64,000 nt of DNA from Brachybacterium massiliense (GTDB lineage: Bacteria > Actinomycetota > Actinomycetes > Actinomycetales > Dermabacteraceae): positions 124,001 to 188,000 of the forward strand of contig NZ_FXXB01000006.1 of assembly GCF_900184245.1 (NCBI RefSeq), given 5' to 3'. How positions within the stretch are numbered: position 1 is the stretch's first letter; every line of letters begins with the position of its first letter. This document shows, in pieces, positions 1 through 64,000 of the stretch. The position numbers and the translations under genes are program-made. Under the pieces are notes generated by a model. It did not search any database and was not told the DNA's origin. It saw only the letters and a list, made by a program, of their open reading frames with translations.

Positions 1-731
1 GGCTCGAGCAGGGTGCTCTGGAAGGAGACCTCGGAGTCGGGGCCGACGTCCTCGCCGAGCTCGTTCATCCGTGCGTAGAAGCTGCGCACGTCGACCAATC
101 CACCCACGGTGTAGTCGAACAGTCCCTGCGCGATCGTCCACGGGTCCAGGAAGGTCGCGTAGATCGGGGTGACGTCCGCGCCCTGTAGCGCCTCGCACAC
201 GGTGAGGAACTCGTCCCAGGTGGTGGGGACCTCGAGGCCGTGCTCGGCGAAGATTCGCCGGTTGTAGATCACCGAGGCGGCCGTGACGGAGTAGGGCAGC
301 ACGCTGGTGCGGCCTTCATAGGTGGGATACCAGTCGGCGAGCTCGGCGACGTCCTCGCGGATGCGCCCGGCCTCGGGCAGGTCCGAGAGGTCCGAGAGCG
401 CGCCGCGCTCCATGAAGCGGCCCATCTCGAGGTTGTAGTTCAGGCAGCCGAGGTCCGGCGGGTTGCTGCGCACGAAGCTCGCCGAGAGATTCGTGGCGAT
501 GTCGTGCTGGACCGAGAAGCGGTCCTGGGACAGGCTGAACTCCGCGGCGAGCTGGGAGAAGTGGGGGATTGCCTCGGGCTTGGACTGGTACAGGGTCAGC
601 TGGGAGGCGCCGCTGGCTGCGGTGCAGGCCGGCAGCGCCGCGGCGGCCAGCGCGCCACCGGCACCGGCCAGCAGGGCGCGGCGGCTGGGCCGGCCGGAGC
701 GGCCGGGGCGAACGGTCGAGGACGACATCAT
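1..731 (-). CDS. ABC transporter substrate-binding lipoprotein, family 1 (sugar-type), 3' part cut by window edge
   Basis: Reads right to left and runs off the window, so about 243 N-terminal residues are visible. Two ATG codons (731 and 728) follow a clear ribosome site, AAGGAGAC on the minus strand at 733-740. The leader has a twin-arginine pair (SRRALL, residues 16-21), an alanine-rich core and a lipobox LPAC with Cys36, so it should be a lipid-anchored protein outside the membrane. The rest has the pattern of extracellular solute-binding proteins that serve carbohydrate ABC importers, including a VIYNRRIFAEHGLEVPTTWDEF stretch in two overlapping motifs typical of the family (YN near residue 150, then P-TWDEF). 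The permease genes would lie outside to the left. It is divergent from the ROK regulator at 828, which is the likely local regulator. Substrate cannot be told. Confidence 0.88.
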   Translation of the reverse strand, partial: MMSSSTVRPGRSGRPSRRALLAGAGGALAAAALPACTAASGASQLTLYQSKPEAIPHFSQLAAEFSLSQDRFSVQHDIATNLSASFVRSNPPDLGCLNYNLEMGRFMERGALSDLSDLPEAGRIREDVAELADWYPTYEGRTSVLPYSVTAASVIYNRRIFAEHGLEVPTTWDEFLTVCEALQGADVTPIYATFLDPWTIAQGLFDYTVGGLVDVRSFYARMNELGEDVGPDSEVSFQSTLLE

Positions 732-827
732 CGTCTCCTTCGCGACGGGGTTCGGATCCGCAGATCGGATGCGATCATAGATACGTCAGGCGTTATATTT
801 AGGATCTATCGGAAGTATGGAGGCGGG
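732..827. promoter_or_regulatory. Divergent promoter/operator region between binding protein and ROK gene
   Basis: The only AT-rich patch nearby lies at 774-810. It holds an inverted pair ATAGAT (777-782) and ATCTAT (804-809) around GTTATATTTAGG. This would suit a ROK-protein operator overlapping both promoters. The promoter hexamers themselves are not certain. Confidence 0.4.
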
Positions 828-2159
828 GTGAGCGGCATGTCAACAGCGCAGGACCGGGGTGCCAGCTCGCCCCAGCTGATGCGCCGGGCCAACCGGCAGG
901 CGCTGCTCCAGCACGCGCTGCGGGCGCAGCACTTCACAGCGGCCGACGCGATGGCCGCGACCGGCCTGACCCGTGCGACAGTGCTGGGCGTGTGCGCGGA
1001 GCTCGAGGAGTCCGGGTGGCTGCACGAGGTGCCCGCGGGGCGCGAAGGTGCCGTCCAGCGCGGCAGGCCGGCCCGGCACTTCGCCCTGCAGGCCGACGCC
1101 GCCGTCCTGATCGCGGTCGACGCCGGCCAGCACACCCTCACCGCCCGCGCCGCGGACCTCCGCGGCCGCGAGCTCGCCGGAGCCCGCAGCACGACCGACG
1201 GCACCCTGGACGGCGTGGATCTCGACGCCGGAGCCGCCACGGCCGAGGAACGGCTCGAGGCCGTGATCACGCTCATCGACCAGGTGCTCGAGCAGGCCGC
1301 GGCGCGCGAGCGCCCGCGGCTGCTGACCGTCGTCGGCGTCCCCGCGCCCGTCGGCCCCGACGGACACTCGCCGAGCGGCGACAAGGGCTACTGGCCGGCC
1401 ATGAACCCCGGATTCGTCGACGCCCTCGAGGGCGAGGTGCTGGTCGAGAACGATGCGAACCTCGCCGCGCTCGCCGAACGCGCCCACGCGGCGGCCGGTG
1501 CGGGTGCCGGGGGTGCGGTCACCCAGAGCGCAGGCCACCTCGCGGCGGGCTCCGATCACCTCGCGACCCTCCTGATGGGGGAGCGCTTCGGCACCGGCCT
1601 GATCGTGGACGGCCACCTGCTGCGCGGCGCCCAGGGCGGCGCCGGTGAGATGCGCTTCCTGGACGCCATGCTCGGCGACTCGCGCGGCGCCGACGGGGTC
1701 GCCGCCCTCGCCCGCCGCTGGACCCTCGAGGCGCTCGCGGCGAGAGAGTCCTCCTCGCCGCTCGAATCCCTCCCCGCTCACGCCCTCAGCGCGGAGGACG
1801 TCTTCTCCGCCGCCCGCGCGGGCGATCCGCTCGCGCAGCGCGTCCTCGAACGCATCGGCGAGCGCCTGGCCCGCATCGCCGCTATCCTCTCGAGTCTGCT
1901 CGGCGTCGAGGCGGTGGTGGTCGCCGGCGCGATCGCCGAAGCCATCGAACCCGTCCTCTCCCATGCGCGCACTGTGCTGCCGAAGATTCTCACCCCACCC
2001 GTTCCGCAGCTGCGCGCGAGCGCGCTGGGACGCGAGGTGGTGGTGCGCGGAGCGCTCGAGCTCGCCCTCGCCCGACTGCGCGAGGACCCTCTGGGCCTGC
2101 TGGCCCCGGAGACCGGAACCGACCCCTACCCACCGACCGAAGGGAATCGAACATCATGA
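828..2159 (+). CDS. ROK-family transcriptional regulator (winged helix + sugar-kinase-like domain)
   Basis: About 443 residues if started at GTG 828, four bases after GGAGG (819-823); ATG 837 is the alternative. Residues ~15-70 form a winged helix (RQALLQHALRAQ...ATGLTRATVLGVC), which would bind the operator. The rest is a ROK domain: phosphate motif DAGQHT, the NDAN motif (VENDANLAALAE) and a GTGLIVDG loop. ROK proteins usually carry a zinc site written as G-H followed by C-x-C-G-x-x-G-C. Here the matching stretch reads GAGEMRFLDAMLGDSRG and has no Cys and no His, so the zinc site is lost. Probable role: sugar-responsive control of the adjoining ABC and dehydrogenase genes. Its stop overlaps the next start (ATGA), so the two are co-translated. 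Confidence 0.85.
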   Translation: MSGMSTAQDRGASSPQLMRRANRQALLQHALRAQHFTAADAMAATGLTRATVLGVCAELEESGWLHEVPAGREGAVQRGRPARHFALQADAAVLIAVDAGQHTLTARAADLRGRELAGARSTTDGTLDGVDLDAGAATAEERLEAVITLIDQVLEQAAARERPRLLTVVGVPAPVGPDGHSPSGDKGYWPAMNPGFVDALEGEVLVENDANLAALAERAHAAAGAGAGGAVTQSAGHLAAGSDHLATLLMGERFGTGLIVDGHLLRGAQGGAGEMRFLDAMLGDSRGADGVAALARRWTLEALAARESSSPLESLPAHALSAEDVFSAARAGDPLAQRVLERIGERLARIAAILSSLLGVEAVVVAGAIAEAIEPVLSHARTVLPKILTPPVPQLRASALGREVVVRGALELALARLREDPLGLLAPETGTDPYPPTEGNRTS

Positions 2160-3253
2160 CCTCAGCAGCACCCCAGAGCGCGCCGCGACCCCTGCGCGCC
2201 GGCGTGATCGGCCTGGGCTGGGCCGGCCAGCAGCACGTGGCCGCCTACGCCGCCGATCCCGCCGTCGAGCTCGTGGCGATCTCCGCGATGGAGGAGCACC
2301 TGCTCGCACAGTTCGGCGACGAGCACGATGTGCCCGGCCGCTACCAGGACTGGAAGCAGATGATCGCCGAGGCCGAGCTGGACGTCGTCTCGATCGCGAC
2401 ACCCACCTTCCTGCACGAGCCGATGGCGATCCACGCCCTCGAGGCCGGCGTGAACGTGCTGACCGAGAAGCCGATGGCGCAGACCGGCGAGGCCGCCGCC
2501 CGCATGGTCGCCGCCGCGCAGAAGGCCGGCAAGGTGCTGGACGTGTCCTTCAACCACCGCCAGCGCGGGGACGTCACCGCGCTGAAGGACGTGGTCGACT
2601 CCGGCGTGCTCGGCAAGCTCTACTACGCCAAGACCGGCTGGATCCGTCGCCAGGGCATCCCCGGCCTGGGCACCTGGTTCACCAAGGCTGAGAGCTCCGG
2701 CGGCGGCGCGATGATGGACATCGGCATCCACATGCTCGACATGGCGCTGCACCTGATGGGCGAGCCCGCGGTCACCGCGGCCTCCGCCTCCACCCACGCC
2801 GAGTTCGGGCCGCTGGGCCGCGGCGGCTCCGGCTTCGGCATCTCGCAGGTCGAGGACGGCGCGCCCTTCGAGGTCGAGGACCTGGCCACCGCGTTCCTGC
2901 GCCTCGAGGGCGGCGGCACGCTGCTGCTCGAGTCCAGCTGGGCCCAGTGGATCCCGCACGATCTCTGCTACGTGACCCTCTACGGGGCCGATGGCGGCGC
3001 CACCATCGAGTGGGGCGGCGATCCCGCCGACCCGCGGAAGATCACTGTGTGGACCGAGGTCGCCGGCTTCCCCGCCGAGCTCACGCCCGCTGCGGGCGAG
3101 GACGGCCGCCACGCCGCCGCGGTCGCCGGGTTCCTGCAGAAGGTCGCCTCCGGCGAGCCCGGCGCGCATGACGGCTCGCTGGCTCTGCGCCGCGCGCGCG
3201 TGATCGACGCCTGCTACGCCTCGGCCAAGGCCGGGGCCGAGGTGAGTCTCTGA
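2156..3253 (+). CDS. Gfo/Idh/MocA-family NAD(P)-dependent oxidoreductase
   Basis: 365 residues. The N-terminal Rossmann fold shows the dinucleotide motif GVIGLGWAGQQH (residues ~17-28); EKPMAQT follows at about 104, the usual place for the catalytic EKP motif. The C-terminal half is the alpha/beta substrate domain, with GGGAMMDIGIHMLD containing the conserved D-x-G-x-H. Members oxidise or reduce sugars, inositols or related polyols, and sit next to ABC sugar uptake genes as here. The start ATG overlaps the ROK stop (ATGA, 2156-2159) and GAAGGG lies at 2139-2144. A strong hairpin follows the stop. Substrate unknown. Confidence 0.9.
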   Translation: MTSAAPQSAPRPLRAGVIGLGWAGQQHVAAYAADPAVELVAISAMEEHLLAQFGDEHDVPGRYQDWKQMIAEAELDVVSIATPTFLHEPMAIHALEAGVNVLTEKPMAQTGEAAARMVAAAQKAGKVLDVSFNHRQRGDVTALKDVVDSGVLGKLYYAKTGWIRRQGIPGLGTWFTKAESSGGGAMMDIGIHMLDMALHLMGEPAVTAASASTHAEFGPLGRGGSGFGISQVEDGAPFEVEDLATAFLRLEGGGTLLLESSWAQWIPHDLCYVTLYGADGGATIEWGGDPADPRKITVWTEVAGFPAELTPAAGEDGRHAAAVAGFLQKVASGEPGAHDGSLALRRARVIDACYASAKAGAEVSL

Positions 3254-3276
3254 TTTCGAGGCGCCGACAGCACGCG

Positions 3277-3315
3277 GAACGGGCCGCTCGCGAGGATCTC
3301 GCGAGCGGCCCGTTC
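3277..3315. terminator. Hairpin terminator, 18-bp perfect stem
   Basis: Arms 3277-3294 and 3298-3315 pair perfectly around a GAT loop. It lies between the convergent dehydrogenase gene and proX-like gene and could stop transcription from both sides. No run of T follows, which is common in high-GC actinomycetes. Confidence 0.85.
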
Positions 3316-3353
3316 TGTGCGGGGGTGCGGCGTGCGCAGCAGGTGCGCTGAGG

Positions 3354-4238
3354 TCACTCGCCCTCGACGGGGGGCAGCACGTCGGGGTTCTCCTCGAGCC
3401 AGGCCTCGACGGCCTCGGCCTCTTCGCCTTCGTCGAACTGGTTGACCACCATGTCCTCGAGCGAGCCGAACTGCTCATCGGTCAGGGTCGCCTGGGCGAT
3501 CCACCCGGCGGCGTCCGGGAAGTCCTCCGCGAAGCCTTCACGGCCCAGGTGGTGCAGGGCCTCCGGCTCGCCGAAGTGGCCCTCGGGGTCCTCGAGCGCC
3601 TTCATCGAGTAGGCGGGCATGGCCCAGAACGGGGACCAGAGCGTGACGACGATGTCCTCCTCTGCATCGATCGCGCTCTCCAGCTCCGTGATCATCGCCG
3701 TGGTCGAGGAGGTGACGAGCTCGAAGTCCTCCAGCCCGTAGCCGGGGATGACCCGGTCCTGGGTAGCCTCGGTCAGGCCCGCACCGGGCTCGATGCCGAC
3801 GATCCGGCCGCCGAAGCGATCGGCCTGGCCGGCCAGCTCGTCGATCGAGGTGATGTCCACGTATTCGGGCACGGAGAGGTTCAGCACCGCACCCTCGTAG
3901 TAGGCGACGAGATCCTCGATCGAGTCGCCGTACTCCTCCATGTAGGAGGCATGGGTGACCTCGGGCCAGGCCGAGGGGAACATGTCCACGTCTCCCTGGG
4001 CGAGGCCCGCGTAGAGCACGCCGGCCTCGGTGATCGGCTCATGCTCGACCGTGTAGCCCATGGCGGTCAGGCGGTTGTCCATCAGGTAGGCGGTGGACAG
4101 CCCATCGGTCCAGGACGGGATGTAACCGAGGGTGATGGTCCCGCCGCCGCTCTCGCCGCCGCCACCCGCGCCGCCGCCGTCTCCGCTGCTGCCGCAGGCG
4201 GCCAGGCCGAGGCCCATCAGGCCCGCAGCGCCGAGCAT
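3354..4238 (-). CDS. proX: Glycine betaine/compatible-solute binding lipoprotein (ProX/OpuAC type), 5' end frameshifted
   Basis: The open frame gives 294 residues from ATG 4238: lipobox GLAAC, a Gly-rich linker, then a ProX/OpuAC-type domain with aromatic residues suited to a quaternary-amine cage (PSWTDG, FPSAWPEV, LWSPFWAMPAY). It would hand betaine-like solutes to the ProW/ProV pair upstream. The start is a problem. From ATG 4238 the signal peptide has no positive n-region. In the same frame just upstream lies the expected twin-arginine stretch RRPLTRRSAM, but no ATG, GTG or TTG precedes it before an in-frame TGA at 4334-4332. The only good start (ATG 4335, AAAGGAA at 4344-4350) is in another frame. 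One extra base, for example in the C run opposite 4256-4260, would explain this. Confidence 0.85.
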   Translation of the reverse strand: MLGAAGLMGLGLAACGSSGDGGGAGGGGESGGGTITLGYIPSWTDGLSTAYLMDNRLTAMGYTVEHEPITEAGVLYAGLAQGDVDMFPSAWPEVTHASYMEEYGDSIEDLVAYYEGAVLNLSVPEYVDITSIDELAGQADRFGGRIVGIEPGAGLTEATQDRVIPGYGLEDFELVTSSTTAMITELESAIDAEEDIVVTLWSPFWAMPAYSMKALEDPEGHFGEPEALHHLGREGFAEDFPDAAGWIAQATLTDEQFGSLEDMVVNQFDEGEEAEAVEAWLEENPDVLPPVEGE

Positions 4239-4335
4239 CGCGGAGCGGCGGGTCAGGGGGCGGCGGGCCGACGGCGGCAGCGTGAGCGAGCTGCGGGCGG
4301 CCCCGGGGTGCGAAGGGGTCTCGTCGAGTCGTCAT
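4239..4335 (-). other. Probable true 5' end of the proX-like gene, out of frame with the body
   Basis: ATG 4335 has an ideal ribosome site (AAAGGAA at 4344-4350, 8-base spacer) and begins MTTRRDPFAPRGRPQ. That frame runs on to about 4039 as meaningless proline/arginine-rich sequence. Removing one base anywhere between about 4320 and 4256 joins it to the twin-arginine signal and the mature protein. Confidence 0.6.
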
Positions 4336-4420
4336 GATCAGTGTTCCTTTCATGGGGTGATCATCGGGTGGTCAGGTGTGGGAGGGCGGTGCCCGTCGGC
4401 GGAGCGGATCCTTCGACGGG

Positions 4421-5328
4421 TCAGACCCCGGTGGTCGCGCGCTGCGCGAGGGTCCGCTGGGCCAGGGCGAGCAGAGACGTGCGGTACTCGCCGGGGCTGC
4501 CGAGGGCGGCGGTGAGACGATCCAGGTAGACCGCCAGGATCACCACGCCCAGACCGGCCTCGACGCCGAGCGGAAGGTTCTGGGTGGAGATCGCCTGGAC
4601 GACCTCCTTGCCCAGGCCGTCCGCTCCCACCATGCCCGCGACCACGGCCATGGACAGCGCGAGCATGATGACCTGGTTGACGCCGGCCATGATGGTCGGC
4701 ACGGCCAGCGGCAGCTGGATGCCGCGCAGGATCTGCCAGGGGGTTGCACCGAAGGCCTCGCCGGCCTCGACGGTCTCGGAGTCGACCTGGCGGATGCCCA
4801 GCTCCGTCATCCGCACCCCCGGGGGCAGCGCGAAGATGATGGTCGCGAAGATGCCAGGGACCACACCGATCGAGAAGAAGATGACCGCCGGGATCAGATA
4901 GACGAACGCCGGCATCGTCTGCATGAAGTCCATGATCGGTTTGACGATCGCGCTGACGGTGCTGCTGATGGCGGCCAGCACCCCCAGCGGCACGGCGATC
5001 AGCACGGCAAAGACGGTCGCGACCAGGACCAGCGCCATGGTCTGCATCATCGTCTCCCACTGCTCCATGGAGAGCACCAGCAGGAACCCGATCAGGGTGC
5101 CCACGGCGAGCTTCCAGGAGCGCAGCGTCAGTGCGAGCAGCGCGAACAGCGGGATCGCCACCAGAGCGGGCACGAGCAGCAGCAGCTCGGTGAGGTTGTC
5201 CACCAGGAAGCTCATCACCGTGCGCAGCAGATCGAACAGCCACGAGAGGTTGGTCTTCAGCCAGTCGATGCCGGCGTCGACCCAGTCGCCGATCGCGATG
5301 CGGGGGATGAGGCTGTCGTCCTGCGGGG

Positions 5329-5332
<4 letters not shown>
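4421..5332 (-). CDS. proW: Compatible-solute ABC transporter permease (ProW/OpuAB type)
   Basis: 303 residues, about six to seven membrane segments. The short hydrophilic N-terminus is followed by a first helix pair (residues ~35-90) and then the permease domain with the EAA loop around LGIRQVDSETVEAGEAFGAT, which docks on the ATPase. It forms the membrane channel of the betaine-type importer. The ATG overlaps the stop of the ATPase gene (ATGA, 5329-5332), so the proteins are coupled. About 85 bases separate its stop from the binding-protein start. Family members import glycine betaine, proline betaine or related osmolytes; the exact substrate is not shown by the sequence. Confidence 0.9.
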
Positions 5333-6585
<1,253 letters not shown>

Positions 6586-6927
6586 GCGGGCTCCTTCGTC
6601 GGTGGGAAGACACGGGGTGGGGCGGTGCTGCTCCGCAGATCTGGGGCCCGCGGGCGCGCCGTCCCGACATGTCATCTTGTCCCGCCCGCAGGGGTGCGGC
6701 AAACAGCGTTCCCCCAGGAACAGGCGATTCTCGGGGCACACAGCCCAACCGCAGCCGGTTCCGTCGGCGCAGGCGGGTAGCTCGGAAACCGCCATGTCCA
6801 GCGGTGACGCTCTACGGCTCGCCGATGATCCGGCGACACCCGGACTGTCCGACAACCTGGAGATAACTATTCGGTCACGTGTGCGTTGTGCGACGTTCCG
6901 CGGGCGTGGACGCCCTTCGAGAGCGGC
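6586..6927. other. Intergenic region upstream of the proV operon, no gene seen
   Basis: 342 bases without a credible gene. An AT-rich patch at 6861-6871 gives TAGTTA on the minus strand (6869-6864), a possible -10 for the importer operon, which would leave a leader of about 270 bases. A small GGGCG/CGCCC hairpin at 6902-6915 may end the dienelactone hydrolase transcript. Nothing else recognised. Confidence 0.35.
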
Positions 6928-7677
6928 TCAGCCGCGCGAGGGCAGGGTCTCGGCGAGGAAGCCGACGGTCTGGTGCCAGGCGGCCTCGGCGGCGTCGGCG
7001 TGGTGCAGCGCCGGATGGGGGTTGTCGAAGGCGTGGCCTGCGCCCTCGTGCAGCGCGAAGCGGATCTGCTCCCGGGTGCCGCTCGCGGTGACCGCCGTAC
7101 GGATCTGCTCGACCTGATCCATCGGGATGAAGGTGTCCGCCGTGCCGAAGTGGTGCAGGCTCGGCACCTCGACCAGTGCGGCCTGATCCAGCAGCGTCGG
7201 CAGGGCCGAGCCGTAGTAGCTGACCACCACCGAGGGCGGTCGCTGCTCCTGGGTGGCCGAGGCCGCTGCGGCCACGGCCAGACCGCCGCCGTAGCAGAAG
7301 CCCATCAGCCCCACCCGTTCGGAGTCCACGGTGCCGTGCGCGCGCAGCGCACCCACGGCCGCGATCGCGTCGGCCTCTGCGCGCTCCCAGGGGAGCTTGG
7401 CCGTCAGCTCCATGCCCTCGCCGAGCCAGGACTCGGCGTCCTCCCAGTCCTCGACGCCCACCAGCGGCGGCTCCAGGCGGGCGAACAGCTGCGGGGCCAG
7501 CACCGCGTAGCCGAGCGCCGCGAGATCCGCGCAGCGCTGCTGGAGATAGTCGGACAGACCGAAGATCTCCTGCAGCACCACGAGCCCGGGCACCGGCTCC
7601 TCGAGGTTCTCGGGCAGCCAGAGCAGGCCCGGCAGGTCACCGGCATCGGTGGGGATTTGAAACGTGGTCGCACTCAC
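6928..7677 (-). CDS. Dienelactone hydrolase family protein
   Basis: 249 residues, a single alpha/beta-hydrolase domain of the DLH family. The nucleophile elbow is GFCYGGG, so the nucleophile is Cys; the acid is probably the Asp in TFIPMDQ and the base the His in GAGHAFDNP. Family members open lactone rings such as dienelactone, but many bacterial paralogues have unknown esterase roles. The start is GTG 7677 with no ribosome site; ATACC/GGTATC sequence just upstream would fit a leaderless message. It stands alone between the importer operon and the antiporter gene. No aromatic-degradation genes are near, so catabolism of chloroaromatics is not supported. Confidence 0.85.
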   Translation of the reverse strand: MSATTFQIPTDAGDLPGLLWLPENLEEPVPGLVVLQEIFGLSDYLQQRCADLAALGYAVLAPQLFARLEPPLVGVEDWEDAESWLGEGMELTAKLPWERAEADAIAAVGALRAHGTVDSERVGLMGFCYGGGLAVAAAASATQEQRPPSVVVSYYGSALPTLLDQAALVEVPSLHHFGTADTFIPMDQVEQIRTAVTASGTREQIRFALHEGAGHAFDNPHPALHHADAAEAAWHQTVGFLAETLPSRG

Positions 7678-7717
7678 GCCGCGACGATACCGCGCCCCGC
7701 AGACCCGCCGAGGGGAC

Positions 7718-8914
7718 TCAGGAGAACAGCACCATCACGTACACCGCGAACAGCAGCAGATGCACCGCGCCATGGACGGCCGTCACCCGCGGTGCGGAGC
7801 CTGACAGTGCCGTGACGGCAAGGGTCACGGCGAGCAGCAGCAGGTTCGCGGGCGACTCGCCGAGCACCACCGGCGTGCCGGTGAGCAGGCCGATCACCAG
7901 CACCGTCGGGATCGTCAGCGCCAGCGTCGAGACCAGCGCGCCATGGCACAGGTTCGCCACCCGCTGCACCTCGCCGGTCAGCGCCGCCCGCACCGCGGTG
8001 AGCGTCTCCGGGGTGAACACGATCATCGCGATCAGCACCCCGCCGAGCGCGACCGGAGCACCCAGACGGGCGAGCCCGTCATCGAGCAGCCCCGCCATGT
8101 GATGGGACAGCAGCACGATCGGCAGCACGGTCGCGACCAGCAGCGCGGAGCGCAGCAGCAGCTCTGCGCGATGCACGGCGAACGTCTCGCGCAGCGGGGT
8201 GCGCTCCTCGGCCGCCGGGTCCGACGCCGCCGGCCCGTCGGCCGATCCTGCTGGACGGGTCCCGAGGCCCAGCTCGACCTCCCGGAACTCTCCGGCCTGA
8301 GCCGTCATCTGGCGCCAGAGGAAGAACGCGTACACCGCGACCGTCAGGACACCGGTGACCAGGGCCTGCGCCGGCAGATAGGCGCCGTCGCGACCGATCG
8401 TGATCGGCAGCGCGAAGGCGAGGGCCGACAGCGCCACCAGCAGCATCAGATAGGAGGAGGTGCCCATCCGGTTCAGCGCGAGAGCGCCGTGCTTCAGCCC
8501 TCCCACCAGCAGGCACAGTCCCAGCGCCAGGTTCAGGATGATCATCGAGACCGCCATCACCGAGTCCCTGGCGATGGTGGCGTGCTCCCCGGGGCCCAGC
8601 ATCACCGCAGCGATCAGCACCACCTCGATCACCACGATCGACAGGGTCAGCACGAGGGTGCCGTAGGGGTCGCCGAGGCGCCGGGCGAGCGCCTCCGCCT
8701 GAGCGACCACGCCTCCGGCGGCCACCACGATGATCGCGACGATCCCGGCGAGCACCAGAGCGAGCACGGTCGACGGAATGGGCTCGGCGAGCAGCGGGGC
8801 GAGCAGCATCGCCGCAGCCACGGCGAGCCAGCCCAGCCCCAGGCGGATCAGCGCGTCACGGCTGAGGACAGTGCGCACAAGCGTGCTGCGCGGGGCGGGG
8901 GACTGTGTCATCAC
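7718..8914 (-). CDS. chaA: Ca2+/H+ (or Na+/H+) antiporter, ChaA/CAX type
   Basis: 398 residues, about 11 membrane segments in two homologous halves with an acidic-hydrophilic loop near residues 215-245. Each half carries the alpha-repeat with a buried Glu: GDPYGTLVLTLSIVVIEV in the first and FTPETLTAVRAA in the second. The family exchanges Ca2+, K+ or Na+ for protons across the cell membrane. GTG 8914 sits eight bases from AGGAGG (8923-8928) and ATG 8911 eleven bases away; I prefer the GTG. The ribosome site can fold with CCTCC immediately downstream of it, which may restrain translation. Confidence 0.87.
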   Translation of the reverse strand: MMTQSPAPRSTLVRTVLSRDALIRLGLGWLAVAAAMLLAPLLAEPIPSTVLALVLAGIVAIIVVAAGGVVAQAEALARRLGDPYGTLVLTLSIVVIEVVLIAAVMLGPGEHATIARDSVMAVSMIILNLALGLCLLVGGLKHGALALNRMGTSSYLMLLVALSALAFALPITIGRDGAYLPAQALVTGVLTVAVYAFFLWRQMTAQAGEFREVELGLGTRPAGSADGPAASDPAAEERTPLRETFAVHRAELLLRSALLVATVLPIVLLSHHMAGLLDDGLARLGAPVALGGVLIAMIVFTPETLTAVRAALTGEVQRVANLCHGALVSTLALTIPTVLVIGLLTGTPVVLGESPANLLLLAVTLAVTALSGSAPRVTAVHGAVHLLLFAVYVMVLFS

Positions 8915-9023
8915 GGGAGGAACCTCCTGCGAGGCCGTCCTCGGGTGAGTGCACCGACCGGGTCGTCCCGGCCGGGGCGCCGGCGGATACGGCCGGCGCA
9001 GCGGTGTCCACCATAGACGTGAC

Positions 9024-9066
9024 GGGGACGGTCAGGCCGCTGCGGGTGAACGACCTGACCGTCCCC
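9024..9066 (-). terminator. Hairpin terminator, 13-bp stem
   Basis: Arms 9024-9036 and 9054-9066 (GGGGACGGTCAGG and complement) with a 17-base loop, 60 bases past the stop of the acidic lipoprotein gene on the minus strand. Confidence 0.75.
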
Positions 9067-9128
9067 GGTGGTCTGCAGCGCGCAGGAGAGCGAAGGGTGC
9101 AAGGCGCTGCGCGTCGGGTGGAGGAGGA

Positions 9129-10082
9129 TCAGCCCTCGCGCTGGGTGTCGATCCCCACCAGCAGGCCCTGATCGTTGTTCGCGTAGGTGCCCGGCGCGAC
9201 GGCCAGGTCCCAGCTCTCGCCGTCCGCGGTGGTGGCCGTGCAGTCCACCGTCTCGAAGCGATTGAAGTCCAGCCCGTCCGCGCAGGTGACCTCGGACCAG
9301 TCGGCCATCGCGCCCACGGGCACGTAGGCGAACTCGGAGGTGAGGGTGCTCAGCGTCGACTCGGCGACCTCCTCGGCGCTGAGCGGCTCCATCCCGAAGG
9401 CCGAGCCGAAGCCCACGCCGGTCAGGACCGTGTCCTCGTCCGTCAGGTCCTCAGCGTCCTCCGGGAGCTGCACGCCGGTCGAGAACAGCACCGCGTCCTG
9501 GCTGCCGCTGGCCGGATCCTCGGCCTGGGGGATGCGCACCGCGGTCGCGACCCACTCCTGGGTGGGCTCGGTGCGGTCCAGGCTCACCGGGCCCACGCAG
9601 CCGGCCGCATTGCCCGGCTCGAGCACCAGCTCCTCGGCGCACTCGGCGGTGGCATCGAAGGGGGAGGAGAGCAGCGTGGCGAGCTGCTCGTTCTGCAGGG
9701 TCAGGGGGCCATCGCCCGTGGTGTCGTCGATGCCGAGGTCGGTCACCAGCATGATCCGGATGCGCTCGCCGGAGGCGCCGGTCTCCTGATCGGGGGCGTC
9801 CGCGTCGTCGTCAGCACTCGAGTCGTCGCCATCGCTGTCGTCGCCGTCGGTGTCGGTGTCGGTGTCGTCTGTGACGTCGTCGGAGGTCGAGTCATCGGCG
9901 CCATCGTCCTCGGCGGGCGGGACCTGCTGCCCGCCGCCGTCGGAGGCCTCGGTGCCGGTCGTCGGGGCGGGGGTCTCCGTCTCGCCGCCGTCGGAGCCGC
10001 ACGCGGCCAGTGACAGCAGGGTCGCGCTCGCGGCCAGCGCCACGGCGGCGCGGGTGCGTCGGGCGATGGTCCTGGTGCTCAT
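9129..10082 (-). CDS. Lipoprotein of unknown function with Asp-rich linker
   Basis: 317 residues. Signal peptide with arginines at its start and lipobox LSLAACGSD, so membrane-anchored outside the cell. Residues ~30-100 are a low-complexity linker made almost only of Asp, Ser, Thr, Gly, followed by a folded part of about 210 residues with four or more Cys (TAECAEE, AAGCVGP, VTCADG, VDCTATT) that could form two disulfides. I do not recognise the fold. Start ATG 10082 after GAGAGGA. The upstream 170 bases contain a doubled TTGACC/TTGACC on the minus strand (about 10171-10190), a possible -35 region. It is followed by a hairpin and appears to be a single-gene unit. Confidence 0.85.
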   Translation of the reverse strand: MSTRTIARRTRAAVALAASATLLSLAACGSDGGETETPAPTTGTEASDGGGQQVPPAEDDGADDSTSDDVTDDTDTDTDGDDSDGDDSSADDDADAPDQETGASGERIRIMLVTDLGIDDTTGDGPLTLQNEQLATLLSSPFDATAECAEELVLEPGNAAGCVGPVSLDRTEPTQEWVATAVRIPQAEDPASGSQDAVLFSTGVQLPEDAEDLTDEDTVLTGVGFGSAFGMEPLSAEEVAESTLSTLTSEFAYVPVGAMADWSEVTCADGLDFNRFETVDCTATTADGESWDLAVAPGTYANNDQGLLVGIDTQREG

Positions 10083-10255
10083 CGTGGGTCCTCTCCCTCG
10101 AGCGCTCGGCGGCGGAGATGCCGACCGGAGGCGGGACCGCTACGGTCCGCTCCACACGCTCCCATTTGGTCAAGGAGGGGTCAAGCGCATCCCATGAACT
10201 CACCGTGTCGTGCTGGTGGAGATCCTGTGTTCACTCCGGGGGAGGCGTGCTGACC

Positions 10256-10651
10256 TCAGCGTTCCTCGGGCGTGACCGGCGAAGAGGACTGCGCCGGAGA
10301 GGCGGAAGAGGCGGGGGCGTCGGCCGCGGCGGGTGAAGCGGTGCCCTCGGCCGCGGCGGGCGATCCGGTCCGATCGTGTGAGGGGGCCGCAGTGCCCTCG
10401 CGGCGCAGGGAGGGATCGCCGTACCGGCTGCGGTACAGGTCGTCCTCGGCGTCCTCGTCGGCGCTCGAGCGCTGCGGATCGCGAAAGCCCAGGGCGATGC
10501 CGAAGGCGGCTCCCACGGCGAAGCCCACCAGCGCGCCGACCAGGAGGCTGTCGATCACCGCCAGGCCCAGGCCGACCCCCACGGTGAAACCGATCATCAT
10601 CCCGAACGGCAGCCAGGTGGCGTCGAAGCGGCGGCGGGAACGGGGAGCCAT
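10256..10651 (-). CDS. Small membrane protein of unknown function
   Basis: 131 residues. Two predicted membrane helices near residues 14-55 (glycine-rich, MMIGFTVGVGLGLAVIDSLL and VGALVGFAVGAAFGIALGF) after a short basic N-terminus (PRSRRRF), then a disordered tail of Ala, Ser, Pro, Glu. Start ATG 10651 with TGGAGGA directly before it. No family recognised; the short double helix with glycine zipper pattern is like many actinobacterial membrane proteins of unknown role. Confidence 0.75.
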   Translation of the reverse strand: MAPRSRRRFDATWLPFGMMIGFTVGVGLGLAVIDSLLVGALVGFAVGAAFGIALGFRDPQRSSADEDAEDDLYRSRYGDPSLRREGTAAPSHDRTGSPAAAEGTASPAAADAPASSASPAQSSSPVTPEER

Positions 10652-10812
10652 GGATCCTCCAGGCGATGGGGCCTGCAGCGCCGGGTGCGCGCGCAGGAGC
10701 GGGACCCCGCCAGCCTAGACCCGCCAGCCCAGACCCGTCGGCCAGAACCCGCCGCCCTGTGACCTCGCCCGCCGGGGACCGGACCCAGCCCCCGTCGGCC
10801 GCACCGCGCCGA

Positions 10813-10818
10813 TACCAT
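10813..10818 (+). promoter_or_regulatory. -10 hexamer TACCAT, leaderless start of the SulP gene
   Basis: Seven bases lie between this hexamer and GTG 10826, so transcription should begin at the start codon. Confidence 0.6.
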
Positions 10819-10825
10819 CTCAGGC

Positions 10826-12307
10826 GTGACAGCCATCTCGACCCCGACCTCGAGCCCCACGACTCTGCAGGCCCTGCGGAACCCGCGACTGCTGACCACC
10901 GAGGTGCTCGCCGGAGCGGTCACCACCCTCGCGCTGATCCCCGAGGTGATCTCCTTCTCCGTGATCGCGGGGGTGGATCCCAAGGTCAGCCTCATCGCCT
11001 CCGTGGTGCTCGCGATCTCGATGTCGATCCTCGGCGGTCGCCCCGCCATGATCACCGCCGCCGCCGGAGCCGTCGCGCTCGTGGTCGCGCCGCTCGTGCA
11101 CACCCACGGCGTCGAGTACCTGCTGCCCACCGTGCTGCTGGCCGGCATCATCCAGATCCTGTTCGGGGTGCTGGGCCTGGCGCGGATCATGCGCTTCATC
11201 CCGCGCTCGGTGATGATCGGCTTCGTCAACGCGCTGGGCATCCTCATCTTCATGGCGCAGCTGCAGCACGTGCTCGACGTGCCGGCGATGGTCTACCCGC
11301 TGTTCGCGCTCACGCTCGTGGTGGTGCTGGTGCTGCCCCGCTTCACCAAGGCCGTGCCCGCACCGCTGGTCGCGATCGTGCTGGTCACCGCGATCGCGAT
11401 GATCGCGCACCTCACCGTCCCCACCGTCGGCGACCAGGGCGAGGTCTCCGGCGGCCTGCCCGGCCTCACCCCGCTGCTGGTGCCGTTGGACCTCGAGACC
11501 CTCCGCCTGATCCTGCCCACCGCGCTCAGCGTCGCCTTCGTGGGCCTGATGGAGACGCTGCTGACCGCCAAGCTGGTCGACGACATCACCGACACCCGCT
11601 CGCACAAGACCCGCGAGTCCTGGGCGCTCGGCGTCGCGAACATCCTCGCAGGCTGCTGGGGCGGCATCGCCGGCTGCGCCATGATCGGCCAGACCGTCGT
11701 GAACGTGAAGCTCGGCCGGGCCCGCACCCGCCTGTCCACCTTCTTCGCGGGCGTGCTGCTGCTGATCCTGGTCACCGTGCTCTCCGGCCTGATGGAGGCG
11801 ATCCCGATGGCCGCGCTCGCCGCGGTGATGATGGTCGTGGCCGTCTCCACCGTGGACTTCCACAGCGTCCGGCCCTCGACCCTGAAGCGGATGCCGGTCT
11901 CCGAGACCCTCGTGATGGTCACCACCGTCGTGGTGGTGGTCGTGACGGACAACCTCGCGATCGGCGTCGCCGCCGGGGCGCTGCTGGCGATGGTGCTCTT
12001 CGCCCGACGCGTCGCGCACGTCACCACCGTGCGCCGCGTGGCGGAGGAGGGCCACGCCCGCTACACGGTGCGCGGCCCGCTGTTCTTCGGCAGCAGCAAC
12101 GACCTCGTCGAGCAGTTCACCTACGCGACCGACCCGCCGCAGGTCACCGTTGACTTCTCCGCCGCCCAGATCTGGGACGCCTCGACCGTCGCCGTGCTCG
12201 ACTCGGTGCAGACCAAGTACGCCGAGCACGGCATCGAGGTGCGCTTCACGGGCCTCGACGAGCACTCCACCCGCTTCCGCGACCGGCTCACCGGCACCCT
12301 GAACTGA
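10826..12307 (+). CDS. SulP-family anion transporter with STAS domain
   Basis: 493 residues. The membrane part (residues ~20-400) has about 12-14 segments and opens with the SulP pattern LIPEVISFSVIAGVDPKVSL. The C-terminal 90 residues form a STAS domain with the conserved D-A-S-T-V-A-V-L stretch, whose Ser is the phosphorylation site in anti-sigma antagonists. SulP proteins carry sulfate, bicarbonate or other anions, coupled to protons or sodium. Nearby genes give no hint of the substrate. It starts at GTG 10826 with no ribosome site but with a -10 seven bases before. It converges on the S9 peptidase gene with 27 bases between stops. Confidence 0.88.
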   Translation: MTAISTPTSSPTTLQALRNPRLLTTEVLAGAVTTLALIPEVISFSVIAGVDPKVSLIASVVLAISMSILGGRPAMITAAAGAVALVVAPLVHTHGVEYLLPTVLLAGIIQILFGVLGLARIMRFIPRSVMIGFVNALGILIFMAQLQHVLDVPAMVYPLFALTLVVVLVLPRFTKAVPAPLVAIVLVTAIAMIAHLTVPTVGDQGEVSGGLPGLTPLLVPLDLETLRLILPTALSVAFVGLMETLLTAKLVDDITDTRSHKTRESWALGVANILAGCWGGIAGCAMIGQTVVNVKLGRARTRLSTFFAGVLLLILVTVLSGLMEAIPMAALAAVMMVVAVSTVDFHSVRPSTLKRMPVSETLVMVTTVVVVVVTDNLAIGVAAGALLAMVLFARRVAHVTTVRRVAEEGHARYTVRGPLFFGSSNDLVEQFTYATDPPQVTVDFSAAQIWDASTVAVLDSVQTKYAEHGIEVRFTGLDEHSTRFRDRLTGTLN

Positions 12308-12334
12308 GCGCGCCCCCGGGCAGGGGTCGCTGCA

Positions 12335-14359
12335 TCACCAGGGCAGCACCTCGGGCACCGGCTCCGCACCGAGCACGTGCTGATCGCAGAAGGCGAGCAC
12401 GGCCCGGTTCCAGGCGAGCGCGTTCGAGGGCGTGAGCACCCAGTGGTTCTCGCTGGTCAGCTGCAGGAAACGGTGGGGCATGTCCTGCGGCTCGCCGTCC
12501 CAGCTCGAGACCAGGTCCCACCACAGCCGCAGCGCCTCGCTGACCGGCACCCGGTAGTCGCGGTTGCCGTGCGTGATCAGCATCGGGGTGGTGATCGCAT
12601 CCACCTCATGGTGCGGGGAGAAGGCGCGGTACCAGTCCGGGTTCTCCTCCTCGTGGCGGTGCACGCGCATCTTGCCCGCGGCGGCGTCGGTGGTGCGGTG
12701 CTGCTGGTCCAGCGCCCACAGCCCCGCATGGGAGACGATCGCGTCGAAGCGCTCGGTGTGCCCGGCGATCCAGTTCGCCATGAACCCGCCGAACGATGCC
12801 CCGAGCATCGCGGTGCGCGAGCCGTCGAGATCCTCGCGCTCGAGCACCGTATCCAGCAGCGTCTCGCACTCGCGGTAGACCACATCGGGGCGGCGCGGCC
12901 AGCCCCGGTTCAGACCCGCATCCCCGTACCCGGTGGACATCGCGGGATCCGGCATCAGCACCGCATAGCCCCGCTCGACCGCGAGCCACGGACACCAGCG
13001 CCAGCTCCACGCGTTGTAGGAGGCGTGCGGGCCACCGTGGATCCACAGCATCACCGGTGCGGGCGAGTCGGCGGACGCCGCGGCGGGAGTGCACAGCCAG
13101 CCGCCGACGCTGACATCGTCGACCTCCGTCCGGACCCATTCGAGGGTGCCCGGCAGCGCGCCCACCGCACCCGGGGCAGGCAGCTCGGTGGGTGTGCCCT
13201 CGGCCGTGATCCGCACCGCCCGGGACGGCTCGCTCACGTCGCTGCGCAGAGCGAACAGGCCCTCCGATCCCTCGGCGAGGCTGGAGAACACCCCGTCGTC
13301 GACGATCGTGCGCGCCTCGCCGGTGGAGGCATCGATCTCGAGCACCGCCCCCGAGGAGTGGAGATCGCCCGCGACCAGCAGGCCGCCGCTGCGGGACCAG
13401 ATGACATCGCTCGGGGTGAGATCGCCGAGCTGGGCGATCACCGCCTCGCCGCCGGCCACGGGGTGGATCTCGAGCCGGGCATAGCTGGTGTCCGTCGGAG
13501 AGGAGAGGGTATGGCGGAGCACGGCCAGATGCGTGCCTTTCGGGGAGAACAACGGGCTGGAGTACTGACCGTGCTCGCCGTCCTCGAGCAGCGCGGTGCG
13601 GCGCAGGGTCGCGGTGTCGATCAGCGCGATCGCGCTGCGGGTCTCCCCGCCGCGCACACGACGGGACCAGGAGGTCGCGACGGTCGCGCCGTCGGGGGAG
13701 AGATCCGCGGAAGCGGCGTGAAGGGTCACGGTGCCCACGTCCGGGGTGAGGTCGGTGAGGTCGCCGCCCGGGGAGACGAGCACCAGGCGGCGGCTCTGGT
13801 CGCCCAGCTCGTGATCCCACTGCCGGATCGGCATGCCGGTGTGCCAGATGGTGGTCTGCTTCGCGTCCTTGCGGGCCCTGCGCCGCTCGGCGTCCTCCTC
13901 GAGCGTGCCGCCGGGCAGCACGCTGGTGGCGGCGAGCATACGGCCGTCCTCCGCGACCGCGAGCAGGCTCAGCCCGCCGGGGGCCGACGCCACCACCTGC
14001 GCCTCGCCGGTGCGGGGCAGGCGCCAGATCGCCGAGGTCTCTTCCTCGGCGCCGCCCTCGGGATCCGGGCGGGCGGAGCTGAACAGCAGCGAGCCGTCCG
14101 GCGCGAAGCGGGGCGCGCTCTCGCCCTTCGCGGAGAAGGTCAGCCGGCGTGCGGGCTCAGCGCCTGCAGGGTCGAGCTCCCAGAGGGAGGAGACGAGCTT
14201 CGCGCCCGGCTCGTCGGCCTCCTGGATCGCGGCGACCACCCGGCCGTCCCGGCTCGCGGCCACCGAGGCCAGGCGCGGGATCCGCAGGAAGGCGTCGATA
14301 TCGGAGAAGTCCGTGAAAGGGCTCGAGGTCTCGGCAGGGTCAGCAGAGAGGGTGCTCAT
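12335..14359 (-). CDS. S9-family serine peptidase (prolyl oligopeptidase/acylaminoacyl-peptidase type)
   Basis: 674 residues from ATG 14359. The frame is open to GTG 14368, but that codon lies inside the -10 hexamer TAGCGT (14367-14372), so the inner ATG is the start. The N-terminal ~400 residues are a seven-bladed-propeller-like region (repeats ending in W/G-D-L and R-x-T-F). The hydrolase domain has the oxyanion motif HGGPH, the nucleophile elbow GASFGGF, the acid in HGNRDYRVP and the histidine in ENHW. Such enzymes trim peptides in the cytoplasm; there is no signal peptide. Single gene. Confidence 0.9.
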   Translation of the reverse strand: MSTLSADPAETSSPFTDFSDIDAFLRIPRLASVAASRDGRVVAAIQEADEPGAKLVSSLWELDPAGAEPARRLTFSAKGESAPRFAPDGSLLFSSARPDPEGGAEEETSAIWRLPRTGEAQVVASAPGGLSLLAVAEDGRMLAATSVLPGGTLEEDAERRRARKDAKQTTIWHTGMPIRQWDHELGDQSRRLVLVSPGGDLTDLTPDVGTVTLHAASADLSPDGATVATSWSRRVRGGETRSAIALIDTATLRRTALLEDGEHGQYSSPLFSPKGTHLAVLRHTLSSPTDTSYARLEIHPVAGGEAVIAQLGDLTPSDVIWSRSGGLLVAGDLHSSGAVLEIDASTGEARTIVDDGVFSSLAEGSEGLFALRSDVSEPSRAVRITAEGTPTELPAPGAVGALPGTLEWVRTEVDDVSVGGWLCTPAAASADSPAPVMLWIHGGPHASYNAWSWRWCPWLAVERGYAVLMPDPAMSTGYGDAGLNRGWPRRPDVVYRECETLLDTVLEREDLDGSRTAMLGASFGGFMANWIAGHTERFDAIVSHAGLWALDQQHRTTDAAAGKMRVHRHEEENPDWYRAFSPHHEVDAITTPMLITHGNRDYRVPVSEALRLWWDLVSSWDGEPQDMPHRFLQLTSENHWVLTPSNALAWNRAVLAFCDQHVLGAEPVPEVLPW

Positions 14360-14366
14360 CCCGCTC

Positions 14367-14372
14367 ACGCTA
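14367..14372 (-). promoter_or_regulatory. -10 hexamer TAGCGT, leaderless start of the S9 peptidase gene
   Basis: Minus-strand hexamer with seven bases to ATG 14359. It decides the start against the longer open frame. Confidence 0.6.
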
Positions 14373-14401
14373 CCGGAGCTGCGCGCCCGCGTCAGGACCG
14401 C

Positions 14402-15307
14402 TCAGGGGAGCAGGACGATCTTCCCGCCGGCATGGCCGGTCTCCACCTCGACGAGCGCCTGCGCCGCCTCGACCAGCGGATACGTGCGCACCACGTGCGG
14501 ATCCACCTGTCCCTCCCGCACCAGTGCGACGAGCTTCGCGAGCGTCCCCTCGCCGCGCCGTCGCCCGGTGCCGCCGAACTCGGCGGCGGTGTCGGCGTCG
14601 GCCGCCGAGACGATCGCGCCCGGCCCTTCCGCGACCGGGGACAGGGCGCGCAGCGCCGGCCCGCCCACCAGATCGATCAGAAGATCCGCACCGTCGGGAG
14701 CGAGCTCGCGCACCTGCTGCTGCACCTCGGCATCCGAGGGGACGAACCGGGCGCCCTCCACCTCGATGAGCGCGCGCTTGGACTCCGAGGCGACGCCGAT
14801 CGTGCGCAGGCCCCGCAGCCGGGCGAGCTGCAGCACCATGCGGCCCACCCCGCCGCCCGCGCCGAGCACGACCACGGTGGCGCCCGCCTCGAGCGGTCGA
14901 TGATGCACGAGGTCGTAGGCGGTGGTGCCCGCGATCGGAAGCGCGGCCGCGTCGGCGAAGGAGACTCCGTCCGGTGCCGCGACGGACTCCCCGGCCTTCA
15001 GCACGGTGTGCTCGGCGAAGGCGCCCAGCCCGCGCGCAGGGGCACCGAGCACCGCCTCGCCGACGGTGAAGCCCACGACCCCCTCGCCGACGGCCGTGAC
15101 CACCCCGGAGGCCTCGAGCCCGAGCGCGAGAGGGAGGGCGCCGCGAGTGCCGAAGGCGCCCTCGCGGCGCTTCCAGTCGGCGGGATTGACGCCCGCGGCC
15201 CGCACCTCGATCGCGATCTCGCCCGCCTGTGGCGTGGGGGCCTCACGGGTGGTGAGCTGCTGGTGCTCCGGACCGCCGTAGGCGGTGGTGACGAAGACGG
15301 CGGACAT
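14402..15307 (-). CDS. Zinc-less alcohol dehydrogenase / quinone oxidoreductase family protein (MDR)
   Basis: 301 residues from ATG 15307, seven bases after GGAGGAG. GroES-like N-terminal domain (AAGVNPADWKRREG, then LGLEASGVVTAVGEGV) and a Rossmann domain with VVLGAGGGVGRMVLQLARLRG near residue 145, which binds NADPH. The Cys/His zinc ligands of alcohol dehydrogenases are absent, which places it with quinone oxidoreductase-like MDR enzymes. The reaction is NADPH-dependent reduction of a quinone or enone; the true substrate is unknown. It is separated from the P-ATPase gene by a strong hairpin and looks independently transcribed. Confidence 0.88.
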   Translation of the reverse strand: MSAVFVTTAYGGPEHQQLTTREAPTPQAGEIAIEVRAAGVNPADWKRREGAFGTRGALPLALGLEASGVVTAVGEGVVGFTVGEAVLGAPARGLGAFAEHTVLKAGESVAAPDGVSFADAAALPIAGTTAYDLVHHRPLEAGATVVVLGAGGGVGRMVLQLARLRGLRTIGVASESKRALIEVEGARFVPSDAEVQQQVRELAPDGADLLIDLVGGPALRALSPVAEGPGAIVSAADADTAAEFGGTGRRRGEGTLAKLVALVREGQVDPHVVRTYPLVEAAQALVEVETGHAGGKIVLLP

Positions 15308-15364
15308 GGCGTGCTCCTCCACGGCGGGGACTCCAGTGTGGGCCATGGGGCACATATCGCGACA

Positions 15365-15394
15365 GACCGGACGGCCCCTCAGGGCCGTCCGGTC
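15365..15394 (-). terminator. Hairpin terminator, 13-bp stem
   Basis: GACCGGACGGCCC (15365-15377) pairs with 15382-15394 around CTCA. It lies 18 bases past the stop of the metal ATPase gene. Confidence 0.8.
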
Positions 15395-15411
15395 CGTGCG
15401 CCGGCGCGGGT

Positions 15412-17409
15412 TCAGCGGCGCTGACCTGCTCCGACGGGCTGCGGGGCGGGAGTCTCGGCGCGGCCGACGGGTGCGGGGCCGGACTGCTCCCGGCGCCTGC
15501 GCATCAGCCGCATCGCATTGAGGATCACCAGCAGCACGGAGGCCTCGTGCACCAGCATCCCCACCGCCATGGTGACTCCGCCCGCGAACACGCCGGCCAG
15601 CAGCGCGATCACCGTGAGCAGCGCGATCGCGATGTTCTGGCGCATCACCGCGACGGTGCCGCGGGCCAGGCCGATCGCCTCCGGGAGCCTCAGCAGGTCG
15701 TCCTGCATCAGGGCGATGTCCGCGGTCTCGATCGCGACGCCGGTGCCGGCGGCACCCATCGCCACCCCGATGTCCGCGGTGGCCAGGGCCGGGGCATCGT
15801 TGACGCCGTCGCCCACCATCGCGACCGTGTGCCCCTGCTCCTGCAGGTCCCGCACCGCGGCGAGCTTGTCCTCGGGCAGCAGCTCGGCGCGCACCTCGTC
15901 CACACCCACCCGCGCGGCGACCGCCTCGGCCACCCGGCGGTTGTCGCCGGTGAGCATGACGACCTTCTGCACGCCGTGCGCATGCAGTCGCTCGATCATC
16001 TCCGCAGCGGCGGGCCGGATCGTGTCCGCCACGGCGACCACGCCGATCACCCGGCCCTCGAGCGCGACCACCATCGGGGTGCGGCCGAGGCCGGAGAGCC
16101 GGTCCACCTCGGCGGCGGCGCCGCGATCCTCCGTGATCGCCTCCGCGGCGAGCAGCGGCAGGTTGCCGACGGCGACGCGACGCCCCTCCAGGACGGCGAC
16201 GATGCCCTTGCCGGGCACCGGCTCGGTGCTCTCGGGCAGGCCCTGCACGGCCAGGCCCTCCACGGCGGCGGCCTCGAGCAGCGGGCGGGCCAGCGGATGC
16301 TCGGAGCCGGCCTCGGCCCGGGCCGCCCAGCCCAGCACGTCCGCGCGGTCCAGGGCGGGGTCCAGCACGGTGACATCGGTGAGGGCGGGGCGACCCCTGG
16401 TGAGGGTGCCTGTCTTGTCCAGCGCGACCGCGGAGATCTTCGCGCTGGTCTCGAGGAAGTCGCCGCCCTTGATGAGGATGCCGCTGCGGGCGCCGCGCCC
16501 GATCCCGGCCACGATCGCGACGGGGATCGAGATCACCAGCGCGCCCGGGCAGCCGATCACCAGCAGCGTCAGCGCGAGCACCACGTCACCGGTGAGAAGG
16601 CCCGCCAGCAGGGCCAGCAGGATGATCCCGGGGGTGTACCAGGTGGAGAAGCGCTCCATGAAGGACTGGGTGCGGGCCTTGGCGTCCTGCGCCTCCTCGA
16701 CCCGGTGGATGATCCGCGCCAGGGTGGTGTCCGCGCCGATGCCGGTGGCGCGCACCTGCAGGAAGCCCCCGGTCGAGATGCTGCCGGCGAACACCTGATC
16801 GCCCTCGACCTTCTCGACGGGCAGGGACTCCCCGGTGATCGAGGCCTCGTCCAGCGCGCCCGTGCCGCCGAGGACGATGCCGTCCACCGGGACCTTCGCA
16901 CCGTTCTTGATCAGCACGGTCTCCTCGGGGCGCACCTCGGCGGCAGGGATCTCCTGCTGGGCGCCGTCGCGCAGCACCACCGCGACGTCGGGGGCGACGG
17001 CCACCAGCTCTGCGAGCGCGGAGCGGGTGCGATCCATCGTGCGCGCCTCGAGGGCGTGACCGATCGCGAACAGGAAGGTCACCGCGGCGGCCTCCCAGTA
17101 CTCGCCGATCACCAGGGCGCCGAGCGCGGCGATCGAGACCAGCAGGTCGATCGCGATGGTGCGCACCCGCAGCGCCCGCACCGCGGCGCGCAGGATCGGG
17201 GCGCCGGCCACGAGCGCGGCGGCGACCATGAACAGGTCAGAGAGCAGCAGGGGCAGCGGGCGGTCCAGGGAGAGGCCGAGCTCGTGGTGGCCGGCGCCGA
17301 AGGGGTTCACTCCGGCGCTCAGGGAGAGGATCGCGGCCAGGACGATGAGCAGACCCGAGGCGATCGGGGTGCCCCAGGGGCCACGCAGCCAGCGGGTCGC
17401 AGCAGACAT
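15412..17409 (-). CDS. Heavy-metal translocating P1B-type ATPase with CPG membrane motif
   Basis: 665 residues from ATG 17409 (AAAGG ten bases before). It has the P-ATPase set: actuator TGES (SITGESLPVEK), phosphorylation site DKTGT with D331, the SEHP motif and GDGVNDAP hinge. About eight membrane helices. The ion-binding motif in the sixth helix is usually Cys-Pro-Cys; here it reads Cys287-Pro288-Gly289 (IGCPGALVISIP), so the third ligand is missing and metal choice cannot be assigned. There is no N-terminal metal-binding domain; a separate HMA protein is encoded just upstream. Role: metal export, probably a soft or transition metal. The gap before it (17410-17583) contains a hairpin and a C-rich message stretch that may limit its expression. 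Confidence 0.9.
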   Translation of the reverse strand: MSAATRWLRGPWGTPIASGLLIVLAAILSLSAGVNPFGAGHHELGLSLDRPLPLLLSDLFMVAAALVAGAPILRAAVRALRVRTIAIDLLVSIAALGALVIGEYWEAAAVTFLFAIGHALEARTMDRTRSALAELVAVAPDVAVVLRDGAQQEIPAAEVRPEETVLIKNGAKVPVDGIVLGGTGALDEASITGESLPVEKVEGDQVFAGSISTGGFLQVRATGIGADTTLARIIHRVEEAQDAKARTQSFMERFSTWYTPGIILLALLAGLLTGDVVLALTLLVIGCPGALVISIPVAIVAGIGRGARSGILIKGGDFLETSAKISAVALDKTGTLTRGRPALTDVTVLDPALDRADVLGWAARAEAGSEHPLARPLLEAAAVEGLAVQGLPESTEPVPGKGIVAVLEGRRVAVGNLPLLAAEAITEDRGAAAEVDRLSGLGRTPMVVALEGRVIGVVAVADTIRPAAAEMIERLHAHGVQKVVMLTGDNRRVAEAVAARVGVDEVRAELLPEDKLAAVRDLQEQGHTVAMVGDGVNDAPALATADIGVAMGAAGTGVAIETADIALMQDDLLRLPEAIGLARGTVAVMRQNIAIALLTVIALLAGVFAGGVTMAVGMLVHEASVLLVILNAMRLMRRRREQSGPAPVGRAETPAPQPVGAGQRR

Positions 17410-17549
17410 GGAAGAGAACCTTTCGACGAGCAGAGAACGAGATGAGAACGAGACGAGGGCGCGAGGAGGACAAGAAGGGGACGAGAGGGGCGCGGGGTGA
17501 GCGCGCGGGAAGCTCACGGGGAGCGCGAGAGGAGGGGTGGGGAGCGGCG
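17410..17549 (-). promoter_or_regulatory. Pyrimidine-rich, G-poor message stretch between HMA and ATPase genes
   Basis: The plus strand here is strongly purine-rich (for example 17431-17475), so the minus-strand message is C/U-rich and G-poor over roughly 100 bases. Such sequence suits Rho binding. No reading frame of note. With the hairpin at 17550-17575 it may give less ATPase than chaperone message; this is inference. Confidence 0.3.
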
Positions 17550-17575
17550 CCGGCCGGGCCGCGGAGCCCGGCCGG
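17550..17575 (-). terminator. Hairpin after the HMA gene, 10-bp stem
   Basis: CCGGCCGGGC (17550-17559) pairs with 17566-17575 around CGCGGA, eight bases past the HMA stop. Terminator or attenuator before the ATPase gene. Confidence 0.65.
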
Positions 17576-17583
17576 AGCAGGGA

Positions 17584-17820
17584 TCAGAACGCCGACGGAG
17601 CGGCGGTGTAGCCGGCCTTCGCGATCGCCGCGACGATCTCGTCGGTGGTGGCGAGCGAGGGGTCGTGCTCGACCTCCACGCGGCCCGAGGCGAACTTGAC
17701 CTCCACGGCCTTCACACCGTCGAGGCGGCCCACCTGCTTCTCGATCTTGGTGACGCACGAGGGGCAGCTGAAGCCCTCGGCGCGGAACAGGGTGCGGATG
17801 GTGGCGGGGGTGGCGGTCAT
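17584..17820 (-). CDS. HMA-domain metallochaperone (CopZ-like)
   Basis: 78 residues. A single heavy-metal-associated domain: FSCPSC at residues ~17-22 is the metal-binding CxxC loop, followed by IEKQVGRLDGVKAVEVKFASG with the usual beta-alpha-beta spacing. Such proteins carry Cu(I) or another soft metal to the ATPase, and this ATPase lacks a domain of its own. Start ATG 17820 with GGAAGGA about eight bases before; the open frame reaches 17877 but without a ribosome site. It is transcribed away from the Crp/Fnr-type regulator, whose operator may lie between them. Confidence 0.9.
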   Translation of the reverse strand: MTATPATIRTLFRAEGFSCPSCVTKIEKQVGRLDGVKAVEVKFASGRVEVEHDPSLATTDEIVAAIAKAGYTAAPSAF

Positions 17821-17970
17821 GGCGAGCCGTCCTTCCGGGTCGGGGTCCTGGAGGGGTCTCCCTCGAGGTGACTCCAACCTAGGAAGCTTCCCGACGCGGG
17901 GACATGACGAGGATCAATCAACGGCACAGCACCTCTGACCAGGGCTGACGGGGCGGGCTAGAGTCGGTGC
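17821..17970. promoter_or_regulatory. Divergent control region of the metal locus
   Basis: Contains TAGAGT (17959-17964), the -10 of the regulator gene, and on the minus strand TAGGTT near 17875-17880 as a possible -10 for the HMA gene. GATCAATCAA at 17912-17921 holds Fnr-like half-sites but no full TTGAT-N4-ATCAA palindrome. Confidence 0.45.
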
Positions 17971-18756
17971 ATGAGCACTGAGCAGTCACCGGCGGGGACC
18001 GCCCCGCAGGGCCGGCGCACGATCCCGCTCACCGAGATCACCCTGCCGCACCAGTGCCCGAAGCCGGTGCGGATGTATGTCCTGGCACGGGCGCCCTACT
18101 TCGCGGGCCTCGGCGAGGAGGTGCTCGAGGGGATCGATGCGCGCATGAGCACCCTCACCTTCGCGCCGGAGGAGCGCCTCTACCGCGAGGGGGAGCCCGC
18201 CCGGGCGCTGTACGTGGTGGCCGAGGGGCGCATCAAGCTCTCCCAGGTCAGCGCGAGCGGCACCGAGACCGTCACGGATCTGCTGGTGCCCGGCGAGCTG
18301 TTCGGGGCGATGAGCACCCTCGGGCGGACGCACCACCACCAGACCGCCTCCGCGCTCGTGGGCACCTGCGTGCTGCGCATCGACCAGAACGACTTCCGTG
18401 CGGTGCTGGCCGAGCAGCCGCGCATCGCGCTGCGGGTGCTCGATGACGTCGCCGACCGCCTGCACCGCGCAGAATCCGCCGTCGGCTCCCGCAGCACCGC
18501 GAGCGTCGAGCAGCGGGTCGCCGCCACGCTGCTGCGCCTGGCGGACAAGCTCGGTGAGGACCGCGGGGCCGACGGGATCATGCTCGAGGTGCCGCTCTCG
18601 CGCGCGGACCTGGCAGGGCTCGCCCGTTCCACCCCGGAATCCGTCTCGCGCGTGATGAGCCGGTGGAAGAAGGACGGGCTGATCGACTCCGGACGGCGCT
18701 GGACGGCGCTGCGGGACCGGGCCCGGCTCGAGGAGCTGAGCGCCGCCGCGGAGTGA
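17971..18756 (+). CDS. Crp/Fnr-family transcriptional regulator
   Basis: 261 residues. Cyclic-nucleotide-type sensor fold at ~45-165 (LYREGEPARALYVVAEGRIKL, then VPGELFGAMSTLG), a long dimer helix and a C-terminal winged helix with the recognition helix in LARSTPESVSRVMSRWKKDG. There is a lone Cys near the N-terminus (LPHQCPKP) and one at GTCVLRI, not the four-Cys cluster of true Fnr, so an iron-sulfur oxygen sensor is not supported. Start ATG 17971 lies six bases after TAGAGT, so the message is probably leaderless. Divergent from the HMA and P-ATPase genes, which it may control. A symmetric hairpin follows. Confidence 0.88.
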   Translation: MSTEQSPAGTAPQGRRTIPLTEITLPHQCPKPVRMYVLARAPYFAGLGEEVLEGIDARMSTLTFAPEERLYREGEPARALYVVAEGRIKLSQVSASGTETVTDLLVPGELFGAMSTLGRTHHHQTASALVGTCVLRIDQNDFRAVLAEQPRIALRVLDDVADRLHRAESAVGSRSTASVEQRVAATLLRLADKLGEDRGADGIMLEVPLSRADLAGLARSTPESVSRVMSRWKKDGLIDSGRRWTALRDRARLEELSAAAE

Positions 18757-18757
18757 G

Positions 18758-18783
18758 CAGGCCGCGCCATCCGGCGCGGCCTG
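18758..18783. terminator. Bidirectional hairpin, 11-bp stem
   Basis: CAGGCCGCGCC (18758-18768) pairs with 18773-18783 around ATCC. It starts two bases after the regulator stop and ends five bases from the 3' end of the convergent tRNA, so it can serve both. Confidence 0.85.
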
Positions 18784-18787
18784 AGCG

Positions 18788-18860
18788 TGCCCCCGAGACG
18801 ATTCGAACGTCCGACACCCGCTTTAGGAGAGCGGTGCTCTATCCCCTGAGCTACGGGGGC
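18788..18860 (-). tRNA. tRNA-Arg (anticodon CCT)
   Basis: Minus strand. Acceptor GCCCCCG pairs with CGGGGGC plus discriminator A; anticodon arm CCGCT-CTCCTAA-AGCGG gives anticodon CCT; T loop TTCGAAT. The 3' CCA is not encoded. It reads AGG codons, which are rare in GC-rich genomes, so this is a minor arginine tRNA. Confidence 0.95.
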
Positions 18861-18934
18861 GCTGCCGCTCGGTGACAGCGTCAGCTGTGACCAAGGGCCG
18901 CGGTCATCCTAGCGTCCCGTGGGAGGATCGGGTC

Positions 18935-20368
18935 ATGTCGAGCGCTCCCCACGAGACCTCCGCCACCGTCGCTGCCGTCATCCTCGCCGGTGGCGCCTCC
19001 TCCCGCCTGGGCGGGACGGACAAGACACGTCTGCCGATCGCCGGGGTGAGCGTGCTCGAGCGGGTGCTGCGCGCCGCCCCCGTCGGTCGCCGCATCGTGG
19101 TGGGCCCCAGCGGGGAGGATGGCGACGAGCTCGCCGCCCGGCACGGCGCCCGCTTCGTGCTCGAGGACCCGCCGCGCTCCGGCCCGCTGGCCGCCCTCGC
19201 CCGCGGGGTCGAGGAGTTCTCCGAGGGGGACGACGGCGCGACCGTGCTCGTGCTCGGCGGGGACATGCCGATGCTGCGCCCCGAGACGCTGCGGGCCCTG
19301 GCCGCACGCAGCGCGGCGAGCGGCCGCGTGGTCGCGCTCGAGGCGGAGGACGGCCACCTCCAGTTCCTCGGTGCCGCCTGGCCGCTGGGCCGGCTGCGCG
19401 CCGCGCTCGCCGAGACCGAGCACGCAGGCGGCGGCTGGGCCGATCTGAGCCTGCGCCGCCTCTACGCCCAGCTCGGCGGGGACGAGCTGATGAGCCTGCC
19501 CGCCACCGGCGCGGAGGGCGCGGACATCGACACCCCCGATCTGCTGGCCCAGGTGCGTCGGGCCGCGGGTCCCCGCATCGCACTGGCCCAGATCGAGGTC
19601 TCCGAGGACGTCCAGGAGACCTTCGCGACGATGCGGATGGCCGTCGTAGAGGCCGCGGAGGAAGGCGCGCACCTGGTGGTGCTGCCGGAAGCCACCCTCA
19701 CCCCCTTCGGCACCGACCTGCGAGCCGCCGCGCTCGCCCACCACGACGCCTTCGCGCAGCTGGTCCAGGAGCTCGCCGAGCAGCATGACGTGGTGGTGGT
19801 CGCCGGCTCCTTCACCCCCACCGACGACGGCCGCGTCCACAACACCGTGATCGTGCGCGGCCCGAACTGGGACCCGCACCTCGAGTACCGCAAGATCCAC
19901 CTGTTCGACGCCTTCGGGGCCGACGAGTCCCGCACCGTCGCCCCCGGGAACGAGCTGGTGACCTTCGATCTGCATGGCACCCGCTTCGGGATCGCCACCT
20001 GCTACGACGTGCGCTTCCCCGAGCAGTTCACCGCGCTCGCGCAGCGCGGGGCGCAGGCGATCCTGCTGCCGCTGGCCTGGGCGGAGGGCCCCGGCAAGCG
20101 CGAGCAGCTGCAGCTGCTGCTGCGCGCCCGGGCGCTGGACTCGACCACCGTCGTGCTCGCCGCCGATCAGGCCCCGCCCGAGGGCTACACCGGCAAGCCC
20201 GCCCGCGGCATCGGCCGCAGCGCTGTCGTCGGCCCGCTCGGCGCGGTGCGCCAGGAGCTGGGGCGCGAGCCGGGACTGCTGCTGGTGGACCTCGACCTCG
20301 AGGAGATCGCCGCCGCCCGCGCCGCGCTGCCGGTGCTCGAGCACCACGTGGAGCTGCCCCGCGCCTGA
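18935..20368 (+). CDS. Fusion of MobA-like nucleotidyltransferase and nitrilase-family amidase
   Basis: 477 residues from ATG 18935 (GGGAGGA eight bases before). Residues ~12-205 are a MobA-type domain: LAGGASSRLGGTDK (17-30) and GGDMPML around the metal-binding Asp; MobA-type enzymes join GMP or CMP to molybdopterin or related cofactors. Residues ~213-477 are a complete nitrilase/carbon-nitrogen hydrolase domain with the Glu-Lys-Cys triad at E252 (LPEATLTP), K320 (YRKIHLFD) and C356 (ATCYDVRFPE). The second part resembles omega-amidase/deaminated-glutathione amidase. The frame is open right through, with no start or ribosome site at the junction, so this is a true fusion in this sequence. 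I do not know this pairing as standard. No molybdenum cofactor genes are near. Confidence 0.88.
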   Translation: MSSAPHETSATVAAVILAGGASSRLGGTDKTRLPIAGVSVLERVLRAAPVGRRIVVGPSGEDGDELAARHGARFVLEDPPRSGPLAALARGVEEFSEGDDGATVLVLGGDMPMLRPETLRALAARSAASGRVVALEAEDGHLQFLGAAWPLGRLRAALAETEHAGGGWADLSLRRLYAQLGGDELMSLPATGAEGADIDTPDLLAQVRRAAGPRIALAQIEVSEDVQETFATMRMAVVEAAEEGAHLVVLPEATLTPFGTDLRAAALAHHDAFAQLVQELAEQHDVVVVAGSFTPTDDGRVHNTVIVRGPNWDPHLEYRKIHLFDAFGADESRTVAPGNELVTFDLHGTRFGIATCYDVRFPEQFTALAQRGAQAILLPLAWAEGPGKREQLQLLLRARALDSTTVVLAADQAPPEGYTGKPARGIGRSAVVGPLGAVRQELGREPGLLLVDLDLEEIAAARAALPVLEHHVELPRA

Positions 20369-20406
20369 CGTGAGCGGGGCCACGGCGCCCCCGGGGCCAC
20401 CTGGCG

Positions 20407-20412
20407 TAGCCT
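20407..20412 (+). promoter_or_regulatory. -10 hexamer TAGCCT, leaderless start of the CopC-like gene
   Basis: Six bases to ATG 20419 and no ribosome site. Confidence 0.55.
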
Positions 20413-20418
20413 GCGCAG

Positions 20419-21081
20419 ATGACCTCCCTGATCAGCCGGTCCGACGCAGCCGGACCCGCCACCCGCCCCGCCTCGCTGCTCGCACTGTGCGGCGCGCTGC
20501 TGCTCGCCGCGCTGCTGGCGCTGCCCGCCCCGGCGCAGGCCCACGACACCCTGCTCAGCTCCGATCCCGAGGATGGCGCGAGCCTCGAGACCTCCCCCGA
20601 GGAGATCACGCTGACCTACTCCGCGGACATCCTCGAGGTGAGCCCGCTTGTGCGGATCAGCGACGAGAACGGTGACGAGCTGGCCGAGATCGTCCCCACC
20701 GTCGAGGGTCCTGTCGCCACCGCGACCCTGGAGGAGCCGCTGCCCGCCGGCACCCACACCGTCCAGTGGCGCGTGGTCTCGAGCGACGGCCACCCGATCG
20801 AGGGCACGTTCACCCTCACCGTCGAGCAGGACTCCGAGGAGCCCGCCGGAGCCGAGGACACCGCCGAGGAGACCGCCGAGCCCGCCGCGAGCGACGCCGG
20901 GGGAGCAGAGCAGGCCACGCAGGAGACGGAGCCCACCTCCGAGGAGAGCGCCGAGGAGAGCACACAGGAGAGCGCCGAGCAGGGCGGCGGCCTGTCGATG
21001 CCGCTGCTGCTCGGGATCCTGGGCGTGGTCGTCGTCGGCGCCGTGATCGCGGGGCTCGTGATCATGCGCCGCCGCGACTGA
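20419..21081 (+). CDS. CopC-domain copper-binding protein with C-terminal membrane anchor
   Basis: 220 residues. Signal peptide ends at AQA, leaving His42 as mature residue 1. The CopC fold runs to about residue 137: HDTLLSSDPEDGASL at the start and SSDGHPIEGTF near the end. His1 together with the D-x-H pair (Asp123, His125) matches the Cu(II) site of CopC proteins. Then follow a Glu/Ala/Thr-rich linker of about 50 residues and a single membrane helix before RRRD. So it would display a copper site on the outer face of the membrane. The usual CopD partner is not adjacent. A strong terminator follows. Confidence 0.87.
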   Translation: MTSLISRSDAAGPATRPASLLALCGALLLAALLALPAPAQAHDTLLSSDPEDGASLETSPEEITLTYSADILEVSPLVRISDENGDELAEIVPTVEGPVATATLEEPLPAGTHTVQWRVVSSDGHPIEGTFTLTVEQDSEEPAGAEDTAEETAEPAASDAGGAEQATQETEPTSEESAEESTQESAEQGGGLSMPLLLGILGVVVVGAVIAGLVIMRRRD

Positions 21082-21105
21082 GCGACGCCGCTCGCACACA
21101 GACAG

Positions 21106-21142
21106 GAAGTGCCCCCGACGCCGACGGCGCCGGGGGCACTTC
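21106..21142 (+). terminator. Hairpin terminator, 12-bp stem
   Basis: GAAGTGCCCCCG (21106-21117) pairs with 21131-21142; an inner CGCC/GGCG pair extends it. It lies 25 bases past the CopC-like stop and before the convergent small gene. Confidence 0.8.
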
Positions 21143-21187
21143 GCGATCCGGGGAGCTCACCGCAGTGAGCTCAGCGCCCGGTGGGGC

Positions 21188-21385
21188 TCACTTGCCCTTG
21201 TTGTCGTCCTCGCCCAGACCGAGCTGATCGCGGGCGGCATCTGCACCGGAGTCGACGTGGCCGTCGACGCTGTCCGGGGTGCGCTCCTTGATCCGCTCCT
21301 CGGCCGTGTTGAGGACCTCCTCGGCCTTGTCCGGGTTGTCGGAGGCGAAGTCCTTGGCCTTGTTCAGCGCGTCATCGAAACCCAT
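21188..21385 (-). CDS. MT0933-like small protein (annotated as antitoxin family)
   Basis: 65 residues. Start ATG 21385 with AAAGGAC seven bases before. The pattern MGFDDALNKAKDFASDN...AEEVLNTAEERIKERTPD followed by a Gly/Asp tail is that of the small helical actinobacterial proteins grouped as MT0933/Rv0909-like antitoxins. Charged amphipathic helices, no membrane part. No toxin gene is next to it: the neighbours are a CopC-like gene and a DeoR-type regulator. The antitoxin label is therefore doubtful here, and a stress-related structural role is equally possible. Confidence 0.75.
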   Translation of the reverse strand: MGFDDALNKAKDFASDNPDKAEEVLNTAEERIKERTPDSVDGHVDSGADAARDQLGLGEDDNKGK

Positions 21386-21550
21386 GATCCATGTCCTTTC
21401 GTTCGCGGAACCGCCCCGATGCCGGGGCGACGGCGTCAACCTATGCCGAAGAGGACACGTGACTCAAACGTGACCTCACGAGATCCGTCGATCTGGAGCC
21501 TTCTGCGCGGTCGCCCGGCCGGTCGTGGCGGAACGCGCAATACTGGCTGC

Positions 21551-22408
21551 GTGACTGTGCATAATTCTGGCTCTGACGAGAAGCGGGCGCCGCGCGGGGA
21601 GCGGCCCAGCACGCCGCCCAGGGACCGCAGCGCACGCTGGGACCACGTGCTCACCCTGCTGTCCTCCACCAAGCGCCTGAGCGTCTCCGCGGTCGCCGAG
21701 GAGCTCGGCGTCAGCGAGTCCACCGTGCGCCGCGACTTCATGGAGATGGAGCGCGCCCAGCTCGCCCGGCGCACCCACGGCGGGATCGTCGCCGTCGACG
21801 TCGCCTACTCGCTGGCCACCGTGCCGCGCAGCGCCGACGAGGGCTCCGCCCAGCGTGAACGGGTCGCGGACTGCGCCGCGGCGATGGTCGAGCCCGGGCA
21901 GATCATCGGCTTCAACGGCGGGCGCACCACCCCCTCCCCCGCCCGCCGCGCCGTGGCCCGGCCGGACATCGACTCCCGCGACGGCATGCCGGGGCTGACG
22001 GTCGTGTGCGCCGCGCTGAACATCGCCACCGAGGCCGTGCTGCGCCCCTCCGTGCGCACCGTCGTGCTGGGCGGCGTGGCCGAGCCCTACTCCTTCGAGC
22101 TCACCGGCCCCCTGGCCACCGCCACCATGCGGGACCTGTGGCTGGACACCATGTTCGTGGGCACCGTCGGCCTGGACATCGGAGCGGGGCTGACCTGCAA
22201 CTCCGACGCCGAAGCGGGGGTCACCCGGATCATGATCGGCCACTCCCGACGGGTGGTGGGGCTCGCCACCGCGGACAAGGTGGGACACCGTGCGCTGGCC
22301 GGCATCTGCCCGATCTCAGTGCTCACCGACCTGGTGATCGCCGGGCCCGTGCCCGAGGATCTCCGCGCCCACCTCGCCGAGACCTCGGTGCGCCTGCACG
22401 AGGTGTGA
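21551..22408 (+). CDS. DeoR/GlpR-family transcriptional regulator
   Basis: 285 residues from GTG 21551; the AATACT hexamer at 21539-21544, six bases before, supports a leaderless message. N-terminal DeoR helix-turn-helix (residues ~28-80): HVLTLLSSTKRLSVSAVAEELGVSESTVRRDF then ARRTHGGIV, in two overlapping motifs. The C-terminal part is the DeoRC phosphosugar-sensing domain (QIIGFNGGRTT, TVVLGGVAEPYSFE, DTMFVGTVGLDIGAGLT). These regulators usually repress sugar or polyol genes and release DNA on binding a sugar phosphate. No sugar genes are adjacent, so its targets lie elsewhere. Confidence 0.88.
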   Translation: MTVHNSGSDEKRAPRGERPSTPPRDRSARWDHVLTLLSSTKRLSVSAVAEELGVSESTVRRDFMEMERAQLARRTHGGIVAVDVAYSLATVPRSADEGSAQRERVADCAAAMVEPGQIIGFNGGRTTPSPARRAVARPDIDSRDGMPGLTVVCAALNIATEAVLRPSVRTVVLGGVAEPYSFELTGPLATATMRDLWLDTMFVGTVGLDIGAGLTCNSDAEAGVTRIMIGHSRRVVGLATADKVGHRALAGICPISVLTDLVIAGPVPEDLRAHLAETSVRLHEV

Positions 22409-22463
22409 GCAGTCCGCGCGCGAGCGCGCGGCACGCCTGCACGGGCTGGGGGCCCGACGCCGG

Positions 22464-22469
22464 TAGCGT
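22464..22469 (+). promoter_or_regulatory. -10 hexamer TAGCGT before the helicase-like gene
   Basis: Eight bases to ATG 22478. The gene therefore has its own promoter and is not only read from the regulator upstream. Confidence 0.5.
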
Positions 22470-22477
22470 GAGCGACC

Positions 22478-25400
22478 ATGTGGAGTTTCCTGCGCGGGAA
22501 GAAGCGGTCGGAGCGTTCGGGCGAGGACGCGACGCCCCGCGACGACGCCCTGTCCACCCTCGCCCGCGAACGTCGTGACGCCGCGACGCAGCGGGCGGCC
22601 GAGGGCGAGCGCGAGCAGCCCGCCCCCGCCGAGCACCCGGCCACCGAGACCGGCGGCTACGAGGTGGTCGTGGACCGGCACCTCGACGAGGTCGGTGCCG
22701 GGATCGCCCCCGAGCAGGACGAGGACGATCTGCCCGTCACCCCGCGCGAGCACCGACCCCTCAGCCGCGACGACCGCGTCGCCGACGCCCTGGACCGGTG
22801 GTCCCAGCAGATCACCGGCGGGCTGCACGCCCCCTCCTTCCTCACCCAGATCCGCGCCGGGGGAGTGGTGCTGGATCTGACCCACTCCCACCCCTCGGGC
22901 CTCGCCCAGCTGCTGGCCGGGCGCGGCCCCACCCGACTGTCCTCCCTGGTGCGGGAGGTGGGGGCCCTCGCCGATGCGCGCGCTCACGCCCGCTCCATCC
23001 GGGAGATCGCCGAGCGCCATGCGGAGGAGGTGGGCCTGACCACCTGCCACCTCGGCATCGGCGAGGCGATCTGGTATCCCGAGGACGGCTCCGAGCCGAT
23101 CCACGCCCCGGTGCTGGTGCGCCCGATCACCCTGCGCCTGCGCGGCAACGCCCGCGAGGACGTCGACCTCGAGGTCGATGCGACCGCTGATCTCAACCCT
23201 GTGCTGCTGCGCTCTCTGCGCGAGGCCGGCGTGGCCGTCGACGCCCGCGCGCTGCTGGCCACCACCGACAGCACGCACGGCTTCGACCCCACCCCGGTGC
23301 TGGACGCCTTCCGCTCGCTGGGCCAGCCCCTGCCCGGCTTCCGCGTGGTCCACGCCCTGGTGGTCGGGAATCTGATGGACGCCGCGGGCTCCGTCGCCGA
23401 GGACCTCGCCGCCGACCGCCCCGACTGGTCCGCCTCCCCGCTGGTGGCCGCGCTCGCCGGGGACGAGGGCGCCCGCGCCGTGGTGCGCGCCGACGACGCC
23501 GAGGAGCAGATCCCCGAGATCCCCGAGGACGAGCTCGTCGCGGCCGTCGACCCCGGCCACCGCGAGGTGCTCGCCCGGGTGCTCGCCGGTCAGGACCTCG
23601 CCGTCGCCACCCCGCCCGGCGCCGACAGCCTCGACCTGGTGGTCGACCTCGCCCAGGAGCTCAACGCCCGCGGCCGCACCGTGCTGATCGTCTCCCAACG
23701 CCGACGCAACCTCTCCCAGCTGGTCGAGATCGCCCGCGAGCGCGGCCTCGACGAGCTGGTCTTCGACCTCTCCCCGGACCCGTCCCTGCAGCGCAACGCC
23801 TCGGCCGCGCTGCTGCGCAGCCTCCGCCGCGCCGGATCCCACGGCCTGGGCCCCGAGGACGGCGCTCCCGAGGGACTCGAGGAGAGCCGCGACATCCTGG
23901 TGGGCCACGTCGAGGCGATGCACCGCCTCCAGCAGCCCTGGGGCGCCTCCGCGCATGACGCGATCTCCGCCCTGGCCGCCCTGACCCGGCTCAGCCCCGC
24001 CCCCCGCACCCAGGTGCGGCTGCGCGCGGACGTCGCCGCGCAGATGATCGGCGAGGAGCGTGACCGCTACGCCGCCCAGCTGCGCGAGGCGGCCGAGATC
24101 GGAGTGCTCACCACCGGCCCCGAGATGACCGCCTGGTACGGCGCACCGATCAGCAGCGACACCCAGGCCGAGCGGGCCGAGGAGCTGATCGACGAGTTGC
24201 GCGAGGAGATCCTGCCGCAGCTGCGCAAGGCCTGCGCCCGCGCCGGCACCGAGCTGGGCCTGACCGAGCCCACCACCCTCACCCAGCTCGAGGAGCGCCT
24301 GGCCCTGCTGGACCGGGTGCGCACCCTTCTGGGCACCTTCCAGTCCGCCGTCTTCTCCGCGCCGCTGGCCGATCTCGTCGCCGCCACCGCGGACAAGCGC
24401 TGGCGCGAGGAGCGCGGCGTGACCATGGGCTTCGGGGTGCGCCGACGCCTGCGCAAGGACGCCGCCGCTCTCCAGCGCCCCGCCTCCCTGTCCCCGGACC
24501 TTCACCAGGACCTCGGCGAGGCCCGCGCCGTCGCCGAGACCTGGCGCCGCGCCGCCGTCGAACCCGGCGAGGGCTCCGCAGAGGCGCCCCGGGCCGCGAG
24601 CCGCCCCCACCTGCCCGAAGATCTCGACTCGGTGCGCCGCGCCGCCGCGCGCGCCGAGAAGGTGCTCGACGAGCTGTCGGTGCTGTTGGACGGCACCGAG
24701 GCCGGCGCCGACCTGCCGCGCACCGATCTCGATGAGCTCACCGAGCGGATCGAGGCGCTCGCCGCGGACCGCGCCGATCTCGAGACCCTGCCGCGACGCA
24801 CCGAGCTGCTGCGCCGCTTCGCCTTCGACGGCCTCGGAGAGCTGGTCGAGGACCTCCGCATTCGGCGCGTGCCGTTGGACCAGGTGGGCGCCGAGCTCGA
24901 GCTGGCCTGGTGGCGCAGCGTGCTCGAGCTGATCGCGGGCGCCGAGCCGACGATCTCACAGTACGACGGCACCTCGCTGTCCCAGGTCGCCGAGCGGTTC
25001 CGCCGGCTGGACGCCGAGTACCTGGCCGGTGCCTCCGCACGTGTGCACGCCGCCGCCGACGAGACCCGGGTGGAGACCATGAAGTCCTACCCGGACACCT
25101 CCCGCGCCGCGATCGCGGAGCTCGCCCGCTCCTCGACCGTCTCCATCCGCGACCTCGCCGCGAAGTACGAGGACATCCTCTTCGCGGCACGCCCCGCCTG
25201 GCTCGCCTCCCCGTACCTGGTGCCGCAGGTGATCCCGCGCGGCCGCCATTTCGATGTGGTGATCGTGGCCGACGGCGGCCGCCTGCCCACCGCCGCCGCG
25301 CTGCCCTCGATCGTGCGCGGCGAGCAGACCGTCGTGGTGGGAGACCCGCTCGAGTACGGCGGCGACTCCGCCCCGAGCCTGCTGGACGACATGCTGCGGA

Positions 25401-27109
25401 TCGCCCCTCACGTCGAGATCCTGCGCGACCCGCACCCCGCCACCGAGGGCCTGCGCGGCTTCGCCCAGCGCCGCGCCCTGGTGGGCGAGGTGGTCGCGGT
25501 CCCCAGCCCGATCGCCCCGGAGCAGGATCGCCTGATCCTCGTCGAGAACGGCCGCGGCCCCGTCACCGAGGGGATGGAGTACGTCGAGAGCACCGAGGCG
25601 GAGCTGCGCCGGGTCACGGACCTGGTGATCGAGCATGCCCGCTCGCGTCCCGAGCGCTCCCTCGCGGTGCTCACCTTCACCGAGGAGCATGCGCGGCGCC
25701 TGATGGAGCGGATCATGAACACCGTCTCCGTGATCCCGGCGCTGCGCGACTACTTCGATCCCGCCGCGAAAGAGGTCTTCTCAGTGCTGCCCGCCGAGCA
25801 GGCCAGCGGCGTGCTGCGGGACGACATCATCGTCTCGGTCGGCTTCGGGATGACGCCCCATGGCCGCCTGCTGCACCGCTTCGGCCCTCTCTCGGAGGCC
25901 GGTGGGCGCAAGGCGCTCGCGACCGTGATCACCCGCGCCCGCGGCCGCACCACCGTGGTCTCCTCGATCGGGGTGCAGGACCTCGACCACGCCCGACTGC
26001 GCAGCGACGGCGCCCGGGACCTGCGCGCCATGCTGTGGCTGCTGCAGGGGGGCCCCGACACCGCCGTGGTCCCGCACGTCGCCTCCCTCACCGGCAGCGA
26101 GCAGGAGATCTCCCCGCTTACCCCGTCGGCGCCGCAGGGACGCGTCGTGCCCGCGAACGAGCAGGCCTCGCCGCTCGCGCCGAGCACGGAGCAGCCCGGC
26201 GCGGCGGAGCCCGAGCTCTCCGACGAGGACGTCGACGCCGCGATCGAGGCGGCCCTGGCCAGGAAGTCAGGCGGCACCCCGGGCAGCGCCGCGGAGGCGG
26301 CCGACGGCACGGCCGCCGATGCCGCGGACGCCGACGTGACGGCGCAGGCCCCTGCTGAGGACGGTGCCGGCTCCGGCAGCGCGTCCGAGAGTGCCTCCGC
26401 TCCGGAGGATGCCGGCAGCGTCGACCCGGCGGAGCCCGACGCCGAGACCGGGGCCGCCCCGGCGGAGCCCGATGTCGACAACGCACCCGCCCCGCGGCCG
26501 CCGCGCGAGCTCGAGACAGACGCCCTCGTCCAGGACCTCGCCGATCGCCTGTTCCGCCTCGGACTGCTGGTCGAGCGCGACTTCGGCCTCTCCTCCGACA
26601 GGATCGAGCTGGCGCTGGGCCATCCCGAGATGCCCGGGCGCATGCTGCTGGCCGTGGACACCGACGGCTCCCACTACGTCGACACCCCGAGCCAGCGCGA
26701 GCGCGACCGGTTGCGCGCCGAACGGCTCGAGGCCGCGGGCTGGGCCACCGAACGGGTCTGGTCCTGGGCGCTGTTCATCGACCCCGACGGCGAGGCTGAG
26801 CGGATCCGCCGCGCCCTCGAGCGGGCGCTGCGCCTGGTCCAGGAGGAGGAGCGCTCCGACTCGCCCTCCGGCGTGGGCACCATTCGCCACCGTCTGCCGC
26901 GCCCGCAGGTCCCCGCCGGGCACCAGCTGTCCTTTTACTCGAGCGACGACTTCGACGCCGTGGTGGAGTACATCTGCTCCGACGGCCGCGCCCGTCTCGA
27001 GGAGCATCTGGCCACCGAGGTGCGCAGCTTCCTCGGCTTCGAGCAGCGCTCGGTGCTGCTGGACGTCTCCGTCTCGAGCGCCATCCGCCGCTATCAGGAG
27101 CGCCAGTGA
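22478..27109 (+). CDS. Very large degenerate SF1-helicase-like protein with Vsr-type nuclease region
   Basis: 1543 residues. Order: charged N-terminus (1-90); a domain resembling the N-terminal part of DUF4011-type helicases (~100-350); a RecA-like part with VDPGHREVLARVLAGQDLAVATPPGADS (spread over 357-384), where the expected Walker A GPPGTGKS reads T378-P-P-G-A-D-S384, so the catalytic Lys is gone; a coiled region (~470-800); a second half with FDVVIVADGG (925-934) where Walker B DEAS has become ADGG, then VVVGDPLEY and the late motifs DDIIVSVGFGMTP and VITRARGRTTVVSS; an Ala/Pro/Glu linker (~1195-1340); and a Vsr/MTES_1575-like nuclease region (~1345-1470) with RIELALGHPE (1375-1384), AVDTDG (1392-1397) and QRERDRLRAERL. 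So the motor looks dead while the nuclease motifs survive. It overlaps the next small gene by four bases. Role unknown; DNA repair, defence or structural use are all open. Confidence 0.85.
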   Translation: MWSFLRGKKRSERSGEDATPRDDALSTLARERRDAATQRAAEGEREQPAPAEHPATETGGYEVVVDRHLDEVGAGIAPEQDEDDLPVTPREHRPLSRDDRVADALDRWSQQITGGLHAPSFLTQIRAGGVVLDLTHSHPSGLAQLLAGRGPTRLSSLVREVGALADARAHARSIREIAERHAEEVGLTTCHLGIGEAIWYPEDGSEPIHAPVLVRPITLRLRGNAREDVDLEVDATADLNPVLLRSLREAGVAVDARALLATTDSTHGFDPTPVLDAFRSLGQPLPGFRVVHALVVGNLMDAAGSVAEDLAADRPDWSASPLVAALAGDEGARAVVRADDAEEQIPEIPEDELVAAVDPGHREVLARVLAGQDLAVATPPGADSLDLVVDLAQELNARGRTVLIVSQRRRNLSQLVEIARERGLDELVFDLSPDPSLQRNASAALLRSLRRAGSHGLGPEDGAPEGLEESRDILVGHVEAMHRLQQPWGASAHDAISALAALTRLSPAPRTQVRLRADVAAQMIGEERDRYAAQLREAAEIGVLTTGPEMTAWYGAPISSDTQAERAEELIDELREEILPQLRKACARAGTELGLTEPTTLTQLEERLALLDRVRTLLGTFQSAVFSAPLADLVAATADKRWREERGVTMGFGVRRRLRKDAAALQRPASLSPDLHQDLGEARAVAETWRRAAVEPGEGSAEAPRAASRPHLPEDLDSVRRAAARAEKVLDELSVLLDGTEAGADLPRTDLDELTERIEALAADRADLETLPRRTELLRRFAFDGLGELVEDLRIRRVPLDQVGAELELAWWRSVLELIAGAEPTISQYDGTSLSQVAERFRRLDAEYLAGASARVHAAADETRVETMKSYPDTSRAAIAELARSSTVSIRDLAAKYEDILFAARPAWLASPYLVPQVIPRGRHFDVVIVADGGRLPTAAALPSIVRGEQTVVVGDPLEYGGDSAPSLLDDMLRIAPHVEILRDPHPATEGLRGFAQRRALVGEVVAVPSPIAPEQDRLILVENGRGPVTEGMEYVESTEAELRRVTDLVIEHARSRPERSLAVLTFTEEHARRLMERIMNTVSVIPALRDYFDPAAKEVFSVLPAEQASGVLRDDIIVSVGFGMTPHGRLLHRFGPLSEAGGRKALATVITRARGRTTVVSSIGVQDLDHARLRSDGARDLRAMLWLLQGGPDTAVVPHVASLTGSEQEISPLTPSAPQGRVVPANEQASPLAPSTEQPGAAEPELSDEDVDAAIEAALARKSGGTPGSAAEAADGTAADAADADVTAQAPAEDGAGSGSASESASAPEDAGSVDPAEPDAETGAAPAEPDVDNAPAPRPPRELETDALVQDLADRLFRLGLLVERDFGLSSDRIELALGHPEMPGRMLLAVDTDGSHYVDTPSQRERDRLRAERLEAAGWATERVWSWALFIDPDGEAERIRRALERALRLVQEEERSDSPSGVGTIRHRLPRPQVPAGHQLSFYSSDDFDAVVEYICSDGRARLEEHLATEVRSFLGFEQRSVLLDVSVSSAIRRYQERQ

Positions 27110-27366
27110 GCAAGAACGGCACCGCCCCCGGCCCTGGCACCGGCGCTGCACAGCCGCGGCGGCGCGTGGTGATCTCCTCGCTCACCGGCAAGCCGATCGA
27201 GTGGGACGAGCCGGAGACGCCGAGCAAGGAGCGGCCCGCCGCCGGCGAGCATCGGCCGATCCTCCCGGACCGCGTGGCCGAGGACGCCCCCGAGCCCGGG
27301 GCCGACGAATCCAACGATGCGCGCATCGCCGGCGACGTGCCTCCGCACTGGGGCCGCGGCCGCTGA
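27106..27366 (+). CDS. Small hypothetical protein coupled to the helicase-like gene
   Basis: 86 residues, GTG start inside the stop of the large gene (GTGA, 27106-27109), so translated together with it. Basic, Pro/Gly-rich start, then RRRVVISSLTGKPIEWDEP and a charged, probably disordered tail ending in PPHWGRGR. No membrane segment, no Cys. I do not recognise it. The tight coupling suggests that it works with the large protein. Confidence 0.7.
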   Translation: MSKNGTAPGPGTGAAQPRRRVVISSLTGKPIEWDEPETPSKERPAAGEHRPILPDRVAEDAPEPGADESNDARIAGDVPPHWGRGR

Positions 27367-27488
27367 CCCCGGGAACGGGTCGCGAGCGTCTCGAGCTTTT
27401 TGAGCACCTCGAGCGCCGTCCGCGCATCGAGGGAGGTGAGGGCGGCCACTGCCCGACCCGTCATCCAGGCTCCGCAGGACACGTTGCG

Positions 27489-27494
27489 TAACCT
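27489..27494 (+). promoter_or_regulatory. -10 hexamer TAACCT, leaderless start of the DUF368 gene
   Basis: Six bases to ATG 27501. Confidence 0.55.
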
Positions 27495-27500
27495 GGGGTC

Positions 27501-28553
27501 ATGACGGATCCCGCCCCCACTGCCATCTCGCAGCGCCCGACCCCCTCGGTGGAGCCCGCGGTGGAGACCGGCGCCCGCCCGCCGCTGCCCGAGCACCGCA
27601 ATGCGCTCGGTAACCTGCTGCGCGGTGCGCTGATCGGCGTGGTCGAGACCGTCCCGGGAGTGAGCGGCGGCACCGTCGCACTGGTCACCGGGATCTACGA
27701 CGAGCTCATCGACGCCGGCCACCACCTCACCGCCGCGGCGCGACGCCTGCTCACCGGCCCCGACCGACGCCGTGGGATGGCCGAGCACCTCCGCGCCGTC
27801 AACTGGATCCTGGTGATCCCGCTGCTGATCGGCATGGCCGCGGCCGTGCTCACCATCGCCGGGCCCATCTCCCGCCTCGTCGAGGCGCATCCGCAGACCA
27901 TGCGCGCCCTGTTCCTCGGGCTCGTGGCCGGATCCGTGCTGGTGCCGGTGCGGCTCTCGGGCGCGGCGTGGCGGCTGCCGGACCTGCTGCGCTTCACGCT
28001 CGGCGTGATCGCCGGGCTGCTGCTGACCTCGCTGCCCAGCACCTCCCTGGACCCGAGCCCCTGGATCATCGCGCCCGCCGCGGCGATCGCGGTGTGCGCT
28101 CTGGTGCTGCCCGGCGTGTCCGGCTCGTTCCTCCTGCTCAGCGTGGGCCTCTATGAGCCCACGCTGCAGGCCGTCGATGAGCGGGACCTGCGCTACATCG
28201 CCTGGTTCGGGCTCTGGGCGTGCGTGGGCCTGGTGGTCGTGGTCAAGCTGATGCGGCGTCTGCTGACCCGTCACCACCGCGCCACCATGGTGGTGCTCTC
28301 CGGCGTCATGATCGGTGCGCTGCGCAGTCTGTGGCCCTGGCAGACCGCTGACGGGGCGCTGCAGGCGCCCGGCACCGGCTGGCCGCTGCTGCTGGCCCTC
28401 GCACTCGCCGGGGCCTGCGCGGTGCAGCTGCTGGTGCTCCTCGAGTCCCGGACGGCGGCACGCGCCGCCTCCCGCGCCGCGGCCTCCGGGCCCGCCGCCT
28501 CCGAGGTTGCCGCCGGCGGTGCGGCCGCGGAGGACACCCGCCCGGGGAGCTGA
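27501..28553 (+). CDS. popT: DUF368 protein, probable undecaprenyl phosphate translocase (PopT type)
   Basis: 350 residues, about 9-10 membrane helices. The two family hallmarks are present: VPGVSGGTVALVTGIYD (residues ~53-69) and LPGVSGSFLLLSVGLYEP (~204-221), giving an inverted-repeat architecture. DUF368 proteins have been shown in other bacteria to return undecaprenyl phosphate, the lipid carrier of cell wall and teichoic acid synthesis, across the membrane. The C-terminal ~40 residues are Ala-rich and disordered. Single gene after the helicase pair, not in a cell-wall operon. The family assignment is firm; the function is taken from studied homologues. Confidence 0.87.
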   Translation: MTDPAPTAISQRPTPSVEPAVETGARPPLPEHRNALGNLLRGALIGVVETVPGVSGGTVALVTGIYDELIDAGHHLTAAARRLLTGPDRRRGMAEHLRAVNWILVIPLLIGMAAAVLTIAGPISRLVEAHPQTMRALFLGLVAGSVLVPVRLSGAAWRLPDLLRFTLGVIAGLLLTSLPSTSLDPSPWIIAPAAAIAVCALVLPGVSGSFLLLSVGLYEPTLQAVDERDLRYIAWFGLWACVGLVVVVKLMRRLLTRHHRATMVVLSGVMIGALRSLWPWQTADGALQAPGTGWPLLLALALAGACAVQLLVLLESRTAARAASRAAASGPAASEVAAGGAAAEDTRPGS

Positions 28554-28630
28554 CCCCGGGGCTGCGACGCCGCCCATCGCCGCAGGGCCACGTCGATGCG
28601 AGATCATCTGCCGCCACCTGCCCCGGCACG

Positions 28631-28636
28631 TACCCT
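28631..28636 (+). promoter_or_regulatory. -10 hexamer TACCCT, leaderless start of proC
   Basis: Seven bases to ATG 28644; no ribosome site. Confidence 0.6.
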
Positions 28637-28643
28637 GGGCAGC

Positions 28644-29537
28644 ATGGACGACGCCACCACCACCACCCCCACCGCCGACCGCACCGCCGTCGAGGCCGCC
28701 GTCCCGGCAGCCACCGGTGCGCCGGACCTCTCTGCTGCGCGGGTCGCCGTGATCGGCGCGGGCAACATGGGCGGTCCCGTCGCCCGCACGATGCGCGCTG
28801 CCGGCGTGCAGGCCGAGCACCTGCTGATCGCGAACTCCAGCCAGGCCAGCAGCGAGCGCGCCGCCGACGAGCTCGGCGCCACCGCCGCGAGCTCCCGTGC
28901 CGAGGCGCTCGCGACGGCCGATGTGGTGGTGCTTGGCGTGAAGCCGTATCAGATCCTCGACCTCGCGGCCGATCTGCGCGAGGAGCTGCCCGCCGGCGCG
29001 GTCGTGATCTCCCTCGCCGCGGGCATCAGGCTCGCGCAGATCGAGCAGGCCCTGCCGGAGGCCGCGGCCGTGGTGCGCGCGATGCCGAACACCCCGATCT
29101 CGGTGGGGGAGGGCGCCGTGGGACTGATGCGCGGCAGCGCCGTCACCGACGCGCAGCACCAGCTGGTCCATTCCCTGTTCGCCCGCGCCGGAGTGGTCGT
29201 GGACATCACCGAGGAGCAGGTCCACGCGTTCATCGCCGCCGCCGGGTCGCTCGCCGGCTTCGGCTTCGCGATCATCGAGGCGATGACCGAGGAGGCCGTG
29301 CGCCAGGGCCTCACCCGGGATCTCGCCGACGCCCTCGTGCAGCAGACCCTCCGCGGGGCCGCGACCATGCTGCTCGAGTCCGGGATGCACCCGGCCGTGG
29401 CCAAGGCCGGGGTGTGCAGCCCCGGAGGCACCACCGCTGAGGGCTATGCCGCTTTCGAGCGGGAGGGCGTGCGCGCCGGCCTCGCGGCGACGATGGCCGC
29501 CGCCGCCGACAAGTCCCGGCAGATGGCCGGGGACTGA
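28644..29537 (+). CDS. proC: Pyrroline-5-carboxylate reductase
   Basis: 297 residues. After a 30-residue Thr/Ala-rich extension comes the NADPH motif VIGAGNMGGPVART, then VVRAMPNTPISVGEGAVGL and near the C-terminus the P5CR signature in GMHPAVAKAGVCSPGGTTAEGYAAFE. It reduces 1-pyrroline-5-carboxylate to proline in the cytoplasm. The usual length is about 270, so only the N-terminal extension is unusual. ATG 28644 is supported by the hexamer seven bases before it. A hairpin follows at 29548. Confidence 0.93.
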   Translation: MDDATTTTPTADRTAVEAAVPAATGAPDLSAARVAVIGAGNMGGPVARTMRAAGVQAEHLLIANSSQASSERAADELGATAASSRAEALATADVVVLGVKPYQILDLAADLREELPAGAVVISLAAGIRLAQIEQALPEAAAVVRAMPNTPISVGEGAVGLMRGSAVTDAQHQLVHSLFARAGVVVDITEEQVHAFIAAAGSLAGFGFAIIEAMTEEAVRQGLTRDLADALVQQTLRGAATMLLESGMHPAVAKAGVCSPGGTTAEGYAAFEREGVRAGLAATMAAAADKSRQMAGD

Positions 29538-29547
29538 CCCTGCGGGG

Positions 29548-29578
29548 GACAAGGCGGCCCGCCCGGCACTGCCTTGTC
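29548..29578 (+). terminator. Hairpin after proC, 8-bp stem
   Basis: GACAAGGC (29548-29555) pairs with 29571-29578 around a 15-base GC-rich loop, ten bases past the stop. Confidence 0.55.
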
Positions 29579-29640
29579 GGGACCGCCCTGCCCTGGGCCG
29601 CCCCGCCGACCACCTGAGCGCAGCGCTGCCGTGTCCTGCA

Positions 29641-29696
29641 CGGGCCGATGGCGACGTCTTCTGGCATGTATGCCAGTGCACCTCACCATCGGCCCG
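29641..29696. other. Two-tier inverted repeat between proC and trkA
   Basis: Outer arms CGGGCCGATGG (29641-29651) and its complement (29686-29696), with a second perfect pair CTGGCAT/ATGCCAG (29661-29667, 29670-29676) nested at the centre. It starts 24 bases after the trkA stop on the minus strand and could be its terminator, but the unpaired 9-base shoulders and the operator-like core are unusual for that. Confidence 0.6.
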
Positions 29697-29720
29697 TCGG
29701 CTACGTTGCCGCCTCGCCCG

Positions 29721-30386
29721 TCAGGCCCGGTGGGAGAATTTCTCGATCAGCTCCGTGCGGCCGGAGACGATCAGCAGATCGTGTGCGGCGACCATGGTCT
29801 CGGGCACCGCGTAGGTGAAGTCCTTGCCCGGGGACTTGACCCCCACCACGGTCACCCCGTGCCGCTGGCGGATGTCGGACTCGGCGAGCGTCATCCCCTG
29901 CACCTCGTGCGGGGGCCGCATCTTCACGATGGCGAAGTCGTCGTCGAACTCGATGAAGTCCATCAGGCGGCCGTTGACCAGGTGGGCGACCCGTTTGCCG
30001 GCGTCGGCCTCCGGATAGACCACGTGATGGGCGCCGATGCGCTGAAGGATCTTGCCGTGCGCGGCGGAGATCGCCTTCGCCCAGATCACCGGCTTGCCCT
30101 GATCCACCAGGTTCGCGGTGATCAGCACGCTGGCCTCGATCGTGGTGCCCACCCCGACCACCGCGAACGAGAAGTCCCCGGCACCGATCTGATCGAGCAC
30201 CTCGGGCTGGGTGGCGTCGGCCCGCACCACGTGGGTGAGCAGCCCCGAGTACTTCTGCACCAGGCCCTCGTCGGCGTCGATCGCGAGCACCTCGGTGCCG
30301 AGCTTCTCGAGGGTCAGGGCGATCGAGGCGCCGAACCGGCCCAGGCCGATCACCAGCACTCCTTCATCGCGCACTCTGCGTGGCAT
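29721..30386 (-). CDS. TrkA-family potassium channel regulatory protein (RCK)
   Basis: 221 residues from ATG 30386 (AGGAG five bases before). N-terminal RCK fold with VLVIGLGRFGASIALTLEKLG and the Asp of AIDAD that binds NAD(H) or ATP; C-terminal TrkA-C domain from about 140 (FAIVKMRPPHEVQGMTLAES in part). Matches KtrA/CeoB-sized proteins with a single RCK unit. It sits inside the membrane and gates TrkH/KtrB, which is encoded 132 bases upstream on the same strand. Confidence 0.9.
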   Translation of the reverse strand: MPRRVRDEGVLVIGLGRFGASIALTLEKLGTEVLAIDADEGLVQKYSGLLTHVVRADATQPEVLDQIGAGDFSFAVVGVGTTIEASVLITANLVDQGKPVIWAKAISAAHGKILQRIGAHHVVYPEADAGKRVAHLVNGRLMDFIEFDDDFAIVKMRPPHEVQGMTLAESDIRQRHGVTVVGVKSPGKDFTYAVPETMVAAHDLLIVSGRTELIEKFSHRA

Positions 30387-30518
30387 GGGAACTCCTGCGG
30401 GGTCGGGCTCACGGGCCGTGAGCAGGGCGGGCACAGTCTAGGCCCGCATCCCGGCGCGGCGGAACCGGGCAGCACCGGAGCGGGAACCGCGCGGGGCCGG
30501 GGCGGAAGCCGGGCAGTT

Positions 30519-31934
30519 TCAGCCGACGATCGGACGCTCGCGCGGCAGCTGGACCATCCGCACCCGGGAGCGGACCGCGAGCGCGGCGCCGAGCGTCATC
30601 GGGCCCAGACGCCCCACGTACATGCACGCGATCAGCACCCACTTCGCCTCCTCCGGCAGGGCGGAGGTGATCCCGGTGGACAACCCCACCGTGCCGAAGG
30701 CGGACAGCGCCTCGAACAGCACCGCATCGAGCGTGAACGGGGTCAGCCGCAGCAGCAGGAAGGTCGCCAGGAACACCACCGTCGCGCTCATCACGAGCAC
30801 GCCGATCGCCTGGCGGATGGTCTCGTGGGGGATGCGCCGCCCGAAGGCCTCGACCTCGGGGTTGCCGCGGATCTCCGCCCAGATGGAGAGCATCAGCAGC
30901 GCGAAGGTGGTCACGCGGATGCCGCCCGCGGTGGAGCCGGAGCCGCCGCCGATGAACATCAGCAGGTTCGTCAGCAGGCGGGACTCGGCGGTCATCTGCG
31001 AGACGTCCAGGGTCGCGAAGCCTCCGGAGCGGGGCATCACCGAGGCGAAACCGGCGCCCAGCAGCTTCGTGCCCACGTTCTGCCCGCCGAGCGTGGCCGG
31101 GTTGGACCACTCCATCGCGAGGTAGCCCACGAAGCCGAGCCCCAGCAGCAGCGCCGTGGTGGTCAGGGTGAGCTTGGCGTGCAGGCTCCAGCGGCGCGGC
31201 GTGCGCAGCTTGCGCACCACCACCAGGATCACGGGGAAGCCGAGCGAGCCCACCAGCACCGCGAGGCCGATCGGGATGGTGAAGAAGGGATCGCCGAGGT
31301 ACTGGGCGGTGCCGAGTGCCTCGGGCACGAAGCCGGCGTTGTTGAACGCGCTGATCGCATAGAACAGGCCCAGGAACAGCGACTCGCCGATCCCGTGCTC
31401 GGTGACCACCATGTACGGGGTCAGCGCCACGAAGGTCGCGGCCTCGAAGGCGGCCGAGGTGATCAGGATGACCCGCAGCACCCCGCCCACCTCGGCGAGG
31501 CGCTCGGCCCGGGTCTCCTGCGCGGTGATCACCCGCTGGGCGAGCCCCAGGCGGTGCATCACCGACAGGCTCAGCAGCGAGGCGACGGTCATCAGGCCCA
31601 GCCCGCCGAGCTTCATCGCGATCATGATCACGGTGAGCCCGAAGGTGGACCAGTGGGTGCCGGTCTCGAGCGTGACCAGACCCGTCACGCAGATCGCGGA
31701 GACCGCGGTGAACAGTGCGTCGGTGAGCGAGGTGCGCTCGCCTACCACGGTCGCGGCCGGCAGCGAGAGCAGTCCGGTGAACACCGCGATCAACAAGGTG
31801 AACACACCCAGAGCGATCCGTGCCGGGGTGGGCTTGAACAATGCCCGCAGATGCCTCTCGGCGCCCGTGACGCGGCGCCGGGTGCGCGGCATCGCGCCGC
31901 GTCGCCGCGCCTGCTCGATCCTGCCCCCGTGCAT
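30519..31934 (-). CDS. TrkH/KtrB-family potassium uptake membrane protein
   Basis: 471 residues, ten or so membrane segments arranged as four pore repeats, each with a Gly filter residue (for example AVSAICVTGLVTLETGT in the first and SAFNNAGFVP in the second). Pore-forming subunit for K+ (or K+/Na+) uptake. ATG 31934 has GGGAG four bases before it; MPRTRRR from 31892 is the shorter alternative without a ribosome site. Upstream partner of the RCK gene, so the pair makes a Ktr-like system. Confidence 0.9.
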   Translation of the reverse strand: MHGGRIEQARRRGAMPRTRRRVTGAERHLRALFKPTPARIALGVFTLLIAVFTGLLSLPAATVVGERTSLTDALFTAVSAICVTGLVTLETGTHWSTFGLTVIMIAMKLGGLGLMTVASLLSLSVMHRLGLAQRVITAQETRAERLAEVGGVLRVILITSAAFEAATFVALTPYMVVTEHGIGESLFLGLFYAISAFNNAGFVPEALGTAQYLGDPFFTIPIGLAVLVGSLGFPVILVVVRKLRTPRRWSLHAKLTLTTTALLLGLGFVGYLAMEWSNPATLGGQNVGTKLLGAGFASVMPRSGGFATLDVSQMTAESRLLTNLLMFIGGGSGSTAGGIRVTTFALLMLSIWAEIRGNPEVEAFGRRIPHETIRQAIGVLVMSATVVFLATFLLLRLTPFTLDAVLFEALSAFGTVGLSTGITSALPEEAKWVLIACMYVGRLGPMTLGAALAVRSRVRMVQLPRERPIVG

Positions 31935-32052
31935 CGTGCTCCCGTCCTGGCCCCGGCATCCGCCGGGAGCGTCGGCCGGAAGTCTACGACCGCCCGCGCG
32001 CGGGATCGACGCCCGCTGCGCGGGAGCGGGTCCGGGAGGCCTCGCGCCTGGG

Positions 32053-32058
32053 TACGCT
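32053..32058 (+). promoter_or_regulatory. -10 hexamer TACGCT, leaderless start of acuC
   Basis: Seven bases to ATG 32066. The second copy of the start at 32120 lacks this hexamer. Confidence 0.5.
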
Positions 32059-32134
32059 TCGACACATGCCCGTCGATGTGCTCCGCCTCGTGCACGGCCT
32101 GCAGCTGCTCCTTCGACACATGCCCGTCGATGTG
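32057..32134 (+). repeat. Direct repeat plus inverted self-copy inserted at the acuC start
   Basis: The 24-base start segment (CTTCGACACATGCCCGTCGA then TGTG) stands at 32057-32080 and again at 32111-32134. The 30 bases between them (32081-32110) are the exact reverse complement of 32330-32359 in the same gene; allowing two mismatches the match grows to 40. The 54-base insert keeps frame. Confidence 0.9.
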
Positions 32135-33434
32135 CCCGCCCAGGAACCTGCCCGCCCCGCCGCCGACGCCGCCGGTGTGGTGTGGGACGAGGCGCTGTGC
32201 GAGTACGACTTCGGCCCGTACCACCCGATGGCCCCGATCCGGCTCGCGCTGACCCACCAGCTCGCCCGTGCGAGCGGGCTGCTCGAGCGGCCCGGGGTGG
32301 AGCTCCTGCCCGCCCCGGTCGCGAGCGACGAGCAGCTGCAGGCCGTGCACGAGGCGGAGTACATCGAGGCGGTCAAGCAGGCCTCGCGCCCGATCGAGGA
32401 GATGACCGGCGAGGAGCTCGATGCGCTGATCAGCTTCGGGCTGGGCGGTGACGACGTCCCCTCGTTCCACGGCATGCACACCGCCTCCGCCCGGATCGCC
32501 GGCGGCTCCCTCACCGCGGTGGACGCGATCCTCGCCGGCAGGGTGCGGCGTGCGGTGCACTTCGCGGGCGGGATGCACCACGCCAAGTCCGCGAGCGCCT
32601 CAGGGTTCTGCGTCTACAACGACGCCGCCCTCGCGATCCGCCGCGCCCTGGAGGCGGGCGAGGAGCGGGTGATGTACATCGATGTCGACGTCCACCATGG
32701 CGACGGGGTGGAGCGTGCGCTGTGGGACGAGCCGCGCGCGATCACCCTGTCCGTCCACGAGACCGGCGAGCGGCTGTTCCCGGGCACCGGATTCGTGCAG
32801 GACACCGGCGGCCCCACCGCCCCGGGCACCGCGATCAACATCCCCCTGCCCACCCGCACCACAGCCGACGGGTGGGTGCGCGCGATCCGCGCCCCCCCTG
32901 CCCACCCGCACCACAGCCGACGGGTGGGTGCGCGCGATCCGCGCCACGGTGCCCGCCCTGGTGCGTGCGGTGCGGCCCACCCTGCTGGTCACCCAGCATG
33001 GCGCCGACACCCACCGCCTGGACCCGCTCGCGGGGCTGTCGGTCTCGCTCGAGGCGCAGCGCGAGGTGATGCTCCTGATGCGGGAGCTCGCCGACGAGGT
33101 CTGCGAAGGGCGCTGGCTGGCTCTCGGTGGAGGCGGGTACGCGGTGATCGACGTGGTGCCTCGCTCGTGGGCGCATCTGGTCGCGATCGTCACCGGCGCG
33201 CCGATCGAGACGACCGCACCTCTGCCGCAGGAGTTCCTCGACGCGGCCGAGGCGGCCCGCGCCGCCCACGGCCTGTCCCCGGAGCCGGGCCAGGTCACCT
33301 TCGGGGACGGCCGCCCTCTCGCGGTGCGGGACTGGGAGCGGGGCTTCGACCCCGAGGACGAGCTGGACCGGTCGGTTCAGTCGGCGCGCAGGGCCGTGTT
33401 CCCCGAATGGGGGCTGGACCCGTTCCTGGACTGA
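32066..33434 (+). pseudogene. acuC: acuC-like histone deacetylase family gene, frame broken by a 52-base duplication
   Basis: Class I HDAC-fold protein. First part: DFGPYHPMAP, HHAKSASASGFCVYNDAALA and DVDVHHGDGVE with the zinc and catalytic His/Asp residues. After 32945 the protein continues in the +1 frame with LLVTQHGADTHRLDPL, LALGGGGY and the end at 33434 (DPFLD). The break is a perfect 52-base tandem copy (32842-32893, 32894-32945); removing one copy restores one frame of about 390 residues. As read, translation passes into out-of-frame Arg/Pro sequence to 33553. AcuC-type proteins deacetylate acetyl-CoA synthetase or related targets. A second rearrangement adds 18 residues at the N-terminus. 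Either a recent pseudogene or an assembly fault. Confidence 0.85.
32842..32945 (+). repeat. Perfect 52-base tandem duplication inside acuC
   Basis: Units 32842-32893 and 32894-32945 are identical. 52 is not a multiple of three, so the second unit shifts the reading frame. Confidence 0.95.
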
Positions 33435-33532
33435 GCCGACGGCGCGCTCCGTGCGCGCCACCGAGGGAGCACCATCACCACCATCGCGAGCACGATCAGC
33501 GCGGGGGACACTGCGCGGGACATCGTCGTCAT
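33377..33532 (-). CDS. Possible small membrane protein antisense to the acuC 3' end
   Basis: 51 residues from ATG 33532: MTTMSRAVSPALIVLAMVVM gives one membrane helix, then an Arg/Ser-rich tail. A CAGGAT hexamer lies six bases before the ATG. The tail is antisense to acuC coding sequence, which weakens the case. No family known. Confidence 0.2.
   Translation of the reverse strand: MTTMSRAVSPALIVLAMVVMVLPRWRARSAPSAQSRNGSSPHSGNTALRAD
33441..33459 (+). terminator. Small hairpin after acuC, 7-bp stem
   Basis: GGCGCGC (33441-33447) pairs with 33453-33459 around TCCGT, seven bases past the acuC stop. Confidence 0.45.
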
Positions 33533-33589
33533 GGCCGGATCCTGCCACAATGACGCACAGCACCTGAGCGCATCGATCGAGGGGGAGAC

Positions 33590-35344
33590 ATGACGACGCG
33601 GACCACCCAGGCGCTCGACGACTTCGCCGAGCATCTGCGCGAGCTCGAGATGCCCCTGCCCGTCGAGGGCGCCGAGCAGGCCCGTGCCGAGGCCGGAGCC
33701 GTGCTCTCCCAGCTCTCCGACCACGTGATCCCTCGGCTCGAGTCGCTGGATGCACCGCTGCTGGTGGTGATCGGCGGCTCGACCGGCGCCGGCAAGTCCA
33801 CCCTCGTCAACGCCCTGGTCGGGCAGCCGGTCACCCGCGCCGGCGCGATCCGCCCCACCACGCGCCGCCCGGTGCTGCTGCACCACCCGGCCGACGAGGC
33901 CTGGTTCACCGGCACCCGCATCCTGCCGGGCCTGGCCCGGGTGCACGCCGGGCAGGGCGATGACCCCGAGGCCCCTGGCACCGCGGACACTACCGGGGAC
34001 GTGGACCCGGCCACCTCCCTCGCGCTCCACGCCCACGACAGCGTCCCCCAGGGGCTCGCACTGCTGGACGCCCCGGACATCGACTCCGTCGCCGCCGGGA
34101 ACCGGGAGCTCGCCCGGCAGCTGCTGCGCGCCGCGGACCTGTGGCTGTTCGTCACCACCGCCAACCGCTACGCCGACGCCGTGCCCTGGGAGGTGCTGCG
34201 CACCGCCGCGGAGCGGGACGTCACCGTCGACGTGGTCATGAACCGCATCCCGGACCGCGAGGGCGTCGCCGAGGAGCTCGGCGAGGACCTCCGCGCGATG
34301 CTCGAGCGCCACGGGATCGAGGCCGAGAGGCTGTTCCTGATCCCCGAGAGCGAGGTCGACGCCGACGGCATGCTGCCTCCCGCGGTGATCGCTGAGCTCA
34401 GCGAGCGCTTCACGGCGCTCGCCGCGGACGAGGCGGGCCGCGGCCGCATCGCCCGGCGCACCCTCGCCGGCGCCGTGGACGGGCTGGCCGGCTCCGCGGA
34501 GCGGCTCGCGCAGCATGCCGCGACCCAGGACGCCGAGCGCCAGCAGCTGAAGGAGCAGGCGCTGGAGGCCTTCTCCGGTGCCCGCGAGCGGATCGACGAG
34601 GCGCTCGGCGACGGCTCGCTGCTGCGCGGCGAGGTGCTCTCCCGCTGGCAGGACGTGGTGGGCACGGGCGAGTTCTTCCGCGGCGTCGAAGCGCTCGTGA
34701 CCCGGGCGCGCGACCGGATCACCCGCACCCTCAGCGGCGAGCCCGCCCCGGCAATCGCCGCCGAGCAGGCCCTGGGCACGGGCCTGGTGCACGTGGTGAT
34801 CGACGAGACCGCCCGCGGCGCCGAGCGCGCCGACGCCGCCTGGCGCTCGAGCGCCGCAGGACGCCACCTCGCCGAGGGACAGGATCTCGCCCGCGTCCCC
34901 GACGGCTACGCCGACGAGGTCTCCGCCGCGATCCGCGCCTGGCAGGGGGACGTGCTGGACCTGGTGCGCTCCGAGGGCGCCGACCGCCGCACCAAGGCGC
35001 GCCTGCTCTCCCTCGGCGTGAACGCCGTGGGTGTGGCGCTGATGGTGGTGGTGTTCACCTCCACCGCCTTCATCCCCACCGGCCTCGAGATCGGCGCAGG
35101 CGCGGCCACCGCCGTTGTGGGCCAGAAGCTGCTCGAGACGATCTTCGGCGACGAGGCCGTGCGCCGCATGGCCGCCGCCGCCCGCGAACGCCTCACCTCC
35201 CGGCTCGATGCGCTCGTGGCCAGCCGCTCCGGACCCTTCCTGGACCGGCTCGACGAGCTCGGCGAGGTGGGCTCGGCCGAGCTGCTGAGCGCCGACGCCG
35301 AGGCGCTGGCCCGGCTCGGCCAGGAGATCAGGGAGGACGCATGA
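33590..35344 (+). CDS. Dynamin-like membrane GTPase, first of a coupled pair
   Basis: 584 residues. N-terminal GTPase domain: P-loop GGSTGAGKST (residues 62-71), switch and G3 region with LDAPDIDS, G4-like NRIPD. A long helical middle (~270-465) is followed by two close membrane helices at ~470-520 (VNAVGVALMVVVFTSTAFIP and GAATAVVGQKLL) and a helical tail. This is the layout of bacterial dynamin-like proteins, which remodel or stabilise membranes; in Streptomyces a pair called DynA/DynB works at division septa. ATG 33590 follows GGGGGAG. Its stop overlaps the next start (ATGA). Confidence 0.8.
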   Translation: MTTRTTQALDDFAEHLRELEMPLPVEGAEQARAEAGAVLSQLSDHVIPRLESLDAPLLVVIGGSTGAGKSTLVNALVGQPVTRAGAIRPTTRRPVLLHHPADEAWFTGTRILPGLARVHAGQGDDPEAPGTADTTGDVDPATSLALHAHDSVPQGLALLDAPDIDSVAAGNRELARQLLRAADLWLFVTTANRYADAVPWEVLRTAAERDVTVDVVMNRIPDREGVAEELGEDLRAMLERHGIEAERLFLIPESEVDADGMLPPAVIAELSERFTALAADEAGRGRIARRTLAGAVDGLAGSAERLAQHAATQDAERQQLKEQALEAFSGARERIDEALGDGSLLRGEVLSRWQDVVGTGEFFRGVEALVTRARDRITRTLSGEPAPAIAAEQALGTGLVHVVIDETARGAERADAAWRSSAAGRHLAEGQDLARVPDGYADEVSAAIRAWQGDVLDLVRSEGADRRTKARLLSLGVNAVGVALMVVVFTSTAFIPTGLEIGAGAATAVVGQKLLETIFGDEAVRRMAAAARERLTSRLDALVASRSGPFLDRLDELGEVGSAELLSADAEALARLGQEIREDA

Positions 35345-37050
35345 CCCCGCTGCTGGGCCGCACCGAGAAGGCGCCCGCCCCGCTGATCGAGCGGATCGAG
35401 TCGCTGGACCGCGCCACCGACGCCCTCGACGGCATCGCCCCGCCCCCCGACGTCGCCGCCGCGCGCGAGCTGCTCGAACGGATCGATCGCCGCCGTGCCC
35501 TCTCCGCCGAGCACACCGTGATCGGCCTGTTCGGCGCGACCGGATCCGGCAAGTCCTCGCTCGTCAATGCGCTGGTGGGCACCGAGATCTCCCAGGCGGC
35601 GGTGCGGCGCCCGACGACCGCTGTGCCGGTCGCGGCGGTCGTCGGCGCCGCCGGCAGCGACGCGCTGCTGGACTGGCTCGAGATCGAGCAGCGCCACCTC
35701 CTGGACGGCACCGATGCCGCGCTCGCGCTCGCCGCGCAGCGCCCGGCGGGCCGGCGCGCCCGGCGCACCCACCCGGACGGCGCCCCCGGCATCGTGCTGC
35801 TGGACCTGCCGGACCTCGACTCGGTCGAGGCCGCCCACCGCGCGGTCGCCGAACGGATGAGCGGCCTGGTGGACGTGATCGTGTGGGTCACCGATCCGCA
35901 GAAGTATGCCGACGCCGTCCTGCACCAGGAGTTCGTGCGCCCCTTCGCCGGGCACGACGCGGTCACGGTGCTGGTGCTGAACCAGGTCGACAGGATCCGC
36001 GAGGACGAGCGCGAGCCCGTGCTGGACTCCCTCACGGGGATCGCCCGGGCCGACGGGCTCGAGCGTGCCCCGGTGCTCGCGACCTCCGCGACCACGGGGG
36101 AGGGGGTCGAGGCGCTGCGCGAGCATCTCGTGGGCATCGCCCGCAGCCGGGAGGCGGTCATCGAGCGGCATCGCGCTGACGTGTGCGGCGCCGCCGAGGC
36201 GCTGCAGCAGGCTGCGGACCCCGCCGGGATGCCCGAGCAGGTCACGCCTGCGCAGATCGACGCCCTCGTCGACGATCTCGCCGCGGCCGCACGTGTCGAA
36301 CCGGTCGCCCAGGCCGCCGCCGCCTCCTACCGGCACCGTGCGGCCCGCAAGGTGGGCTGGCCGCCGCTGCGCTGGGCGCGTGAGGCGCGCCCCGACCCGC
36401 TGGGCCGGCTCGGCATCGGCCGTCGGCGCGACGGGGAGGGGCTCGAGCGCACCTCCCTGCCCGAGCCCGACGCCGCCACCCGCGCCCGGGCCTCGGGCGG
36501 GGTGCGGCGCTTCGCCGATGCCGCCTCCGAGGGCGGCGGGGAGCCCTGGCGCGCCGCGGTGCGCACGGCCGCACGCTCGCGCGAGGAGGGGCTCGGCGAC
36601 GCCCTGGACCAGGCGGTCGCCGGCGCTGATCTGCGCGCCCGCTCCACCTCCTGGTGGTGGCCCGTGCTCGATGTGCTGCAGTGGCTGGCCCTGCTCACCT
36701 GGGTGGTGGGCCTGGGCTGGCTCGCGCTGAACGCCGCCCTGGCCTTCCTGGGCCTGCCCCCGCCGCCGATGCCGATGGTGCGCGAGCTGTGGATCCCGAT
36801 CCCGCTGCCCACCGTGCTGGTGGTGCTCGGCATCGCCGCCGGCATCCTGATCGGGGTCGCCGGCTCCGTGGTGGCCGCGCTGGCGAGCTCCTGGCAGCGG
36901 CGCCGTGCGCGCCGGGTGCTCATGGCGCGGGTGCGGGAGGTGGCCCAGCGCGAGGTGGTCGAACCGGTCGAGACGGAGCTGACCAGGGCCGCCGCGACTG
37001 CGAGCGATCTCGCACTCGCGCGCGGCGGAGCAGGCAGGGGCGCCGTGTAG
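35341..37050 (+). CDS. Membrane-anchored GTPase, second of the coupled pair
   Basis: 569 residues. P-loop GATGSGKSS (65-73), G3 LDLPDLDS, G4 NQVD (LNQVDRIRED), then TSATTGEGVEALREHL as the G5-side motif of Era/YfjP-type GTPases. Helical linker, then two membrane helices at ~440-515 (WWWPVLDVLQWLALLTWVVG and PTVLVVLGIAAGILIGVAG) and a short helical end. It overlaps the first GTPase gene by four bases, so the two are made together and probably act as a hetero-pair at the membrane. Which one hydrolyses GTP faster or tubulates membrane cannot be read from sequence. Confidence 0.8.
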   Translation: MTPLLGRTEKAPAPLIERIESLDRATDALDGIAPPPDVAAARELLERIDRRRALSAEHTVIGLFGATGSGKSSLVNALVGTEISQAAVRRPTTAVPVAAVVGAAGSDALLDWLEIEQRHLLDGTDAALALAAQRPAGRRARRTHPDGAPGIVLLDLPDLDSVEAAHRAVAERMSGLVDVIVWVTDPQKYADAVLHQEFVRPFAGHDAVTVLVLNQVDRIREDEREPVLDSLTGIARADGLERAPVLATSATTGEGVEALREHLVGIARSREAVIERHRADVCGAAEALQQAADPAGMPEQVTPAQIDALVDDLAAAARVEPVAQAAAASYRHRAARKVGWPPLRWAREARPDPLGRLGIGRRRDGEGLERTSLPEPDAATRARASGGVRRFADAASEGGGEPWRAAVRTAARSREEGLGDALDQAVAGADLRARSTSWWWPVLDVLQWLALLTWVVGLGWLALNAALAFLGLPPPPMPMVRELWIPIPLPTVLVVLGIAAGILIGVAGSVVAALASSWQRRRARRVLMARVREVAQREVVEPVETELTRAAATASDLALARGGAGRGAV

Positions 37051-37052
37051 AA
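37047..37052 (+). promoter_or_regulatory. -10 hexamer TAGAAT of the bS22 gene
   Basis: Close to the consensus. It overlaps the stop of the second GTPase gene and leaves a leader of about 155 bases before ATG 37214. The leader contains a GCAGGC/GCCTGC hairpin at about 37182-37197. Confidence 0.55.
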
Positions 37053-37213
37053 TGGCTGGTCGACCGTGGCGTCGGGCCCGCACGGAGCAACACGGATCGT
37101 CTGCTTGCATCGACAGCGTGCATCGCAGCGTTCCGCCGTGCAGTATCCGCGGCCCGCGCATCACCTGATCCGCTGCACCCCCGCAGGCATCGGCCTGCAG
37201 AACAGAGGCACCT

Positions 37214-37312
37214 ATGGGTTCTGTCGTCAAGAAGCGACGCAAGCGCATGTCCAAGAAGAAGCACCGCAAGCTGCTTCGCAAGACCCGCCACCAGCGTCGC
37301 AACAAGAAGTGA
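37214..37312 (+). CDS. Ribosomal mini-protein bS22 (AURKAIP1/COX24 domain)
   Basis: 32 residues, half of them Lys or Arg: [20 protein letters not shown] and so on, ending QRRNKK. This matches the actinobacterial AURKAIP1/COX24-domain protein found as bS22 in mycobacterial ribosomes, where it lies near the decoding centre. AGAGG lies before the ATG. It has its own promoter, a long structured leader and a very strong terminator, as expected for a highly expressed small gene. Too short for most gene finders. Confidence 0.93.
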
Positions 37313-37325
37313 TCGCTGCGTGACA

Positions 37326-37364
37326 GCAGACGGCCCCCACCTCGTCGAGGTGGGGGCCGTCTGC
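37326..37364. terminator. Strong bidirectional terminator, 17-bp stem
   Basis: Arms 37326-37342 and 37348-37364 (GCAGACGGCCCCCACCT and complement) around CGTCG. Lies between the convergent bS22 and glutaredoxin-like genes. Confidence 0.9.
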
Positions 37365-37374
37365 AGTCCGGGGC

Positions 37375-37680
37375 TCAGGCGCGGCCGGTCAGCCGCCGCC
37401 ACAGGGGGCGCCGGCGCAGCGCGGTGCGCAGCTGCTCGGCATCGACCCGGTACTTCGCATGCACGGTCCCGTCCACGATGATCACCGGCACGTCGTAGTC
37501 CCAGTCCGACTGCAGCTGGGGATCCTCGTCGATGTCGCGCACCTCCACGGCCGTGCCGGCCCGATCAGCCTCGGCCCGCACCACGGGCAGGGCGTCCTCG
37601 CACAGATGGCAGCCCTCGCGGGTGAGGTAGAGGACCCGGGCCTGCGGGTCGGCGGGGGAGGGGATGCGCGGGGCGGTCAT
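37375..37680 (-). CDS. Glutaredoxin-like thiol protein (DUF836 type)
   Basis: 101 residues, one thioredoxin fold. REGCHLCEDA (residues ~21-30) gives the CxxC active site, and DYDVPVIIVDG carries the cis-Pro. Proteins of this kind are small cytoplasmic thiol-disulfide enzymes. The start ATG 37680 is seven bases from TAGGGT on the minus strand, so probably leaderless. Confidence 0.88.
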   Translation of the reverse strand: MTAPRIPSPADPQARVLYLTREGCHLCEDALPVVRAEADRAGTAVEVRDIDEDPQLQSDWDYDVPVIIVDGTVHAKYRVDAEQLRTALRRRPLWRRLTGRA

Positions 37681-37687
37681 GGTGCGA

Positions 37688-37693
37688 ACCCTA
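37688..37693 (-). promoter_or_regulatory. -10 hexamer TAGGGT, leaderless start of the glutaredoxin-like gene
   Basis: Minus strand, seven bases to ATG 37680. Confidence 0.55.
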
Positions 37694-37787
37694 TCGAGAG
37701 CTGGCCGTCGCGGCGGTAGTGGAGTGCCGGGTGAGGAGGAGTGGGCGCGAAGAAGCCGTGCAGGGGCGGCGCCGGGCCTGCAGACGG

Positions 37788-37822
37788 CGACGGACCGTCC
37801 GCGCAGTGCGGACGGTCCGTCG
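37788..37822 (-). terminator. Hairpin terminator after yceI, 15-bp stem
   Basis: Arms 37788-37802 and 37808-37822 around GCAGT. It is flanked by a 16-base direct repeat GCCGTGCAGGGGCGGC at 37755-37770 and 37842-37857, the second copy ending against the yceI stop. Confidence 0.85.
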
Positions 37823-37857
37823 GTCTCCTGAGGCGCGGTGCGCCGTGCAGGGGCGGC

Positions 37858-38388
37858 TCAGGCGGCGGCCGGAGCGGTGAACTCGGCCTCGATGAGGATC
37901 TTGACCTCGTCGGAGACCAGCACGCCACCGGCCTCGAGGGCGGCGTTCCAGGTCAGGCCGAACTCCTTGCGGGAGATCGTGGTCTCGCCGGTGAAGCCCG
38001 CGCGGTAGACGCCGAAGGGATCGGTCGCGGCGCCCTCGTAGGAGAACTCCAGCTCGACGGGCTTGGTGACGTCGCGGATGGTGAGGTCGCCGACCAGGGT
38101 GTCGCCCTCGACCTTGGTGGAGACGAAGGTGATCTCCGGGAAGTTCTCGACGTCGAAGAAGTCCGCGCTGCGCAGGTGGTTGTCGCGGTCCTCGTTGGAG
38201 GTGTTGATCGTGGCGGTCTTCAGGGAGACGGAGAACGCGAGGTCCTTGCCGCCCTCGCCGACGGTGAGGGTGCCCTCGGTGTCGGGGAACTGGCCGCGGG
38301 CCTTGGAGATGCCGGCGTGGCGCACGGTGAAGGCGGCGGAGGTGTGAGCTGCGTCGAGGGTCCAGGTGCCGGGGGTCAGATCCGTCAT
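37858..38388 (-). CDS. YceI-family lipid-binding protein
   Basis: 176 residues from ATG 38388 (AAGGAGAC five bases before). The YceI lipocalin-like fold is complete: GTWTLDAAHTSAAFTVRHAG at the start, FFDVENFPEITFVS, and EFGLTWNAALEAGGVLVSDE at the end. Such proteins hold isoprenoid-type ligands in a beta-barrel. No signal peptide, so it acts in the cytoplasm. Divergent from a MarR-type regulator, an arrangement frequently seen in actinomycetes and suggesting control by it. Confidence 0.9.
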   Translation of the reverse strand: MTDLTPGTWTLDAAHTSAAFTVRHAGISKARGQFPDTEGTLTVGEGGKDLAFSVSLKTATINTSNEDRDNHLRSADFFDVENFPEITFVSTKVEGDTLVGDLTIRDVTKPVELEFSYEGAATDPFGVYRAGFTGETTISRKEFGLTWNAALEAGGVLVSDEVKILIEAEFTAPAAA

Positions 38389-38513
38389 GATGTGTCTCCT
38401 TGGAGTTGAATGGGGCGAGGGGGCCGGGAGGCGGCCACCGCGTTCTTGCTTGAAATCTAAACTAATCCGAGGGAGGATGGCAAGCAATGGTCCCCGGGAA
38501 AGAGGAAACTGTG
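38389..38513. promoter_or_regulatory. yceI-marR divergent promoter region
   Basis: AT-rich stretch at 38444-38465 (TTGAAATCTAAACTAATCC) is likely the shared promoter/operator. TTGCTTG at 38446-38452 and CAAGCAA at 38481-38487 form an inverted pair 28 bases apart. Confidence 0.5.
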
Positions 38514-39065
38514 ATGGACGCCACACACGGCACGATAGCTGACGATGGGGCTTCGACGCCCGAGGAGCTCTGGCTGACCTCCGCGGAGCAGGAGGCCTGG
38601 CGCACCTTCCTGTACGCGACGACCCTGCTGACGGACCGGTTCACCGAGGCGCTGCAGGCGGATCCGGAGATCGACCTGACCCTCGGCGAGTACGAGATCC
38701 TGGTGCGCCTGTCCGAGGCGGAGGGCCGCTTCCTGCGCATGTCAGAGCTGGCCGACAAGGTGGTCCACTCCCGCTCCCGCCTGACCCACACCATCTCCCG
38801 GATGGAGAAGCGCGGCCTGGTCGAGCGGGTGCGCAGCACCGACGACGGTCGCGGGCGCCAGGCCCAGCTCACCGAGGCGGGCATCAAGATGCTCGAGCTC
38901 GCCGCCCCCACGCACGTGCGCTCCGTGCGCGAGCAGCTGCTGGACGTCATCGGGCACGACGATCTCCTCCAGCTCGGCCGGATCCTCGCCAAGACCCTCG
39001 ACGAGGACGCCCCCGTGGCCGTCGGATGTCCGGCACCTCACCGCCCGGGGTCCGCACCCCGCTGA
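38514..39065 (+). CDS. MarR-family transcriptional regulator
   Basis: 183 residues from ATG 38514 with AGAGG eight bases before; GTG 38511 and ATG 38487 (with GGAGG ten bases upstream) are possible too. The winged helix covers ~55-125: LGEYEILVRLSEAEGRFLRM, ELADKVVHSRSRLTHTISRM, then the wing VRSTDDGRGRQAQLTEAG. Dimer helices at both ends. It probably represses yceI, and perhaps itself, from the shared operator. The ligand is unknown. Confidence 0.88.
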   Translation: MDATHGTIADDGASTPEELWLTSAEQEAWRTFLYATTLLTDRFTEALQADPEIDLTLGEYEILVRLSEAEGRFLRMSELADKVVHSRSRLTHTISRMEKRGLVERVRSTDDGRGRQAQLTEAGIKMLELAAPTHVRSVREQLLDVIGHDDLLQLGRILAKTLDEDAPVAVGCPAPHRPGSAPR

Positions 39066-39081
39066 TCCGGAGGTTCGGTTG

Positions 39082-39110
39082 GTACCGTGAATCCGCTCGG
39101 GCTCGAGCCC
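39082..39110 (+). promoter_or_regulatory. Promoter of the cytochrome c maturation operon with a 14-base palindrome
   Basis: TACCGT (39082-39087) is a good -10. Just downstream, CGGGCTCGAGCCCG (39097-39110) is a perfect palindrome lying at about the transcription start, where an operator or a 5' hairpin would act. Confidence 0.45.
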
Positions 39111-39142
39111 GCAGCGCGACATCGAAAGAGGACACCCCTGCC

Positions 39143-39790
39143 ATGACCACCACCACGGTCCACCTCGTCCGCCACGGCGAGGTGCACAACCCCGAGCGGA
39201 TCCTGTACGGCCGCCGCCCCGGGTACCGGCTCAGCGACCGGGGTGAGCAGATGGCAGCGATGGTGGGCGAGCACCTCTCGGGCGCGGACATCGCCGTGGT
39301 GCGCTCCTCCCCGCTGCTGCGCGCGCAGCAGACCGCCGCCCCGATCGCCGCGCCCCACGGGCTCGAGATCGTCACCGACCAGCGGCTCATCGAATCGGGC
39401 AACCGCTTCGAGGGTCATCGGATGGGCCACGGCGAGGCGAAGCTGACGGATCCGCGCAACTGGCGCTGGTTCCTCAACCCCTTCCGGCCCTCCTGGGGAG
39501 AGCCCTACCGCGAGCAGGTCGCACGCGTCACCTCTGTCGTGCACGAGGTGCGCGCCGAGGCCGAGGGCCGCGAGGCGGTGCTGGTGCTCCACCAGCTGCC
39601 GATCTGGGTCACCCGCCGCAGCGCCGAGGGAAAGCCCCTGTTCCACGATCCCCGCCGCCGCCAGTGCGGCCTGTGCTCGGTGACGAGCCTGCGCTTCGTG
39701 GGACCGCACCTGGCCGGCATCGGCTACGCCGAGCCCGCCGCCCCGCTGTACGCCGGAGCGGTCGATGCCACGGGAGGCAAGCTCACGTGA
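39143..39790 (+). CDS. Histidine phosphatase (phosphoglycerate mutase-like), first gene of the ccs operon
   Basis: 215 residues. HLVRHGEVHN carries the catalytic His in the RHG motif; the second His is in VLHQLPIW. Sequence HRMGHGEAKLTDPRNWRWFLNPFRPSWGE is typical of the actinobacterial member that always precedes the cytochrome c maturation genes (in Mycobacterium tuberculosis the Rv0525 position). Its substrate is not known. ATG 39143 has AAAGAGGA about ten bases before. The stop overlaps the GTG of the next gene (GTGA). Confidence 0.88.
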   Translation: MTTTTVHLVRHGEVHNPERILYGRRPGYRLSDRGEQMAAMVGEHLSGADIAVVRSSPLLRAQQTAAPIAAPHGLEIVTDQRLIESGNRFEGHRMGHGEAKLTDPRNWRWFLNPFRPSWGEPYREQVARVTSVVHEVRAEAEGREAVLVLHQLPIWVTRRSAEGKPLFHDPRRRQCGLCSVTSLRFVGPHLAGIGYAEPAAPLYAGAVDATGGKLT

Positions 39791-40401
39791 GGACCCGCCG
39801 CATCCTGCCGGCCACCCCGGCACCGACCCGTCGCGCACTGCTCGGGGCCGTCGGCGGCACCTCCGCCGCACTGCTCCTGGCCGCCTGCGGGACCGACACC
39901 AGCGACCGCTACGCCTCCGGGGACGCCGGCTACATCTCCGGCGACGGCGTCGCCACCGAGATCCCGGCCGCGAACCGCGGCGAGCCGCTCGAGTTCTCCG
40001 GCACCTCCTACGACGACGAGGACATCGCCTCCGCCGATCTGCGCGGCGAGGTGCTCGTGCTCAACGTCTGGTACGCCTCCTGCCCGCCGTGCCGCAAGGA
40101 GGCGCCCGACCTCCAGGAGATCCACGAGGAGTACCTCGACCAGGGCGTCGCCTTCCTCGGCGTCAACGTGCGCGATGCCGCCGGGCCCGCGCAGGCCTTC
40201 GAGGAGAGCTACGGCATCACCTACCCCTCCCTGCCCGATCCCGATGCCGAGATCATGTACTCGCTGCGCGGCCAGGTCGCCCCCAACGCCGTGCCCTCGA
40301 CCCTGGTCATCGACCGCGAGGGCCGGGTCGCCGCGCGCATCTCCGGCGCAGCGGACCCCTCGGTGCTGCGCGCCATGATCGACACGGTGGTCGCCGAATG
40401 A
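39787..40401 (+). CDS. ResA/CcsX-type thiol-disulfide lipoprotein
   Basis: 204 residues from GTG 39787. Twin-arginine leader (TRRALLGAVGGTSAALLLAAC) gives a lipoprotein with Cys at the lipobox LAAC. The thioredoxin fold follows, with WYASCPPCRKEAPDL as active site and AVPSTLVID as cis-Pro loop. It would keep the CXXCH cysteines of apocytochrome c reduced on the outer face of the membrane. Electrons come from CcdA, the next gene, which it overlaps by four bases. Confidence 0.9.
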   Translation: MRTRRILPATPAPTRRALLGAVGGTSAALLLAACGTDTSDRYASGDAGYISGDGVATEIPAANRGEPLEFSGTSYDDEDIASADLRGEVLVLNVWYASCPPCRKEAPDLQEIHEEYLDQGVAFLGVNVRDAAGPAQAFEESYGITYPSLPDPDAEIMYSLRGQVAPNAVPSTLVIDREGRVAARISGAADPSVLRAMIDTVVAE

Positions 40402-41201
40402 TCCTCGCCGAGGTCGGCTCCGCCTTCCAGGCCACCGCGATGTCCGGCTCGCTGCTGCTGGCGCTGGCCGTCTCCGCCGCCGCGGGCCTGGTCGCCTTCC
40501 TCTCGCCGTGCGTGCTGCCCGTGGTGCCGGGCTACCTCGGCTACGTCTCCGGGCTCGCCGGCGAGAGCGCCGTCGGCCCCGCGAAGACCTCCGCGAAGCG
40601 TGCCCGCCCCGCGACCGGGCGGATGCTCGCCGGCAGCGCCCTGTTCGTGGCCGGCTTCGCCGTGGTGTTCATGATCCTGGGCGGCTTCGCCGGGGCGCTG
40701 GGATACCTGCTGCAGGAGCACGCGGTGTGGATCAACCGCGTCGCCGGCGCGATCGTGATCCTGATGGGCCTGCTGTTCATGGGCGTGTTCCCGAGCCTGT
40801 CCGCCACCCGCCCGGCCACCTCGAAGCGCCCCGACGCCGGGCTGCTGGGCGCCCCGCTGATGGGGATCGTGTTCGGACTCAGCTGGACCCCCTGCATCGG
40901 CCCTACCTACGCCGCGATCATCGCCCTGTCCCTCGACGGCGGCGGGGACGGCGCCGCGATGCGGGGCGCCGTGCTGGCGCTGGCCTACTCGCTGGGCCTG
41001 GGCATCCCCTTCGTGGTGTTCGCGCTGCTATTCGACCGGGCCCTGGGCCTGAGCAGGAAGCTCTCCTCCCACCGCCGCACCATCGGCCTGCTCTCGGGCG
41101 CGCTGCTGATCGCGATCGGCGTGCTGCTGATGACCGGGGTGTGGTCGGCGTGGATGGGTGAGCTGCAGGGCCTGATCGGCAACTTCGAGCCGGTGGTGTG
41201 A
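40398..41201 (+). CDS. ccdA: CcdA-type cytochrome c biogenesis / thiol electron carrier
   Basis: 267 residues, six membrane helices. The two redox cysteines are in LSPCVLPVVPGYLGYV (first helix) and SWTPCIGPTYAA (fourth helix). It moves reducing power from cytoplasmic thioredoxin to ResA outside. ATG 40398 overlaps the stop before it (ATGA), and its own stop overlaps the ResB start (TGATG). Confidence 0.92.
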   Translation: MILAEVGSAFQATAMSGSLLLALAVSAAAGLVAFLSPCVLPVVPGYLGYVSGLAGESAVGPAKTSAKRARPATGRMLAGSALFVAGFAVVFMILGGFAGALGYLLQEHAVWINRVAGAIVILMGLLFMGVFPSLSATRPATSKRPDAGLLGAPLMGIVFGLSWTPCIGPTYAAIIALSLDGGGDGAAMRGAVLALAYSLGLGIPFVVFALLFDRALGLSRKLSSHRRTIGLLSGALLIAIGVLLMTGVWSAWMGELQGLIGNFEPVV

Positions 41202-42922
41202 TGAACGAGAAGACCAGGCCGCCCGCGCGCGGCGAGGCGGCACCCACGACCGGGGCGAGCGACTCCTGGAGCAGCAAGCCCGAGGTCGACGGCAAGGGCC
41301 CGGCCACGCTGCCCGGCCTGGGCCTGCGGGGCACGCTGCTGTTCCTGTGGCGCCAGCTGACCAGCATGCAGACCGCGCTGATCCTGCTGATGCTGCTCGC
41401 CATCGCGGCAGTGCCCGGCTCGCTGTACCCGCAGCGCAGCGTCAACCCCGCCCTGACCGAGCAGTTCCTCGAGGAGAACGGCCGCTGGGGCGAGATCCTG
41501 GACGCGCTGGGCTTCTTCGAGGTGTTCTCCTCGCCCTGGTTCTCGGCGATCTACCTGCTGCTGTTCATCTCCCTGATCGGCTGCATCGTGCCGCGCGTGG
41601 GAGTGCACCTGCGCCAGCTGCGCGCGAAGCCTCCGCGCACCCCCTCGCGGCTGACCCGCTTCGCCGGCTACACCCGCACCGAGCTGCCCGGCGCAGATGC
41701 CGACGCCCTCCTCGAGCGCGCCCACAAGGCGCTGCGCCGCTCCCGCTACCGCACCGAGGTGCGCGAGGAGAAGTCCTCCCGCTCCGTCAGCGCCGAGCGG
41801 GGCCTGCTGCGCGAGACCGGCAACCTCGCCTTCCACATCGCGATGGTGGGCGTCCTGGTATGCCTGGCCGGCGGTCAGATGACCTCCTACCGCGGCCAGA
41901 TCACCATCATCGAGGAGCAGGGCTTCTCGAACTCGCTGACCCAATACGACTCCTTCGAGTCCGGCGCCTGGTTCGACGAGTCCCAGATGCCGCCCTTCCG
42001 CTTCACCCTCGAGGACTTCCGCGCCACCTACGTCCAGCCCGGCGAGTCCGGCAACGTCGGCGAACCCCGCTCCTTCGAGGCCGACGTGCTGGTGACCACC
42101 CCCGGCCAGGAGCAGCGTTCGCAGACCCTCCAGGTCAACAAGCCCCTCCACGTCGACGGCGCCTCGATGTACCTGCTCGGCAACGGCTACGCCCCCGAGG
42201 TCACCGTCACCGACCCGCAGGGCACCGTGGTCGCCGAGGGCCCGATCATCACCGTCCCGCTGGGGGACATGGGCTACTCCTCGCAGCTGGTGATCAAGGC
42301 GCCGGACGCCCAGCCCGAGCAGACCGCGGTGGTCGGCTTCTTCCTGCCCACCGGCACGATCGACGACCAGGGACCCCGCTCGCTCTACCCCGATGCGCTG
42401 GACCCTCAGCTCGCGCTGACCGTCCACCAGGGCGATCTGGGCCTGGACTCCGGCGTCCCCCAGAACGCCTACGAGGTCGACGTCAGCACCCTCACCCCGG
42501 TCACGGGGGAGGACGGCAATCCGGTGCTGATGCGGCTCTACCCCGGCCAGGAGTTCGAGCTGCCCGACGGCACCACCGTCAGCTTCGACGGGCTGCGCCG
42601 CTACGCGGCCTTCGACATCGCCCACGACCCCTTCGAGCGCTGGGTGCTGGTCAGCGCCCTGATCGCCGTGGGCGGACTGATCCTCTCGCTGTTCGTGCCG
42701 CGCCGGCGCGTGTGGGTGCGCGTACGCTCCACCGCGGACGGTGCCGTGCTCGAGGTCGCCGGCCTCGCTCGCAGCGACGACCCCATGCTCGAAGAGGACG
42801 TGCGGGCTCTGGCCACCACGCTCCAGGCGGCGCAGGATGGACCTCGGGACTCGGCGCACCGCCCGCAGCCCGACCGGCCCTCACAGGCCCCGCAAGACCC
42901 TTCTGAAGGAAGTGCACAGTGA
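41201..42922 (+). CDS. resB: ResB, System II cytochrome c synthetase subunit
   Basis: 573 residues from ATG 41201 (GTG 41198 also possible). Three N-terminal membrane helices (LWRQLTSMQTALILLMLLAI, a second near SAIYLLLFISLIG, a third near LAFHIAMVGVLVCLAGG), a large outer domain of about 350 residues and a last helix before LFVPRRRVWVRV. With CcsB it transports haem and attaches it to cytochrome c outside the membrane. The C-terminal 60 residues are polar and disordered. Overlaps the next gene by four bases. Confidence 0.92.
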   Translation: MNEKTRPPARGEAAPTTGASDSWSSKPEVDGKGPATLPGLGLRGTLLFLWRQLTSMQTALILLMLLAIAAVPGSLYPQRSVNPALTEQFLEENGRWGEILDALGFFEVFSSPWFSAIYLLLFISLIGCIVPRVGVHLRQLRAKPPRTPSRLTRFAGYTRTELPGADADALLERAHKALRRSRYRTEVREEKSSRSVSAERGLLRETGNLAFHIAMVGVLVCLAGGQMTSYRGQITIIEEQGFSNSLTQYDSFESGAWFDESQMPPFRFTLEDFRATYVQPGESGNVGEPRSFEADVLVTTPGQEQRSQTLQVNKPLHVDGASMYLLGNGYAPEVTVTDPQGTVVAEGPIITVPLGDMGYSSQLVIKAPDAQPEQTAVVGFFLPTGTIDDQGPRSLYPDALDPQLALTVHQGDLGLDSGVPQNAYEVDVSTLTPVTGEDGNPVLMRLYPGQEFELPDGTTVSFDGLRRYAAFDIAHDPFERWVLVSALIAVGGLILSLFVPRRRVWVRVRSTADGAVLEVAGLARSDDPMLEEDVRALATTLQAAQDGPRDSAHRPQPDRPSQAPQDPSEGSAQ

Positions 42923-43998
42923 TCAATGAGCAGCTCGCGGAGCTCTCGAACCTCTCCCTCGTGGTGGCGATCGTCCTCTACGTCCTGGCCCTGTTCGGAT
43001 TCTCCGCCGATCTCGCCTCGATCTCGCAGAAGCGCAGCGATCAGCGCCTGGCCGCCCAGGAGGCGAAGGACGTCGATCGGGTCCTGCACGGCGCGGGCGT
43101 CGGCGCCGGTGGCGGGATCACCTCCGGTGCCGAGGACGCGGGGACCACGCCCGCGAGCTCTGCCGCAGGCGGCTCCGCGGGCACGGGGGAGCGCACGCCC
43201 GGCACGATGACCGCGCAGAAGTTCGCCTTCCTGCTCGCCGGGGCCGGGACCCTGCTGCACGTGCTCGGGGTGGTGGCCCGTGCGGCGGCCACGCAGCGGG
43301 TGCCGTGGGCCAACATGTACGAGTTCGCGACCACCAGCACGGCGCTGGTGATGGTCGCGTTTCTGCTGTTCAGCATCAAGCGCGTCGAGCTGCGCACGCT
43401 GGGCACCTTCGTGGTCGGCCCCGTGCTGCTGGTGCTCCTGCTGGCCCAGACCTTCTGGATCGTGCCCGCCGCGGCGCTGACGCCGAGCCTCCAGAACTCC
43501 CACTGGCTGATCATCCACATCGGCATCGCGATCATCGCCACCGCCCTGTCCATCCTCGGCGCCGTGCTGGCCGGGCTGCAGCTGGTGCAGGCCCGTCACG
43601 AGCGCGCCCTGGTGGAGCTGGCCGAGGCCGGTGGGGAGCACCCCGAGCACTGGGGCCGCGCCGGCCACGTGCTCGATCGTCTGCCGTCCTCGACGGTGCT
43701 GGAGTCGCTGAGCTTCCGCATCCACTCCCTCGCCTTCGTGTGCTGGACCTTCACCCTGATCTTCGGTGCGATCTGGGCCCGCGAGGCCTGGGGGCGCTTC
43801 TGGGGCTGGGACCCCAAGGAGGTGTGGACGTTCATCATCTGGGTGATCTACGCGGCCTACCTCCACGCCCGCGCGACCGGCGGCTTCCGCGGCACCCGTG
43901 CCGCCTGGCTGGCGCTGGCCGGTTTCGTGGCCGTGGTGTTCAACTACACGATCGTCAACACGGTGATCAACGGCCTGCACTCCTACTCGGGGCTCTGA
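42919..43998 (+). CDS. ccsB: CcsB/CcsA-type haem-handling protein
   Basis: 359 residues from GTG 42919 (GAAGGA eight bases before; ATG 42926 is out of this overlap). About eight membrane helices. The WWD-type haem motif is WGRFWGWDPKEVWTFIIW, and conserved His residues lie in THSLAF-like position (FRIHSLAFVCW) and in NGLHSYSGL at the end, as external and internal haem ligands. A polar linker of about 50 residues follows the first helix, usual in actinomycetes. Last gene of the five-gene operon; a strong terminator follows. Confidence 0.93.
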   Translation: MINEQLAELSNLSLVVAIVLYVLALFGFSADLASISQKRSDQRLAAQEAKDVDRVLHGAGVGAGGGITSGAEDAGTTPASSAAGGSAGTGERTPGTMTAQKFAFLLAGAGTLLHVLGVVARAAATQRVPWANMYEFATTSTALVMVAFLLFSIKRVELRTLGTFVVGPVLLVLLLAQTFWIVPAAALTPSLQNSHWLIIHIGIAIIATALSILGAVLAGLQLVQARHERALVELAEAGGEHPEHWGRAGHVLDRLPSSTVLESLSFRIHSLAFVCWTFTLIFGAIWAREAWGRFWGWDPKEVWTFIIWVIYAAYLHARATGGFRGTRAAWLALAGFVAVVFNYTIVNTVINGLHSYSGL

Positions 43999-44023
43999 GC
44001 CCCGCGCACAGGCGCCGACGTGA

Positions 44024-44057
44024 GCGGCCCGGGACGGTGAACACCGTCCCGGGCCGC
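44024..44057 (+). terminator. Terminator of the ccs operon, 16-bp stem
   Basis: GCGGCCCGGGACGGTG (44024-44039) pairs with 44042-44057 around AA (in practice a six-base loop). Immediately after the right arm begins an 18-base near-tandem repeat. Confidence 0.88.
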
Positions 44058-44086
44058 TGTGCATGGTGGGGCCGCTGTGCGTGGTG
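44051..44086 (+). repeat. 18-base tandem repeat, one mismatch
   Basis: GGGCCGCTGTGCATGGTG (44051-44068) is followed by the same with one A-to-G change (44069-44086). The first unit includes the right arm of the terminator. Confidence 0.8.
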
Positions 44087-44120
44087 GGTGGGTTCCGGCT
44101 CCCTGCGAGTCCTTGGCCGC

Positions 44121-44459
44121 TCAGCTCTGCGGCGGGTTGCCGGGATCCTCGTCGTCGCTACCGCGCTGCTTCTTCTCGCGGCGCTCGCGGCGGATGTCCT
44201 CGTCGAGCTTGCGCAGGAAGTCGGGATCCTCGTCCGGGGCGAGCGGGCCCTGCCGGCGCGGGCCCTGGCCTGCGGGGCGGGAGCGGTCCTTGCCCACGAA
44301 CAGCCAGGTGATCGGTCCCACCCAGGGGATCAGCACGATCAGCACGATCCAGGCCCACTTGGGCAGGCCTCGGATCTTGTCGTCCTCGGTCTGCACGCAG
44401 TCGGCGAGCGCGAAGACCGTCAGGGCGATCGAGAGTACTGCCAGGATTCCGCGTGCCAT
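44121..44459 (-). CDS. PLDc_N-domain small membrane protein
   Basis: 112 residues. Two membrane helices (AVLSIALTVFALADCV and PKWAWIVLIVLIPWVGPITWLFVG) form the phospholipase D/cardiolipin synthase N-terminal-type domain, then a charged tail FLRKLDEDIRRERREKKQ. No catalytic HKD motif, so it is not a lipase by itself. The start ATG 44459 lies six bases from TACACT on the minus strand. Such proteins are usual in the ccs-men region of actinomycetes; role unknown. Confidence 0.83.
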   Translation of the reverse strand: MARGILAVLSIALTVFALADCVQTEDDKIRGLPKWAWIVLIVLIPWVGPITWLFVGKDRSRPAGQGPRRQGPLAPDEDPDFLRKLDEDIRRERREKKQRGSDDEDPGNPPQS

Positions 44460-44465
44460 GGCCGA

Positions 44466-44471
44466 AGTGTA
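44466..44471 (-). promoter_or_regulatory. -10 hexamer TACACT, leaderless start of the PLDc_N gene
   Basis: Minus strand, six bases to ATG 44459. Confidence 0.5.
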
Positions 44472-44532
44472 GGCAACGGACCTGATCATCGTGTGGGGAA
44501 CCCGGGGGCAGGGCGGTCCCAGGCGGGCGAAC

Positions 44533-44538
44533 TACCCT
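44533..44538 (+). promoter_or_regulatory. -10 hexamer TACCCT, leaderless start of the DUF4229 gene
   Basis: Seven bases to ATG 44546. Confidence 0.55.
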
Positions 44539-44545
44539 GGACCTC

Positions 44546-45007
44546 ATGCGTCCTCTCCTCCTCTACGCCGTGATCCGCCTGGGGCTGTGGGTCCTGATCT
44601 GGTGGCTGCTCACCCTGATGGGCGTGGGCCTGATGCTCGCCGGCGTGCTGGCGGCGCTGCTGGCCATGCTGATCTCGATCCTGTTCCTGGATCGTCTGCG
44701 CGATGCGGCGGCGATGCGGTGGAAGGCGGCCGACGAGCGTCGCGCCGAGCGGCGCGGCCAGGAGATCGACGAGGACGCCGAGTTCGAGGACTCGCTGCTG
44801 GACGACTCCGGCGAGGGAGATGACCCGCTCGACCCGGAGGATCCCGACGGGACGGGGGATCTCGAGGGGCCGCGGGATCCTGAGGGATCGGGCGATCTCG
44901 AGGGGTGGGGCGAGATCGTCGACCCCGAGGATCCGGAGGAGACGGCCGATCTCGAGGACCCCAAGGGCCCTGCCGGGACCGACGGGATCAGATCAGCAGA
45001 CCGATGA
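44546..45007 (+). CDS. DUF4229 small membrane protein
   Basis: 153 residues. Two membrane helices (LLLYAVIRLGLWVLIWWLLT and GVGLMLAGVLAALLAMLISI), then a basic segment and a tail of Asp, Glu, Pro, Gly repeats (DPEDPDG, DLEGPRDPEG, DLEGWGE). DUF4229 proteins are an actinobacterial family of unknown role, frequently near menaquinone genes. Its last 20 bases overlap the end of menA tail to tail. Confidence 0.8.
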   Translation: MRPLLLYAVIRLGLWVLIWWLLTLMGVGLMLAGVLAALLAMLISILFLDRLRDAAAMRWKAADERRAERRGQEIDEDAEFEDSLLDDSGEGDDPLDPEDPDGTGDLEGPRDPEGSGDLEGWGEIVDPEDPEETADLEDPKGPAGTDGIRSADR

Positions 45008-45884
45008 GCAGCAGCAGCGAGTAGACCAGCTCGAGCCGCCCGGTCGCGCCGAGCACCGGGATCAGGTCCCGGCCCATCGCCCCGCCGAGCACGGTGCGCA
45101 CGGGCCCGATCGCGAGCGGCAGCGCCAGCAGCACCAGCGCCGCCGGCAGATGCACGATGATGACCGGCACCATCAGCACGAAGGGGACCAGCAGCGTCGC
45201 GGTGAACAGCGCTCGTGTTCCCTTCTCGCCGAGCCGCACCGCGAGGGTGCGCTTGCCCGCGAGGGTGTCTGTGGGGATGTCGCGCAGGTTGTTGGTGAGC
45301 ATCAGCGCCACCGCGAGCAGCCCGATCGCGATCGATGCGAGCAGCGCCGCCCACGAGGGCTGCAGGGTGATCGCGTAGGCGGTGCCGTTGACGGCCACGA
45401 GACCGAAGAACACGAACACGAACAGCTCGCCGAGCCCGAGGTAGCCGTAGGGCTTTCTGCCCCCGGTGTAGAACCATGCGGCGGCGATCGCGGCGGCACC
45501 CACCAGCACGGTCCACCAGATCTGGGCCAGCGCGATCAGCGCCAGCCCGAAGAGTCCGCCGAGGGCCAGGGAGAGGATCGCGGCCCGCTTCACCGTGCCC
45601 GGAGCGGCCGCTCTCGAGCCGGTCAGGCGGAAGGGGCCCACACGGTCGTCGTCGGTGCCGCGGATGCCGTCGGAGTAGTCGTTGGCGTAGTTCACGCCGA
45701 TCTGCAGGCTGAACGCCACCCCGAGGGCGAGCAGGGCCCGGGGGAGCACCAGCGCCCAGTCCATCTCTCCGTGCAGCTCCTCCAGCTGACGGACGGCCAC
45801 GCCGGTGCCGGCGGCCACGGGGGCGAGGGCCGCGGGGAGGGTGCGGGGACGGGCGCCCTGCACCCACTGCGACAGGTTGGCCAT
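44988..45884 (-). CDS. menA: 1,4-dihydroxy-2-naphthoate polyprenyltransferase
   Basis: 298 residues (ATG 45884; ATG 45887 is one codon earlier but only one base from the GAGGAG). UbiA-type enzyme with nine or so helices: first Asp-rich motif NYANDYSDGIRGTDDD and a second region NNLRDIPTDTLAGKRTLAVRLG, both binding the prenyl diphosphate through Mg2+. It joins the polyprenyl chain to DHNA, giving demethylmenaquinone. The ribosome site and first 49 bases of the gene are duplicated just upstream (45898-45946), giving a second, out-of-frame start. A TATCCT hexamer on the minus strand at 45985-45990 is the likely -10. Confidence 0.93.
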   Translation of the reverse strand: MANLSQWVQGARPRTLPAALAPVAAGTGVAVRQLEELHGEMDWALVLPRALLALGVAFSLQIGVNYANDYSDGIRGTDDDRVGPFRLTGSRAAAPGTVKRAAILSLALGGLFGLALIALAQIWWTVLVGAAAIAAAWFYTGGRKPYGYLGLGELFVFVFFGLVAVNGTAYAITLQPSWAALLASIAIGLLAVALMLTNNLRDIPTDTLAGKRTLAVRLGEKGTRALFTATLLVPFVLMVPVIIVHLPAALVLLALPLAIGPVRTVLGGAMGRDLIPVLGATGRLELVYSLLLLIGLLI

Positions 45885-45946
45885 CATGCTCCTCGAGACG
45901 GGCGCCCTGCACCCACTGCGACAGGGTGGCCATCATGCTCCTCGAG
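45849..45946 (-). repeat. 49-base tandem duplication over the menA start
   Basis: Units 45849-45897 and 45898-45946 differ at one base (45877 T, 45926 G). Each contains GAGGAGC and ATGATG on the minus strand. The upstream start reads MMATLSQWVQGAR and then leaves the menA frame. Confidence 0.95.
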
Positions 45947-46064
45947 GATCGTGTTCGGTGCCGCGCCGCGCGACGACCCCCACGAGGATACGTCGCAGCG
46001 GCACGCCCCCGCCCCGCCGACGCGAGGAGCACGCGCCGCTCGACTCGGGCGGGCGGGCCGGTGG

Positions 46065-47393
46065 TCAGCTCTCGGCGAGGCGGCGGGCGGCGGCGCGGTC
46101 CACCTTGCCGATGCCCAGCAGCGGCAGCTCAGCGACCACGTGCACCTGCTTGGGGATCATGTGGGCGGGCACCTCGGAGGTGCGCAGCGCCGAGCGCACC
46201 AGGGAGCTCGCGTCCTCGGGGTCGAGGCCGGGCTCGAGGGTGACCAGCGCTTCGACGCGCTGGCCCCACTCGGGATCCGCCACGCCCACCACCACGCTGG
46301 CGCGCACCATCCCCCGCAGCATCAGCGAGCGCTCGATCGCCCGCTCGACGTCCTGGGGCAGTACCTTGCGGCCGCCGGTGTTGATCACGTCGTCCGCCCG
46401 TCCCAGGATGTTCAGGGCGCCGTCCTCGCCGATCTGCGCGAGATCGGAGGTGAGGAAGGCACGCGCGGAGCCCTCGGTGGAGGCCGTAGCCGAGGTGGGG
46501 GCAGGGGCAGAGATAGCGGTGAATGGCGAGTCGTCGGTGCTGCCCTCGGCGGTGAGATAGCCGGTCGCGAGCGTGGGGGAGGAGATCTCCAGCCGGCCCG
46601 CTCCCGTGGGGTCCGGGTCCAGCACTCGCAGGCGCACCCCGGGCAGGGGAGCGCGGTCGTACACGCAGCCGCCCGCCGTCTCCGAGGAGCCGTAGGTGGT
46701 GCGCACCGAGATCTTCTGTCCCCGGGCCCGGGCGAGCACATCGGGTGCGGTCGCGGCGCCGCCCACGAGCACAGCGGCGAAGCGCTTGAGCAGAGAGCGT
46801 GCCCGCACGTCGGCCGCACCGGTGCCCGTGACGATCCGCGCCAGCTGGGTAGGCACGAGCGAGGTCAGCGCCGGCAGGCCGAGCTGCTCGGCGCGGGCGA
46901 GCGCGGGCTCGGCCAGGCGCACGAAGGTCTCGGCGTCGAAGTGGCCGCGCAGATCCGGCAGCGGATCGGGCAGTGCCGCGCTCTCGAGGCCGAGCACCTG
47001 CGCGGTGCGGTGCGCGCGGGCGATCACCTGCACCCCGGCGATGTGCGTGGGCGGCAGCAGCGGCAGCCAGAAGCCGTGCCCGCCGGTGGCGGAGGCGGTG
47101 CCGTCGGCCGCGAAGAGCCGCGCGGTCGCGTCCTGCGAGGCGCGCAGCGCCTGCCGGGTCAGCGCGACCGCCTTCGCGGCCCCGGTGGAGCCTGAGGTGG
47201 GGACCACCACAGCGGTGTCCTCATAGCCCACGGGCAGCTGTGCGGGCGGTGTGAACGGACCCAGCCACAGCCTGCCCCGCCCCGCCATCGCTTCGCCGAT
47301 CGCCTGGGCGTGAGCGGTCAGCGAGGCGGCAGAGGCGTCGTACGGGGGCGGGAGCAGCCAGGGCAGGGAGGCACCCGCGGCGGAGTCGCTCAT
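46065..47393 (-). CDS. menE: o-Succinylbenzoate-CoA ligase
   Basis: 442 residues. Adenylate-forming enzyme: P-loop-like VVPTSGSTGAAKAVALT (residues ~63-79), YGSSETAGG for the aryl site, and the late motif GRADDVINTGGRKVLP; the catalytic Lys is in GIGKVDR near the end. It makes o-succinylbenzoyl-CoA from OSB, CoA and ATP. Short for the family, as in other actinomycetes. Only one base separates the menB stop from this start, so it is in one operon with the GNAT gene and menB. Confidence 0.9.
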   Translation of the reverse strand: MSDSAAGASLPWLLPPPYDASAASLTAHAQAIGEAMAGRGRLWLGPFTPPAQLPVGYEDTAVVVPTSGSTGAAKAVALTRQALRASQDATARLFAADGTASATGGHGFWLPLLPPTHIAGVQVIARAHRTAQVLGLESAALPDPLPDLRGHFDAETFVRLAEPALARAEQLGLPALTSLVPTQLARIVTGTGAADVRARSLLKRFAAVLVGGAATAPDVLARARGQKISVRTTYGSSETAGGCVYDRAPLPGVRLRVLDPDPTGAGRLEISSPTLATGYLTAEGSTDDSPFTAISAPAPTSATASTEGSARAFLTSDLAQIGEDGALNILGRADDVINTGGRKVLPQDVERAIERSLMLRGMVRASVVVGVADPEWGQRVEALVTLEPGLDPEDASSLVRSALRTSEVPAHMIPKQVHVVAELPLLGIGKVDRAAARRLAES

Positions 47394-47394
47394 C

Positions 47395-48390
47395 TCAGCC
47401 CTGGGGGTGCGGGAAGCGGGACCAGTCGGGGTCGCGCTTCTCGAGGAAGGCGTCGCGGCCCTCCTGCGCCTCGTCGGTCATGTACGCCAGGCGCGTCGCC
47501 TCCCCGGCGAAGACCTGCTGGCCCATCAGGCCGTCGTCGGCGAGATTGAAGGAGAACTTCAGCATCCGGATCGCCTGCGGGGACTTGGTGGCGATGGTCG
47601 CGGCCATCTCGAGCGCCGTCTCCTCGATCCGCGCGTGGTCCACCACCCGGTTCACGGCGCCCCAGTCGTAGGCGTCCTGGGCGGAGTACTCCTCGGCGAG
47701 GAAGAAGATCTCGCGGGCCCGCTTCTGGCCCACCTGCTTGGCGAGGTAGGCAGAGCCGTAGCCGCCGTCGAAGGAGCCCACGTTCGCATCGGTCTGCTTG
47801 AAGCGGGCGTGCTCGCGCGAGGCGATCGAGAGGTCGGCGACCACGTGCAGCGAGTGCCCGCCGCCTGCGGCCCAGCCGTTGACCAGGGCGATGACCACCT
47901 TGCCCATGGTGCGGATCAGGCGCTGCACCTCGAGGATGTGCAGGCGGCCCGAGGAGCCGGTGCGCACCTGGGAGGTCTCCCCGTACTCCTCGACCTCGGC
48001 GTACTCGTACCCGGCCCGGCCGCGGATCCGCTGGTCCCCGCCCGAGCAGAAGGAATGGCCGCCGTCCCGTGGGGAGGGGCCGTTGCCGGTCAGCAGGATC
48101 ACGCCCACGCCGGTGTCCAGACGGGCATGGTCCAGCGCCCGGTACAGCTCGTCCACCGTGTGCGGGCGGAAGGCGTTGCGCACCTCGGGGCGGTCGAAGG
48201 CGATGCGCACCGTGGGCAGGTCGCGCTCTGTGCGCTCCCCGTCGGGGGACTCCACCCGCTCCACCGCGCGGTGGTAGGTGATGTCGGTCAGCGCGGGCCC
48301 GCCGTGCTCGCTCGCGGGCACCTCGCGCCAGCGTCGCGGATCGAAGGTGTCGGAGACCTGGCGGGGCAGCGGGGCAGGAGCAGTGGTCAT
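47395..48390 (-). CDS. menB: 1,4-Dihydroxy-2-naphthoyl-CoA synthase
   Basis: 331 residues. Crotonase fold with the MenB marks FCSGGDQRIRGRAGY, GWAAGGGHSLHVVADLSIA and DANVGSFDGGYGS. It cyclises o-succinylbenzoyl-CoA to DHNA-CoA. The ATG overlaps the stop of the GNAT gene (ATGA, 48387-48390), yet a TACCCT hexamer also lies seven bases before it inside that gene, so it may be read both by coupling and from its own promoter. Confidence 0.94.
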   Translation of the reverse strand: MTTAPAPLPRQVSDTFDPRRWREVPASEHGGPALTDITYHRAVERVESPDGERTERDLPTVRIAFDRPEVRNAFRPHTVDELYRALDHARLDTGVGVILLTGNGPSPRDGGHSFCSGGDQRIRGRAGYEYAEVEEYGETSQVRTGSSGRLHILEVQRLIRTMGKVVIALVNGWAAGGGHSLHVVADLSIASREHARFKQTDANVGSFDGGYGSAYLAKQVGQKRAREIFFLAEEYSAQDAYDWGAVNRVVDHARIEETALEMAATIATKSPQAIRMLKFSFNLADDGLMGQQVFAGEATRLAYMTDEAQEGRDAFLEKRDPDWSRFPHPQG

Positions 48391-48992
48391 GGAAGCCAGG
48401 GTAGTCCGGCCAGGTGCGGTACCGGATCGCTGCGCAGGCGCCCGTAGGTCAGCACGTCCACCCTCTGACCGCCCAGGAGGAACTTGCCGCGCTCGAGGCC
48501 CTCCTGCACGAAGCCGGCGCCCCGCGCCACGGCACCGGAGGCGGGATTGTTCGCCCGGTGCCCGAGCTCGAGGCGTTCGAGCCCCCACCCGCCCTCGGCC
48601 TGCGGCGTGAGCGCGCGATCGGCGACGCTCACCGCGGAGCGCACGGCCAGGCCCCGCCCGCGATGCGCGGCGTGGAGCCAGTAGAAGAACCAGCCGTTGC
48701 GGTTCTCGGGATCGATGCTCATGGCCACCAGTCCCACGAGAGGCCCGTCGGCGCCGTCGGCTCCCTCGGTACCGTCGGCCCCGGGGCCAGCACCGGTGTC
48801 CACGATCGCGATCGCCCTACGGTCCTCCGCGAGCAGCCAGCCCACCTGCGCGCGCGCCTGCTCGAGGGTGGTCACGGTGCCCTGACGCGCCATGTCCGGC
48901 GCGGAGCGGTACGCGGCCAGCAGCGCCTCGGCGTCGCTCTCGCGCACCGGGCGCAGCCCATGGCCGAGGGTGGGCGGTGGGGTGTGGGGCAT
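48387..48992 (-). CDS. GNAT-family N-acetyltransferase
   Basis: 201 residues. RimJ/RimL-like: LRPVRESDAEALLAAYRSAP at the start, the acetyl-CoA loop HRGRGLAVRSAVSV, and LELGHRANNPASGAVARGAGFVQEG near the end. A Gly/Ala/Asp insert of about 16 residues (TGAGPGADGTEGADGADG) interrupts the second strand region. Substrate unknown. Start ATG 48992 is six bases from CACACT on the minus strand. It heads the menB-menE operon and overlaps menB, which is odd for a gene with no known place in the pathway. Confidence 0.85.
   Translation of the reverse strand: MPHTPPPTLGHGLRPVRESDAEALLAAYRSAPDMARQGTVTTLEQARAQVGWLLAEDRRAIAIVDTGAGPGADGTEGADGADGPLVGLVAMSIDPENRNGWFFYWLHAAHRGRGLAVRSAVSVADRALTPQAEGGWGLERLELGHRANNPASGAVARGAGFVQEGLERGKFLLGGQRVDVLTYGRLRSDPVPHLAGLPWLP
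48398..48403 (-). promoter_or_regulatory. -10 hexamer TACCCT inside the GNAT gene, before menB
   Basis: Minus strand, seven bases to the menB ATG 48390. Confidence 0.5.
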
Positions 48993-49033
48993 CGCGCCAG
49001 TGTGCCCGCTTCGACCCGGCGCCGTCCTCTCAT

Positions 49034-49039
49034 TACCCT
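49034..49039 (+). promoter_or_regulatory. -10 hexamer TACCCT, leaderless start of menC
   Basis: Seven bases to ATG 49047. Confidence 0.6.
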
Positions 49040-49046
49040 CGTGGGC

Positions 49047-50024
49047 ATGCGTATCCCTCCCGCCCTGGCCGAGCGCGGCATCGATCGCGTCCACGCGTGG
49101 TCGATCCCCATGACCACCCGGTTCCGCGGCATCACCGAGCGAGACGGCCTGCTGCTGCATGGCCCGGCCGGCTGGTCCGAGCTCTCCCCGTTCTGGGACT
49201 ACGACGCGGCCGAGTCCGCGACCTGGTTGCGCGCTGCGCTCGCCGACGCGACCGAGGAGCGTCCCGACCCGCTGCGCGAGGAGATCGAGGTCAACGCGAC
49301 AATCCCCGTGGTCCCTGCGGTGCTCGCGCACCGCATCGCGACCGTGGGCGGCGCCCGCACCGCAAAGGTGAAGGTCGCTGACCCCACCTCGACGCTCGTC
49401 GAGGACGCCGAACGGCTCGAGGCGGTGCGTGATGCGCTCGGGCCCGACGCCCAACTGCGGATCGACGCGAACGCCGCCTGGTCCCTCGAGCAGGCGCAGG
49501 AGGCCCTGCCCGTCCTTGAACGCGCCGCGGGCGGGCTCGAGTACGCCGAACAGCCCTGCGCCTCCCTCGAGGACCTGGCCGTGCTGCGCCGCACGCTCGG
49601 CATCAGGATCGCGGCCGACGAGTCCGTGCGCCGCGCGGAGGACCCGCTGCGGGTGGCTCGCGCCGAGGCCGCCGATGTGCTGGTGATGAAGGTCCAGCCG
49701 CTCGGGGGAGTGCGGCGCTGCCTCGAGCTGGCCGAGCAGGCGGGACTGCCGGTGGTGGTCTCCTCCGCGCTCGAGTCGAGCGTGGGCCTCAGCGCCGGGC
49801 TCGCGCTCGCCGCGGCGCTGCCCGAGCTGCCCCATGCCAGCGGCCTGGCCACCGCGACCCTGCTCACCGGGGATCTGGTCGAGGAGCCGCTGCGGGCGCA
49901 GGGCGGCATGCTCCCGGTGGCCCGCCCTGAGCCGGCGCTCGCGCTTCTCGAGCGCCACGCCGCCCCGGCCGAGCTCGAGGCGCGCTGGGCGCGGCGCCTC
50001 GAGGACTGCGCCGCCCACCTCTGA
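49047..50024 (+). CDS. menC: o-Succinylbenzoate synthase
   Basis: 325 residues, enolase superfamily. Catalytic lysines: the K-x-K pair in AKVKVADP and the Lys in LVMKVQPLGG; metal ligands Asp in RIDANAAW, Glu in YAEQPC and Asp in IAADESV. It dehydrates SHCHC to o-succinylbenzoate. Leaderless start at ATG 49047. Divergent from the GNAT-menB-menE operon and followed by menD after a 91-base gap with menD's own promoter. Confidence 0.92.
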   Translation: MRIPPALAERGIDRVHAWSIPMTTRFRGITERDGLLLHGPAGWSELSPFWDYDAAESATWLRAALADATEERPDPLREEIEVNATIPVVPAVLAHRIATVGGARTAKVKVADPTSTLVEDAERLEAVRDALGPDAQLRIDANAAWSLEQAQEALPVLERAAGGLEYAEQPCASLEDLAVLRRTLGIRIAADESVRRAEDPLRVARAEAADVLVMKVQPLGGVRRCLELAEQAGLPVVVSSALESSVGLSAGLALAAALPELPHASGLATATLLTGDLVEEPLRAQGGMLPVARPEPALALLERHAAPAELEARWARRLEDCAAHL

Positions 50025-50103
50025 GACAGGCCCACGGCTCCGGGATGGGATCGCGCCGACCGGGCGGTCCCGACGAGCCCGGCCCTCGCCGCGGCGACAG
50101 CAT

Positions 50104-50109
50104 TACCCT
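50104..50109 (+). promoter_or_regulatory. -10 hexamer TACCCT, leaderless start of menD
   Basis: Six bases to GTG 50116 (the GTG at 50113 would be only three bases away). Confidence 0.55.
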
Positions 50110-50115
50110 GGCGTG

Positions 50116-51909
50116 GTGCCTCAGACCACCGCCCTGCCCGTCCCGTCGGCCTGGATCCCCGCGCCCCGACCCACCGGCTCCGGCGCGGTGGATCAGTCCG
50201 TCGCGCTGTGGAGCGCGCTGGCCGAGCTCGGGCTGCGGGAGGCGGTACTCGCCCCCGGTTCCCGCTCGGCGCCGCTGGTCTACGGTCTCGCAGCGCCCGA
50301 GGTCGCGGGCCGGATCCGCGCCCATGTGCGGATCGACGAGCGCGCCGCGGCCTTCACCGCCCTCGGGCTGAGCCGGGCACGGCCGCAGCATCCCGCTGCG
50401 GTGGTGACCACCTCCGGCACCGCCACCGCCCACCTGCACGCCGCGGTGATGGAGGCGCACCATTCCCGCATCCCGCTGCTGATGCTCACCGCGGACCGCC
50501 CCGCCGAGCTCCGTGAGGTGGGCGCCAACCAGGCCACCCGCCAAGCGGGCATGTACCGCTCGCTGGTGCGCCTGTCCGTGGACCTGCCCGCCCCGACCGC
50601 CGCCGCGGCCACCGAGGTCGAGCTGCGCACCGCGGTCTCCACCGCCGCCCGGGCCCTCGCCCTCGCTACGGGGGAGCACCCCGGCCCGGTCCATCTGAAC
50701 CTCTCCTTCCGCGATCCGCTCGTGCCCCGCGCCGGCGCCGATACCGACACTGCCGTGGATGCTCCGGCTGAGCCCCGCGAGCGGATCCGGCTCACCCGGC
50801 GCCTGCTCCGCAGCGCGCCGGCGCCGCATCCCGTGCCGGTCGACGATCGCACCGTCGTGGTCGCAGGGGACGGCGCCGGGCCCGCCGCCGCCGAGCTCGC
50901 CGCCGCGCATACTCTGCCGCTGCTGGCGGAGCCCAGCTCGGGCGCGCTCCGCGGCAGCACCGCGGTGCCCCGCTACCCGGCCCTGCTGCGCGAGGTGATG
51001 GCCGATGCCGAGCACCCGCTGCGCCCCCACCGGGCGCTCGTGTTCGGTCACCCCACGCTCTCCCGCCCCGTCGTCGGCGCGCTGCTGGGCGCACCGGACG
51101 TCGAGGTGATCGTGGTCGATCCCCACCCCGACTGGGCCGACGTGGCCCGCCGCGCCCACCTCGTGGTCCCGGCCGCCGTGGGAGAGGAGGCAGGCGCTGA
51201 GAACATCCTCTCCGTCGCCGGCGGCGGGCCCGCCGAGATGGAGCAACAGCGGACCGAGCGGCGCCGCGCCCACCTCGAGGCCTGGAACGAGGCCGCCGCA
51301 CGGACCACGGACGCACTGCCGCGCCCCTGGCAGCAGCGCGCCGCGCTCGCGGTGTGGGAGGCCTGCGAGGAGCAGGACCTGCTGGTGCTCGGCTCCTCGA
51401 GCCTGGTGCGCGACCTCGAACAGCACGCCGCCCCGCATCGCGCCGAGGTGATCGCGAACCGGGGACTGGCCGGGATCGACGGCACCACCGCGATGGCCGG
51501 CGGCCTCGCCCTGGCCCGCGAGACTGACTCCGTCCCCGGGCGGGTGCGGCTGCTGGTGGGCGATCTCACCGCTCTGCACGACCTCACCGGACTGCTGATC
51601 GGTCCCGAGGAGCAGCGTCCGTGCCTCGACGTGATCGTGGTGGACGATGACGGAGGCCGGATCTTCTCCGGCCTCGAACATGCCTCCGCCCCGCCTGACC
51701 TGCTGCGACGCTTCTTCACCACCCCTCACGGCGTGGACATCGCGGCCGCCGTCGCCGCGCTCGGGGCGACCTCGCAGCGGGTCACCGCCGAGACTCTGCC
51801 GGAGGCTCTCGCCCAGCCCTCTCGCGGCCTGCGCGTGCTCGTCGTCCAGGAGACATCCAGCGCGGACCCGAGCACATCTCGACCGCAGATGCTCCCATGG
51901 ACCCCATGA
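50116..51909 (+). CDS. menD: SEPHCHC synthase (2-oxoglutarate + isochorismate, ThDP-dependent)
   Basis: 597 residues from GTG 50116. ThDP-enzyme: ELGLREAVLAPGSRSAPL and HVRIDERAAAFTALGLSRA at the start (cofactor-activating Glu in IDERAA), TTSGTATAHLHAAVMEA, LTADRPAELREVGANQ, and the ThDP-Mg region VIVVDDDGGRIFSGLE. The length suits the family. It makes the first committed intermediate of menaquinone ring synthesis from isochorismate. The stop overlaps the HtrA start (ATGA at 51906). Confidence 0.93.
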   Translation: MPQTTALPVPSAWIPAPRPTGSGAVDQSVALWSALAELGLREAVLAPGSRSAPLVYGLAAPEVAGRIRAHVRIDERAAAFTALGLSRARPQHPAAVVTTSGTATAHLHAAVMEAHHSRIPLLMLTADRPAELREVGANQATRQAGMYRSLVRLSVDLPAPTAAAATEVELRTAVSTAARALALATGEHPGPVHLNLSFRDPLVPRAGADTDTAVDAPAEPRERIRLTRRLLRSAPAPHPVPVDDRTVVVAGDGAGPAAAELAAAHTLPLLAEPSSGALRGSTAVPRYPALLREVMADAEHPLRPHRALVFGHPTLSRPVVGALLGAPDVEVIVVDPHPDWADVARRAHLVVPAAVGEEAGAENILSVAGGGPAEMEQQRTERRRAHLEAWNEAAARTTDALPRPWQQRAALAVWEACEEQDLLVLGSSSLVRDLEQHAAPHRAEVIANRGLAGIDGTTAMAGGLALARETDSVPGRVRLLVGDLTALHDLTGLLIGPEEQRPCLDVIVVDDDGGRIFSGLEHASAPPDLLRRFFTTPHGVDIAAAVAALGATSQRVTAETLPEALAQPSRGLRVLVVQETSSADPSTSRPQMLPWTP

Positions 51910-53288
51910 AGGACGAGCACGCACCGCAGCATCACCCCGGTGAGCAGCCCGGCCCGTGGAGCGAGCAGCCCCCGCGGCATGACGCGAACCCCTGGGGCGA
52001 GCCGGCCCGCACCCCGCAGGCCTTCCGCGCGCAGGACCCCGCCCCGCAGGCCGGCGCTCCGCAGGCCCCGTCGTACAGCGCCCCCACCCCTGCCTACGGC
52101 TGGGACAGCCCGCCGGCCTCCCCGCAGGGTCCGGCCCCGGCGTCTGCTCCTGCACCTGCAGTGGCTCCCGCTGCGTCGCGCCGCGGCCCGGGCTGGGGCG
52201 GAGTGGGCGCGCTCGTGGTGCTCGGCATGATGCTCTCCAGCGGCGCCACCCTCGGCGGAGTGGTGGTCTACGACCAGCTGTTCAGCCCCGAGCCGTCCGC
52301 GAGCCAGGCACCGCCGCCGAGCAGCACCGAGGCGAGCCCCGCCTCGTCCCCGGCCGCCGCGGCGGACTGGGCCAGCATCGCAGAGCAGGTCTCGCCCAGC
52401 GCCGTCTCGATCACTGTCGCCACCGGCGGCGGCACCAGCCAGGGCACCGGCGTGATCCTGGACGAGCAGGGCACGATCCTCACCAACGACCATGTGGTCA
52501 GCGACGGCGAGGAGCTCGCGGTCACCACGAGCGACGGCCTCAGCTACAGCGCGTCCGTCGTCGGCACGGACCCCACCACGGATCTCGCCGTGATCCGCCT
52601 GGACTCCCCGCCCGAGGGCCTGCAGCCGGCCACGTTCGCCGATTCCAGCACCGTCGAGGTGGGGCAGCCGGTAATGGCGCTGGGCACCCCGCTGGGCCTT
52701 GAGAACACCGTCACCACCGGCATCGTCTCCGCGCTCGACCGCCCCGTCACCGCCTCGGGCGAAGAGGACGACGGCTCCGACACCACCTACACTTCCGCCA
52801 TCCAGACCGACGCCGCGATCAACCCCGGCAACTCCGGCGGCCCCCTCGTGGACGCCGCCGGCCAGGTGATCGGCATCAACACCGCGATCGCCGGGATCCC
52901 CGGCGGCTCCGGACGCGCCGGCAGCATTGGACTGGGCTTCGCGATCCCCTCGAGCACCGCGATCATGATCGCCGAGCAGCTCCAGGAGGACGGCACCGCC
53001 GAGCACGCCTTCCTGGGCGTGACCACGAGCGACGGCTCGGCCGACGACGGCGAGGCCACCTACCGCGGCGCCGAGGTGGTCGCCGTCGAGCCGGACAGCC
53101 CCGCCTCCGAGGCCGGGCTGCAGGAGGGCGATCTGATCATCGGCGTGGACGACATCCCCGTCGGCGGCGCGGCCGCGCTGACCGGGGTGGTGCGCGGGCT
53201 GGAGATCGGCTCGAGCCACCAGCTGGAGCTGGTGCGCGACGGGAGCGTGGAGACGCTCGAGGTCACCTTCGGGGTGCGCGGCGGCTGA
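51906..53288 (+). CDS. HtrA/DegP-type membrane-anchored serine protease with PDZ domain
   Basis: 460 residues from ATG 51906, which overlaps the menD stop; ATG 51897 gives three more. Residues 1-95 are cytoplasmic and Pro/Gln/Ala-rich, then one membrane helix (GVGALVVLGMMLSSGATLGG) and a S1C protease domain outside: His in LTNDHVV, Asp in TDLAVIRL, Ser in NPGNSGGPL. A PDZ domain follows (FLGVTTSDG ... GLQEGDLIIGVDDIPV). Such proteases deal with misfolded surface proteins, as PepD/HtrA in mycobacteria. Coupling to menD looks fortuitous. Confidence 0.9.
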   Translation: MKDEHAPQHHPGEQPGPWSEQPPRHDANPWGEPARTPQAFRAQDPAPQAGAPQAPSYSAPTPAYGWDSPPASPQGPAPASAPAPAVAPAASRRGPGWGGVGALVVLGMMLSSGATLGGVVVYDQLFSPEPSASQAPPPSSTEASPASSPAAAADWASIAEQVSPSAVSITVATGGGTSQGTGVILDEQGTILTNDHVVSDGEELAVTTSDGLSYSASVVGTDPTTDLAVIRLDSPPEGLQPATFADSSTVEVGQPVMALGTPLGLENTVTTGIVSALDRPVTASGEEDDGSDTTYTSAIQTDAAINPGNSGGPLVDAAGQVIGINTAIAGIPGGSGRAGSIGLGFAIPSSTAIMIAEQLQEDGTAEHAFLGVTTSDGSADDGEATYRGAEVVAVEPDSPASEAGLQEGDLIIGVDDIPVGGAAALTGVVRGLEIGSSHQLELVRDGSVETLEVTFGVRGG

Positions 53289-53312
53289 CCCGTCCCCGCG
53301 CAAGGGGGTGGG

Positions 53313-54602
53313 TCAGGCGGGATGATCCCCGCGCAGCGCCCGCAGCATCGGGCGGCACTTCGCGAGCGCCTCGGCATGCTCCGAGACGGGGTCCGATGCC
53401 TCCACCAGGCCGCCGCCGGCCTGCAGCACCACGGTGCGCTCATCGACCAGGTGCGCCATCCGCAGCGCGATCGCCCACTGCCCGTCGCCGCGGGAGTCCA
53501 TCCAGCCCACCGGTGAGGCGTAGCCGCCGCGGTCCTGCGGCTCGAGCTCCGCGATGATCCGGTCCGCCTCCTCGCGCGGGGTGCCCGAGACAGCGGCCGA
53601 CGGATGCAGGCGCGAGGCGACGTCGAGGCTCGTGGTGCCCTCGCGCAGCGTCGCCGAGACGTCCGAGGCCAGATGCTCCAGCCCCGGCAGGCGCAGCACG
53701 AACGGCTCGGCGGAGACGTCGATCTGCTCGGCCAGGCCCGCCAGGCGGTCCACCACGGAGTCCACCGCGAAGGCGTGCTCGGACAGCTCCTTCGCATCGC
53801 AGCGGAAGGCGCGGCGGTCGATCTCGTCGAGCTCGCCGTCGTCGGCGACCGGACGGGACCCGGCCAGCACGCGCGAGAAGACCCGCCCCTCCTCGGTCTG
53901 GGCGAGCATCTCGGGGCTCGCGCCCACCACGTCCTCGAGGTGATACACCCAGGTGCTCGGGTAGACGCGGGCCAAGCGGGCAAGCATCACGGCCGGCTCG
54001 AGCGGCTCGGCCGAGCGCACCGCGGTGCGCTCGGAGAGCACCACCTTCTCGGCGCGGCCCGCACGGATCTCGGCCACGGCCTGCTGCACCAGCGCCTGGT
54101 ACTCGTCCGGGGTGTGATCAGCCTCGACCTCGAGCTCGCCCAGCGGCGCCCGGGGCACGGGGGTGGAGGGGAACAGATCCCGCCAGGAGACCGGCAGCTC
54201 GGGCTCCTCGTCCACGCCGACGACGGTAAGGAAGGCTTCGCCGTCGTGCACGCCCAGCAGGGCGCGCGGGATCATCAACGTCGAGGGGCGCTCGGAGGCG
54301 TCGGCGTAGGAGAAGCTGCCCAGGCAGATCAGCCCGCTGGTGCGCACCCGCACCTCGTCGTCGACGCGCGCGGCCTCGGCGAGCGCGCGGAAGGCGGCAC
54401 CCGCGGCCGCGAAGCGGTGCGGGCCGCTCGTCTGCACCGACCAGGCCGTCCCGCGGGCCACGAAGCCCTGACCGTGGCGGATCCAGGCCCCGCTGACATC
54501 GGCGGGGACATGCCCCAGCAGGTCGACGGGCTCCTCGATGCGCAGGGTGCGGACGACCAGGGTCGCCGCGGGGGCGTCGGGGGACAGGAGCTGGGCAGAC
54601 AT
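53313..54602 (-). CDS. menF: Isochorismate synthase
   Basis: 429 residues from ATG 54602. Chorismate-binding enzyme: KVVLSERTAVRS with the active-site Lys, GASPEMLAQTEEGRVFSRVLAGSR, LSEHAFAVDSV, and SRLHPSAAVSGTPREEADRII then GGYASPVGWMD at the catalytic end. It isomerises chorismate to isochorismate, the entry to menaquinone (an entC-type siderophore role is the alternative but no siderophore genes are near). The start is seven bases from CATAAT on the minus strand; ATG 54611 overlaps that hexamer. Confidence 0.9.
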   Translation of the reverse strand: MSAQLLSPDAPAATLVVRTLRIEEPVDLLGHVPADVSGAWIRHGQGFVARGTAWSVQTSGPHRFAAAGAAFRALAEAARVDDEVRVRTSGLICLGSFSYADASERPSTLMIPRALLGVHDGEAFLTVVGVDEEPELPVSWRDLFPSTPVPRAPLGELEVEADHTPDEYQALVQQAVAEIRAGRAEKVVLSERTAVRSAEPLEPAVMLARLARVYPSTWVYHLEDVVGASPEMLAQTEEGRVFSRVLAGSRPVADDGELDEIDRRAFRCDAKELSEHAFAVDSVVDRLAGLAEQIDVSAEPFVLRLPGLEHLASDVSATLREGTTSLDVASRLHPSAAVSGTPREEADRIIAELEPQDRGGYASPVGWMDSRGDGQWAIALRMAHLVDERTVVLQAGGGLVEASDPVSEHAEALAKCRPMLRALRGDHPA

Positions 54603-54609
54603 CCCCGTC

Positions 54610-54615
54610 ATTATG
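54610..54615 (-). promoter_or_regulatory. -10 hexamer CATAAT, leaderless start of menF
   Basis: Minus strand, seven bases to ATG 54602. Confidence 0.55.
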
Positions 54616-54776
54616 CGACAACGCAGGGGCCCGGCGCCGTGATCCGTGTCCCGCCCCCAGATGCACGGAGCAGGTGGCCCGAGGTGCGACCATGGACCGG
54701 CGACCCCGTCCGCGGGGCCCGCGGGGCCGAGTCCGGCTCCGCGTCTCCGCCGTGACGGGAATCGAGGAGCAGACGC

Positions 54777-56501
54777 GTGAGCAGCAAGGTCGACAGCATC
54801 GCGACACCCCTGGTCCGCGGTGTCCTGGGTGCCCTCTCCTCGCTCGGCATCGCCCTGGCCGTGGTGGTGGTGCCGGCACTGGCCGCGCAGGTCGCCGGGA
54901 CCGCCTCGAGCGCGACCGCGCTGGATGCGATCCTCATCTCCCTCAGCGTGCTGATCCTCGGCCACGGCGGCGGGATCGTGCTGACCACGGGCGTGGTCGA
55001 CGGCGCGGTGACCCTGACCCCGTTCGGTCTGCTGATCCTGCTGATGCTGCTGTCCGCGCTGTCCATGCGCCGGGTGGGGCGCGCGCTGCGGCCCGTGCGG
55101 GACGACGGCGTGCTGCGCGCCGGGGCGCTGCGCGATGTGGGCTCCGCCCTGGGCATGTACACGCTGGTCTACGCGATCGGGCTGGCGGTGCTGGCGAGCT
55201 TCGGACGCAGCACGGACGTCTCCCCGGTGGTGACCTCCGCCGTGGTCTCCGGGGCGATGGTCGCGCTCGTGGGAGGCCTGGCCGGGCTGCTGTGGTCGCT
55301 GCGGCGGGAGCCGACGCAGTCCGTGCCCGGGGTGCGCGTGCTCGAGCTGCTGCCCACCCCCTACGGGGACATCGCGCGCGCCGCCCTGACCGCCGTGATC
55401 GGCCTGCTGTGGATGGGCCTCGCGGCGATCACGGTGATGCTCCTGCTCTCCGTGCCGGAGCAGGCCTCCCTGTTCGACGGCCTCGCCCCCGGCATCGTGG
55501 GCGGGCTGGTGCTGACCCTCGTGCAGCTCGCGCTGCTGCCCCTGCTCGCGGTGTGGGCGCTGACGGTGCTGCTCGGCGGCACGGTGGGTGTGGGCACCTC
55601 GACTGGCATCTCCCTCGGCGGGGCGGAGACCGGGGTGCTGCCCGCGCTGCCGATCCTCGGCGCGCTGCCCGGCCCCGGCGACTTCCCGGAGTGGACCTGG
55701 GCCCTGATGGTGCTGCCCGCCGTGCCGGTGGCGCTCGGCGCGGTGCGCCTGATCCGGGACCTGGCCGAGCACGAGCGGCGTGAGCAGATCATCGGCTGGG
55801 TGGGCTACCCGCTGGCCGTGGTGGTCGTCGCCCTGCTGCTGGCGGGCCTGTCCACCGGCGGGATCGGGGACGGCCGACTGGTGCACCTCGGCCCCCAGAT
55901 GAACAGCCTCGCCCTGCCCCTGATCGGGGTGGTGGCGCTGACCACCGCCCTCGTGCTCGGCGTGCTCGCCACCCCGCTGATCCCGTGGGCCCGCAGCACG
56001 GTCGCGTCCCTGCGCGAACGGGTCGAGGCGGCCGAGCGCGGGGAGCGCCGCGAGGACGGCTCCGCAGCCGACGAGGACGAGCCCGAGACCGGGCAGGACG
56101 ACGAGATCGACGGGAACGACGAGAACGACGGGGCCGACGAGATCGACGGGGCCGACGAGAACGACGGGGCCCACGAGACCGAGCAGGCCGACGACGTCGA
56201 CTCGACGGAAGATGCCTCGCAGGTGCCGGAGGACAGCCCGACGACGGCGGACTCCGAGTTCCGATCGGTCCTCAGCTCGGCACTGTCCGGGCGCACCGCC
56301 GCCGCGCAGTCGGCACGCTCGGCACCGTCAGTCCGGTCCGCGCCGTCGGCAGCTTCCGCTGCCTCCGCTCCGTCCGCGCCCTCCGCGCCAACCCCGTCGG
56401 CCGAAGAGGACGATGCCGAGGCCGACGCCTGGTCCCTCGACGGGATCGACGCCGGGGACTCCTCGCGGCGCGGCTCCTGGATCAGCCGAAGAGATCGCTG
56501 A
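54777..56501 (+). CDS. DUF6350 membrane protein, PerM-like
   Basis: 574 residues from GTG 54777 (GAGGAG seven bases before). Ten or more membrane helices up to residue ~415, then a long acidic tail with repeats of DE-IDG and DENDGA type (56100-56175) and a Ser/Ala/Pro stretch. It has the position of M. tuberculosis PerM (Rv0955): directly before purN and purH. PerM is needed for cell division under stress in mycobacteria, so a division-linked role is likely by homology. Its last 20 bases overlap the convergent gene tail to tail. Confidence 0.82.
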   Translation: MSSKVDSIATPLVRGVLGALSSLGIALAVVVVPALAAQVAGTASSATALDAILISLSVLILGHGGGIVLTTGVVDGAVTLTPFGLLILLMLLSALSMRRVGRALRPVRDDGVLRAGALRDVGSALGMYTLVYAIGLAVLASFGRSTDVSPVVTSAVVSGAMVALVGGLAGLLWSLRREPTQSVPGVRVLELLPTPYGDIARAALTAVIGLLWMGLAAITVMLLLSVPEQASLFDGLAPGIVGGLVLTLVQLALLPLLAVWALTVLLGGTVGVGTSTGISLGGAETGVLPALPILGALPGPGDFPEWTWALMVLPAVPVALGAVRLIRDLAEHERREQIIGWVGYPLAVVVVALLLAGLSTGGIGDGRLVHLGPQMNSLALPLIGVVALTTALVLGVLATPLIPWARSTVASLRERVEAAERGERREDGSAADEDEPETGQDDEIDGNDENDGADEIDGADENDGAHETEQADDVDSTEDASQVPEDSPTTADSEFRSVLSSALSGRTAAAQSARSAPSVRSAPSAASAASAPSAPSAPTPSAEEDDAEADAWSLDGIDAGDSSRRGSWISRRDR

Positions 56502-56892
56502 CCCAATGGGCCATCGAATCCGGCAGCGCGCTCTCGCACTGGACGCGCGCCTGCTCTGTCAACGCCGTGGAGCGGCAGTCCTCCAGCTCGGACATCGGGC
56601 CGTAGAACAGCACGTTCAGCGTCGCCCCGAAGATCACCATCAGCATCGCGGGGACCCCGAGGAGCGTGCCGATCATCGCCATCCCGTAACGGCGCTCGCC
56701 GATCGAGCGCACGATCAGCACGATCAGCAGCACCAGCGCCACCAGCGAGGTCACGCCCGCCGCGATCGAGACCGGCAGCGGTGCGGACATCAGCAGCAGG
56801 GACGCCAGCATCGCCACGAGCAGCCAGCCCGTCAGGCGGCGCCGCGACGCGTGCTTGTCCGTGGACCGGCCGGAGGTGGAGTCGCTGTTCAT
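56482..56892 (-). CDS. Small membrane protein of unknown function
   Basis: 136 residues from ATG 56892 (a CACAAT hexamer lies eight bases before; GTG 56913 is the longer choice). Basic N-terminus, two helices close together (GWLLVAMLASLLLMSAPLPV and GVTSLVALVLLIVLIV) and a third (MIGTLLGVPAMLMVIFGATL), ending in a short soluble part with two Cys (LEDCRS, VQCESALPD). No family recognised. Confidence 0.75.
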   Translation of the reverse strand: MNSDSTSGRSTDKHASRRRLTGWLLVAMLASLLLMSAPLPVSIAAGVTSLVALVLLIVLIVRSIGERRYGMAMIGTLLGVPAMLMVIFGATLNVLFYGPMSELEDCRSTALTEQARVQCESALPDSMAHWVSDLFG

Positions 56893-56999
56893 ATGACCCC
56901 ATTGTGCCCGCACCGCGGACCGGCCACGGCCAGGACCGCCCGACGTTGCGCACTCGTCACCTCGGCGCGGACCGCCCGGCCGTCCGCAGCCCTGCGCAC

Positions 57000-57005
57000 T
57001 ACCCT
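57000..57005 (+). promoter_or_regulatory. -10 hexamer TACCCT, leaderless start of purN
   Basis: Six bases to GTG 57012. Confidence 0.55.
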
Positions 57006-57011
57006 GGTGCC

Positions 57012-57584
57012 GTGACCCGCCTCCCCGTCGTCGTCCTCATCTCCGGCACCGGCTCGAATCTCGCCGCCCTGCTCGATGCCGCCCGCACCCCGGACTGCCC
57101 CTACGAGGTGGTGGCCGTGATCGCGGACCGCGACGCCGCCGGGCTCGAGCACGCCCGCGCCGCGCAGATCCCCACCGAGATCGTGCGCCTGGGAGACCAT
57201 CCCGATCGCGCCGCCTGGGATCAGGCGCTCGCCGCCGCCGTCGGCACGCACTCACCGCACCTGGTGGTGCTGGCCGGCTTCATGAAGCTCGTGGGCCCGC
57301 CGCTGCTCGAGGCCTTCGGCGGCCGCATCATCAACACCCACCCCGCCCTGCTGCCCTCCTTCCCCGGAGCCCACGGCGTGCGCGACGCCCTCGCCCACGG
57401 GGTGAAGATCACCGGCTGCAGCGTCATCGAGGTCGATGCCGGCGTGGACACCGGGCGGATCCTCGCCCAGAACGCCGTGGAGGTCCTGGACGACGACACC
57501 GAGGACAGCCTCCACGAGCGGATCAAGGCGGTCGAGCAGCCGCTCCTGGTCGACGTCGTGCGGCGTCTCACCGCCGCCGGCTGA
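57012..57584 (+). CDS. purN: Phosphoribosylglycinamide formyltransferase
   Basis: 190 residues. VVLISGTGSNLAALL is the GAR-binding start; the catalytic Asn-His-Asp set is in INTHPALLPSFPGAHG (N, H) and CSVIEVDAGVDTGRIL (D). It transfers the formyl group of 10-formyl-THF to GAR in purine synthesis. GTG 57012 is leaderless by the hexamer six bases before. purH follows after the riboswitch. Confidence 0.95.
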   Translation: MTRLPVVVLISGTGSNLAALLDAARTPDCPYEVVAVIADRDAAGLEHARAAQIPTEIVRLGDHPDRAAWDQALAAAVGTHSPHLVVLAGFMKLVGPPLLEAFGGRIINTHPALLPSFPGAHGVRDALAHGVKITGCSVIEVDAGVDTGRILAQNAVEVLDDDTEDSLHERIKAVEQPLLVDVVRRLTAAG

Positions 57585-57609
57585 CCCTCGCGCCCGCGCG
57601 CCTGCCGGA

Positions 57610-57615
57610 TAGACT
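57610..57615 (+). promoter_or_regulatory. -10 hexamer TAGACT before the ZTP riboswitch
   Basis: Good -10 about six to ten bases ahead of the riboswitch 5' end, so the purH message begins with the aptamer. Confidence 0.5.
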
Positions 57616-57619
57616 GACC

Positions 57620-57690
57620 GCACACGACTGGCGAAGGTGGGCGACCACCGGGGAGTGACGTCGTGGGCATCGACCGCCTGGGTGCCCGCC
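57620..57690 (+). ncRNA. ZTP (pfl) riboswitch controlling purH
   Basis: The conserved pieces are in place: CACGACTGGCG at 57624-57634, GGTGGGCGACCACCGGGG (hairpin 57636-57653), a closing GTCGTG at 57660-57665 that pairs with CACGAC, and after a short linker ACCGCCTGGG (57673-57682), the second domain that completes the ligand site. The pfl RNA binds ZMP/ZTP, the AICAR nucleotide used by PurH, and turns on formyl-folate and purine genes when folate is short. No clear U-tract terminator follows, so control is probably of translation through the AGGAG before purH. Confidence 0.9.
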
Positions 57691-57721
57691 GCAGCAGCAG
57701 ATCCGAACAGGAGCACGCCAC

Positions 57722-59386
57722 GTGAGCACCGAAGCACGCCGCCCCATCCGTCGAGCCCTCATCTCCGTCTTCGACAAGACTGGGATCGTGGACCTCGCCC
57801 GCACCCTCGCCGAGCACGACGTCGAGATCGTCTCCACCGGTTCCACCGGTGCTACGATCCGCGAGGCCGGCATCCCCGTCACCGAGGTCGAGTCCGTCAC
57901 CGGCTTCCCCGAGATGCTCGACGGCCGCGTCAAGACCCTCCACCCCCGCATCCACGGTGGGATCCTCGCCGATCAGCGGCTCGAGACCCACCGCAGCCAG
58001 CTCGAGGCGCACGAGATCGCACCCTTCGACCTGGTCGTGGTGAACCTCTACCCCTTCAGCGAGACCGTCGCCGCCGGCGGCAGCTTCGACGAGATCATCG
58101 AGAAGATCGACGTGGGCGGCCCCACCATGGTGCGCGCCGCGGCGAAGAACTTCGCCTCCCTCGCCGTGGTGGTGGACCCCGAGGTCTACCCGATCGCGGC
58201 CGAGGCCGCCGCGGCCGGCGGCTTCACCCTCGCCGAGCGCCAGGAGCTCGCGACCATCGCCTTCACCCGCACCGGCGAGTACGACGACTCGATCAGCGAC
58301 TGGATGCTCGAGCAGCTCGAGACCCCCGCCGAGGAGACCTCCGAGGACGAGGCCCCGCCGGCGGGCGAGCTCGACGAGGACCTGAGCATCCTCGACCTCT
58401 CCGAGGCCGACGCCGCCGAGATGGGCATCGCCGCCACCCTCCGCTACGGCGAGAACCCGCACCAGCGCGCCCGCCTCGCCGTCACCGACGAGTCCGCGCC
58501 CGGCCTCGCCGGCGCCGAGCAGCTCGGCGGCAAGGAGATGAGCTACAACAACTACGTCGACGCCGACGCCGCCGTGCGCGCCGCCTACGACCACGCCCTC
58601 CCCGCCGTCGCCGTGGTCAAGCACAACAACCCCTGCGGCATCGCCGTCACCGCCGAGGGGGAGGACATCGCCCTCGCCCACGCCCGCGCCCACGGCACCG
58701 ATCCGGTCTCCGCCTACGGCGGCGTGATCGCCGCCAACCGCACGGTCACTCTCGCGATGGCCCAGCAGGTCAAGCCCGTCTTCACCGAGGTGATCCTGGC
58801 CCCCGGCTACGAGGACGAGGCGCTCGAGCTGCTGCGCACCAAGAAGAACCTGCGGATCCTGCGCCTTGCGGGCGAGTACTCCCGCGGCGTCGAGATGCGC
58901 GAGATCTGGGGCGGGATGCTGATCCAGGACGCCGACGCGATCGACGCCGAGGGCGATGACCCCTCGCAGTGGACGCTCGCCGCGGGCGAGACGGCCGACG
59001 AGGCCACCCTCGCCGACCTCGCCTTCGCCTGGCGCTCGGTGCGCGCCGTGAAGTCCAATGCGATCCTGCTGGCCAGGGATTCCGCCGCCGTGGGCATCGG
59101 GATGGGGCAGGTCAACCGCCTGGACTCCTGCCGCCTGGCCGTCTCCCGCGCGAACAGCCTGGGCCAGCACGCCGAGGGCGAGGCCGCCCCGGAGCGCGCC
59201 CGCGGAGCGGTCGCCGCCTCGGACGCGTTCTTCCCCTTCGCCGACGGCGTCCAGATCCTCCTGGACGCGGGCGTGAAGGCAGTCGTGCAGCCCGGCGGCT
59301 CGATCCGGGACGAGGAGGTCGTCGAGGCCTGCCGCGCGGCGGGCGTGACGATGTACTTCACCGGCACCCGCCACTTCGCGCACTGA
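57722..59386 (+). CDS. purH: Bifunctional AICAR formyltransferase / IMP cyclohydrolase
   Basis: 554 residues from GTG 57722 (AGGAG eight bases before). N-terminal IMP cyclohydrolase ([46 protein letters not shown]); C-terminal formyltransferase ([20 protein letters not shown] with the active-site Lys-His, [11 protein letters not shown]). An acidic linker at about 200-235 joins them. It catalyses the last two steps of IMP synthesis. Preceded by the ZTP riboswitch, followed by a hairpin. Confidence 0.96.
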
Positions 59387-59410
59387 GCCCGCGCATGGAC
59401 ACCCCCCACG

Positions 59411-59449
59411 CGACACGGCCGGGCCCGGCACGACCTGCCGGCCGTGTCG
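59411..59449 (+). terminator. Hairpin terminator after purH, 12-bp stem
   Basis: CGACACGGCCGG (59411-59422) pairs with 59438-59449; 15-base loop. Confidence 0.75.
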
Positions 59450-59487
59450 AGGGACCGCTGTTCACCCTGCGGTCATGCAGGACCTCT

Positions 59488-59525
59488 AGAGTTGGTGCCA
59501 TCCACCAGCGTGCGAAGGAGCGACC
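59488..59525 (+). promoter_or_regulatory. Promoter and ribosome site of ppk2
   Basis: TAGAGT lies near 59489-59494 in CCTCTAGAGTTGG; GAAGGAG follows at about 59514-59520, five bases before GTG 59526. Confidence 0.45.
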
Positions 59526-60431
59526 GTGAAGATCCCCGACAACCAGAGCCTGCGCGAGTACATCGAGCACCTGCGTGAAGAGGGGTATTCGGTCGCCGAC
59601 GGGCACACCCCGGACCCGGATCTGATCGACCCGCAGGGCAACCCCGTGTACACCTGGCAGGAGGGGTACCCGTACGAGACCCGCATGGACCGGGACGAGT
59701 ACGAGCTCGAGAAGTACAAGCTGCAGGTCGAGCTGCTGAAGTACCAGTACTGGCTCGAGGACAACGACCAGAAGTCGATCATCATCTTCGAGGGGCGCGA
59801 CGCGGCCGGCAAGGGCGGCACCATCAAGCGCTTCACCGAGCACCTCAACCCCCGCACCGCCCGCGTGGTCGCGCTGAACAAGCCCAGCGACCGCGAGCGC
59901 GGCCAGTGGTACTTCCAGCGCTACATCCAGCACCTGCCCACCGACGGCGAGATGGTGCTGTTCGACCGCTCCTGGTACAACCGCGCCGGCGTGGAGCGGG
60001 TGATGGGCTTCGCGACCCCCGAGCAGTACGAGACCTTCATGAACCAGGTGCCGCACTTCGAGCGCATGCTCGTGGACTCCGGCATCCACGTCACCAAGTT
60101 CTGGTTCTCCGTCTCCCAGAAGGAGCAGCGCACCCGCTTCGCGATCCGTCAGCTGGATCCGGTGCGGCGCTGGAAGCTCTCCCCGATGGACCTCGAGTCC
60201 CTGGACCGCTGGGAGTCCTACACGGCCGCGAAGGAGGAGATGTTCCGCCGCACGGACAAGAAGTACGCGCCGTGGACCATCATCCGCTCGAACGACAAGA
60301 AGCGCGCGCGCCTGAACGCCATGCGCTACTTCCTCTCGCAGTTCGAGTACGAGGACAAGGACCACGAGGTCGTCGGCACCCCGGATCCGAAGCTGGTCAT
60401 GCGCGGCAAGATGGAGGAGGCCGACGAGTGA
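59526..60431 (+). CDS. ppk2: Polyphosphate kinase 2
   Basis: 301 residues, one PPK2 domain. Walker A GRDAAGKGGTI (~97-107), Walker B-like region VLFDRSWYNRAGVERVMGF, and the lid with RRWKLSPMDLESL. Such enzymes use polyphosphate to make GTP or ATP from the diphosphates (class I) at this length and domain count; the direction cannot be proven from sequence. N-terminal 60 residues are charged. Stands alone with its own promoter. Confidence 0.92.
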   Translation: MKIPDNQSLREYIEHLREEGYSVADGHTPDPDLIDPQGNPVYTWQEGYPYETRMDRDEYELEKYKLQVELLKYQYWLEDNDQKSIIIFEGRDAAGKGGTIKRFTEHLNPRTARVVALNKPSDRERGQWYFQRYIQHLPTDGEMVLFDRSWYNRAGVERVMGFATPEQYETFMNQVPHFERMLVDSGIHVTKFWFSVSQKEQRTRFAIRQLDPVRRWKLSPMDLESLDRWESYTAAKEEMFRRTDKKYAPWTIIRSNDKKRARLNAMRYFLSQFEYEDKDHEVVGTPDPKLVMRGKMEEADE

Positions 60432-60469
60432 GCCGTCGGCGCTGAGCAGCCGCGCTGAACAGCCACAGA

Positions 60470-60503
60470 CCGGGCCGGACACCTCTCGAGGTGCCCGGCC
60501 CGG
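60470..60503. terminator. Bidirectional hairpin between ppk2 and aspA
   Basis: Outer CCGGGCCGG/CCGGCCCGG (60470-60478, 60495-60503), one A-C mismatch, then CACCT/AGGTG around CTCG. Sits between two convergent stops. Confidence 0.8.
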
Positions 60504-60537
60504 CCTGTCTCAGCGGGTGAGCGTCGCGGAGAGCAGC

Positions 60538-62055
60538 TCAGAAGTCCGCGCGATCCGTCGGCGGGATGCCCACCTCGCCCGAATCGCGCTCGACCTCGTC
60601 GAAATCCTCGAACACCGGGATCGTGCCGGTCGCGGTCGCGCGGTGCGGGGCGGTCATCGAGGCGGGGGAGAGCAGCCCCTCCAGGCGCTCCTCGTCCAGC
60701 AGGCCCCGCTCAAGCACCAGCTCGGCGACCGGACGCCCGGTCTCGAGCGCCGCCTGCGCCACCTCGGTCGAGGCCGCGTAGCCGAGCACCGGCACCAGCG
60801 CCGTGACCACACCGATCGAGCGGCGCAGGTAGTCCTCGAGCACCGACTCGTTCAGGGTGATCCCCGCGATGCAGCGATCGGCCAGGGTGTTCATCGCCCG
60901 GGTCATGATGCGCGTGGACTCGAGGATGTTGAAGCAGATCACCGGCTCGAAGGCGTTCAGCTGCAGCTGACCGCCCTCGGCGGCGAAGGTCACCGAGAGG
61001 TCGTTGCCGATCACCTCGAAGGCGACCTGGTTGACCACCTCGGGGATCACCGGGTTCACCTTGCCGGGCATGATCGAGCTGCCCGGCTGCACCGAGGGCA
61101 GGTTGATCTCGTGGAAGCCGGCGCGCGGGCCGGAGGAGAGCAGTCGCAGGTCGTTGCAGATCTTGGAGATCTTCACCGCGATCCGCTTGAGGATCCCCGA
61201 GAAGGTCACGAAGGCGCCGGTGTCGCTCGTGGCCTCCACCAGGTCCGCGGCGACCACGAAGGGGATGCCGGTGAGCTCGGCGAGGTTCGCCGTGGCCATC
61301 TTCGCGTAGCGCGGATCGGAGGTGATGCCGGTGCCGATCGCGGTGGCGCCCAGGTTGATCTCCTGGAACAGGGTCGCGGTGCGGGTCAGGCGCTGGACGT
61401 CCTCCTCGATGGTGACGGCCCAGCCGTGGAACTCCTGGCCCACGGTCATCGGCACCGCGTCCTGCATCTGCGTGCGGCCCATCTTCAGCACGTCGGAGAA
61501 CTCGTCCCCCTTTGCGCGCAGGGTCCGGATCAGGTGGTCCATCGCCTCGGCGAGCGCCGGGAAGGACAGCATGATCGTCAGCCGCACCGCGGTGGGGTAG
61601 ACGTCGTTGGTGGACTGGCCGAGGTTGACGTGGTTGTTGGGGTGCAGCTCGTCGTACTGCCCCTTCTCGAACCCCATGATCTCCAGGGCGCGGTTGGCGA
61701 TCACCTCGTTGGCGTTCATGTTCGTGCTGGTGCCCGCACCGCCCTGGATCATGTCCACCACGAAGTGCTCATGCAGCGCACCGCCCACGATCTCCTCGCA
61801 GGCCTGGTCGATCGCGGCGGCGCGCGCGTCGTCGAGCGCGCCCAGGCGATGGTTGGCGCGGGCCGCGGCCCGCTTGACGTGCGCGAGAGCTTCGATGATC
61901 CGCGGGAAGTGGTGCAGCGGCACCCCCGTGATGTGGAAGTTCTCCTGCGCGCGCAGAGTCTGGATCCCGTAGTAGGCGTCGGCCGGCACATCGCGATCGC
62001 CGAGCAGATCGTGCTCGCGGCGAGTGGGGCCCGTCATCGCGCCGGGGTGGGTCAT
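60538..62055 (-). CDS. aspA: Aspartate ammonia-lyase
   Basis: 505 residues from ATG 62055 (GGAGGA nine bases before; ATG 62037 is the shorter choice). Fumarase/aspartase superfamily: NMNANEVIANRALE, LHPNNHVNLGQSTND, and the signature GSSIMPGKVNPVIPE with the catalytic Ser. The N-terminal REHDLLGDRDVPADAYYGIQTLRA is the aspartase form rather than fumarase C. It splits L-aspartate to fumarate and ammonia. The C-terminal ~40 residues beyond the core are extra compared with E. coli AspA (478). Confidence 0.92.
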   Translation of the reverse strand: MTHPGAMTGPTRREHDLLGDRDVPADAYYGIQTLRAQENFHITGVPLHHFPRIIEALAHVKRAAARANHRLGALDDARAAAIDQACEEIVGGALHEHFVVDMIQGGAGTSTNMNANEVIANRALEIMGFEKGQYDELHPNNHVNLGQSTNDVYPTAVRLTIMLSFPALAEAMDHLIRTLRAKGDEFSDVLKMGRTQMQDAVPMTVGQEFHGWAVTIEEDVQRLTRTATLFQEINLGATAIGTGITSDPRYAKMATANLAELTGIPFVVAADLVEATSDTGAFVTFSGILKRIAVKISKICNDLRLLSSGPRAGFHEINLPSVQPGSSIMPGKVNPVIPEVVNQVAFEVIGNDLSVTFAAEGGQLQLNAFEPVICFNILESTRIMTRAMNTLADRCIAGITLNESVLEDYLRRSIGVVTALVPVLGYAASTEVAQAALETGRPVAELVLERGLLDEERLEGLLSPASMTAPHRATATGTIPVFEDFDEVERDSGEVGIPPTDRADF

Positions 62056-62139
62056 CGAGGCGTCCTCCAGGTAGGGCGGCGGTCGACGGCACTGCCGACC
62101 ACGGCCAGGGTAACCGGCGGGGGAGGGCCCCACGGCCCG

Positions 62140-62145
62140 TACCAT
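62140..62145 (+). promoter_or_regulatory. -10 hexamer TACCAT, leaderless start of the DUF3017 gene
   Basis: Six bases to GTG 62152. Confidence 0.55.
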
Positions 62146-62151
62146 GGGTCT

Positions 62152-62442
62152 GTGCTCGAACGACGTCCCCCCACCAGCCTCGCCGCCGCCTTCCAGCGGC
62201 AGGCGGTGCTCACCCTCGCGCTGATCGCGCTGTGCGGGATCCTGGTGGTCGGCGTGATCTCCTCCGCGGCGCTGGCCGGGCTGCTGCTCGCGCTCCTGCT
62301 GGGGGTGCTCGCAGTGCTGCGCGCCGTGCTGCCCATCCGGGCCGTCGGCGCCCTCGCGGTGCGTTCGCGCGGGCTCGACGTGGCCGTGCTCCTGCTGCTC
62401 GCGATCTCCCTCGGCCTGCTGTCCACCGCGCCGAACCTCTGA
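62152..62442 (+). CDS. DUF3017 small membrane protein
   Basis: 96 residues, three helices (LTLALIALCGILVVGVISS, ALLLALLLGVLAVLRAVL, DVAVLLLLAISLGLLS) after a short polar start with Arg. DUF3017 is an actinobacterial family, often encoded near folD and purH; folD is not in this window. Function unknown. Divergent from aspA by 96 bases. Confidence 0.85.
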   Translation: MLERRPPTSLAAAFQRQAVLTLALIALCGILVVGVISSAALAGLLLALLLGVLAVLRAVLPIRAVGALAVRSRGLDVAVLLLLAISLGLLSTAPNL

Positions 62443-62525
62443 GCCCGCCGCCTGCTGCGCGAGTGTGACGAGTCCTCGCCCGGGCGAGGTGTTCCCGGCC
62501 CTCGGCGGTATGGCACGATCGATCC

Positions 62526-64000
62526 GTGCCCACCGATTCCGCCCGGCTCCATGCTGTGTTCGACCTCGCCATGAGGATCGGCGAGGGCCTGCTGACCAAC
62601 GGTGCCGCGGCCTCCGAGGTCACGGCGACCGTGTTGCGGGTGACCAGCTCCTCCGGCCTGCGCAACGTCTCCGCCCAGGTGACGTTCAACGAGGTGACGA
62701 TCTCCTATCTGGCCGATGAGTCGGCCACCCCCTTCACCAGGGTGCGTTCGGCGAGCGTGCGGGTGCAGGACTTCGCGCGCCTGGCGGCCTTCGAGGACAT
62801 CTCCCACGAGTACCTCTCCGGCGAGCTGCCGCTGGACGAGGCGCGCCGCCGCGCCGCCGCGATCCCGCAGCGCCCGCCGCTGTACAAGATCCCTTTGGTC
62901 ATCGGCGGTTTCGCCGTGATGGGCGGGGCGGCCGCGCTGAGCTTCGGGGCCGGCAGCCTGGTGGTGGTCGCCGCGACCCTCGCCGCGGGCCTGCTGATCG
63001 GCGCCGGCGAGGTGCTCGCCCGCTGGAACATCCCGCCCTTCTACGGCCAGGCCCTGGGCGGTCTCGTCGCCGTGCTCGCCGCGGCCGCGGTCGCCCTCGT
63101 GGACAGCACCGCGAACCCCTCGATCGTGGTGGTCTCCTGCATCATCGTGCAGCTCGCGGGGCTGTCCTCCATCAGCGCGGTGCAGGATGCCGTGACCGGT
63201 TGGTACGTCACCGCCGCGGGGCGCATGCTCGAGGCGCTCATGCTGACCGTCGGCCTGGTCGCCGGGGTGCGGGTGGGGATGCTGGTGGCGGACCTGCTGG
63301 GCGCGGACATCTCGGTGAGCGCCTCGATGCCGCTGACCCTCACCACCGCCGTGGTCGCGATCATCTCGGGGCTCGGGATGGGGCTCGGCTACGGCGTGGG
63401 CACCCAGGTGCCCGCCCGCCTGCTGCTGACCGCCGCGCTGGTCGCCGCGGGCTCGGCGATCATCTCCCAGGTGCTGGGCGGCCTGATGCTGGACCGGACC
63501 GTCGCCGTGGGCGTCGCCGCGTTCCTCAGCGGGCTCGCCGCGACAGCGCTCGGGGACCGGCTGCGCGCCCCCGCCCTCGCCTTCGTGATGGCGGGCGTGA
63601 TCCCGCTGGTGCCCGGCAGCCGGATCTACCGGGGCCTGCTGGGGCTGGGCGATGACCTGATGTCCGGCGCCGCCGAGCTGCTGGGCGCGGCCGAGATCGC
63701 GGTCTCGATCGCCGCCGGCGTGGTGGCCGGCCAGCTGCTGGCCTCACGGCTGATGCCGTACTTCCGCCGCAGCGGCATCGCCTACACCCCGGCGATCTCC
63801 TCGCCGTTCACCACCATGCGCCGCCGCCGTCTCTCCCTCGGCTCACGGCGCGTGCGGCGCCGTCGTGGTGCTCCGGTCATCGAGCCGTCTACGATGACCG
63901 GTGAGATGACAGCGCTGTCGTCCACGATGTTCGAGGATCCCTCCTTCCTGGAGGATCTCGAACTGCCCTCCGAACAGGAGAGCACCTCGGGGCGGCGCAC
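62526..64000 (+). CDS. Threonine/serine exporter family protein (ThrE type), 3' end beyond window
   Basis: About 491 residues visible from GTG 62526; the end is cut. The N-terminal part has the ThrE soluble start (RLHAVFDLAMRIGEGLLTNGAAASEV in two overlapping motifs, then VTFNEVTISY), which in the family includes a putative hydrolase-like region; then ten or so membrane helices in two blocks (KIPLVIGGFAVMGGAAALSF, MLEALMLTVGLVAGVRVGML, APALAFVMAGVIPLVPGSRI) and a basic, Arg-rich tail from about 425. Such proteins export threonine and serine. A weak CACGAT hexamer lies six bases before the GTG. Confidence 0.88.
   Translation, partial: MPTDSARLHAVFDLAMRIGEGLLTNGAAASEVTATVLRVTSSSGLRNVSAQVTFNEVTISYLADESATPFTRVRSASVRVQDFARLAAFEDISHEYLSGELPLDEARRRAAAIPQRPPLYKIPLVIGGFAVMGGAAALSFGAGSLVVVAATLAAGLLIGAGEVLARWNIPPFYGQALGGLVAVLAAAAVALVDSTANPSIVVVSCIIVQLAGLSSISAVQDAVTGWYVTAAGRMLEALMLTVGLVAGVRVGMLVADLLGADISVSASMPLTLTTAVVAIISGLGMGLGYGVGTQVPARLLLTAALVAAGSAIISQVLGGLMLDRTVAVGVAAFLSGLAATALGDRLRAPALAFVMAGVIPLVPGSRIYRGLLGLGDDLMSGAAELLGAAEIAVSIAAGVVAGQLLASRLMPYFRRSGIAYTPAISSPFTTMRRRRLSLGSRRVRRRRGAPVIEPSTMTGEMTALSSTMFEDPSFLEDLELPSEQESTSGRR

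Follow-up and report, generated by a model that had tools for sequence, protein, structure and literature searches.

RecC and AddB keep the helicase fold as a DNA-reading part that is no longer a motor, and both act in complexes with an active motor, none of which is seen beside the gene described here. A parallel is offered by D. radiodurans PriA, a pseudohelicase that has lost ATPase activity and unwinding, has kept DNA binding and shows evidence of contact with DnaB; according to that report, the loss of motifs is clade-wide and the protein is kept without ATP hydrolysis (PMC4504706), as appears to be so for the family considered below. PriA nevertheless belongs to another helicase family, and an altered nuclease-like domain and a coupled microprotein ORF are found only in the present case. 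In architecture the nearest described systems are Hhe and ProA (NCBIfam) and PDC-S37 (PADLOC), which share the same broad arrangement of DUF4011, SF1 helicase and Vsr-type domain. Of two further papers, one describes a defence hotspot of P. aeruginosa that has a DUF4011 gene as a core flank (PMC10250203), and MTES_1575 makes an appearance in the other (PMC3710099). A search of the literature, thin in its coverage of subscription journals, found no description of a DUF4011-helicase-Vsr pseudohelicase family and nothing on PDC-S37; among the matches listed there was no mention of ProA as an anti-phage system, and no title on Brachybacterium or Dermabacteraceae helicases concerned this gene.

The protein is only distantly related to these systems. 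It scores 164 bits against the Hhe profile (cut-off 2000) and 314 bits against ProA (cut-off 1500), and its intact sisters P0117 and P0138 are also far below both cut-offs. The PDC-S37 profile, which has no stated cut-off, gives 336 bits, compared with 646-932 bits for the eleven long matches in the order (L102-L112), whose motors are intact, unlike that of our protein; eight such proteins serve as the outgroup below. Two other Brachybacterium genomes (G007, locus L099; G010, locus L100) carry additional intact helicase-nucleases of the Hhe/PDC-S37 type, and none of this kind was found in the genome studied here. The closest intact proteins form a group with DUF4011, AAA_11/12 and MTES_1575 (P0117, P0119 and P0122-P0239; source names Angustibacter, Pedococcus, Phycicoccus and others), which is sister by tree, shares an mscL locus with several dead lineages and also has a PPHW tail or microprotein; unlike our protein, nearly all its members keep the motor motifs and the nuclease Asp and Glu.

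The gene and its ATP site

The window, by which we mean the whole 64,000-nucleotide stretch of DNA analysed, contains the gene, its parts and an overlapping small ORF as follows:

22478..27109, + strand: coding sequence of the 1543-aa Brachybacterium pseudohelicase, stop codon at 27107-27109
22853..23377, + strand: DUF4011-type N-terminal domain, residues 126-300 (from Pfam PF13195 at 169-245 and from dN/dS)
23609..23629, + strand: Walker A position, residues 378-384, TPPGADS, lysine lost
25259..25279, + strand: Walker B position, residues 928-934, VIVADGG, Asp-Glu lost
25931..25942, + strand: motif VI, TRAR, residues 1152-1155, kept
26060..26512, + strand: Ala/Glu-rich, fast-evolving linker of high entropy, residues 1195-1345, dN/dS 0.52-1.18
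26531..26818, + strand: Vsr-type (MTES_1575) nuclease-like domain, residues 1352-1447, with Glu1377 for the catalytic Asp and Asp1394 for the Glu
26915..27106, + strand: winged-helix-like C-terminal domain, residues 1480-1543
27106..27366, + strand: ORF of an 86-aa microprotein ending in NDARIAGDVPPHWGRGR, GTG start, GTGA overlap with the stop codon of the large gene

Among the matches listed, the closest named relatives of the protein are Brachybacterium proteins. Pfam reports MTES_1575 (PF18741) at residues 1352-1447 with 62.1 bits, above the curated cut-off of 38.2, and a weak DUF4011 match at residues 169-245; no AAA family was reached at E up to 1, and no solved relative was found by sequence at E up to 10. 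Comparison of predicted structures (AlphaFold2 model, Foldseek, VIA-align) recovered an SF1B, UPF1/IGHMBP2-like fold for the protein and a Vsr-like fold for the C-terminal domain, the model of which gave no match at E <= 0.001 with Foldseek alone. The outcome on which an earlier note on this DNA would have given up its proposal, no structural match to SF1 or Vsr folds, therefore did not occur, and by fold the protein is predicted to be a UPF1-like helicase joined to a nuclease-like domain.

The same note had read both ATPase motifs as lost, from TPPGADS and VIVADGG, and this is confirmed: the protein lacks the Walker A lysine and the Walker B Asp-Glu that an active SF1 enzyme has. Compared with UPF1/IGHMBP2-type SF1B helicases it is further without motifs Q, Ia, III and V, under what we take to be the appropriate motif names. 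Relative to its intact relatives, DADASQQ has become AVDPGHR in the Q motif, GDERQL has become GDPLEY in motif III, VQGDERD has become ASGVLRDD in motif V, and the motif Ia lysine is gone. The motif VI arginine is present; R1155 is kept in all three dead clades, within a whole TRAR in the lineage of the window and within an eroded motif in the Cellulomonas-type clade, and it could hint at leftover nucleotide sensing.

Dead motors, altered nucleases and constraint

To follow these motifs across relatives we pooled 438 sequences, 359 proteins from three lists (best 120 each) and 79 loci (best 79 of 514 relatives), in sets that overlap and with clade labels of the proteins resting on similarity. 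Both the Walker A GK and the Walker B DE are missing in 316 of the 438 and both are present in 115; by the rule of the script, GK alone is missing in five and two are partial. Of these five, L084 is dead, its apparent 'DE' coming from a neighbouring position, and the others, P0133, P0135, P0179 and P0185, have lost only the Walker lysine (to T, T, R and A) and keep DEAS. These four may represent first steps of motor loss, with sequencing error conceivable in what are single sequences. GK is found in none of 143 Dermabacteraceae-type sequences (116 proteins, P0001-P0116, and 27 loci, in overlapping sets; the Walker B stretch is missing from the sequence of locus L023) and in none of the 79 genome loci (best 79 of 514); the other outcome that would have counted against the earlier note's proposal, close relatives with intact GKS/DEAS, thus did not occur either among the sequences examined. 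The nearest intact proteins among the matches listed, P0117 and P0119, are 39% and 38% identical to that of the window.

The form of the loss differs between clades. Arthrobacter-type proteins are dead in all of the best 120, with PGTGQTQ or PGSGQTQ at Walker A and mostly LDAES, LDAEA or LDGES at Walker B, and Cellulomonas-type loci have, for example, APAGSDV and LDAAGH. In the intact group GK and DE are in place in 113 of 118 proteins (those of its best-120 list that were new to the pool). Six stretches from five genomes of other families of the order comprise the dead copies L094-L097, the intact L093 and L098, a PDC-S37-type gene with an intact motor; thirteen further stretches, chosen from hits to the PDC-S37 profile in the order, contain ten dead copies (L132-L141), in which the lysine is replaced by A, V, G, Q or L according to lineage, and three intact ones (L142-L144). 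Family f7 (L094, L132, L133, L134) is a further dead lineage, with PGTGATQ, ADAG or GDAA, and with ID or LD at the nuclease position. A scan of the order with the PDC-S37 profile (59 genomes) gives no prevalence, since the gene of the window itself went unreported at the threshold used.

The nuclease-like domain also differs between clades. A canonical relative, L085, reads VD...VECDG..YH; in the intact group (ID...VExDG) the Asp is found in 115 and the Glu in 118 of 119 sequences with letters at these positions, and in the Arthrobacter type in 123 and 120 of 123. Glu stands for Asp in 127, and Asp for Glu in 119, of 135 Dermabacteraceae sequences with letters; the Cellulomonas type has Pro for Asp and Leu for Glu in 52 of 52, L136-L138 are without the Asp and L132-L133 without the Glu. 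The window protein thus has Glu1377 and Asp1394 in place of the Asp and Glu of an active Vsr-type enzyme, residues that we take to be the catalytic ones. Cutting is unlikely, and a weak residual activity is conceivable because the swap keeps the acidic residues Glu1377, Asp1394 and Asp1396; in this lineage the domain probably serves for binding or has very weak nuclease activity, and in Arthrobacter-type relatives it is predicted probably still to cut. Of the kept Vsr-type nuclease described in the earlier note, then, the fold stands and the catalytic pair does not, and a scaffold that positions a nuclease is doubtful here and a better fit for the Arthrobacter type.

Constraint on the remaining parts was estimated by counting (NG86) for the window gene against L010 (its longest open piece), L006 and L028, among 15 pairs in all. 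Overall dN/dS was 0.19, 0.22 and 0.24. The DUF4011 part is the most constrained large part (0.03-0.07), and values are also low for residues 801-1190 on the RecA2 side (0.06-0.13), the nuclease-like part (0.06-0.11, two pairs) and the winged helix (0.06-0.08, two pairs); values are higher for the first 125 residues (0.25-0.30), for residues 350-520 (0.15-0.20) and for residues 521-800 (0.14-0.40). Twelve other pairs of dead copies gave 0.04-0.29. The DUF4011, RecA2-side, nuclease-like and winged-helix parts are under purifying selection, as the earlier note had supposed of the scaffold. Positions invariant in the intact group, defined on 115 intact sequences, survive in all three dead clades at 24 of 123 sites in the RecA1 stretches; across the DUF4011, stalk, RecA2 and nuclease-like parts taken together the figure is 119 of 325 (30 of 80 in DUF4011), a difference with Fisher p 4.3e-4 if positions are taken as independent and with the winged helix (1 of 5 surviving) omitted. 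Erosion is thus strongest on the ATP side.

All 13 genomes of the genus have a PF18741 match of at least 64 bits, counted as an orthologue by score and length, with a frame of more than 1500 aa in ten. A frame of at least 1200 aa lies inside the contig in 69 of the 79 loci (for L010 the longest piece, of 1261 aa, was taken), and contig ends cut the remaining ten. A predicted helicase fold, conserved loss of ATPase motifs and retention by selection, the marks of a pseudohelicase that are visible in sequence, are therefore all found in the orthologous family, for which absence of ATP hydrolysis and retained nucleic acid binding would be expected as well.

History and chromosomal place

The trees were quick ones without bootstrap, with sampling set by the queries, motif columns removed and several rows of odd composition or long branch. 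With eight PDC-S37/Hhe-type proteins as the root, a single clade (SH-aLRT 99) takes in 40 of the 41 fully dead rows, and its sister group (support 89) comprises 13 intact rows, four lysine-only losses, mostly metagenomic, and the dead L135. This 41st dead row sits on a long branch among the intact ones; a single clade of all 41 is not rejected (p-AU 0.603) and has slightly higher likelihood. Five changes between intact and not intact are needed on the rooted tree. With six long rows removed, the 37 remaining dead rows form one side of a branch with support 98, and three further changes account for the lysine-only rows. By parsimony, the tree, the topology test and the reduced tree point to one ancient inactivation followed by family-specific erosion, with at least three later losses of the lysine. 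The distribution of nuclease residues on the tree suggests that loss of the motor preceded that of the nuclease residues, which went in several lineages. An independent origin of every dead lineage is not needed, given that 40 of the 41 dead rows form one clade.

The immediate neighbours in the window are:

21257..22408, + strand: DeoR-type regulator, upstream across a gap of 69 bp, present in 23 of the 27 loci from Dermabacteraceae (its start in the ORF list was assigned mechanically)
27501..28553, + strand: DUF368/VCA0040-like translocase, a neighbour in 12 of 27 Dermabacteraceae loci
28596..29537, + strand: ProC, a neighbour in 24 of 27 Dermabacteraceae loci

The three loci without ProC (L013, L021, L023) are cut contigs, and at least one neighbour from the window is present in all 27; with gaps, the Dermabacteraceae order is DeoR - gene - DUF368 - ProC - TrkA - TrkH - AcuC - GTPases. 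Among Cellulomonas-type loci over 10 kb, MscL lies downstream in 36 of 43, and at least one of MscL, penicillin amidase, 5-FTHF ligase, GalU, MoeA and acetyltransferase is present in 39 of 43, none of these being found in L040, L044, L077 and L081. The three Arthrobacter loci read GMP synthase - gene - 5-FTHF ligase - GalU - acetyltransferase, with no match to MscL. MscL adjoins the gene in the intact L093, L147, L148 and L149 and in the dead L132, L133, L135, L136-L138 and L141, and was not found within the available stretch of L094, L134, L139 and L140. Intact and many dead copies are therefore positional orthologues, and loss of the motor most likely occurred in situ. In the genome of the window, a different contig carries MscL, 5-FTHF ligase and acetyltransferase together but lacks the gene (L146), so that here the gene or the locus has probably moved.

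The gene with MscL, 5-FTHF ligase, GalU, MoeA and a GNAT acetyltransferase constitutes a recurring actinobacterial locus, noted in L132, L133, L136-L138, L141, L147-L150, L061 and others. The annotated neighbours are metabolic, transport or regulatory genes, none of them with a known part in DNA metabolism, and placement in a defence island was accordingly rejected. Elsewhere in the window, an ORF at 18872-20368 encodes a MobA-like NTP transferase fused to a carbon-nitrogen hydrolase.

The small ORF and possible roles

The coupled small ORF, like the extent of the dead motor across families, goes beyond what the earlier note had seen. It overlaps the pseudohelicase gene by 4 bp, beginning at the last base of the final sense codon, carries the motifs RVVISSLTGKPIEW and, at its C-terminus, ESNDARIAGDVPPHWGRGR, and has no Pfam or NCBIfam match at E up to 0.1; no title on PPHWG, among the matches listed, concerns this family. 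Of 68 loci in which 900 bp or more remain 3' of the gene, 65 have there an ORF, or a fused tail, that ends near [PR]PH[WFY], a motif chosen after viewing the ORF of the window (Dermabacteraceae 24/24, Cellulomonas type 38/41, Arthrobacter 3/3, one of them fused); the exceptions are L067, L077 and L078. As controls, the 68 reverse strands gave no hit and 381 other windows gave two. When starts are counted from -30 onwards, the first one is at -4 in 33 of 63 loci. Among 12 Brachybacterium copies the mean pN/pS is 0.57 (66 pairs), the two motifs being well kept and the rest poorly conserved.

In other lineages the tail belongs to the large protein itself: among the best 120 proteins of each set it forms the C-terminus in 102 of the intact group and in 89 of the Arthrobacter type, and it does so in none of 116 Dermabacteraceae-type proteins. 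The ORF is separate in the intact L093, L147 and L149 and in the dead L095-L097, L132-L138 (L139 and L140 have it fused) and L141, the tail is fused in the intact L148, and neither was found for L094. A pattern of fusion and splitting often reflects physical association, and because the two are fused in some lineages and split in others at the same gene, the microprotein and the pseudohelicase most likely act together.

On balance we lean towards a role for the pseudohelicase as an ATP-independent, nucleic-acid-binding scaffold that acts with the small protein of the overlapping ORF, since DUF4011, stalk, RecA2, winged helix and tail are kept, the ATP site is lost and PriA provides a precedent. 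DNA or RNA would be bound through the DUF4011, stalk and RecA2 surfaces and the winged helix. The overlapping ORF would be translated, and its PPHW peptide may dock on the pseudohelicase or on a shared partner as a docking or recruiting tail; the selected job would then be binding and recruitment, not unwinding.

Other explanations account for part of these observations. That the gene is a decaying pseudogene, a former helicase not yet lost, is most improbable in view of open frames in 69 of 79 loci (the other ten contig-cut), dN/dS of 0.03-0.13 in four parts and a dead state common to several families; for the clade as a whole we take it as refuted by the frames and the dN/dS. A defence protein of the Hhe/ProA/PDC-S37 kind, its dead motor a sensor and its Vsr-type domain the phage effector, would fit the distant matches to those profiles (336 bits for PDC-S37, 314 for ProA, 164 for Hhe) and the fact that other genomes of the order carry long PDC-S37-type relatives whose motors are intact; it is unlikely, however, with scores so far under the cut-offs of 1500 and 2000, in the intact sisters P0117 and P0138 too, with one copy among constant neighbours in Dermabacteraceae and an mscL locus elsewhere, and with effector residues altered or gone in two of the three dead clades.

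The earlier note had also offered an inhibitor or partner of an active paralogue, and a role beside an active helicase, as its inhibitor, decoy or heterodimer partner, would follow the logic of RecC in RecBCD, a motorless subunit of helicase fold that reads DNA. This too we regard as improbable: the protein occurs in one copy, with no second match and no AAA_12 match in its genome and no helicase among its annotated neighbours, and the three other PF18741 matches there are weak (28-35 bits, in frames of 310-494 aa). A nucleotide-sensing switch working through a non-standard pocket, not as a motor, could draw on R1155 in all three dead clades, on the whole TRAR in the lineage of the window and on the partly kept PPG of the loop. 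It seems rather remote, because the lysine, the Asp-Glu, the Q-motif Gln (which survives in several dead lineages) and the motif III Gln are replaced differently in each lineage, the pattern of a lost constraint, and because in the Cellulomonas-type clade the residues flanking the motif VI arginine are eroded.

A wider form of the scaffold reading, which we put forward tentatively, is of a two-piece machine of the actinobacterial core genome in which unwinding would be dispensable or harmful. The giant would have given up ATP hydrolysis early in a large clade, with three or more further losses, of only the Walker lysine, within the intact sister group, and selection would protect the ATP-independent nucleic acid binding common to the giant and its PPHW microprotein, which is separate in some lineages and fused in others.

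Helicases are defined by their motor, and here a helicase-nuclease of 1500 residues has persisted in several actinobacterial families after its motor was lost. Since other parts of it remain strongly constrained, what the whole family is conserved for may be something other than unwinding, in its intact members as well. The relatives form a natural series, from intact orthologues through dead motors with a live-looking nuclease (Arthrobacter type) or an altered one (the window) to fully dead proteins (Cellulomonas type), many of them at one locus and most with the PPHW tail peptide, and this series makes a non-motor role of UPF1-like proteins directly testable.
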